Below, one piece after another: positions 1 through 29,288 of a DNA stretch of 29,288 nt (positions are counted from its first letter, which is position 1; every line of letters starts with the position of its first letter). The notes under the pieces were generated by a model that was not told the DNA's origin, did no database searches, and saw only the letters and a program-made list of their open reading frames with translations. The translations under genes and the position numbers were made by a program. Source of the DNA: a virus; the IMG/VR virus record IMGVR_UViG_3300025759_000483, positions 1 to 29,288 of that record. The stretch is one strand, 5' to 3'.

Positions 1-2
1 TG

Positions 3-182
3 CTCGAAAAGGAAGGTTTGGACGTGACGGATAAGAAGGCAAAAGACCGTGCAAGGAAGGCTTGGGGACGTGCAATTAATGCGCTGGAAGGTGCGGACAT
101 TGTGGTTGTCCACGCCGGAAATCGGAAAATGGAGTGGGTGAAGGAAACGGACACGCTCGGACACGGATCGGACAAAGTATGA
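3..182 (+). CDS. C-terminal end of a probable primase/helicase-type ATPase (5' end outside window)
   Basis: The reading frame enters from the left edge and stops at a TGA, leaving 59 residues. The visible part is helix-rich and basic, with the pattern RARKAWGRAINAL, then a short strand pair (ADIVVVHAGN) and an aromatic end (KMEWV). This looks like a winged-helix domain of the kind found at the C-terminus of phage and prophage RepA-like AAA ATPases and primase/helicase proteins. No catalytic motif lies in the window, so the enzyme assignment rests on this short tail and on the replication genes that follow. The 3' end is overlaid by the first copies of a CGGACA repeat array. The stop overlaps a possible ATG of a small ORF (ATGA). 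A different DNA-binding protein is possible. Confidence 0.55.
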   Translation, partial: LEKEGLDVTDKKAKDRARKAWGRAINALEGADIVVVHAGNRKMEWVKETDTLGHGSDKV

Positions 183-336
183 AAGCTATGAAAGCCAGCA
201 ATGACGCGGGTTGTATGGATTCGCGGACAAACGCGGACACGGAACGGACACAATCTGGGACAAAGACAGGGTGCGGACGGACACGGACAAACACTATAGT
301 TTGTCCTGTCTGTCCACATCTGTCCGCCGATGTCCG
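148..336. repeat. Helically phased CGGACA hexamer array, direct then inverted
   Basis: CGGACA, or a one-base variant, starts at 148, 158, 169, 224, 234, 245, 257 (GGGACA), 274 (CGGACG), 278 and 284. The reverse orientation TGTCC then starts at 302, 311, 321 and 331. Steps within each group are mostly 9-12 bp, about one DNA turn. The orientation switches at a perfect 8-bp inverted repeat (GGACAAAC 285-292, GTTTGTCC 299-306) whose loop holds TATAGT. The array lies between the end of a replication gene and the start of the next gene. Regular helical phasing suggests binding of many copies of one protein on one DNA face, as in iteron origins or operators. The protein is unknown. Confidence 0.7.
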
Positions 337-352
337 GTGGGGTGAAAAATGA
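179..352 (+). CDS. Possible small translationally coupled protein within the repeat array
   Basis: An ATG at 179 overlaps the stop of the preceding gene (ATGA), and the TGA at 350-352 overlaps the ATG of the next gene in the same way. The 57-residue product is hydrophilic and ends with a CPVCP segment plus two further cysteines, so zinc binding is conceivable. The double ATGA overlap is typical of coupled phage operons and favours a real gene. Against this, most of the frame is made of the CGGACA repeat array, which by itself keeps several frames open, and there is no good ribosome binding site at 179. The function is unknown and the gene itself is uncertain. Confidence 0.3.
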   Translation: MKAMKASNDAGCMDSRTNADTERTQSGTKTGCGRTRTNTIVCPVCPHLSADVRWGEK

Positions 353-858
353 AAGAGTGGAGCAAACCAGTTCAAGCTGCTATTGAGTCGTTTATGACAG
401 CTGAGAACCAGATGAATAAGAAGTGGGGTTGGTATGCCTGGTTCAAGATGACGACCCCTGAGCTCGCGGCGAAGTATCAAGGCGCCAGAGAGCGTTACAT
501 GAAGATCACTGATCCTGACGAGAAGATCAAAGCTGCCGATAACCTGGCGAAGGGGCTGAAGGTGATTGATCAGCAGCTCTGTGAAGCAGGAGAGCGGGGC
601 GATGTCTTTTATCTCCAAGCCAGGATCAATGGCAAGAACTATTACTTTGTGAACGACAAACTCGACATGCAGCGAGTGATCCCATTGATGAAAGGGAAAG
701 ACCCAGTCGTGTACATGCTGGAAGAGATCGTCACGATCATTGAGGCGCACGGCACAGATGTGGCAGACACGATCAAAGCTGCTTTCCCAGGAGCTGAGGT
801 GAGAAGCATTCAGTTTAACCACAACAAGGACCAGCTAGACGATGAAATCCCCTTTTAA
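349..858 (+). CDS. Unknown 169-residue protein with SSB-like acidic C-terminal tail
   Basis: I do not recognise the family. The first about 90 residues are predicted mainly helical and tryptophan/tyrosine-rich near the start (KKWGWYAWFKM). A short beta-like stretch follows (GDVFYLQARINGKNYYFVND, residues about 84-103), then another helical part. The protein ends LDDEIPF, which matches the conserved tail of bacterial single-stranded-DNA-binding proteins (DDDIPF in E. coli), the docking site for many replication and repair enzymes. A GGGG-containing ribosome binding site lies just before the ATG. The tail codons overlap the start of the next gene (842). It may be a diverged SSB or a protein that uses an SSB-type tail to recruit repair or replication enzymes. 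An OB fold is not evident by eye. Confidence 0.75.
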   Translation: MKEWSKPVQAAIESFMTAENQMNKKWGWYAWFKMTTPELAAKYQGARERYMKITDPDEKIKAADNLAKGLKVIDQQLCEAGERGDVFYLQARINGKNYYFVNDKLDMQRVIPLMKGKDPVVYMLEEIVTIIEAHGTDVADTIKAAFPGAEVRSIQFNHNKDQLDDEIPF

Positions 859-1525
859 GGATAAGCCAAACATTAGGCGTTACTCGATCATCCCAGCTAG
901 GGCTATGCAAGATGAGCGGCTCAATGGTGCTGCTTACAAAGTGCTTGCTTGTTTGGGCATGTACGCGAATCGGTACGGTGTGTGTTGGCCATCACAGATA
1001 ACGATAGGACGGCACACAGGCTACGGTCGCGTTCATGTGAGCCGGACCATGGCAGTGCTGATCAAGTGTGGCTACGTCAGGAAGCTAGAGACAAGGCCAT
1101 ACCCTAAACACATCAAGCGGCGCTCAGGCAAGAAGGTGAACCGCTATCAGATACTGTGGGAGGGCAAAGATGCGATCCCGACCAACGAGCAGTTCTGGGC
1201 GCCAGCCAAGATCATTCCTGAGCCTGGAGAGGACGACTTCACCGAGCTAGATACACATATGCAGTCAGGGGTTAAAGGGGACTCAGACAAGGGCTACCAA
1301 GTACTAGCACATGCATTCAAGCAGGCAGTCGAGAGAGCTTCCGGGATGAATCGGCTGCCAGATCAGAGCTTCAAGGCAGCAAAAGTCCTTTGGGATCAAG
1401 AGGTTACGGTTGATCAGGTGCGTGATTACACAGCTGCGATGTGCCGCGAATCGTTGAAGGCTGGGCGCACTCCGCCGGCCAATCTAGACCAGGTCGCCAA
1501 ATGGGCTGGCCTGTACAATAAATGA
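842..1525 (+). CDS. Winged helix-turn-helix replication-initiator-like protein
   Basis: The 227-residue protein has an N-terminal winged helix-turn-helix (about residues 12-85). It matches the common phage and plasmid initiator pattern: RRYSIIPARAMQDE, then LNGAAYKVLACLGMYAN, a CWPSQ turn, and a recognition helix with VSRTMAVLIKCGYV. The middle is a basic wing and linker (RRSGKKVNRYQ). A separate helical C-terminal domain (about 150-225) may mediate oligomerisation or helicase contact, as in lambda-O-like and DnaD-like initiators. It starts inside the end of the preceding gene, so translation is probably coupled. The gene sits directly upstream of an intergenic region with DnaA boxes and 9-bp repeats, the usual place for an initiator beside its origin. 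A transcription regulator remains possible. Confidence 0.7.
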   Translation: MKSPFKDKPNIRRYSIIPARAMQDERLNGAAYKVLACLGMYANRYGVCWPSQITIGRHTGYGRVHVSRTMAVLIKCGYVRKLETRPYPKHIKRRSGKKVNRYQILWEGKDAIPTNEQFWAPAKIIPEPGEDDFTELDTHMQSGVKGDSDKGYQVLAHAFKQAVERASGMNRLPDQSFKAAKVLWDQEVTVDQVRDYTAAMCRESLKAGRTPPANLDQVAKWAGLYNK

Positions 1526-1540
1526 CCAATTGACATGAAG

Positions 1541-1549
1541 TTATCCACA
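1541..1549 (+). promoter_or_regulatory. Perfect DnaA box TTATCCACA
   Basis: The nine bases are identical to the high-affinity E. coli DnaA box. The site lies just after the initiator-like gene and just before an A+T-rich stretch, consistent with host DnaA helping to open a phage origin. Confidence 0.75.
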
Positions 1550-1584
1550 GAAAAAACGAATGCGTTATATATCAATGACTTACC

Positions 1585-1635
1585 GCACTGCACCATGGCG
1601 CGTAACATCTATTATGTTAAATCGCTGCACTGCAC
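1585..1635 (+). repeat. Pair of 9-bp direct repeats (iteron-like)
   Basis: GCACTGCAC occurs at 1585-1593 and 1627-1635, each followed by one variable base and AT. The copies are 42 bp apart, about four helical turns, and flank the dyad at 1603-1619. They may be binding sites for the initiator-like protein encoded at 842-1525. Two copies is a small number for an iteron array. Confidence 0.5.
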
Positions 1636-1659
1636 AATCGCCAAATCGCCCGTAAACCC

Positions 1660-1668
1660 TGTGGATAG
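1660..1668 (-). promoter_or_regulatory. Second DnaA-like box (CTATCCACA on minus strand)
   Basis: It differs from the consensus TTATCCACA by one base and faces the first box at 1541. The inverted pair brackets the repeats and the A+T-rich stretch of the candidate origin. Confidence 0.55.
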
Positions 1669-1719
1669 GCGTTGCCTGGTCGCCGGGCTTTCCGCTGTAC
1701 AAAAAATGGACACCCTTGC

Positions 1720-1749
1720 CCCCCCTACCCCATATGCGCCAGAGGGGGG
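1720..1749 (+). other. GC-rich hairpin upstream of the DUF3310 gene
   Basis: CCCCCCT (1720-1726) can pair with AGGGGGG (1743-1749) around a 16-base loop. A TTTTT run lies 14 bases further on, too far for a typical terminator. It could be a weak terminator, an attenuator or part of the leader of the next gene. Confidence 0.35.
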
Positions 1750-1790
1750 ATCTCGCTCAAAATTTTTCGAAATCCGACGGGAGAAGTAAA

Positions 1791-2066
1791 ATGACAGATA
1801 TCATTAATCCAAACCACTACCAACGCGACGGCATGGAATGCATCGACGCAATTGAGGCAGCGGTCCAAAACCTCTCAGGCGCTGAGGCCTACGCCATCGG
1901 TTCGGCGATCAAGTACCTCTGGCGCTGGAAGGAGAAAGGCGGTAAAGATGATCTCAAGAAGGCTATCTGGTTCATCCAAAAAATCGTCGACCATATCGAA
2001 GAGGAAGAATACCAGGAGGAGCTGAAAGCCGAGGCCACCTTATTGGAGATTGCAAGGAAACTGTGA
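1791..2066 (+). CDS. DUF3310 family protein (T7 gp1.7-type nucleotide kinase family)
   Basis: The 91-residue protein starts NPNHYQRDGMECIDAIE and continues with AIGSAIKYLWRWKEKGG-DDLKKAIWFIQK, the hallmark pattern of DUF3310. This family includes T7 gp1.7, described as an unusual nucleotide (dGMP/dTMP) kinase, although most members are uncharacterised. The ATG at 1791 is chosen because GGGAGAA precedes it and the conserved domain begins at once; an upstream in-frame ATG would add unrelated residues encoded by the intergenic hairpin. The C-terminal end is a charged helix. The gene opens the rightward operon after the candidate origin and is followed closely by the next gene. Confidence 0.85.
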   Translation: MTDIINPNHYQRDGMECIDAIEAAVQNLSGAEAYAIGSAIKYLWRWKEKGGKDDLKKAIWFIQKIVDHIEEEEYQEELKAEATLLEIARKL

Positions 2067-2068
2067 GC

Positions 2069-2341
2069 ATGATCAGCCTAGAAGGATTTGACAGTTGCGT
2101 CGCCGGAATCGCGTTTGGTTGCGGTGAACCCGATCGATTGGTGTACGACACAGCAAAAATTTACGGGAAGCTGCAATCCGAAATGGAGCTCACGTTTGAC
2201 GAATCGATTAAATTTTTTGACAACATCATCCTGCCGTTAGTGATGGGACCAGGCGCACCACTGTTCCTAACTTTTGCCGATATGGATGAAATCAAAGAGG
2301 TACATTGCAATGTCCAAGATGACAGTGCGGGAAGCGCGTAA
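2069..2341 (+). CDS. Conserved phage hypothetical protein (acidic, about 90 residues)
   Basis: The product begins MISLEGFDSCVAGIAFGCGEPDRLVYD and continues with a helical stretch (FDESIKFFDNIILPLV) and a glycine/proline turn before LFLTF. Proteins with this MxSLEGFDxCxxGI start and a DxLVYDxxK motif are frequent small genes before the terminase in phages, with no known function to my knowledge. An alternative GTG start at 2063 overlaps the previous stop; AAGGA at 2053 could serve either start. The 3' end overlaps the small terminase gene by 32 bases in another frame, so translation is probably coupled. Confidence 0.7.
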   Translation: MISLEGFDSCVAGIAFGCGEPDRLVYDTAKIYGKLQSEMELTFDESIKFFDNIILPLVMGPGAPLFLTFADMDEIKEVHCNVQDDSAGSA

Positions 2342-2780
2342 GGTCCTGGCGATCGGGTCGGACGATGAGAAGGAAGCAGTCAAACAGGAGCTGCAAGCGA
2401 TCGCTGCGTCCAACGTGACCGATGTGCTGCAGTGGACGCAGTCTGGAGGCATGGCGCTGCTCTCAAGCGCCGACATACCGAAGCACGTCCAGAAAGCGAT
2501 CAAGAAAGTAAAGGTGACGCCGAATCAGTACGGCAACGCGATCGAAGTCGAGATGCATGACAAGCTATCAGCTCTGCGCGTGTTAGCTAGGTATCATGGA
2601 CTAACCGAGCCAAACAGTGATTCTGACAGTCGGCCAAGTATTTTGGGAATTAATTTGAAGGGTCCAGAAGTGACCACCTATGAGGTATTAGAAGATGGCG
2701 AGAGCAACGAATGCGACGGATCAGAGCCAACGATCGACCCAACGCCGAAGAAGGACGACGACCAAGCAGATCTCTTCTGA
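2310..2780 (+). CDS. terS: Terminase small subunit
   Basis: This protein would recognise phage DNA and regulate the packaging motor at the portal. The 156-residue product has a conserved central part: VTDVLQWTQSGGMALL, then IPKHVQKAIKKVKVT, then the motif DKLSALRVLARYHGL typical of Terminase_2-like small subunits. The C-terminus is acidic and flexible. The start at 2310 is preceded by AAGAGG, and longer in-frame starts lack such a site. It lies directly before the large subunit, whose start is inside its last 86 bases. The assignment rests on the DKLSAL-type motif and on context. Confidence 0.8.
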   Translation: MSKMTVREARKVLAIGSDDEKEAVKQELQAIAASNVTDVLQWTQSGGMALLSSADIPKHVQKAIKKVKVTPNQYGNAIEVEMHDKLSALRVLARYHGLTEPNSDSDSRPSILGINLKGPEVTTYEVLEDGESNECDGSEPTIDPTPKKDDDQADLF

Positions 2781-4293
2781 CGAGGCGCTTGGCGGGCTAA
2801 GTCTTGATTTCTCAGGCGCGGCGACGACCTGGAAGTTTCTGCATGACGATTCGTTTGTGCGCGGTCTGATGGGGCCGGTAGGATCGGGCAAGTCATACGG
2901 TTGCGCTGCTGAGATCATGCTACGCGCCGTGAAACAGCCACCGTCGCCGAAGGACGGTGTCCGCTACTCTCGGTTTGTGATCGTGCGGAACTCATACCCT
3001 GAGCTGCGCACCACAACCATCAAGACATGGCTTGAGCTGTTCCCGGAGAACATCTGGGGGCCGATGCGCTGGTCGCCGCCGATCAGTCACCACATCAAGC
3101 TGCCCTCGCGTGGGGACGCAGCCGGCATCGACTGTGAAGTGATCTTCATGGCGCTCGACCAGCCAAAGGACGTCAGGAAGCTTCTCTCTCTGGAATTGAC
3201 TGGTGCCTGGGTGAATGAGGCCAGGGAATTGCCGTTAGCTGTTGTACAAGGATTAACACACCGTGTCGGTCGTTATCCGACTAAGTCAAACGGCGGTTGC
3301 CCATGGCGTGGCATCTGGATGGATACCAACCCGATGGATGACGACCACTGGTGGTATCGCCTGGCAGAAAAGGAGCCGGTGCGCGGCAAATACAAATGGG
3401 AGTTCTTCAAGCAGCCAGGCGGCGTGATCGAGACAAACCGCGACGATCCAATTGGAATCCCTGCCGCTAATAAATTCTGGAAAGTGAACCCCAAGGCCGA
3501 GAACATCAACAACCTGCCTCCCGGCTACTATGATCAGCAGCTCGGTGGCAAGAACTTGGACTGGATTCGCTGTTATGCCGGCGGCGAGTATGTGTATGTG
3601 CAGGAAGGTCGACCAGTGTGGCCTGAGTATGATGACTCAGTCATGTCGACCGAGGAGATCCAGGTCGATCCGACACTGCCAGTTCACATTGGGCTCGACT
3701 TTGGTTTGACCCCTGCGGCGGTGTTCGGTCAGCGCACAGCAGCTGGCGCTTGGCATATCTTCAAAGAGATTGTGACAGACGACATGGGACTGGAGCGGTT
3801 CGGCTTGATCTTGCTCAACGAGATCAACGTGAATTACCCAAAGCAAGACATCTTGGTCTGGGGTGACCCTGCCGGTAGCAAGCGCGATGAAATCTTTGAG
3901 GTGACTGCCTTTGATCATCTGCGCACGCTCGGACTCAACGCTCGGCCTACGGCCAGTAACGACTTCCAGGTGCGCCGTGAAGCGGGAGCGATGCCTATGA
4001 ATCGGTTTATTGATCGGAAGCCTGGGCTATTGGTTCACAAGGATTGTCAACGGTTGCGCAAGTCTCTGGCCGGTGGTTATCACTTCAAGCGCGTCGCAGT
4101 CGGAGGAGGTACAGAAAGATTCCGAGATGCGCCGAATAAGAACGAACACTCGCACGTTGGCGACGCATTTGGTTATCTACTGCTCGGCGGCGGTGAGCAT
4201 CGCGTGATGACGCGAGGGTACGGGGGACGTTATGGTGCTGCTGGAGCGCGTGGTCAACAATTCACGGCAAAAACGGATTTCACGATATGGTGA
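2695..4293 (+). CDS. terL: Terminase large subunit (packaging ATPase and nuclease)
   Basis: The motor protein cuts and pumps DNA into the procapsid. The 532-residue product has a basic leader (residues 1-25), a Walker A motif GPVGSGKS (60-67), a Walker-B-like strand ending AWVNE (171-175) and a coupling motif MDTNP (209-213). A RNase-H-like nuclease domain follows, with acidic residues at D335 (GLDFGL), D391 (VWGDPAG) and D490 (HVGDAFGY). The only ATG compatible with an intact Walker A is at 2695, so the first 86 bases overlap the small-subunit gene in another frame; the next possible start (GTG, residue 55) leaves almost nothing before Walker A. The end overlaps the next gene by 7 bases. Confidence 0.95.
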   Translation: MARATNATDQSQRSTQRRRRTTTKQISSDEALGGLSLDFSGAATTWKFLHDDSFVRGLMGPVGSGKSYGCAAEIMLRAVKQPPSPKDGVRYSRFVIVRNSYPELRTTTIKTWLELFPENIWGPMRWSPPISHHIKLPSRGDAAGIDCEVIFMALDQPKDVRKLLSLELTGAWVNEARELPLAVVQGLTHRVGRYPTKSNGGCPWRGIWMDTNPMDDDHWWYRLAEKEPVRGKYKWEFFKQPGGVIETNRDDPIGIPAANKFWKVNPKAENINNLPPGYYDQQLGGKNLDWIRCYAGGEYVYVQEGRPVWPEYDDSVMSTEEIQVDPTLPVHIGLDFGLTPAAVFGQRTAAGAWHIFKEIVTDDMGLERFGLILLNEINVNYPKQDILVWGDPAGSKRDEIFEVTAFDHLRTLGLNARPTASNDFQVRREAGAMPMNRFIDRKPGLLVHKDCQRLRKSLAGGYHFKRVAVGGGTERFRDAPNKNEHSHVGDAFGYLLLGGGEHRVMTRGYGGRYGAAGARGQQFTAKTDFTIW

Positions 4294-4772
4294 CAGCTGA
4301 AGAAATTACCCACCTTGTGAACATGCGCCACCTGGTTGTGCTGCCGTTTCATCCTACTCACATCGACCGGGTCGGGCCAAGCGCTGACGACATCGAGCTG
4401 TTCTCACATATTGCGAATATGAAAGAGCGGTTTGAAACTGTGGCGGAAAATAAAACTGGCTGGACCATGTTTTATAAACGGGAGCCAGCCCTCTGCTTTG
4501 GCTTGGAATATAAGTTCGCGACGAATGCTGAGGCTTGGCTGGTGCCTGGCCCAGTCGCTTTCAACCACGGCACGCTTTTGTGTCGCGGAGCTATGCGTTT
4601 TTTTGATAAGATTGGCCCACACCTCGATTTACTCAGAGTGCAAATCGTGGTAAGTGTCAAGCGCGATTATGCAATTCAGTGGGCCAAGTTCCTGAAATTT
4701 AAGGAAGAAGGCCTGATGAAGGCATATGGCCCTGACGGTAGCGATTACATTATGTATGCGAGGACATATTAA
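4287..4772 (+). CDS. T7 Gp13-like protein (GNAT-fold related, DUF2833-type)
   Basis: The 161-residue protein resembles the Gp13/internal virion protein A family of T7-like phages. That family has an acetyltransferase-like (GNAT) fold and affects virion assembly. Visible features are an N-terminal region RVGPSADDIELF, a central strand region (GTLLCRGAMRFFDKI) and a C-terminal segment VSVKRDYAIQWAKFLKFKEEG with a terminal YIMYARTY. This mirrors the T7 gp13 end (HIRFLKTIGAVFHEE). It sits immediately after the large terminase and overlaps both neighbours by a few bases. Whether it binds acetyl-CoA or is enzymatically dead cannot be judged here. Confidence 0.7.
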   Translation: MVTAEEITHLVNMRHLVVLPFHPTHIDRVGPSADDIELFSHIANMKERFETVAENKTGWTMFYKREPALCFGLEYKFATNAEAWLVPGPVAFNHGTLLCRGAMRFFDKIGPHLDLLRVQIVVSVKRDYAIQWAKFLKFKEEGLMKAYGPDGSDYIMYARTY

Positions 4773-5014
4773 TGGGTGGATTTTTTGGTGGCGGCGGCGG
4801 CGGTCCATCTGCCGAAGAGAAGGAAGCGCAACGCAAGCAGGAAGAGCTTAACGCAAAAGCCGAAGCTCGCGCAGAGCGCGAACGCGCTGAAGAGCAGCGC
4901 AAGCTTGCAGCGCAGCAGCGCGCACGCCGTACCGGCGGCACACGATCATTGTTGTCTCCAGAGCGTGAAGATGCGCAACGAGGCTTATCTACAACCTTAT
5001 CTGGTTACGAATAG
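4772..5014 (+). CDS. Small Gly-rich/coiled-coil protein with a RSLLSP motif
   Basis: The 80-residue protein has a glycine-rich start (MGGFFGGGGGG), a charged helix (residues about 12-50, rich in E, K, R and A) and a C-terminal motif RRTGGTRSLLSPERED. Small proteins of this layout occur between terminase and portal in many podoviruses and have no assigned function that I know. The start overlaps the previous stop by one base (TAATG). The C-terminal motif recurs in the next gene, so the two may share a binding partner or descend from a duplication. Confidence 0.75.
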   Translation: MGGFFGGGGGGPSAEEKEAQRKQEELNAKAEARAERERAEEQRKLAAQQRARRTGGTRSLLSPEREDAQRGLSTTLSGYE

Positions 5015-5023
5015 GAGGCCATC

Positions 5024-5569
5024 ATGTCAACAGACAGCCCTAGCGGAAATGGCGGTAACGACAAAAGGACTGAACAGCAAAAAAAGGATCAGCAAGCAAG
5101 AGCTGCCGCAGCAGCTAAGGCTGCAGCTGGTCAGCAAGGTAGTGGATCTTATCGCGTTACTCCTAGGGGTGATGACGACTCAACCGTGGCGTCTGCTTCA
5201 AGATCGTCGAGAGATGTGGTCGGCGGGTACGGGTACGGTAATCCGCAACCTGGCACCAAGAAATCAGCTGGTGATGGAAGCAGCCCTGTCATGGCCGGCA
5301 ACAACGGCAAAACGAATGCACGCACATTGTCTAATGAAGAGCGTGCAAATCGAGGCAGCGATAACCGCGACAATGATGCGCCTAGGGTTGCTAAAGCAGT
5401 TGCCGAAAAACCAGCGGAGCCAGTACTGAGCCCTGAAGAACAAGAGCAACAGCGTTTGGCTGCTGAGATTAGACAGCGCCGTCGTCGTGTTGCCGGGTAT
5501 CGATCGCTGTTGTCTCCGACCAGGCAAGATGATCTATCAGGGACACTCGGCGGTGGCGGCACGGTATGA
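5024..5569 (+). CDS. Low-complexity protein with the same C-terminal RSLLSP motif
   Basis: The 181-residue protein is mostly disordered: rich in S, G, N, Q, A and D, with an alanine/lysine run around residues 25-36. A charged helix follows (PEEQEQQRLAAEIRQRRRR, about 142-160). It ends RRRVAGYRSLLSPTRQDD then a glycine-rich tail, closely paralleling the end of the preceding protein. GGAGG precedes the ATG, so translation is probably strong. No enzymatic motif is visible. The location before the portal suggests a virion or assembly factor, by context only. Confidence 0.7.
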   Translation: MSTDSPSGNGGNDKRTEQQKKDQQARAAAAAKAAAGQQGSGSYRVTPRGDDDSTVASASRSSRDVVGGYGYGNPQPGTKKSAGDGSSPVMAGNNGKTNARTLSNEERANRGSDNRDNDAPRVAKAVAEKPAEPVLSPEEQEQQRLAAEIRQRRRRVAGYRSLLSPTRQDDLSGTLGGGGTV

Positions 5570-5841
5570 CGCTAAAGAAGCACCAGAACCCAGAAGGCGG
5601 CCTGAATGAAGCAGGCAGGAAGTACTATGAAAACAAGGAAGGCGGAAACTTGCGCCCTCCTGTTTCTTCTGGCGACAACTCTCGGCGTGTCTCTTTTGCT
5701 GCTCGGTTCGCTGCTCAGAATCATCCTATGAAGGATGAGCAAGGCAAGCCAACACGCTATGCATTAGCGCTGAAGAAATGGGGTTTCTCATCACCCGCAG
5801 AGGCCAGAGCTTTTGCGAAACGAAACAAACAGGAGGCGTGA
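5566..5841 (+). CDS. Small conserved phage protein (DUF6321-like)
   Basis: The 91-residue protein contains NPEGGLNEAGRKYY, then GNLRPPVSSGDNSRRVSFAAR, then PMKDEQGKPTRYALALKKWG and a terminal helix with AEARAFAKR. This set of motifs is shared by a family of small phage proteins that I believe is catalogued as DUF6321; no function is known to me. The protein is strongly basic, so binding to nucleic acid or to the capsid/portal is possible. It overlaps the preceding stop (ATGA) and is followed one base later by another tiny basic gene. Confidence 0.7.
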   Translation: MTLKKHQNPEGGLNEAGRKYYENKEGGNLRPPVSSGDNSRRVSFAARFAAQNHPMKDEQGKPTRYALALKKWGFSSPAEARAFAKRNKQEA

Positions 5842-5842
5842 T

Positions 5843-5980
5843 ATGCCAATGACCGAGAAAGGATCGAAGATCAAGGCTGCCATGAAGCAGAAGTACGGCA
5901 AGAAGAAAGGCGAGCAAGTCTTTTACGCGTCGAAGCAGAAAGGCACAATTGAAGGTGTCGAGAAGAAAGGGAAAGCATAA
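5843..5980 (+). CDS. 45-residue lysine-rich conserved microprotein
   Basis: The product starts MPMTEKGSKIKAAMKQKYG and continues KKKGEQVFYASKQKGTIEGV. The KxGEQVFYAS-KGTI pattern recurs in tiny phage proteins near portal genes, which argues for a real gene despite the size. A strong ribosome site (AGGAGG, 5831-5836) lies before the ATG. The stop overlaps the portal start (TAATG), so it probably couples portal translation. The function is unknown; the many lysines suggest DNA or RNA contact. Confidence 0.75.
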   Translation: MPMTEKGSKIKAAMKQKYGKKKGEQVFYASKQKGTIEGVEKKGKA

Positions 5981-7536
5981 TGGCACGCATAACCCCACAA
6001 GACATCATTAAGCGCCAAGAAAAGGCCGATGCTCGGAAAGAAACTTGGCGCACGATTTACGAAGAGTGTTATGAGTTTGCTTTACCGCAGCGCAACTTGT
6101 ACTCAGGTCACTATGAAGGCCGCACAGCCGGCCAGAATAAAATGGCAAGAGTCTTTGATGCGACAGCCATTAACTCGACGCAACGATTCGCAAACCGTAT
6201 TCAGTCTGCTCTTTTCCCTCCATATCGCGAGTGGTGTACCTTAGAGCCGGGCAACGAGATCCCACAGGAAAGACGCAGCGAGATTCGGCAAGCGCTTGAT
6301 ATCTACAACACACGCATGTTCGATGTCATCCGGCAGACCAACTTTGATCTGGCAATGTCAGAATTCCTGCTAGACCTATGCGTCGGCACTGCGATCATGT
6401 TGATTCAGCCTGGAGATGGAGATGCACCCGTTCGGTTTGTTCCTGTGCCTCAGTATCTTGTATCCCTGGAAGAAGGTCCGCACGGTACAGTTGATAACGT
6501 GTACCGCAAGCTGCGACTCCGAGGAGAGGCGATACAGCGCCAATGGCCCGACGCCAAGATTCCAAAGCAGATGCAGGACGTCATTGACAAAAAGCCAGAC
6601 GAAGAAATTGATTTGATCGAGGCGACAGTATTCAACGTCGAAGAAGACATGTACTGCTATCATTTGATCTGGGCGAAAGACAAGACAATGTCTAGTGAGC
6701 TGGTTTACCGCACCATGCCAATATCACCATGGATCGTATCTCGATTCATGAAAGTGCCTGGTGAAGTCTATGGCCGTGGTCCATTGGTTACAGCGCTGCC
6801 AGACATCAAGACACTCAACAAGGTCAAAGAGCTAGTACTCAAAAACGCATCGCTTGCTGTGTCTGGCGTATATACCGCAGCCGATGACGGCGTACTGAAC
6901 CCACAAACAATTCAAATTACACCAGGCGCCATTATCCCGGTTGCGCGTAATGGCGGAGCTCAGGGTGAATCATTGCGTCCATTGCGTTCGGCGACAGACT
7001 TCAACACGTCTCAGCTGGTCATCAATGATTTGGTGATGAATATCAAGAAGATGCTGTACGATGATTCGCTGCCGCCTGACAACATGTCGGCGCGTAGTGC
7101 GACAGAAATCGTACAACGTATGAAAGAGCTGTCTCAAAACCTAGGCTCGGCATATGGCAGATTGATCACTGAGGCGATGACGCCGATCGTGCGTCGCGTG
7201 CTGTATGTCATGGATCAAATGAACATTATTGACCTGCCACTTGAGGTTAATGGACTTCAAGTAAAGGTCGTACCAACTTCACCGCTAGCCCAGGCCCAGA
7301 ATATGGAAGACCTGGACTCGGTGTTGCAGTTTGCTCAGATTGCTCAGGCATTTGGTCAAGCTGGTCAAATGGCGATCAATCAAGAAGAGATGCTGACGTA
7401 CATCGCTGAAAAGATGGGCGTTCCGCAAAACTTATTGAATTCGCCTGAACAAAAAGAACAGATGATGATGGAGATGCAACAGATGATGGCACAGCAGCAA
7501 CAAGCTGCGGCGCTACCAGCTGGGCCTCCAATGTAA
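5980..7536 (+). CDS. Portal protein (head-tail connector, T7 gp8 family)
   Basis: The 518-residue protein forms the dodecameric ring through which DNA enters and leaves the capsid and to which the tail attaches. The N-terminal region shows the family pattern: R-KADARKETWRTIYEECYEFALP, then a TAGQNKMARVFDATA segment and INSTQRFANRIQSALFPP. The middle contains the PWIVSRFMKVPGEVYGRGP core and the PPDNMSARSATEIVQRM segment typical of T7-type connectors. The C-terminus is glutamine/methionine-rich (MMMEMQQMMAQQQQ), compatible with a barrel or flexible tail inside the head. Length fits the T7 portal (about 536). It begins on the stop of the preceding microprotein. Confidence 0.95.
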   Translation: MARITPQDIIKRQEKADARKETWRTIYEECYEFALPQRNLYSGHYEGRTAGQNKMARVFDATAINSTQRFANRIQSALFPPYREWCTLEPGNEIPQERRSEIRQALDIYNTRMFDVIRQTNFDLAMSEFLLDLCVGTAIMLIQPGDGDAPVRFVPVPQYLVSLEEGPHGTVDNVYRKLRLRGEAIQRQWPDAKIPKQMQDVIDKKPDEEIDLIEATVFNVEEDMYCYHLIWAKDKTMSSELVYRTMPISPWIVSRFMKVPGEVYGRGPLVTALPDIKTLNKVKELVLKNASLAVSGVYTAADDGVLNPQTIQITPGAIIPVARNGGAQGESLRPLRSATDFNTSQLVINDLVMNIKKMLYDDSLPPDNMSARSATEIVQRMKELSQNLGSAYGRLITEAMTPIVRRVLYVMDQMNIIDLPLEVNGLQVKVVPTSPLAQAQNMEDLDSVLQFAQIAQAFGQAGQMAINQEEMLTYIAEKMGVPQNLLNSPEQKEQMMMEMQQMMAQQQQAAALPAGPPM

Positions 7537-7545
7537 GGAGTGACA

Positions 7546-7809
7546 ATGGAAGGATGGGACGGCCTGAGAGAATCAGATAACCGGCACCTACTTGATAAGA
7601 AGATCAGCCAGGACGATCTCGACCTGGCGTTCGTTCGATGCTTTTCAACTGAGGCCGGCCAAGAAGTTCTTGAGTACTTAAGGGGGACGACACTTGATCA
7701 ACCCTCTTGGTATCCAGGAGAAGACCCGTCACACGGGTACGCTAGAGAAGGACAAAATTCAATTGTCCGGGAAATCATGAGACGCATTGAGCGAGGTAGA
7801 CAAGCATGA
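7546..7809 (+). CDS. Bbp19-like phage protein
   Basis: The 87-residue protein has the layout of the BPP-1 Bbp19 family: LAFVRCFSTEAGQEVLEYLRG, then a loop with PSWYPGEDPSHGYAREGQNSIVREIMRRI. Members lie between portal and scaffold genes in many podoviruses and siphoviruses; the role is not established. The ATG at 7546 follows AAGGAG by five bases and is preferred to a GTG at 7540. The end overlaps the scaffold gene (ATGA). It supports placing this phage near BPP-1/BcepC6B-type podoviruses. Confidence 0.75.
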   Translation: MEGWDGLRESDNRHLLDKKISQDDLDLAFVRCFSTEAGQEVLEYLRGTTLDQPSWYPGEDPSHGYAREGQNSIVREIMRRIERGRQA

Positions 7810-8624
7810 GTGACGCAGCTGAAGTTGCTGAGAATGCAGAAGAACAACAGACCCAAGAAGTAGAAGGCACTGGATTACTAAATCCAACACTTGAAACGCA
7901 GGGCTCGGAAGAGCAGCCACAGGAAATGCCACACCTTGTCGACACTGAGGAATCTCCTCCGATCGACGAAACGATAGAGTGGGGCGACAAACCTGAGTGG
8001 ATGCCGGAACAGTTTTGGGATCCAGACAACGGGCCTGATCTTGAATCAATGGCCAAGTCTTATCAAGAAATGCGGACCAAGATGTCACAAGGAAAGCATA
8101 AAGCTCCGAAGGATGGTCAGTACGATATCGCTTCATTGAAGGATCATGGCGTTACTGAAGATGATGCAATGCTTAATGACTTCACGAAGTTTGCAGCTGA
8201 AAGCGGTTTGAGCCAGGATCAGTTTGACCAGATCACATCAATCTACATGCAACACATGGGGCAGATGTTCGATCGGATCGAAACAAACAAGGAAGCCGAG
8301 ATGGCTAGACTTGGCCCACGCGCTGACAAGATTATTGGCGGCCTAAATCAGTGGCTGACTAAACTTGGTAATTCAGGTGCATTGTCTGCTGAGGAAGTAG
8401 ATGCGATCGCATCAAAAGCCGACAATCGTGATTACATCATGGCGTTGAACAAGATCCGCGAGTCATACGGCGAGCGCACGATTCCTGACGTGACGATCCA
8501 AGAAGGCAGCACGCAAACACTGGGTGACTTGCAGGCTATGCTCAATGATCCGCGTTACGGCAAAGACATGTCCTACACCAATATGGTTGAGCGTAAATTC
8601 TACGAATTTCACGGCGAGGCCTGA
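7806..8624 (+). CDS. Capsid scaffolding (assembly) protein
   Basis: The 272-residue protein would guide capsid assembly and then leave the procapsid. It is strongly acidic and probably disordered over residues 1-60. It then carries the motif KPEWMPEQFWD seen in podovirus scaffolds, and a helical body. Near the C-terminus it has LGDLQAMLNDPRYGKDMSYTNMVERKFYEF, matching the conserved end of T7-type scaffolds that contacts the capsid protein. It lies between portal and capsid genes as expected. A hairpin and a promoter follow before the capsid gene. Confidence 0.88.
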   Translation: MSDAAEVAENAEEQQTQEVEGTGLLNPTLETQGSEEQPQEMPHLVDTEESPPIDETIEWGDKPEWMPEQFWDPDNGPDLESMAKSYQEMRTKMSQGKHKAPKDGQYDIASLKDHGVTEDDAMLNDFTKFAAESGLSQDQFDQITSIYMQHMGQMFDRIETNKEAEMARLGPRADKIIGGLNQWLTKLGNSGALSAEEVDAIASKADNRDYIMALNKIRESYGERTIPDVTIQEGSTQTLGDLQAMLNDPRYGKDMSYTNMVERKFYEFHGEA

Positions 8625-8631
8625 TCAAGTT

Positions 8632-8649
8632 TGGCGCCTACGGGCGCCA
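8632..8649 (+). other. Perfect hairpin with a UACG tetraloop after the scaffold gene
   Basis: TGGCGCC (8632-8638) pairs exactly with GGCGCCA (8643-8649) around TACG, giving a C(UACG)G loop, one of the most stable RNA tetraloops. It starts eight bases after the scaffold stop. No T-run follows, so it is not a classic rho-independent terminator. It may slow transcription, protect the upstream mRNA 3' end or mark a processing site. Confidence 0.6.
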
Positions 8650-8663
8650 TCTCCTCCATCCAT

Positions 8664-8692
8664 TTGACCGATGCGAAAAAACTGTTTATATT
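8664..8692 (+). promoter_or_regulatory. Sigma-70-type promoter for the capsid genes, with overlapping dyad
   Basis: TTGACC (8664-8669, 5 of 6 consensus bases) and TATATT (8687-8692, 5 of 6) are separated by exactly 17 bases. The predicted start near 8699 lies about 105 bases before the capsid ATG. The -10 box is embedded in an inverted repeat, CTGTTT (8682-8687) and AAACAG (8695-8700), which could be an operator. Placement before the most abundantly needed virion gene fits. Confidence 0.7.
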
Positions 8693-8699
8693 TCAAACA

Positions 8700-8805
8700 G
8701 CCGACAACTCTTTTCTTGAGCCGGTGACTTGCGTAAGCGGCCCACCCTGGACAACCGTGGCGAGTTTGAAAACCTTATGTTTTTGTTTTTTAGAAGGAAG
8801 CTAAC
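8700..8805 (+). other. Structured leader of the capsid mRNA
   Basis: This non-coding stretch follows the predicted transcription start. It can form a hairpin GCCG(8720)-CTT-GCGT-AAG-CGGC(8741) and a smaller CCAC/GTGG pair (8742-8760). It then becomes T-rich before the AAGGAAG ribosome binding site at 8794-8800. Such leaders may stabilise the capsid message. No ORF is supported here. Confidence 0.4.
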
Positions 8806-9648
8806 ATGGCAATCCAAGTATCAAATGCCTTTGTTACGCTCTTTGATAGTGAGGTCAAACAAGCCTATCAGGGTCAACGTATGTTGGCCGGCCTCACTCG
8901 CGAGCGTACTGGCGTAGAAGGTTCTACTGTCAAGTTCCCTAAAATTGGAAAGGGATCTGCAACAGTTCGTGTACCACAGACTGACGTAACTCCACTCAAT
9001 GTTTCTTACAGCCAGGTCACAGCGACCATGGAAGACTACATTGCTGCTGAGTACTCAGATATCTTCAACCAGCAAAAAGTCAACTTCAACGAGCGTCAAG
9101 AGCTTGTCCAAGTTGTTGCTGGGGCAATCGCACGTCGTATGGACCAAGTGGTTCTCGACGCATTAGCAGCAGCGTCTTCTCCATCAACTGTGTCTAACGA
9201 CATCGGTGGAACAGACTCCAACCTTAACGTCGCTAAAATGCGCGCCGCTAAGAAAGCACTGGACGCAAAAAACGTACCTTCCGAGGGCCGTATCCTTGTG
9301 ATCCACGCTAACTCTTTGGACTCGCTGCTTGGTGAAACAGAAGTAACATCTTCTGATTTCAATACAGTTAAGGCTTTGGTCCAAGGCGACATCAACACAT
9401 TCCTCGGTTTCAACGTGGTAACACTTGGCGACCGTGACGAAGGTGGTTTGCCAATCGACGGATCAAGTGATCGTACTTGTTATGCCTTCCACCGCGACGC
9501 GTTGGGACTTGGCATTGGCATGGGTCAAACCTCACGCGTTGACTACATTGCAGAAAAGACCAGCTACCTGGTTGCTTCAATGTTCTCAGCTGGTGCGGTT
9601 GCGATTGATGACGAAGGTATTGTCACAATCACTTGCCGTGAATCGTAA
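8806..9648 (+). CDS. Major capsid protein
   Basis: The 280-residue protein would form the icosahedral shell with an HK97-type fold. The start MAIQVSNAFVTLFDSEVKQAYQ and the following VEGSTVKFPKIGKGSATVR stretch are typical of short podovirus capsid proteins. So are the ATMEDYIAAEYSDIFNQQKV segment and the AGAIARRMDQVVLDAL helix. The C-terminal part (DYIAEKTSYLVASMFSAGAVAIDDEGIVTI) is the usual beta-rich axial-domain end. Codon choice is biased and the ribosome binding site strong, consistent with very high expression. It has its own promoter upstream and is followed by a capsid-associated gene and a terminator. Confidence 0.93.
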   Translation: MAIQVSNAFVTLFDSEVKQAYQGQRMLAGLTRERTGVEGSTVKFPKIGKGSATVRVPQTDVTPLNVSYSQVTATMEDYIAAEYSDIFNQQKVNFNERQELVQVVAGAIARRMDQVVLDALAAASSPSTVSNDIGGTDSNLNVAKMRAAKKALDAKNVPSEGRILVIHANSLDSLLGETEVTSSDFNTVKALVQGDINTFLGFNVVTLGDRDEGGLPIDGSSDRTCYAFHRDALGLGIGMGQTSRVDYIAEKTSYLVASMFSAGAVAIDDEGIVTITCRES

Positions 9649-9661
9649 GGAGGATTGAACA

Positions 9662-9943
9662 ATGGCTTTTGACAAAACTGGCTTACAGCCAATCGGCGGA
9701 CAGGCGAAAGCAGGAAATGCACCACAGTGGTGGTCATATACTGCGCCTGGCACTGATGCGCTTGCTGACATCAACACTACAGGTTACTTCAACGAAGTAG
9801 CTGATTTGTTGAAAGTTGGCGACGTGATCCACGTTTGGGATGCAAGCGTACCAACTTCATCGTTGGTCACTGTGCTCTCTAACACTGGAACAGTCGTTGA
9901 TGTCTCTGACGGCACTGCGCTGTCAGTAGCAGACGCTGACTAA
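9662..9943 (+). CDS. Capsid-associated (probable head decoration or fibre base) protein
   Basis: The 93-residue protein begins with GLQPIGGQAKAGNAPQWWSYTAP and is followed by a small beta-rich part (YFNEVADLLKVGDVIHVWD). Small proteins with this FDxxGLQPxGGQAKxGxAPQ start regularly follow capsid genes and are thought to be virion components. A strong AGGAGG-type site precedes the ATG, and the same promoter as the capsid gene would serve it. A terminator follows seven bases after the stop, so the gene closes the capsid unit. The decoration role is inferred from position. Confidence 0.7.
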   Translation: MAFDKTGLQPIGGQAKAGNAPQWWSYTAPGTDALADINTTGYFNEVADLLKVGDVIHVWDASVPTSSLVTVLSNTGTVVDVSDGTALSVADAD

Positions 9944-9950
9944 TCGGATC

Positions 9951-9976
9951 GGCTCCCCTCCGGGGGAGCCTTTTCT
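9951..9976 (+). terminator. Rho-independent terminator after the capsid unit
   Basis: GGCTCCCC (9951-9958) pairs with GGGGAGCC (9963-9970) around TCCG and is followed at once by TTTTCT. This is a strong intrinsic terminator. Its place directly after the capsid block resembles the terminator after gene 10 in T7. Confidence 0.9.
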
Positions 9977-9990
9977 ACATGAGGTGATAC

Positions 9991-10608
9991 ATGGCATCTG
10001 GTGATACCAAACTGTCCATCTGTTCGGACGCATTGATTCTACTAGGGGCATCGCCTCTTTCGTCGTTTTCGGAAGGTACAGACGCAGCGCAGATCTGCGA
10101 CCGGCTATATGACGATCTCAAAGATTCCTTGATTGCGGCATATCCTTGGTCGTGGTCATTCAAGAAAACACAGCTTGCTCGACTGACAACAACTCCGCCA
10201 AACGAGTGGAAGTATCAGTACGCATTGCCTGGCGATACGCTGGCAGGAGTCAGAGCTGTTTACAATACCAACGCAGTCGGCGTCCCTTCAATTCAGTACG
10301 GGTGGGAGGTTCATGGCGATCATGTTGATACAAACGAAGAGACAATCTTTGTCGACTATCAGTTTTCCCCAGGCGAGTCGGTTATCCCAACATACTTTAT
10401 CCAGCTTCTAAAATATGCAATGGCTGCTGAGATAGCGGAAACCGTCACAGACCAGATCACCAAGGCTCAGTACTTTGAGCAAAAAGCATTTGGCACCCCG
10501 GCTGAAAACCGGCGAGGTGGTTTCTTTAGGGTTGCAGCAAATATTGATGGCGCAAATAACTCGATCGAGGCGTTCCAAGACTTCACGTTGACGGCGGTGC
10601 GTGCATGA
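9991..10608 (+). CDS. Tail tubular protein A (gp11-like adaptor)
   Basis: The 205-residue protein would bind below the portal and join head to tail nozzle. The pattern LSICSDALILLGASPLSSFSEGTDAAQICDRLYDDLKDSLIAAYPWSWSFKK is the hallmark N-terminus of T7 gp11-type proteins. WKYQYALPGDTLAGVRAVYN follows, then VDYQF and a helical end containing YFEQKAF. The gene comes right after the terminator and has a GAGGTGA ribosome binding site. The stop overlaps the start of tail tubular protein B (ATGA), as expected for partners made in similar amounts. Confidence 0.92.
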   Translation: MASGDTKLSICSDALILLGASPLSSFSEGTDAAQICDRLYDDLKDSLIAAYPWSWSFKKTQLARLTTTPPNEWKYQYALPGDTLAGVRAVYNTNAVGVPSIQYGWEVHGDHVDTNEETIFVDYQFSPGESVIPTYFIQLLKYAMAAEIAETVTDQITKAQYFEQKAFGTPAENRRGGFFRVAANIDGANNSIEAFQDFTLTAVRA

Positions 10609-12584
10609 GCCGAATCATCCAGGTGCAAACAAATTTTACATCTGGAGAACTTGATCCGAAGCTCAGAGCTCGGATTGATCTTCAACAGTACTACAACGGG
10701 CTGGAAACTGCTCAGAACATCGTTGTACAGCCGCAGGGCGGGTTTGTTCGCCGCAATGGTACTAAGTACCTAGCCGAGCTCCCATCGTCTGCTGGGACCG
10801 CTGTGCGGATGGTACATTTTGAGTTCTCGGTCAACGACAGCTATATGCTGATATTTGTTGATGAACGCATGTATGTATTTAAGGATGGCGTTCTTATCAC
10901 AAATATTAACGGGTCAGGGAATGATTACCTGGTCGTGACCAAGATCACCGATGCGGTGATCCCAACAATGTGTTGGGCTCAATCGGCTGATACGCTAATC
11001 ATTGTCCAAGAAAACTTGGTTCCACAGAAAATTGTACGCGGAGCATCGGACTCTTCATGGACGATTTCGGACGTATCGTTCAACTTCATACCTCAGTACG
11101 CGTACACAATCAGCACGTCAAACCCAGCTGCTGATATTACGCCTGATGCCTCAAGTGGAAACATCACAATCACTGCAAGTGCAGGGGTGTTTCTTGCAGC
11201 GCACATTGATCAATATATCAACGTCTCTCCACAGGGCAGGCTGCGGATTATTGACTACGTCAGCAGCACGTCAGTCAAAGCAATATCTGAGGTGCCGCTA
11301 TTCGATGACTCAACGATCAGCTCTGGCGACTGGGATCTGGAAGAAGGCTATGAAGATACCTGGTCAGCATCACGAGGCTGGCCACGCAGCGCAGTATTCT
11401 ATGAAGGGCGCCTATACATGGGCGGCGCATCATCTAGGCCATCAACATTCTGGGGAAGCCGCGTAGGCAACTTCTTTAACTTTGACCCAGGCGAAAACTT
11501 TGATGACGCTGCGATTGAGGCGACTCTGGATACAGGACGTTTTAACGCTATCGTTGATTTGTATGCAGGGCGTAATCTACAAATCTTTACAACAGGCGGT
11601 GAGTTTTATGTACCGCAAACATTAGGCGATCCGATCACGCCATCTAACCTGTCGGTGCAGGAGCAAACATCAAACGGAGCAAGGGTTGGTATCCGGGTGG
11701 TCAACGTCGATGGCGCCACTGTATTCGTGCAGCGCCAGGGTAAAACGCTGGCTGAGTTTATTTTCTCTGACGCAGTTCAGGGTTACGTCACAACCAAGAT
11801 CTCATTGCTGTCGTCTCACTTGCTTAAATCCCCGTCAGATATGGCGGTGCGCAGGGCAACTTCCACAGATGAAGGCGATCAATTGCTAATCGTCAATGCA
11901 GACGATGGGTCGATCGCCTGCTACACATTACTGCGATCTCAAGAAATTATTGCCCCAACAGAATGGACCACTGATGGTGAATATCTTTCAATCGGGGTCG
12001 ACATTGCAGACACATACGTTGTTACCAAAAGAAACATTAACGGCAGCGACGTGTACTACGTTGAATTGTTTGTGGAAGGCTTGACGCTAGATTGCGCGAA
12101 AACAGAAACCGTTGGTTCATCTACCGCGTCGGTATCTGGGCTTAGTTTCTTAGAGGCCGAGACAGTCAAGGTCATTCGAGACGGGATTGTAGAGGCCGAC
12201 AAAGTCGTCGCTTCCGGGGCGATTACATTCACGATTGCAGCTGAAGAAGAATATTCAATTGGCCTAAACTACACGCCAACGGTCGTCACAATGCCGGTTG
12301 AGCCAAGGCTGCCATCAGGCAACATTCGTGGGTTTAAGAAGCGAATCCTGGAGATCAACTCAGAGCACTTTGAATCACAGGCTGTAACGATCAACACAGA
12401 GCAGGTTGCCTTCCGCCAGTTTGGCGAAAACAATCTAGACCAGGCGGTTCAGGAATTTACCGGCACTAAGCGCTCCGGTCCACTGCTTGGTTTTGAAAAA
12501 GAAGGTAAGATTACGATTACACAGACAGTGCCGCTCAAAATGAATGTGCTGGCGCTCGATTACAAAATATCGGTAGGGCAATGA
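10605..12584 (+). CDS. Tail tubular protein B (gp12-like nozzle)
   Basis: The 659-residue protein would build the tail nozzle onto which fibres attach. The N-terminus QTNFTSGELDPKLRARIDLQQYYNGLETAQNIVVQPQGGFVRRNGTKY is highly characteristic of this family. Further family signs are FYEGRLYMGGASSRPSTFWGSRVGNFFNFDPG (about residues 265-296) and GRNLQIFTTGGEFYVPQ. The rest is beta-rich, with FQLxG-like strands replaced here by GNIRGFKKRILEIN near the C-terminus. The length is somewhat shorter than T7 gp12 (about 794) but usual for BPP-1-like phages. It overlaps the preceding gene by four bases. Confidence 0.93.
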   Translation: MSRIIQVQTNFTSGELDPKLRARIDLQQYYNGLETAQNIVVQPQGGFVRRNGTKYLAELPSSAGTAVRMVHFEFSVNDSYMLIFVDERMYVFKDGVLITNINGSGNDYLVVTKITDAVIPTMCWAQSADTLIIVQENLVPQKIVRGASDSSWTISDVSFNFIPQYAYTISTSNPAADITPDASSGNITITASAGVFLAAHIDQYINVSPQGRLRIIDYVSSTSVKAISEVPLFDDSTISSGDWDLEEGYEDTWSASRGWPRSAVFYEGRLYMGGASSRPSTFWGSRVGNFFNFDPGENFDDAAIEATLDTGRFNAIVDLYAGRNLQIFTTGGEFYVPQTLGDPITPSNLSVQEQTSNGARVGIRVVNVDGATVFVQRQGKTLAEFIFSDAVQGYVTTKISLLSSHLLKSPSDMAVRRATSTDEGDQLLIVNADDGSIACYTLLRSQEIIAPTEWTTDGEYLSIGVDIADTYVVTKRNINGSDVYYVELFVEGLTLDCAKTETVGSSTASVSGLSFLEAETVKVIRDGIVEADKVVASGAITFTIAAEEEYSIGLNYTPTVVTMPVEPRLPSGNIRGFKKRILEINSEHFESQAVTINTEQVAFRQFGENNLDQAVQEFTGTKRSGPLLGFEKEGKITITQTVPLKMNVLALDYKISVGQ

Positions 12585-12585
12585 T

Positions 12586-13143
12586 ATGTCGGCAGGAATA
12601 GGTTTAGCATTATCAGCAGTCAGTGCTGTAGGGCAGATCCAAGCAGGGCGCGCTCAAGCGCGTGCATATCAACGTCAAGCTGAAATTGAAAAGCTTAAAG
12701 CAAAGCGCACCGAGATCCAATACAAGGAGCAAGGCGTAGCAGTGCTCAAGAAGTTACGCCAGAACCTATCAACCGTTACCGCACGCGCCGCATCAGGCGG
12801 TCTTGACCCATATAGCGGAACGCCGCAAAGCATCAAAAATTATGGCGCCAAAACAGGCACAGAAGAATTTTACCTGGCGCAGGAAAACGCAGCGCTTGCG
12901 TTAGTCACTGGTGACATCAATGCGGCGCAGTACCGCAGTGCAGCTTCTCAGGCAAGGCGCCAAGGATTCTATAATGCAATTGGCACGATGGGCATGGCCG
13001 TCGGCACATACGGTGCAATCGGCGGGGCTCCATTAAACATCGGTGGATTTGCAGGCGGCGGCAGCTTAACAGGAGCAGCGCAAAATATTATGTACCCAAC
13101 AGCCGGCAGCCTAGGCATGCCTTCAATGGTCCCTGGGGGTTAA
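12586..13143 (+). CDS. Internal virion protein B-like (gp14-type)
   Basis: The 185-residue protein has the layout of ejected core proteins of the gp14 class. It has a small-residue hydrophobic start (GLALSAVSAVGQIQAG), a long basic helix (QARAYQRQAEIEKLKAKRTEI), the segment RAASGGLDPYSGTPQSI, and a glycine-rich hydrophobic C-terminal half that could insert into membranes. T7 gp14 is ejected first and associates with the outer membrane; this role is inferred. It follows tail tubular B by one base, and the next internal protein gene follows at once. Confidence 0.8.
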   Translation: MSAGIGLALSAVSAVGQIQAGRAQARAYQRQAEIEKLKAKRTEIQYKEQGVAVLKKLRQNLSTVTARAASGGLDPYSGTPQSIKNYGAKTGTEEFYLAQENAALALVTGDINAAQYRSAASQARRQGFYNAIGTMGMAVGTYGAIGGAPLNIGGFAGGGSLTGAAQNIMYPTAGSLGMPSMVPGG

Positions 13144-13146
13144 TCA

Positions 13147-14850
13147 ATGGTAATGCCACTTTATCAAAAAGCCGGTGTACAGCTAGCAGCTATCCCACAG
13201 ATGACCACTGTAGGTATTCAAGAATCTGCGCGCACTGCTCAATCTCTGTCTAGCGCACTAGATAGGTTGTCAAGTTTTGCTTTTAAACAAGCTGAGATTC
13301 AGGCTCAAGTTAAAGGCAAAGAGTACGGCGCAATCAATGCTCCAACAAAAGAGCAGATTGAAGATGCGAAAAAGTCTGGTTCAGATATTTCTACTGTTTT
13401 ACCCGGCGACGACACTACCGTATTTGGGCGAGCGGCTAGGGCAACAGCAATTGATAGCTTGTCGCTTGATATGGAGATTTCAGCAAGAAAAGAGATTGCA
13501 ACGCTACAAGCGCAATTTGAGGCCGGCACAATTGGTCTTAATGAAATGCAATCTAGCTTAGAGTCACTAAGCAAAACCCATCAAGAAATCTTAACCCGGG
13601 TCAGCCCTCTTGCAGCCCAAAAGTTTGCTGCATCTATTGGCGTTATCTCTAACTCTGCGTATCTGGCAGCAGCTAAAGACATGGCTGCGCAAAACAAGAA
13701 AGATGAAAAAATCAGCATCTTAGAGAGCGTCCAGACATTTATTAGAGACGTCGAAACCATTGTTAAGGCTGGGCCGACCGAAGACCCGTTGACAAAAGAA
13801 ACACTAACCCCTGACGAAAAAGTTGAAATAGCGCGGCAGCAAATAGCTACTCTTGCAAAGCGAATTGATGATCCAGACTTTTTTAACACCAAAATCAAAG
13901 AGCTAGATCAGGCTGTCTCAAACGCGAAGATTAACGTCGTCATGAGCCAGGCCATGGAGTCACCAGGCAAAGGGTTGCTGGCGATTCGCGGGCGTGCAAA
14001 GTTTGATGACAAAGAAATTCAAGCAGTGTTTGATTCCATGAGCGTTGAAGAAAAGAATCAGGCATACGTCAAAATGCAAGCAGCTTTGTCTCAGGAGAAC
14101 TCACTTGCGGCGCAAGCAGAAGCTGCTAGTGAAAGACGAAAAACAAAGCAATCAGCGGCAAAAGAGTCAGAGCTCCTTGCGGCAATTAGCAGCAACGATA
14201 TTGATGAGCAAGATCGTATTCTTGAAGAGCTCAAGAAAATTGATAACGCAAAATACAACTCATACTTCAAGGCAATCAATATTGATGGCGGGTACGACGA
14301 CAGGCAAGTTGTTGAGGCTCTTGAGTTTAGCGTCATCCAAGGGACTCTGACGAGAGAAGCGGTTAACGATGCAAGATCAGAGCGCAAGATTAGTAGCGCA
14401 ACGTATGTCTCATTATTGAGCAAGATCGCCAATCGCGACGACGAAACATACAACGAAGCGATGCGCATAGTTAAAGGCGACATCGGCTTGCCTGACAAGC
14501 CGTTTGCAAACGCAGACATCATCGACCGTGGCGCGCAGCAAAAGGTTGCACAGATTGAGCGTGAGCTCATTCTTGCAAGAAGGGCGGACCCATCGCTTGA
14601 TGCAATTTCGTTTGTGCTGCCAAGAATCCAGAAAGTGAAAGACGACCAGGCTGACGCAAAAGCTCGGAACAAAGCTCGATCTGCTTTAGCTCAGGCGCAG
14701 CGCAGATTCGACCGGGACGGGTCAAAAGGGTTGACTGCGACAGCGCTTCTTGAAGCTGCGCGCAACGCATCCTATCCGACTGAGAGCGCAAAGAAAGCTG
14801 CGATCGAAGGCCTTGAATTGTACATACGATTAGAAGATGAGGCTCAGTGA
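13147..14850 (+). CDS. Internal virion protein C-like (gp15-type)
   Basis: The 567-residue protein is almost entirely helical, charged and alanine-rich, with repeated coiled-coil-like stretches. The N-terminus YQKAGVQLAAIPQMTTVGIQESARTAQSLSSALDRLSSFAFKQAEIQAQ resembles that of podovirus gp15-type ejection proteins. These form a periplasmic tube with gp16 in T7. No enzymatic motif is visible. Position between gp14-like and large virion proteins supports the call. The stop overlaps the next start (ATGA). Confidence 0.78.
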   Translation: MVMPLYQKAGVQLAAIPQMTTVGIQESARTAQSLSSALDRLSSFAFKQAEIQAQVKGKEYGAINAPTKEQIEDAKKSGSDISTVLPGDDTTVFGRAARATAIDSLSLDMEISARKEIATLQAQFEAGTIGLNEMQSSLESLSKTHQEILTRVSPLAAQKFAASIGVISNSAYLAAAKDMAAQNKKDEKISILESVQTFIRDVETIVKAGPTEDPLTKETLTPDEKVEIARQQIATLAKRIDDPDFFNTKIKELDQAVSNAKINVVMSQAMESPGKGLLAIRGRAKFDDKEIQAVFDSMSVEEKNQAYVKMQAALSQENSLAAQAEAASERRKTKQSAAKESELLAAISSNDIDEQDRILEELKKIDNAKYNSYFKAINIDGGYDDRQVVEALEFSVIQGTLTREAVNDARSERKISSATYVSLLSKIANRDDETYNEAMRIVKGDIGLPDKPFANADIIDRGAQQKVAQIERELILARRADPSLDAISFVLPRIQKVKDDQADAKARNKARSALAQAQRRFDRDGSKGLTATALLEAARNASYPTESAKKAAIEGLELYIRLEDEAQ

Positions 14851-17429
14851 TGAACTTGATTGAGCAAGAAATTGCAAACAGCTTACAGTCACTAGAGACG
14901 GGCGAAGCTCGGTTCATCCAGGGCAACAAAATTGTAACCCAGTCGGATATTGATTTAGCTGACATGGAAGCTCAACAGGCGCTAGAGGCGCAACAGGTCA
15001 ACCCATCAATGATGGCTGAAGGACAGTCAGTATCTTCAGGGCCGGCTGCAGAGCCAACACCAATCCCAGGTATCGGCACAGGAGCGCAGGCTTTCGGAGG
15101 AGTTGAGGATCAAACAAACATCGAAGCGATCGCTGGGCCGGTTGAGGAGATGACTGTCGGTGAGTTTGGGGAAACAGTTGGTCTAATGGCTACCGGCGCG
15201 ATTGGCGGAGCGGCAACAGCAACACTCGGCTTGCCTGGGGATGTTGTGGCAATTGTAGAAGGAATTGTTAAAGCATCTGGCGCGGAAGAAGGCGAGGGAT
15301 TAAATGCATTCCTACAAGGGATGGGCCGGGTATCCGAGCAATACGGGTCAGCAGCAACGACCAAAATGTTGTACGACTTTGTGGATGGCCTAGACATTAC
15401 TGACGAAGCTAAAGAAAAAATCAAAACTGGATCATCAATGCTCGGCGAATGGGCGGAGATTCCTGGCGTTGTCCCGGCGGCGCAGGCGTTTATGGCCGGC
15501 GTCAGAAAGACTGGTGGCTACATCGCTGGTGCTGAAGGCAGGATTGCCGAACGTGGCACTCAGTTAATGTCAGGCGTTGATCCTCAAGCTGCTCTTGATG
15601 AGGCGATTGTAGGCGTCAAGAAGTTGCTTGGGCGGAGCGAGACTATACCTGAAGTTAGAGCTGAAGGAGGGTTACCTATTGCTCCAGAGAAAGGAGCTGA
15701 AAACCTCAGACTGCACACTCAACGTATGCAAAGCACACTTGAAAAAGGCAAGCCGTATCCAGGGGCTCCAAAAAACCCCAGGACAGTTATTCCAGCTCCA
15801 GAAGGTTCTGGCTTACCTGACATCACCGTCGGAAACATTACGCCGCAGGATTGGCAGAATAGAATTGAATCAACTTTATCGCCGCAAGAAATCAGCAATT
15901 ATTCAGAGTGGTATAAAAAAGTATTCGGTGAATTCCAGCGGTTAACAAATGGCGATCCAGAAGAGATGGCGCGGTTAACCGATGCGTGGTTTGCCGGACA
16001 GCAGAACTCTAGCCCATCTCAAACATTGAATGACGTATTGTTTATTTACGAACAGATCAAACGCGGCGTGCCAAAAGAAGAGCTCAAGGGCAAAGGGCTG
16101 CCATCAGCCAATAAAATTGTAATTGACATTTTGACTGAATCTGAGATTACCGGCGGCGCAGGGCAAAAGATTGCAGACTTCTTGGATAGCGGTTATCAAA
16201 AGAACGTGCGCTCAATCATGGGCAACGCACCAGAAGGCGGGGCGCCATTTGTCGTAGACATTCACACTGGGCGTGACACAGGTCTTGTTGATCCTATATT
16301 TATCAATCACTTAAAGCGCCTTGGTTACGATGTACCAGAGGATCTGCAGATTGATTTTACTAGCGGCATCAGCGGGCCAATGTATGAAAGCAGAGCTATG
16401 TTCGGCCAGCAGCTGACAGATCATTTGAATGCTCAGGGATGGATGGGCCGATCTGATTGGGAGCCAGCAGAAATTCAAGCAATTGGTTGGATGCAGCTGT
16501 CTAATATGTACGGCACATCAAACGTCGGCGGAGACATTACAGACGCATTCGCACGCAACACGCGCCGCATTTCAATGGAAGTCGATCCTGGGGCTGGTTC
16601 CCCATGGGCAGAAAAGTTTGGCGACGATTACGGCACGCTAGATGCGGAAACAAAGGTACAGATCAATGATGAGGTCACAGCAAGAGCGATCGAATTAGTT
16701 AATGATCAAATGGGTATTAGTCTTGGTCAGACGGTGCATGGCACTGGAGGGTGGGAGCTTTATACAAACCCATCAACAGTACAGCAAGCAATCGCCTCCA
16801 AAGACGCGGCAATTGAAGCGGGCGCTCGACTAGGTTACCTGTTACAGCAAACTGAAGTTTGGGTAAACGCGCCTAAGACATTGACTAAGAATCCTAAAAA
16901 CTTTGCCGTCGACATTATCGAGACGTCAGGTGAAAATCTGCGCGATGGATCTGCGCTGGGAGATTTGTTCCAGCGATTAATTGACGAAGATCCAAACGGG
17001 CTATTCAGGGGTTACCAGCCAATCGTTATTGACGGTAAACCTGGAATCCGAATCCTGATTACCCAGGATGCAATCAAGGAAAGCCCATTATCTGCTGCTA
17101 AAGCAAAAGAATATATTGTCGATTTTGCAAACAATAAGTTAGGCAAGATTACAGATGACTTGCAGTTCGACGCAGAAATCGACATCATGGAAGCCGATTT
17201 GACGCAACTAAGAAATGATTGGACAGAGGATAAAACAGGTGGCGGTTACAAAAATTACTTTGGTGGACAAGCCGGGCAAGATGAGGGCGCAGGACTCGGG
17301 GCAGTACTCGATCGTGACAGCCGCGAACTTGAAGAGCTCTTCCGCACAAAAATTGAACAAGCCAAAGCAGGCACAAACAGGCAAGTAAACACCGGGTCGC
17401 CTGACTCAGGTATGGAGGGCGCTCAGTGA
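14847..17429 (+). CDS. Large ejected-type virion protein with polyvalent, HhH-GPD-like domain
   Basis: The 860-residue protein has a charged start and a glycine/alanine-rich hydrophobic stretch (about 103-145) that may insert in membranes. A domain at about 350-560 begins WYKKVFGEF, has QQNSSPSQTLND (385-396), then GGAGQKIADFL (436-446), FVVDIHTGRDTG (468-479) and WEPAEIQAIGWM (538-549). This resembles domains of large polyvalent proteins that phages inject. The GxGxK...VDxHxxR spacing recalls the helix-hairpin-helix DNA glycosylases of the endonuclease III type (Lys and Asp in the active site); here K441 and D471 would correspond. No lytic transglycosylase motif is seen. Being a virion protein is inferred from operon position; enzyme activity is a hypothesis. 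Confidence 0.7.
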   Translation: MMNLIEQEIANSLQSLETGEARFIQGNKIVTQSDIDLADMEAQQALEAQQVNPSMMAEGQSVSSGPAAEPTPIPGIGTGAQAFGGVEDQTNIEAIAGPVEEMTVGEFGETVGLMATGAIGGAATATLGLPGDVVAIVEGIVKASGAEEGEGLNAFLQGMGRVSEQYGSAATTKMLYDFVDGLDITDEAKEKIKTGSSMLGEWAEIPGVVPAAQAFMAGVRKTGGYIAGAEGRIAERGTQLMSGVDPQAALDEAIVGVKKLLGRSETIPEVRAEGGLPIAPEKGAENLRLHTQRMQSTLEKGKPYPGAPKNPRTVIPAPEGSGLPDITVGNITPQDWQNRIESTLSPQEISNYSEWYKKVFGEFQRLTNGDPEEMARLTDAWFAGQQNSSPSQTLNDVLFIYEQIKRGVPKEELKGKGLPSANKIVIDILTESEITGGAGQKIADFLDSGYQKNVRSIMGNAPEGGAPFVVDIHTGRDTGLVDPIFINHLKRLGYDVPEDLQIDFTSGISGPMYESRAMFGQQLTDHLNAQGWMGRSDWEPAEIQAIGWMQLSNMYGTSNVGGDITDAFARNTRRISMEVDPGAGSPWAEKFGDDYGTLDAETKVQINDEVTARAIELVNDQMGISLGQTVHGTGGWELYTNPSTVQQAIASKDAAIEAGARLGYLLQQTEVWVNAPKTLTKNPKNFAVDIIETSGENLRDGSALGDLFQRLIDEDPNGLFRGYQPIVIDGKPGIRILITQDAIKESPLSAAKAKEYIVDFANNKLGKITDDLQFDAEIDIMEADLTQLRNDWTEDKTGGGYKNYFGGQAGQDEGAGLGAVLDRDSRELEELFRTKIEQAKAGTNRQVNTGSPDSGMEGAQ

Positions 17430-20344
17430 TCGAAAAGAAAATACAGGACAAGGTTGAAGACACAGTCGTTGCTGCTTTAGAGCAAGACATTGTCCACTCT
17501 ACTCAGCCTGGAGTGATTGACCCTGTTGACCCTGTGCTGACAGACAATGGCGTTCCTCTACAGGAAGATCCAGCCTTTGACCCTCTTGCCCCAGCAGAAC
17601 AACCAGAAGTTCCGAAGCCAGAGGATCAGGTTGCAGGGCTGGGCGGCGTTGTTTCCAATGCATTGGAAGCAATGGCAAAACGCACAGCTGAAGCAGAGAA
17701 GCGCGTTGTATCCCCATTAGCACCTGATCCGATCCAAAAGGTTGGTTCAACATTACTGGTTCGAGAAGCAGACCAAGCCACTATTGATGCGTTAAACGAA
17801 GGCCTTGGTGGAGACTACATTAAAAGTCTAAACCTCCCAAACATTGCCGCAGCCGGCGGTGAAATGGATCTTGCAACATTTCTTGATTCGCTAAAGCAAA
17901 GCAACAAAGAACTGTTTGAGCAAGCTAGGCGCGGCACTTTAAATATTGAAGCGTTGACACAGCTTGCATCACAAATGGATATGCAGCGCGTGATCTATGA
18001 TTGGACACAGCGTGCGCCTGGCGATGCTGCAAGTGCTGAAGATCTGCTTGCGGGGATCATCGGGCTCAAGGCGTCAATTGACCAAACACGAGAAGCGGTT
18101 AGGGGTTTCCAGGCGATGCCCGCTGGCCCAGAGCGTGATGCTGCTGTCCAAAAAGCAGGGCAAATGGTCACGCTAGTTTCTCACCTAGCAGCCAACACAG
18201 CAGGATCGTCGTCTGAAGCTGGCCGCGCATTGTACGTCGCGTCGGCTTTAAGCAAAGCTGGTTTCCCTAACCCAGCTGACGTCATGACAAATCTGTACGA
18301 ACTACAGAATGCAGGAAGCGTCGAGCATATGCTTGAAATGTTTATGGTTCTTAATCCTGGTCAGCAAGTTGAGTTTGCCAAGAAAGGCTTAATAGCCAGG
18401 GGCGTTGACGCAATGATTGAGGTTTGGATTAACTCAATCCTTACCTCTCCTGTGACGCACATGGTCAACATTGCAGGCAACACGTCATTCATGATGCTGC
18501 GCTCTTTGGAGACAGCTGTCGCGTCAGGCATCGGGAAAGTGCGCTCAGGCATTACAGGCAACGCCGATCGCGTGCGTGCGCGTGAAGCGCTAGCGCAGTT
18601 GGAAGGCATCCGCGCCAGTGCGTTTGACTCTTTTCTGGTCGCAGGTAAAACAGCGTTTACCGAAGAGGCCTCTGACATCGCGTCGAAAATTGACGTGCGT
18701 GAGCGCAGAGCAATCGGTACAACAGGTGATCCCAGAGTAGTTCTTCAAGAAATTAGAAATAAAAAGGGTGTCGCTGCGTTCGTCAACACGATGGGCATCG
18801 TTGCTAGGATGGGCGGTCGAGCTCTGCTTGCGGAGGACGAGTTCTTCAAGGGTATTGCGCGCAGATCGCAAATTTATCAGTTAGCAGAAATTGATGCGGC
18901 GAATCTGTACGATGAATTACTTGCAGCAGGTAAAACAATTGATGAAGCTAAGGCAGCATACGTCGAGCGCAAGGCCAAAATTCTGATGGACCCTCCACTG
19001 GATATGGTTCGGTCAGCAGACGAGGCGGCACGCAAGCTGACTTTCCAGGGTGACATGGATGGATTCCTTGGCGACTTGCAACGCGCCATGTCACATCCTT
19101 TGATCAAGTTGTTCGTACCGTTCTTCAAGACGCCAACAAACGTCATGGGCGAAACCTTTGCGAGATCACCACTTGCTTTACTTCACCCTAAAACATTAAG
19201 CCAGATCAAGGCAGGTGGGCGCGAAGCTGACATGGCAATGAGCCGTATTGCTACCGGGTCGATGGTCATGGGCATGATGGGCTGGTTGTCAATGGGTCTG
19301 TATGGCGAAGACAACGACGTGATCATCACAGGCGCAGGCCCAACCGACCCAAGAGCACGCGCAGCGTGGACAAGTAACCTTGGGTTCCAGCCGTACTCTG
19401 TCAATGTACGCCAGGAAGACGGCACCTATAAGTCAATCACATACTCTCGGTTTGACCCAGTTTCTGGCGTGTTAGCCATGGCGGCTGACTTTGCGTATTA
19501 CGCGCAGTACGAAGAAAACCCTGACGTCCTGGATGCGCTTGCAACAGCAGCGACACTGAGTGTTTCTGAGTACGCATTGCAAATGCCTTTCTTGCAAGGT
19601 GTGCAAGAGCTTGGCATGGCGATGATGAACCCAGACCCAAGGGTTCGCAGTGAGCAATTACAGAGACTGTTGACAGAGAAAGTTGGGGGCGCCGCATTAA
19701 CGATGGTTATGCCTGGCACTAGCTCTTTCTCCAAAGGTGTCGGCAGACTGCAAGATCCAACAGCACGCCAGACAATGCCAGAAGCGGGACAAATTCCATT
19801 CACAGAAACGGACATTACCGATGCGCCGGCTTGGATGCAGGGATTCTATACAGCGCTTAACAAAGCCAAAGCAAATAACCCATGGTTTAACCAAGACTTA
19901 CCGCCACGTCTTAACGAATGGGGCGAAGTTATGACTGTAGGTACTGGAGCTGGCTGGGAATTTTGGTCACCAGTACGCATCAAAAACACAACCTACTCTC
20001 CGGTTGATGAGGAAATGGTTTACCTGGGCGGAGGCGTAAGCCGTACTCCACAAAAGATTAGCGGAGTGCAGCTCAACTCAGAGCAATACAATCGGTGGAT
20101 CGAGCTGACAAATACTTTAGATGCGATGGGATTCCCTCCAGAGCATTCAGAGTATGACGTGTCTTTAGTTCTGCTCCCAAGATTGCAGGACGAAATATTC
20201 TCAGATCAGTATCAATCCTATCCAACAAAAGAAGATAAGCTCAATGCACTGAACAATATTATCTCGACGCAGCGCACAATAGCGCGTGATCGAATGTTGT
20301 CAGAATACCCAGAGCTTGCTGAAAAAGTTAACGCGGCACAATGA
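17426..20344 (+). CDS. Very large internal virion protein (gp16-like, LPD38-type)
   Basis: The 972-residue protein starts at a GTG overlapping the previous stop. The N-terminal about 100 residues are acidic and proline-rich. A helical body follows, including IEVWINSILTSPVTHMVNIAGNTSFMMLRSLE (about 332-363). Further on is HPLIKLFVPFFKTPTNVMGETFARSPLALLHP (about 555-590), characteristic of the large polyvalent protein-associated domain I know as LPD38. A hydrophobic glycine/methionine stretch (SMVMGMMGWLSMGLYG) may cross a membrane. Such proteins are probably ejected with DNA, as T7 gp16 is, although the gp16-type transglycosylase domain is not visible. The final part contains aromatic-rich strands (WEFWSPVRIKNTTYSP). 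Confidence 0.75.
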   Translation: MIEKKIQDKVEDTVVAALEQDIVHSTQPGVIDPVDPVLTDNGVPLQEDPAFDPLAPAEQPEVPKPEDQVAGLGGVVSNALEAMAKRTAEAEKRVVSPLAPDPIQKVGSTLLVREADQATIDALNEGLGGDYIKSLNLPNIAAAGGEMDLATFLDSLKQSNKELFEQARRGTLNIEALTQLASQMDMQRVIYDWTQRAPGDAASAEDLLAGIIGLKASIDQTREAVRGFQAMPAGPERDAAVQKAGQMVTLVSHLAANTAGSSSEAGRALYVASALSKAGFPNPADVMTNLYELQNAGSVEHMLEMFMVLNPGQQVEFAKKGLIARGVDAMIEVWINSILTSPVTHMVNIAGNTSFMMLRSLETAVASGIGKVRSGITGNADRVRAREALAQLEGIRASAFDSFLVAGKTAFTEEASDIASKIDVRERRAIGTTGDPRVVLQEIRNKKGVAAFVNTMGIVARMGGRALLAEDEFFKGIARRSQIYQLAEIDAANLYDELLAAGKTIDEAKAAYVERKAKILMDPPLDMVRSADEAARKLTFQGDMDGFLGDLQRAMSHPLIKLFVPFFKTPTNVMGETFARSPLALLHPKTLSQIKAGGREADMAMSRIATGSMVMGMMGWLSMGLYGEDNDVIITGAGPTDPRARAAWTSNLGFQPYSVNVRQEDGTYKSITYSRFDPVSGVLAMAADFAYYAQYEENPDVLDALATAATLSVSEYALQMPFLQGVQELGMAMMNPDPRVRSEQLQRLLTEKVGGAALTMVMPGTSSFSKGVGRLQDPTARQTMPEAGQIPFTETDITDAPAWMQGFYTALNKAKANNPWFNQDLPPRLNEWGEVMTVGTGAGWEFWSPVRIKNTTYSPVDEEMVYLGGGVSRTPQKISGVQLNSEQYNRWIELTNTLDAMGFPPEHSEYDVSLVLLPRLQDEIFSDQYQSYPTKEDKLNALNNIISTQRTIARDRMLSEYPELAEKVNAAQ

Positions 20345-20398
20345 TGATGTTCAAACGGAAATATGGTAAAAAGGCAAGTAATTCAGAGGACTTAGTAA

Positions 20399-22123
20399 AT
20401 GGCTGATTACAACATCAATGCGGTAGAGCGAAAGGTATCCTACACCGGATCAGCCGGCCTGGGTCCATACTCCTTTTTGTTTGAGATTCTGACCGAGACG
20501 GACATTGTTGTTTATCTCAACCAGACGCTTCTGACAATTACTACTGACTACACGGTCACAATCAATGCCAACGGAACAGGGTCAGTCACTCTGGTCACCG
20601 GCGGTAGCGTTGCCACAACACCAACAGCATCTGACCTGGTTGTCATTGTCGGTGCGCGTGACATTGAGCGCACCACTGACTTTGTGACAGCAGGTGATCT
20701 GCGTGCGTCGGCTCTCAACGAGCAGCTTGATGCGCTGACAATTATGGTGCAGCAAGTATCAGAAGAAGTTGCGCGATCAGTTAAGGCGCCAGTATACGAT
20801 CCAACCGGCATCAACATGGTACTGCCCAAGAAGGCAGACCGGGTCAACGCATTCGTTGCTTTCGACGCAAACGGTGACATCTCAGCTGCTGTTCCTTCAG
20901 ACGACGTGACGACACTTGCAGAAGTTGCGACAGACATTAAGAACTTGGCCGACATTGAAGATGGCACAATCGCAACAGACGCAATCTCTGACACAGCAGC
21001 CATTGCGTCAGACATTACCGCAGTCGCAGCCGTTGATGCCCAGATCACTTTGCTTGGCACAGCAGACGCGATTGCTGATATGAACACGCTCGGTACTGCT
21101 GCAATTGTGGCAGACCTTGATGCGGTTGCTGACAAGGTGACAGAGATCGGACGTCTCGGTACAGCAGACGCCGTTGCAGATATGGCAATCCTCGGCACAG
21201 CGGATGTCGTCTCTGACATGAACACACTTGCGACGGCAGCGATTGTCGCAGACATGGATGCACTTGCAAACGTCACCGCTGAGATGGCACTGCTTGGAAC
21301 AGCAGATGCAATCGCTGACATGAATACACTCGGCACAGCAGACGTTGTGGCGGACATGAATACGCTAGGTACAGCTGCAACAGTATCTGATATGTCGACA
21401 CTAGCTGACATCTCTGCTGACATTCAGACCTTGGCCGACATTGAAGATGGCACTGACGCAACAGACGCTATCCAGACAGTCGCCGGTATCTCAAGCGATG
21501 TGACGGCGGTTGCCGCCAAGTCAACAGAAGTGGGGCGTCTTGGTACGGCTGACGCTGTTGCTGACATGGCTATCCTGGGTACGGCAGATGTTGTTGCTGA
21601 TATGAATACCCTGGGGACAGCAGCCATCGTTGCAGACATGGATACGCTGGCTGACCGGGCAACAGACATCGGCACACTGGCCGACATCGAGGACGGCACT
21701 GTTGCGACGACAGCAATCTCAAGCCTAGCTGCACTCAGCACAGAGATCCAGGCGTTGTACGCAGAGCTTGCATCGATTGCAGCAAAGGTCAGTAAGACCG
21801 GCGACACCATGACAGGTGACTTGATCCTCAACACCACTGGTGCATTGACACTGCCAGTCGGTACAGAGGCACAGCGCCCTAGTCCAGTCAAAGGGATGTT
21901 CCGATTCAACGACGACTCAGACGCCTTTGAAGGCTATGACGGAGCTGCATGGGGTGCTGTCGGTGGTGGTAACACGGCTGTCGTCGGATGGGAAAACCAG
22001 ATCACGGTAGCGGAAGACTATACGATGACTTCAGGTAACAACATGGTAAGTGCCGGGCCGATAACGATTGACACCGGCTTCACGGTCACAGTACCAACAG
22101 GATCAAGATGGGTGGTGGTGTAA
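20399..22123 (+). CDS. Tail fibre with T7 gp17-type anchor domain and 12-residue repeats
   Basis: Residues 1-130 match the T7 tail-fibre anchor: VERKVSYTGSAGLGPYSFLFEI, then VYLNQTLLTITTDYTV, ending RDIERTTDF and LNEQLDALTIMVQQVSEEVARSVKAP. That domain attaches fibres to the tail tube. Residues about 181-435 are a low-complexity shaft of 12-residue repeats (consensus LGTADAVADMNT) with three spaced LADIEDGT blocks. The C-terminal part holds KTGDTMTGDL (466-475) and a module VKGMFRFNDDSDAFEGYDGAAW (497-518). It ends SAGPITIDTGFTVTVPTGSRWVVV, common in marine phage fibres. It is probably trimeric and may carry the other fibre proteins. AGAGGA precedes the ATG. Confidence 0.92.
   Translation: MADYNINAVERKVSYTGSAGLGPYSFLFEILTETDIVVYLNQTLLTITTDYTVTINANGTGSVTLVTGGSVATTPTASDLVVIVGARDIERTTDFVTAGDLRASALNEQLDALTIMVQQVSEEVARSVKAPVYDPTGINMVLPKKADRVNAFVAFDANGDISAAVPSDDVTTLAEVATDIKNLADIEDGTIATDAISDTAAIASDITAVAAVDAQITLLGTADAIADMNTLGTAAIVADLDAVADKVTEIGRLGTADAVADMAILGTADVVSDMNTLATAAIVADMDALANVTAEMALLGTADAIADMNTLGTADVVADMNTLGTAATVSDMSTLADISADIQTLADIEDGTDATDAIQTVAGISSDVTAVAAKSTEVGRLGTADAVADMAILGTADVVADMNTLGTAAIVADMDTLADRATDIGTLADIEDGTVATTAISSLAALSTEIQALYAELASIAAKVSKTGDTMTGDLILNTTGALTLPVGTEAQRPSPVKGMFRFNDDSDAFEGYDGAAWGAVGGGNTAVVGWENQITVAEDYTMTSGNNMVSAGPITIDTGFTVTVPTGSRWVVV
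20939..21703 (+). repeat. In-frame repeats coding for the tail fibre shaft
   Basis: About a dozen 36-base units code for LGTAD-VADMNT-type residues. Leucines recur every 12 residues at 219, 231; 253, 265, 277; 299, 311, 323, 335; and 381, 393, 405. A block coding for LADIEDGT recurs at residues 183, 345 and 427. The repeats also keep the opposite strand open, producing long false frames. Confidence 0.8.
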
Positions 22124-22124
22124 G

Positions 22125-23357
22125 ATGGCAGTAACGATTGACGGCACTAATGGTGTCAGCGGCCCAATTAACGTAACAACTGATTCAGTCAAACTGGATG
22201 GGAATTATCCGGTTGGTACGAATAACGTGGCGTTGGGTGATCAAGCTCTTGATGACGGTTCGTTGACTGGTGGCAATAATACTGCTGTCGGCCATGCGGC
22301 ACTTACTGCAAATACCACAGGTGTGGCAAACTCCGCTTTTGGTATGACTTCATTGAAATCAAATACCACTGGCGATAACAACACAGCTATTGGTTTTGAA
22401 GCTCTTTTAGACAACACCACTGGTGCGCTTAATGTGGCGGTTGGACTTGGTGCTTTGCATGAGAATACTACGGCAAGCAACAACACTTCTGTTGGAACAA
22501 ACTCGCTTTATTCAAACACGACTGGGGCAAGCAATGTGGCAATGGGTAGAGATGCACTTCTATCCAACACCACAGGTAATCAAAATACAGCCATTGGTCT
22601 AAATTCAGGCTATAACAACACTGCTTCTTACAACACATTCCTTGGTGAAAACTCTGGGTACTATGTAACTTCAGGTCAAAAGAACACCATTCTTGGACGC
22701 TTCAACGGTAACCAAGGCGGCCTCAACATTACCACATCAAGCAACTACATCGTGCTGTCGGATGGGGATGGGAATCCTAGAGGATACTTTGATAGCAATG
22801 GCGCTTTTGCCGTAGACCACAGCACTGGTTATGCAAATACGCTTTCCGTTGTAAACAGAGATTCATCCAACGATATTTACGGTCAGTTTATTTATTTTGA
22901 AACAGACAAGAACAGCGTCTATTCAACATTCTTGAGATGCCGTGGTGGTAGCACATATCGTTGTTATATTCGTTCGACAGGCAACTTGGAAAACATCAAC
23001 AACTCTTACGGTGGTATTTCAGATCAAAAGCTGAAAGAAAATATTGCTGATGCTTCTTCTCAATGGGATGACATTAAAGCGTTAAGAATTCGCAAATACA
23101 GTTTCATTAACGAAGAATCTGAAACTCCAACTCAGCTTGGTGTAATTGCTCAAGAGCTTGAACAATCTGGAATGTCAGGACTTGTTAGTGAAGCTCCTGA
23201 TCTTGATCCAGATACAGATGCAGATTTAGGCACTACAACAAAATCAGTCAAATACTCTGTGCTTTACATGAAAGCAGTCAAGGCACTGCAAGAAGCAATG
23301 GATCGTATTGAAACATTAGAATCTAAAGTAGCTACACTGGAGGCCAACAATGTCTAA
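22125..23357 (+). CDS. Fibre/adhesin with YadA-like repeats and S74 self-cleaving chaperone
   Basis: The 410-residue protein starts directly after the anchor fibre; the ATG at 22125 begins MAVTIDGTNG, a frequent fibre start. Residues 51-192 hold eight to nine 17-residue repeats (NTAVGHAAL-ANTTG pattern) like heads of trimeric autotransporter adhesins. Residues about 297-410 form a Peptidase_S74 intramolecular chaperone: GGISDQKLKENI (296-307), LRIRKYSF, QLGVIAQELE and a C-terminal coiled coil (MDRIETLESKVATLE). In this family the chaperone trimerises the fibre and then cuts itself off at the conserved Ser, here S299, before D300; K302 or K304 may assist. The gene looks more A+T-rich than its neighbours, suggesting acquisition. 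Confidence 0.9.
   Translation: MAVTIDGTNGVSGPINVTTDSVKLDGNYPVGTNNVALGDQALDDGSLTGGNNTAVGHAALTANTTGVANSAFGMTSLKSNTTGDNNTAIGFEALLDNTTGALNVAVGLGALHENTTASNNTSVGTNSLYSNTTGASNVAMGRDALLSNTTGNQNTAIGLNSGYNNTASYNTFLGENSGYYVTSGQKNTILGRFNGNQGGLNITTSSNYIVLSDGDGNPRGYFDSNGAFAVDHSTGYANTLSVVNRDSSNDIYGQFIYFETDKNSVYSTFLRCRGGSTYRCYIRSTGNLENINNSYGGISDQKLKENIADASSQWDDIKALRIRKYSFINEESETPTQLGVIAQELEQSGMSGLVSEAPDLDPDTDADLGTTTKSVKYSVLYMKAVKALQEAMDRIETLESKVATLEANNV
22275..22700 (+). repeat. 51-base in-frame repeats (17-residue adhesin units)
   Basis: The units run from N-T-A-V-G to N-T-T-G with a strict 17-residue period for the first six copies, then degenerate. They are predicted to stack as a left-handed beta-roll in a trimer. 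DNA identity is moderate, so the repeat is old or selected at protein level. Confidence 0.75.
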
Positions 23358-23958
23358 GGTAGCAATCCAAGGCAACGCAAGCGGTACTGGCACATTCACC
23401 ATAGCGTCTCCTAATTCAAACACAGACCGCACACTGACTCTGCCAGATGAGGCGGGGACGGTGTTGACGAGTGCGAGTGATTTGACGGGGGTCACTGGTG
23501 CGGGTGGACTGTTTACAAGTTATGCAGTCGTAAGAGATGAGAAGGGTGCGGCAGTAGATGGTGGTACATTTACAAGTGGAGCAGATCGTACACGAGATTT
23601 GAATACAGAACATTTTGATCCAGACGGTATTGTTTCTCTCTCAAGTAATCAATTTACATTACAGGCAGGTACTTACTTTATTCGGTGGTATGCACCTGCG
23701 TATGCGGTAGCTCGCCATGTCTCAAGCCTTTACAATGTAACTGACAGCGCAATTGTAGAAATAGGGTCATCAGCCTATGCAAGTTCATCGACAACTGTTT
23801 CAAATGGAAATGCTCAAGTTACTATTGCCAGTGCAAAAGCATTTGAAATTCGACATCAAAGTCAATCTACCGGAAGTGGTAACGGGTTCGGTGTAAGTAC
23901 AAACAATCAAGCGTCAGTCTCCGTATACACTGTCGTTGAAATTTTTAAGGAGGCGTAA
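23350..23958 (+). CDS. C1q/TNF-like receptor-binding-type fibre protein
   Basis: The 202-residue protein begins with a module common in marine phage fibres (GTFTIASPNSNTDRTLTLPDEAGTVLT). The C-terminal about 140 residues resemble a jelly-roll C1q/TNF-like head: YAVVRDEKGAAVDGGTFTSGADRTRDLNTE, then SSNQFTLQAGTYFIRWYAPAY, LYNVTDSAIVEIGS and a last strand VSVYTVVEIFKE. Such heads are trimeric and could bind a surface receptor. The start overlaps the preceding fibre by eight bases. The final strand and AAGGAGG ribosome site for the next gene overlap. Confidence 0.75.
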   Translation: MSKVAIQGNASGTGTFTIASPNSNTDRTLTLPDEAGTVLTSASDLTGVTGAGGLFTSYAVVRDEKGAAVDGGTFTSGADRTRDLNTEHFDPDGIVSLSSNQFTLQAGTYFIRWYAPAYAVARHVSSLYNVTDSAIVEIGSSAYASSSTTVSNGNAQVTIASAKAFEIRHQSQSTGSGNGFGVSTNNQASVSVYTVVEIFKEA

Positions 23959-24246
23959 ATGGACATTCATGCGTGTATTAACTATTTAGGTCTCAACGCT
24001 AATACATACAAACTAGATCAGTCTGTTCCGCCACACGTTATTGTTGAATGGAATGGTGACGATCCTCAGCCAACAGATGCAGAGCTTGAGGCGGCTTGGG
24101 TTGAGGTGCAGAAACTTCAATACAAAGATCAACGTGCAGCAGCCTACCCATCCATCGCAGAGCAACTGGATCAGATTTACCATGAAGGCATTGACGCATG
24201 GAAAGAAACCATTGCGGCTGTTAAAGCGGAGTATCCAAAGCCATGA
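23959..24246 (+). CDS. Probable tail fibre assembly/chaperone-like small protein
   Basis: The 95-residue protein contains VIVEWNGDDPQPTDAELEAAW followed by YKDQRAAAYPSIAEQLDQIYHEGIDAWKETIAAVKAEYPKP. The YPSIxxQLDxIYHxGxDxWKxxIxxVKxxYPK ending is a common phage module found alone or at the end of fibre-associated proteins, sometimes annotated XkdW-like. The tight position between two fibre genes suggests an assembly factor or small tail component; function is not proven. AAGGAGG precedes the ATG and the stop overlaps the next gene. Confidence 0.65.
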   Translation: MDIHACINYLGLNANTYKLDQSVPPHVIVEWNGDDPQPTDAELEAAWVEVQKLQYKDQRAAAYPSIAEQLDQIYHEGIDAWKETIAAVKAEYPKP

Positions 24247-25205
24247 GCCAACTCAACGTAGATACAATCAAGAAAGCTGACGGCACAGGCAACCTCAGTG
24301 TCCCTGCTGAGACAGGTACGGTGGTGACCACTGCATCTCCATCGTTGGGGCGCAGGAATCTCATCATCAACGGTGCGTATACTATTTGGCAAAGATCTAC
24401 AACGTCTTCTAGTAATGGCGTAAACACTGCTGACAGATGGCAACAGAATGACGCTACCTTTACCCAAGAAACAGGTATTGTCCCTGATAACTTCCAATAT
24501 TCAATGAAGGTAGTCGCCAACGGCTCTGGTACACCTTTGTTGTTGCAAAAGATTGAGCGTCCACAAGTGTGTGGTCATGTGCTAAACCAAGACATTACAG
24601 TTAGTTTTTACGCTAGATCATCTAACGTCAATGCTATCACTAAACTAGAACTGAACGATGAAGGCGGTTCCGGTGGAAGGCCTGACGGTGGGGCGAAGAC
24701 ACTTAGTGCGGCGGACACTTGGGAACGCATCACACACACATTTACTGCACCCTTTTCTTCTTTAACTGGAAACTCTGTGGCTGTCATCTTGACGTTTGCC
24801 ACTAGCGCAACTGTTTATATCTCTGGGTTTCAGGTAGAAGTCGGCTCTGTTGCGAGTACCTATGAGCATCGCTCATACGGGGAGGAGCTTGCATTGTGTA
24901 AACGGTATTACAGAGTTTTAGGTAAAGGCTTACAAGGCGATGTGGCAGGGTCTACATTCTTTGAGTTATCTACTACATTTGACATAGAAATGCGAGCCAC
25001 GCCGGATTTAGTTTTACTAACCTCGACACCTACTATAACGGAAATGGGTGCGGGAGGTAGAACTGGTTCTGGTTCAGTCATTTCCGGTTCGACTTCAAGT
25101 GCCGATGGCGTTGTTGTAGCTATTAATGGTTTTAGCGGTATGACCGTAAGTAATGGGGCATATTCAACAACAGCTTCCCTTATTTCTTGCACTGCGGAGC
25201 TATAA
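24243..25205 (+). CDS. Fibre protein with carbohydrate-binding-like domain
   Basis: The 320-residue protein starts with a short fibre module (SQLNVDTIKKADGTGNLSVPAETGTVV). It continues with RRNLIINGAYTIWQR and ADRW, then a beta-sandwich-like region (ITVSFYARSSN, TWERITHTFTAP). The signature FQVEVGSVASTYEHRSYGEELALCKRYYRV (about residues 197-226) is a very widespread phage fibre motif near carbohydrate-binding-like domains. The C-terminal about 90 residues are unrelated to anything I recognise and may be the receptor-binding tip. It follows the chaperone-like gene with a four-base overlap. Confidence 0.8.
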   Translation: MSQLNVDTIKKADGTGNLSVPAETGTVVTTASPSLGRRNLIINGAYTIWQRSTTSSSNGVNTADRWQQNDATFTQETGIVPDNFQYSMKVVANGSGTPLLLQKIERPQVCGHVLNQDITVSFYARSSNVNAITKLELNDEGGSGGRPDGGAKTLSAADTWERITHTFTAPFSSLTGNSVAVILTFATSATVYISGFQVEVGSVASTYEHRSYGEELALCKRYYRVLGKGLQGDVAGSTFFELSTTFDIEMRATPDLVLLTSTPTITEMGAGGRTGSGSVISGSTSSADGVVVAINGFSGMTVSNGAYSTTASLISCTAEL

Positions 25206-25207
25206 CA

Positions 25208-25390
25208 ATGAATGAGCTAAATATTGAATTTGCACAGTATTCGTCTTTATACGGCGAAGTTACTGCGATCAACGCAATCATCGGCGGCATCACCATGTCA
25301 GTCCCACTAGACCCTGCAAACACTACCTACGCAGAAATCATGCGTCAGGTTGAGGCGGGTGAGCTAACCATACAGGATGCGGATGACTGA
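25208..25390 (+). CDS. Small hypothetical phage protein
   Basis: The 60-residue protein contains GGITMSVPLDPANTTYAEIMRQVEAGELTIQDADD. Short proteins with this VPLDPxNxxYxEIMxxVxxGxLTIxxAD ending follow fibre genes in other phages. The ATG at 25208 is two bases after the fibre stop; an upstream in-frame ATG would overlap the fibre by 19 bases. The end overlaps the next start (TGATG). The function is unknown. Confidence 0.65.
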   Translation: MNELNIEFAQYSSLYGEVTAINAIIGGITMSVPLDPANTTYAEIMRQVEAGELTIQDADD

Positions 25391-25587
25391 TGAGCGACAA
25401 GCAGAACCTCCCATTGACCGACGCGCAGATCGAAGCGATTGCGGAGAGAGCTGCTGAAGTTGCCTTGAACAAAGTGTATGCAGACGTCGGTAAGAACGTC
25501 CTCAAAAAAATGGCATGGCTGACAGGGGTGGCAGTTATTGGTCTAGCGTTATGGCTGGCTGGTAACGGGTCGCTGCCGAAGGGATAG
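25390..25587 (+). CDS. Small single-span membrane protein (possible lysis accessory)
   Basis: The 65-residue protein has an amphipathic N-terminal half (LTDAQIEAIAERAAEVALNKVYADVG) and one hydrophobic span (about 42-59, WLTGVAVIGLALWLAGNG) with a short end. I have seen this layout in small phage membrane proteins near lysis genes. It might modulate a holin or be a structural membrane protein. The ATG overlaps the previous stop. Confidence 0.6.
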   Translation: MSDKQNLPLTDAQIEAIAERAAEVALNKVYADVGKNVLKKMAWLTGVAVIGLALWLAGNGSLPKG

Positions 25588-25589
25588 TT

Positions 25590-26024
25590 GTGGACCCCTT
25601 AACTGCGATAGCTGCCTTTAACGCAAGTTACGCAGTCGTCAAAACCGCTGCTCAGAACGCAGGGGAGATCAGCCAGATATTCGCCGGCATCGGCAAGATG
25701 CTGTCAGCCAAGCAAGCAGTCGAACGCGCCGTACCCAATGACCCAGAGAAATCAGACCTGGAGCTGTACGCTGCCAAGGTAGAGCTGGATCAGAAGTGGG
25801 CAGAGATCGTCGAGATACTCAAGTGGACCGGCCACTGGGACGGCTACCAAAAGTTTGTACAGGACCGGCGTGAGACTGAGAAGCAAGCCAAGATCGCACA
25901 GGTGCGTGAAGCGCTGCGCAAGAAGAAGATGTACCAGGACATTGCGATCATCGTCGGCGGTGCATTAGCGGCGCTCGCCGTCATTGGATTATTTCTCTGG
26001 GCAATTACAGAGGTGAAAGGATGA
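25590..26024 (+). CDS. C-terminally membrane-anchored phage protein
   Basis: The 144-residue protein starts at a GTG preceded by AAGGGA. The first 40 residues are helical (DPLTAIAAFNASYAVVKTAAQNAGEI), the middle is a long charged helix (KFVQDRRETEKQAKIAQVREALRKKK) and a hydrophobic span lies at about 117-139. Similar DPLTA-starting proteins with a C-terminal span are common in marine phages close to holin/lysis genes. Their role is unknown to me; a spanin-like or holin-associated job is speculation. The stop overlaps the next gene (ATGA). Confidence 0.6.
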   Translation: MDPLTAIAAFNASYAVVKTAAQNAGEISQIFAGIGKMLSAKQAVERAVPNDPEKSDLELYAAKVELDQKWAEIVEILKWTGHWDGYQKFVQDRRETEKQAKIAQVREALRKKKMYQDIAIIVGGALAALAVIGLFLWAITEVKG

Positions 26025-26737
26025 GTTATTTCAAGGCCGGCATCGGCTCGCCACACGCGCAACTGGAGATGGCACACAGACGCCTGGACGATGCAGTGCA
26101 GGTGCAGCTGTTTGGTTTCAACCGTGTCGTCGGCACAACCTACGAAACAATCTGGAACAATGGTGGCGGGCTCTACACATTCCCAAGCGCAGCGTTGACC
26201 CTCAGTGTTGTCTCATCCTCTGCGTCGGACACCATGTCGGTACTTCTCCAGGGTCTGGACGCTGACTATGCTGCAATCTCAGAGATCATCACACTGAACG
26301 GCACAACGCCAGTGACAACGACCACACAATTTTTTAGGCTTAACGACGTTGTCATCTTGTCTGGCAACAATGTCGGTAACATCACAATCAGCAATGGCGG
26401 GACAACCTATGGCTACGTCGAGGCGGCGCATGGTACGGAGCAGGCGATTATCTATACAACGCCGGCAGACCATTCACTTTATGTCTTCACAGCGCAGTTC
26501 ACATCAGGAACCGTCAACCCAAACAAATACATCACCAGCCGAGGCGCCACCAGGTCAAGCACCGGACGCATCATTCGGTTTTGGGAATCCACATTCCAAC
26601 AAGACGTGACGTTTAACCTGGCGGTGCCATTCCGCGTACCGCCAAAGACAGACTTCACCATCGAGGCGAAGAGCAGCAGTGGGGACAACGAGCTGTCGAT
26701 CTACATCGGCGGCGTACTACTGGAAGAGGATCTGTAA
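26021..26737 (+). CDS. Beta-rich virion-type protein common in marine phages
   Basis: The 238-residue protein reads as a chain of short strands: VVGTTYETIWNNGGGLYTFPSAALTLSVVSS, VLLQGLDADYAAISEIITLNGTTPVTTTTQFFRLNDVVI. A later module includes EQAIIYTTPADHSLYVFTAQFT and VPFRVPPKTDFTIEAKSS. Proteins with a TxxxTIWxxGG...VxxxGLDxxYxxxSExxxLNGxT pattern are very frequent in marine phages and are regarded as structural. It may be a tail or fibre-associated part. It lies between two membrane-protein genes, outside the main fibre block. Confidence 0.65.
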   Translation: MSYFKAGIGSPHAQLEMAHRRLDDAVQVQLFGFNRVVGTTYETIWNNGGGLYTFPSAALTLSVVSSSASDTMSVLLQGLDADYAAISEIITLNGTTPVTTTTQFFRLNDVVILSGNNVGNITISNGGTTYGYVEAAHGTEQAIIYTTPADHSLYVFTAQFTSGTVNPNKYITSRGATRSSTGRIIRFWESTFQQDVTFNLAVPFRVPPKTDFTIEAKSSSGDNELSIYIGGVLLEEDL

Positions 26738-26738
26738 G

Positions 26739-26921
26739 ATGTGGTTTCTGTTCGTTATCTTATTGGAGGCGGACAGATATATTGTTGGTCCGCAAGGTGT
26801 TTACCCAACAATGGAGGACTGCTTTGAGGCCAGAGATTTTTTTATGGCAACTGCACCGCAGCCCAAGATTAACTACGACTCGATCTGCATACAGACAGAT
26901 CACAACATAGGAGGCACATGA
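26739..26921 (+). CDS. Small secreted or membrane-attached Cys-pair protein
   Basis: The 60-residue protein starts with a short hydrophobic segment (MWFLFVILLE) and has two cysteines (28 and 50) around YPTMEDCFEARDFF and INYDSICIQTD, suggesting a disulfide in the periplasm. The hydrophobic part is short for a classical signal peptide. It immediately precedes the holin-like gene, so a lysis role is possible. An earlier in-frame start would overlap the preceding gene. The function is unknown. Confidence 0.6.
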   Translation: MWFLFVILLEADRYIVGPQGVYPTMEDCFEARDFFMATAPQPKINYDSICIQTDHNIGGT

Positions 26922-27292
26922 TGTTTAGTGTCATCAGCAAGATGCTGGGATCAGGGGACGTCATCTCAAAGGGGATGGACCTGATCGACTCAATGCACAC
27001 CAGCACAGAGGAAGAGATTCAGGCTAAGGCAAAAGCAAAAACGGACTTGCTGTCCGCATATGCGCCATTCAAATTAGCGCAGCGTTACCTGGCGTTGATG
27101 TTTGGGTTCACATTCTTATTCAGTTATGTCCTGGTCCTCGGCATGACGATCTCAGGGCAAGGCGACCCGGACGCAGTGACCAAGGTCATGGAGCAGTTCA
27201 GTATTAATTATGCGATGCTAGTAATTTTGTCATTTTATTTTGCCGGGGGCGCGATAGAAGGCACTCTATCTAAGATGAAGGAGAAGAAATGA
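26921..27292 (+). CDS. Holin-like membrane protein
   Basis: The 123-residue protein has an amphipathic N-terminal helix with a charged run (EEEIQAKAKAKTDLL). Two membrane spans follow (YLALMFGFTFLFSYVLVLGM and NYAMLVILSFYFAGGAIEG), with a lysine-rich end. This is the layout of several phage holins and related 2-3-span proteins. AGGAGG at 26909-26914 is six bases from this ATG and three from another ATG at 26918. It lies two genes upstream of the endolysin, supporting a holin role, which would make the membrane permeable at the time of lysis. Confidence 0.65.
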   Translation: MFSVISKMLGSGDVISKGMDLIDSMHTSTEEEIQAKAKAKTDLLSAYAPFKLAQRYLALMFGFTFLFSYVLVLGMTISGQGDPDAVTKVMEQFSINYAMLVILSFYFAGGAIEGTLSKMKEKK

Positions 27293-27432
27293 GTCTTTAC
27301 GAAAACATCAACAAGCGTAGAGCTGCAGGCAAGTCACGCAGCAAAAAGAAAAGCACAATCAACGACAAGGTGTACGCACAAATGAAGGCAGGCAAAGGCC
27401 CGTTTGCTAAGAAGAAAGAGGACAGTCAATGA
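27289..27432 (+). CDS. 47-residue basic microprotein (SLYxNIN-type)
   Basis: The product starts MSLYENINKRRAAGKSRSKKKSTI and continues DKVYAQMKAGKGPFAKKK. This SLYxNINxRxxAGxSRSKKKSTI pattern recurs in very small phage proteins near lysis or structural genes. It overlaps the stop of the holin-like gene (ATGA) and its own stop overlaps the endolysin start (ATGA). Lysine and arginine dominate, so nucleic acid or membrane-surface binding is possible. The function is unknown. Confidence 0.75.
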   Translation: MSLYENINKRRAAGKSRSKKKSTINDKVYAQMKAGKGPFAKKKEDSQ

Positions 27433-27818
27433 GCTGGGAGTCCCCTTACTTCACCCATGGCGAGATGGCATGCAAGTGTGGCGACTGCAATGCAGTCGAG
27501 ATGATGGACCCAGGGTTCATGGAGAAGCTCACTAGCTTGCGCGGCGATTGGGGTCAGCCCCTGGTCATCACCAGTGGGTACAGGTGTAGCCTGCACCCAG
27601 TCGAAAGATCAAAGGATAAGCCTGGCGCACATGGACGTGGCCGGGCAGCTGACATAGCCGTCAGCGGAGAAGATGCCTACAAGCTGCTGTGTGTAGCACT
27701 AGGGCATGGTTTCACAGGGATAGGCATTGCACAAAAGGGCAACCACTCATCCCGCTTCATTCATTTGGATGACCTGGACGAGACGGAGGCGTACCGACCG
27801 ACTATCTGGTCTTACTAA
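27429..27818 (+). CDS. M15-family peptidase endolysin
   Basis: The 129-residue enzyme would cut peptide bonds in peptidoglycan at the end of infection. It has the D-Ala-D-Ala-carboxypeptidase-like M15A/Peptidase_M15_3 layout: SGYRCSLHP (49-57), the zinc motif GAHGRGRAADIA with H68 and D75, and RFIHLD with H112 as third zinc ligand. The N-terminal CKCGDC (15-20) resembles the family's usual start before the domain. Size and lack of a signal peptide match single-domain phage endolysins that depend on a holin, fitting the upstream holin-like gene. Confidence 0.9.
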   Translation: MSWESPYFTHGEMACKCGDCNAVEMMDPGFMEKLTSLRGDWGQPLVITSGYRCSLHPVERSKDKPGAHGRGRAADIAVSGEDAYKLLCVALGHGFTGIGIAQKGNHSSRFIHLDDLDETEAYRPTIWSY

Positions 27819-27831
27819 ATGAGACGGGACA

Positions 27832-28401
27832 TTGGAAAAAAGGAAGTTTCCAGCGTCCCAAGCTGAGGCGCTGAGACAAGGTGTTACTTACTATTTCACC
27901 GGCAAGCCATGCAAGCACGGTCATCTGTCGGAGCGATTCGCTAAGAACAAGAACTGCCGCGAATGTCTACGCCTACGAAATCGCGCTAGAACAAAACAAG
28001 GTTACTGGCTCGACTACGGAGACGAAGCGTACAAGCAGCGTAAACGCGACAGAGCGAAGCGCTATGCAGACTCAGCAGCCCACAAGCGAGGCGTTGCGAA
28101 TCGCCGCTATCATGAGCGAAAGGCAAGAGTCGCAACCCGTCAAGGCGTTACAGAACTACGCAGGGTTCGACTTGAGGCACAGCTGCTATCTATCGATACT
28201 GGTGTGAAGCACGAGGTCGACCACATCATCCCTCTGATCAATGACCTGGTGTGCGGACTCGACGTACCGAATAACGTACAGATCCTCACCAAGGCAGAGA
28301 ACCGGCGCAAGGCAGGTAGGTTTGACCAGGATGAACAGTCGAATATACAAATGCAGCTGATAAAAGAAACCCCTCCGAGGAGGGGCAATGAGGGAAGCTA
28401 G
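27832..28401 (+). CDS. HNH endonuclease (TTG start)
   Basis: The 189-residue protein has an N-terminal zinc-finger-like part (CKHGH at 27-31 and CREC at 42-45) common in phage HNH proteins, then a highly basic linker. The HNH motif is HEVDHIIPL (127-135) followed by LDVPNNVQILTKAENRRK (143-160), giving H130-region, N148 and N157-type residues. No ATG or GTG exists upstream in frame; TTG at 27832 is the only candidate start and lacks a good ribosome site. Free-standing HNH genes are often homing nucleases, but some assist terminase in packaging. The 3' end contains the terminator of the convergent operon. Confidence 0.8.
   Translation: MEKRKFPASQAEALRQGVTYYFTGKPCKHGHLSERFAKNKNCRECLRLRNRARTKQGYWLDYGDEAYKQRKRDRAKRYADSAAHKRGVANRRYHERKARVATRQGVTELRRVRLEAQLLSIDTGVKHEVDHIIPLINDLVCGLDVPNNVQILTKAENRRKAGRFDQDEQSNIQMQLIKETPPRRGNEGS
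28361..28385 (-). terminator. Rho-independent terminator for the minus-strand operon
   Basis: Read on the minus strand, CCCCTC and GAGGGG pair around CTCG and are followed by TTTCTTTTA. The plus strand lacks a T-run. It lies 36 bases past the LexA-like gene's stop, inside the C-terminal codons of the HNH gene, so the two operons end head-on here. Confidence 0.8.
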
Positions 28402-28425
28402 CGGGAGTGAGGGAGAGTCGCTAGC
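28397..28425. repeat. Inverted repeat at the convergent gene junction
   Basis: GCTAGCG (28397-28403) and CGCTAGC (28419-28425) are perfect inverted copies separated by 15 purine-rich bases. The left arm covers the HNH stop and the right arm the LexA-like stop. It may be a bidirectional transcription barrier, an mRNA end structure or a protein site. No T-run follows. Confidence 0.55.
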
Positions 28426-28633
28426 AATTAAATTCTACCACGCGAATCGAGCGCGCAACACCAGCAGATCTCTTAATCATTCCCTTGTCTGTGAGCCGGT
28501 TCAGTATCCTGGTCATGCCTGCCTTTGACTTTTCTCCGATCGCTTCCATGATCTCTGCAAAGTTTGGAGAGTATCCATTGTCCTCAGTGTATGCTCGGAT
28601 GAAGTCCACGGTTGCCTGTTCTTTATTTGTCAT
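28421..28633 (-). CDS. Stand-alone LexA-like winged-helix DNA-binding protein
   Basis: The 70-residue protein aligns with the N-terminal DNA-binding domain of LexA: TNKEQATVDFIRAYTEDNGYSPNFAEIMEAIG, then SKAGMTRILNRLTDKGMIKR and ARSIRVVE. LexA proteins are about 200 residues with a self-cleaving S24 peptidase part, which is absent here. It may therefore be a regulator insensitive to RecA, or a competitor for host LexA sites. It is the last gene of a leftward operon; its start overlaps the preceding gene by 11 bases and is preceded by GGGGGAAGG. A terminator follows its stop. Confidence 0.85.
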   Translation of the reverse strand: MTNKEQATVDFIRAYTEDNGYSPNFAEIMEAIGEKSKAGMTRILNRLTDKGMIKRSAGVARSIRVVEFNC

Positions 28634-28802
28634 CCTTCCCCCTAATGAAGTGGTGCGGGTCGATGTTGTCCCAAATAAATTTTTTCAGCGCCTCTGTGTA
28701 AGCGTCGTATGTCATCGACAAAAACTCTGTCTGCTTGTCTGAAGGAACGAACAGCTCCTGGAAGTCGTCCGGCTTACCTTCAATTTCGATTGTTACTTTC
28801 AT
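28623..28802 (-). CDS. 59-residue hypothetical protein
   Basis: I do not recognise this protein. It begins MKVTIEIEGKPDDFQELFVPSD, a likely beta strand and turn, and continues with helices (MTYDAYTEALKKFIWDNI) to DPHHFIRGKDDK. The ATG overlaps the stop of the exonuclease gene (ATGA) and GGAGGAG lies just upstream. The end overlaps the LexA-like gene by 11 bases, so all three genes form one coupled operon. The small size and acidic/aromatic content would fit a binding partner or inhibitor, but nothing specific shows this. Confidence 0.7.
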   Translation of the reverse strand: MKVTIEIEGKPDDFQELFVPSDKQTEFLSMTYDAYTEALKKFIWDNIDPHHFIRGKDDK

Positions 28803-29288
28803 AGCTCCTCCAGCTTCAGCGTCTTGGCTCTCTCCCAGTGCTCTTCAACAGCTGGTATCTCTTTGGTTTGTGCCGGCTTGGCTTTGATCCTGCGCAGCGG
28901 CCAAATGATTTTGTAGCGCCCCGCGTTACAGATGTTCGCGTTCTTCTCTTTCATGTCGTTCATGATTTCGAGCTGCAGATTGCTGACCAGTGCTTCATAG
29001 GATTTCAGCTCTGTTCGCAAATGTGCTAACCGCTCGATCTTTTTCTGCAAGTCGTTGTCTGCTTCTATCTCGACATCTTCCGGGACGTCACCCTTCATTG
29101 ATGCTGCTTCCGCTGCAGACATCGCTGGATACCAATCCTCATCACGCACGCGTCGTTCAAAGTCAGAGCAAGCAAGAATAATTTTTTGCTGCATTTCTGC
29201 ATCGGCTTTGTAGACGTAGATGTACAGCTCAACTCCCTGGTACAGGATTGCAATCACACCCCACTGCGCGCCGGTACATAACATCTGA
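28799..29288 (-). CDS. C-terminal part of a YqaJ-type viral recombinase/exonuclease (5' end outside window)
   Basis: The frame is open to the right edge (…QMLCTGAQWGVIAIL), so only about 162 C-terminal residues are present. The start of this part, with QMLCTGAQWGVIAILYQGVELYIYVYKADAEMQQKI and a helix with FERRV, matches the end of the YqaJ/lambda-exonuclease-type nuclease core. The catalytic Asp/Glu/Lys residues would lie upstream, outside the window. The following region (DLQKKIERLAHLRTELKSYEALVSNLQLEIMNDM) and the KYKIIW-type strand are common in phage YqaJ proteins. It would resect DNA ends for phage recombination, and an annealing protein is likely nearby, outside the window. Confidence 0.75.
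   Translation of the reverse strand, partial: QMLCTGAQWGVIAILYQGVELYIYVYKADAEMQQKIILACSDFERRVRDEDWYPAMSAAEAASMKGDVPEDVEIEADNDLQKKIERLAHLRTELKSYEALVSNLQLEIMNDMKEKNANICNAGRYKIIWPLRRIKAKPAQTKEIPAVEEHWERAKTLKLEEL

Follow-up and report, generated by a model that had tools for sequence, protein, structure and literature searches.

The window analysed here, a stretch of 29,288 nucleotides of viral DNA (IMG/VR record IMGVR_UViG_3300025759_000483, positions 1 to 29,288), opens with the 3' end of a primase-helicase gene, which is overlaid by many copies of the hexamer CGGACA. What does this array do, and which protein reads it? Our analysis indicates that it is probably the replication origin of the phage or the key initiator-binding part of that origin, and that its reader is a predicted winged-helix domain at the C-terminus (CTD) of the adjoining primase-helicase.

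Organization of the hexamer array

CGGACA occurs in 11 exact copies on both strands of the stretch 89-345, all of them within 94-336. In 5000 dinucleotide-preserving shuffles of the same stretch, it occurred 0.35 times on average and 3 times at most, and no hexamer of any kind ever exceeded 7 copies. No other hexamer cluster in the 29 kb window is as dense. Its GGACA core is present in 10 direct and 5 inverted copies. Specifically, direct CGGACA starts at 94, 148, 158, 169, 224, 234, 245, 278, and 284, with a GGGACA variant at 257, and inverted TGTCC starts at 302, 311, 321, and 331, with an additional one at 107 within the gene. The original prediction, phased CGGACA-like direct copies followed by four inverted ones, is thereby confirmed, and the shuffled sequence with which it was to be compared falls far below the observed number.

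The primase-helicase gene covers 3-182 on the plus strand, its reading frame running off the window start; the full gene is found in the near-identical contig L004, where it encodes a 638 aa protein. The codons of KDRARKAW, with which the recognition helix begins, lie at 42-65 (plus strand); residues of this helix vary with the iteron sequence. The array begins inside the CTD codons with an outlying direct iteron CGGACA at 94-99 (plus strand), kept in L001-L011, and an outlying inverted iteron (TGTCCA) at 107-112 (minus strand). The first direct triplet (148-174, plus strand; steps 10 and 11, also found in L035, L030, L039, and L040) overlies the coding tail and is followed by a spacer (175-223) that is not AT-rich, with a GC content of 0.45 in the near-identical L026. 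Next come a second direct group at 224-262, ending with the GGGACA variant, and a close direct pair at 278-289 (both plus strand). This pair lies to the left of the central dyad AACACTATAGTT at 290-301 (hairpin z = -3.9), where the orientation flips, and four inverted iterons at 302-336 (minus strand) complete the array. The array thus overlies the end of a replication gene, flips at a palindrome, and reaches the next gene start at 349, all as originally described; its end at 336 also stands, and its start moves from 148 out to 94. Additionally, a GAAAGCC...GCGGGTT-like sequence (about 183-214 in the window) recurs in the triplet spacers of family A, in arrays with different words.

The steps between direct copies are 10, 11, then 10, 11, 12, then 21, and finally 6 bp, and those between the inverted copies are 9, 10, 10 bp. 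A single helical register across the entire array was not supported (Rayleigh P = 0.12 for direct and 0.29 for inverted copies). The proposal that the spacing puts the sites on one face of the DNA therefore holds locally, for the 9-12 bp steps within groups, but not for the array as a whole.

Arrays and their layout in relatives

Helicase relatives were taken from IMG/VR, and hexamer excess at the 3' end of the helicase gene could be determined in 126 loci, with 1383 windows of the same loci serving as controls. The excess lay above the control 99th percentile in 104 of the 126 loci and above the control maximum in 81. Near relatives carry the CGGACA array almost unchanged, and farther relatives keep the layout at the same position with a different hexamer, so the comparison with related phages that had originally been suggested comes out in favor of the array. 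About 25-30 different hexamers were found across the relatives, some entries being shifted readings of one longer word; they include CGGACA, CGAACA, CGCACA, GTGACA, GTGCGA, ATCACA, GTTATA, CGAACC, GGGACA, GGTTAC, ACTACA, GTCCTA, ATGTGA, TATGAA, TCTACA, GGAGGA, GTACCA, ATACCA, and GTAACA. Several arrays mix words: the GTAACA array of L240 has one GTACCA remaining, that of L225 mixes GTAGGA and GTCGGA, and the CGCACA arrays of L012-L018 retain one CGGACA. These mixed or leftover words are possible intermediates of word change.

Among isolated phages, a clear array is present in Roseobacter CRP-811 and CRP-831, Alteromonas XX1924, Idiomarinaceae 1N2-2, and Rhizobium N65, as well as in the EBPR siphovirus 5 sequence, and a weak one in Salicola CGphi29 and Serratia Susuwatari. 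The array is absent from the more distant AAA_25 phages Caulobacter RW, Mycobacterium Wanda, and Gordonia Gustav. A nucleotide search against phage records gave no match, and contig scans with the helicase as query gave no relatives.

The layout is conserved in its steps and its dyad. In 58 non-redundant arrays, the distance between same-strand neighbors is 9 bp in 67 cases, 10 bp in 80, and 11 bp in 34, each of these distances being expected about 13-16 times. A CCTWWAGG-type dyad, of which AACACTATAGTT is the weaker form in the window (CTATAG), occurs in 54 of 90 array regions versus 23 of 1537 control windows; it sits between convergent copies, 2-8 nt away from them in most arrays having it. 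In family B (CRP-811-like), the spacer is AT-rich (mean GC 0.33 versus 0.52, 47/47 arrays) and contains an IHF-like site at no more than one mismatch in 30 of 39 cases, compared with about 10% of AT-rich controls. Neither an AT-rich spacer nor an IHF-like site was found within the arrays of the window's own family. The GC skew of CRP-811 and CRP-831 makes no turn at the array and is uninformative as evidence on the origin.

Co-variation of the hexamer with the helicase C-terminal domain

The helicase contains a region resembling Toprim as well as AAA_25 (Pfam 1.1e-39), and Foldseek relates its predicted model to Twinkle, T7 gp4, and RSF1010 RepA, the last through 1nlf/1g8y/1olo with E values of about 1e-11 to 1e-12. 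The last ~95 residues, the CTD, are modelled as a winged helix of three helices and a beta hairpin with a mean pLDDT of 86.6. A Foldseek search with the CTD model returned nothing below E 0.001, and VIA-align gave Z scores of up to 8.8 to the winged helices of MCM, ORC, and MukE. These structural neighbors of the predicted model support the fold and are uninformative on function.

Each word group has its own, internally constant recognition helix in the CTD: RARK/RGRK goes with CGGACA, RLRM with CGAACA, RRRM with CGCACA, and ARRQ with GTGACA. Close pairs of loci illustrate the change. L161 and L168 have helicase bodies that are 97% identical, CTDs that are 26% identical, and different words (CGGACA versus ATACGA); since their downstream genes start nearly the same, the exchanged piece comprises the CTD and the array. 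Similarly, L235 and L240 share 100% of the body and 84% of the CTD, and carry GTACCA and GTAACA, respectively. In family B, an Arg in NK-R-QA accompanies GTACCA and a Ser or Asn (NK-S/N-QA) accompanies ATACCA; L241 is nested in the GTACCA clade, which implies at least two changes between these words. When all pairs are considered, the AUC for predicting motif identity is only slightly higher from the CTD than from the body (0.845 versus 0.763 in family A, 0.971 versus 0.967 in family B), as most of the history of the tail is also that of the body. The co-variation of CTD and hexamer is partly phylogenetic. The word does not demand one particular tail: L156 and L161 combine CGGACA with an unrelated tail, at 18-22% CTD identity to the window group, and more than one recognition helix can therefore reach one word. 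The word groups and the close pairs suggest that the helicase C-terminal winged-helix domain is the reader of the array, which it would bind.

Two other proteins are encoded beside the array. The original prediction had named as binder the winged-helix protein at 842-1525 (plus strand), an O-like/HTH_36 replication protein, and this candidate was rejected. It and the hexamer do not track each other, as L041 shows: tail and array are of the CGCACA type there, whereas the O-like protein is that of the CGGACA groups (83% identity to L035 versus 47% to L046). Moreover, no homologue of it was found in 45 of 45 family-B and 25 of 60 family-A loci with enough room, and arrays are present in such loci. 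The other neighbor, a 169 aa protein with no assigned function directly beside the array (349-858, plus strand), has homologues in 54 of 60 family-A loci with downstream room. It is an unlikely binder, as L161 and L168 differ in word with near-identical downstream starts and only 9 of 45 family-B loci have a homologue. L041 alone does not exclude this protein, because its 169 aa homologue is closest to that of L046. In a column comparison, two alignment columns of the helicase, and none of the other proteins, separated the four motif groups completely; with so few groups this carries little weight. In L036 (IMGVR_UViG_3300006919_001652), the 169 aa and O-like proteins form one 391 aa frame, which is either a real fusion or a one-base assembly error.

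A probable replication origin and its alternatives

Ordered copies of a short word beside a helicase gene agree in copy number, spacing, and place with an iteron-type origin. Because of this layout and the co-variation, we infer an iteron origin bound by the helicase CTDs, which makes the multi-subunit platform of the original prediction, listed there as an iteron-like origin among other options, most likely an origin. In the mechanism that we envisage, several helicase subunits would occupy the phased 6-bp iterons along one side of the DNA, and the opposite-orientation copies flanking the CTATAG/CCTWWAGG dyad would make two helicase assemblies face each other. Melting or extrusion would then occur in the dyad region, and two rings would load in opposite directions; the primase-helicase is probably self-loading. 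The Toprim domain would prime, and a host or phage polymerase would take over. Because protein and site adjoin, CTD and array could be exchanged as one cassette, and such an exchange could therefore change the specificity with the layout staying as it is.

Another candidate start lies 1.2 kb downstream of the array. The conserved non-coding region 3' of the O-like gene (1526-1790, plus strand) contains a perfect DnaA box TTATCCACA at 1541-1549 and an exact IHF consensus TATCAATGACTTA at 1570-1582, as well as ATGTTAAAT, a G/C-rich inverted repeat (about 1717-1750), and then CTCAAAATTTTTC. From its sequence, it could be a second, complementary, or main start, with the array then a helicase-loading site. 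Replication would in the last case begin here with the O-like protein, as at a lambda- or plasmid-like origin, and the array would only load or concentrate the helicase. Most of the relatives examined retain the box and the adjacent IHF consensus, and PHROG matches of the O-like protein include 'replication initiation'; however, arrays occur where this protein was not detected despite enough room (45 of 45 family-B and 25 of 60 family-A loci), and L019 keeps the array without the DnaA box. We consider this lambda- or plasmid-like reading unlikely. In lambda terms, the nearby gene has O-like matches, but unlike ori lambda the array lies outside the O-like gene and persists where the protein is undetected.

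We give a low probability to the array being an operator, through which the helicase or another protein would control its own operon or the gene at 349, with no replication start. The array does lie between two co-directional genes, close to the next start codon, and initiators often autoregulate. However, no sigma-70-type promoter match was found within 1-900, autorepressors usually sit upstream of their own gene rather than downstream as here, and a dozen phased sites, a conserved dyad, and the AT-rich spacer with an IHF-like site in family B are more than an operator needs. A partition (parS-like) or packaging site, which can also have short-repeat clusters with an inverted half, is very improbable, as the array accompanies the helicase gene and changes along with the CTD, and in CRP-811 it is found next to that gene, the circular map placing the small terminase gene about 4.6 kb away.

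A replication origin at this position has precedents. The origins of SaPI, PICI, and SCCmec lie directly 3' of the helicase gene and are read by the helicase CTD, C-terminal recognition being shown for SCCmec Cch2 on a putative origin and stated for SaPI Rep (PMC6092414, PMC7581432). To call the array something other than a standard element, as was done at first, is thus too strong. The similarities comprise the position directly 3' of the helicase gene, the short iterons, the CTD as predicted reader, and helicases that are likewise thought to self-load. In contrast, the SaPI, PICI, and SCCmec helicases are MCM- or D5-like, and the core in the window is AAA_25 and RSF1010 RepA/Twinkle-like. 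The iteron sets of SaPI and PICI flank an AT-rich region, which is a property of family B only and not of the window's spacer, and they differ from the array in its CCTWWAGG-type dyad between convergent iterons. Furthermore, SaPI, PICI, and SCCmec are satellites and cassettes, whereas the window belongs to a tailed phage with large terminase and head-tail adaptor genes, and CRP-811 is an isolated phage carrying capsid, portal, and terminase genes. Because of the other kind of helicase, the phage element, and the spacer that is not AT-rich, the system in the window falls outside the SaPI/PICI family. By analogy, the best reading is that the array works like a SaPI/PICI rep-ori with a different helicase superfamily, without being a member.

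In PLE of Vibrio cholerae, the DNA-binding domain of RepA and the origin co-vary and are swapped as a module, with specificity tested (PMC7145576, PMC8263062). The phage array resembles PLE in that binding domain and origin co-vary and exchange together. Unlike the array, PLE uses a RepA_N initiator without helicase or primase, three ~30 bp semi-palindromic iterons, and an N-terminal binding domain. Phage P4 alpha (ori/crr) and N15 RepA unite primase, helicase, and C-terminal origin binding in one protein and use iterons, with another helicase superfamily than that of the window and sites arranged differently. The predicted helicase core shares the fold of RepA from RSF1010 (IncQ). In IncQ plasmids, the ~20 bp iterons are bound by an initiator distinct from the helicase, RepC, with RepA, RepB, and RepC acting at oriV; unlike these, the array consists of 6-bp words that follow a CTD fused to the helicase.

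The array may exemplify a widespread, undescribed class of phage origins, a broader proposal in which we have somewhat less than even confidence. In this class, an SF4-type (Twinkle/RepA-like) self-loading primase-helicase would read its own origin via a C-terminal winged helix, with CTD and origin exchanged or co-evolving as a cassette. There would be dozens of 6-bp words and a readable residue-base code (Arg-G, Ser/Asn-A), and the system would separate the replication of co-infecting phages or escape origin-targeting enemies. The roseophage papers searched contain no mention of iterons or an origin of replication. The arrays offer candidate, testable origins for abundant marine phages without one in the literature searched. 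They also suggest that many phage primase-helicases may choose their own origin. Near-identical helicases with differing tails and words amount to a natural mutagenesis series, from which a winged-helix recognition code and orthogonal replicons should be resolvable. These candidate origins would be relevant to incompatibility between phages during co-infection and to counter-measures aimed at origins, for example the Odn nuclease (PMC8263062). Elsewhere in the window, at 20399-22123, a protein with many TADAVADMxxLGTADVVxDM-like repeats gives rise to long spurious antisense frames.
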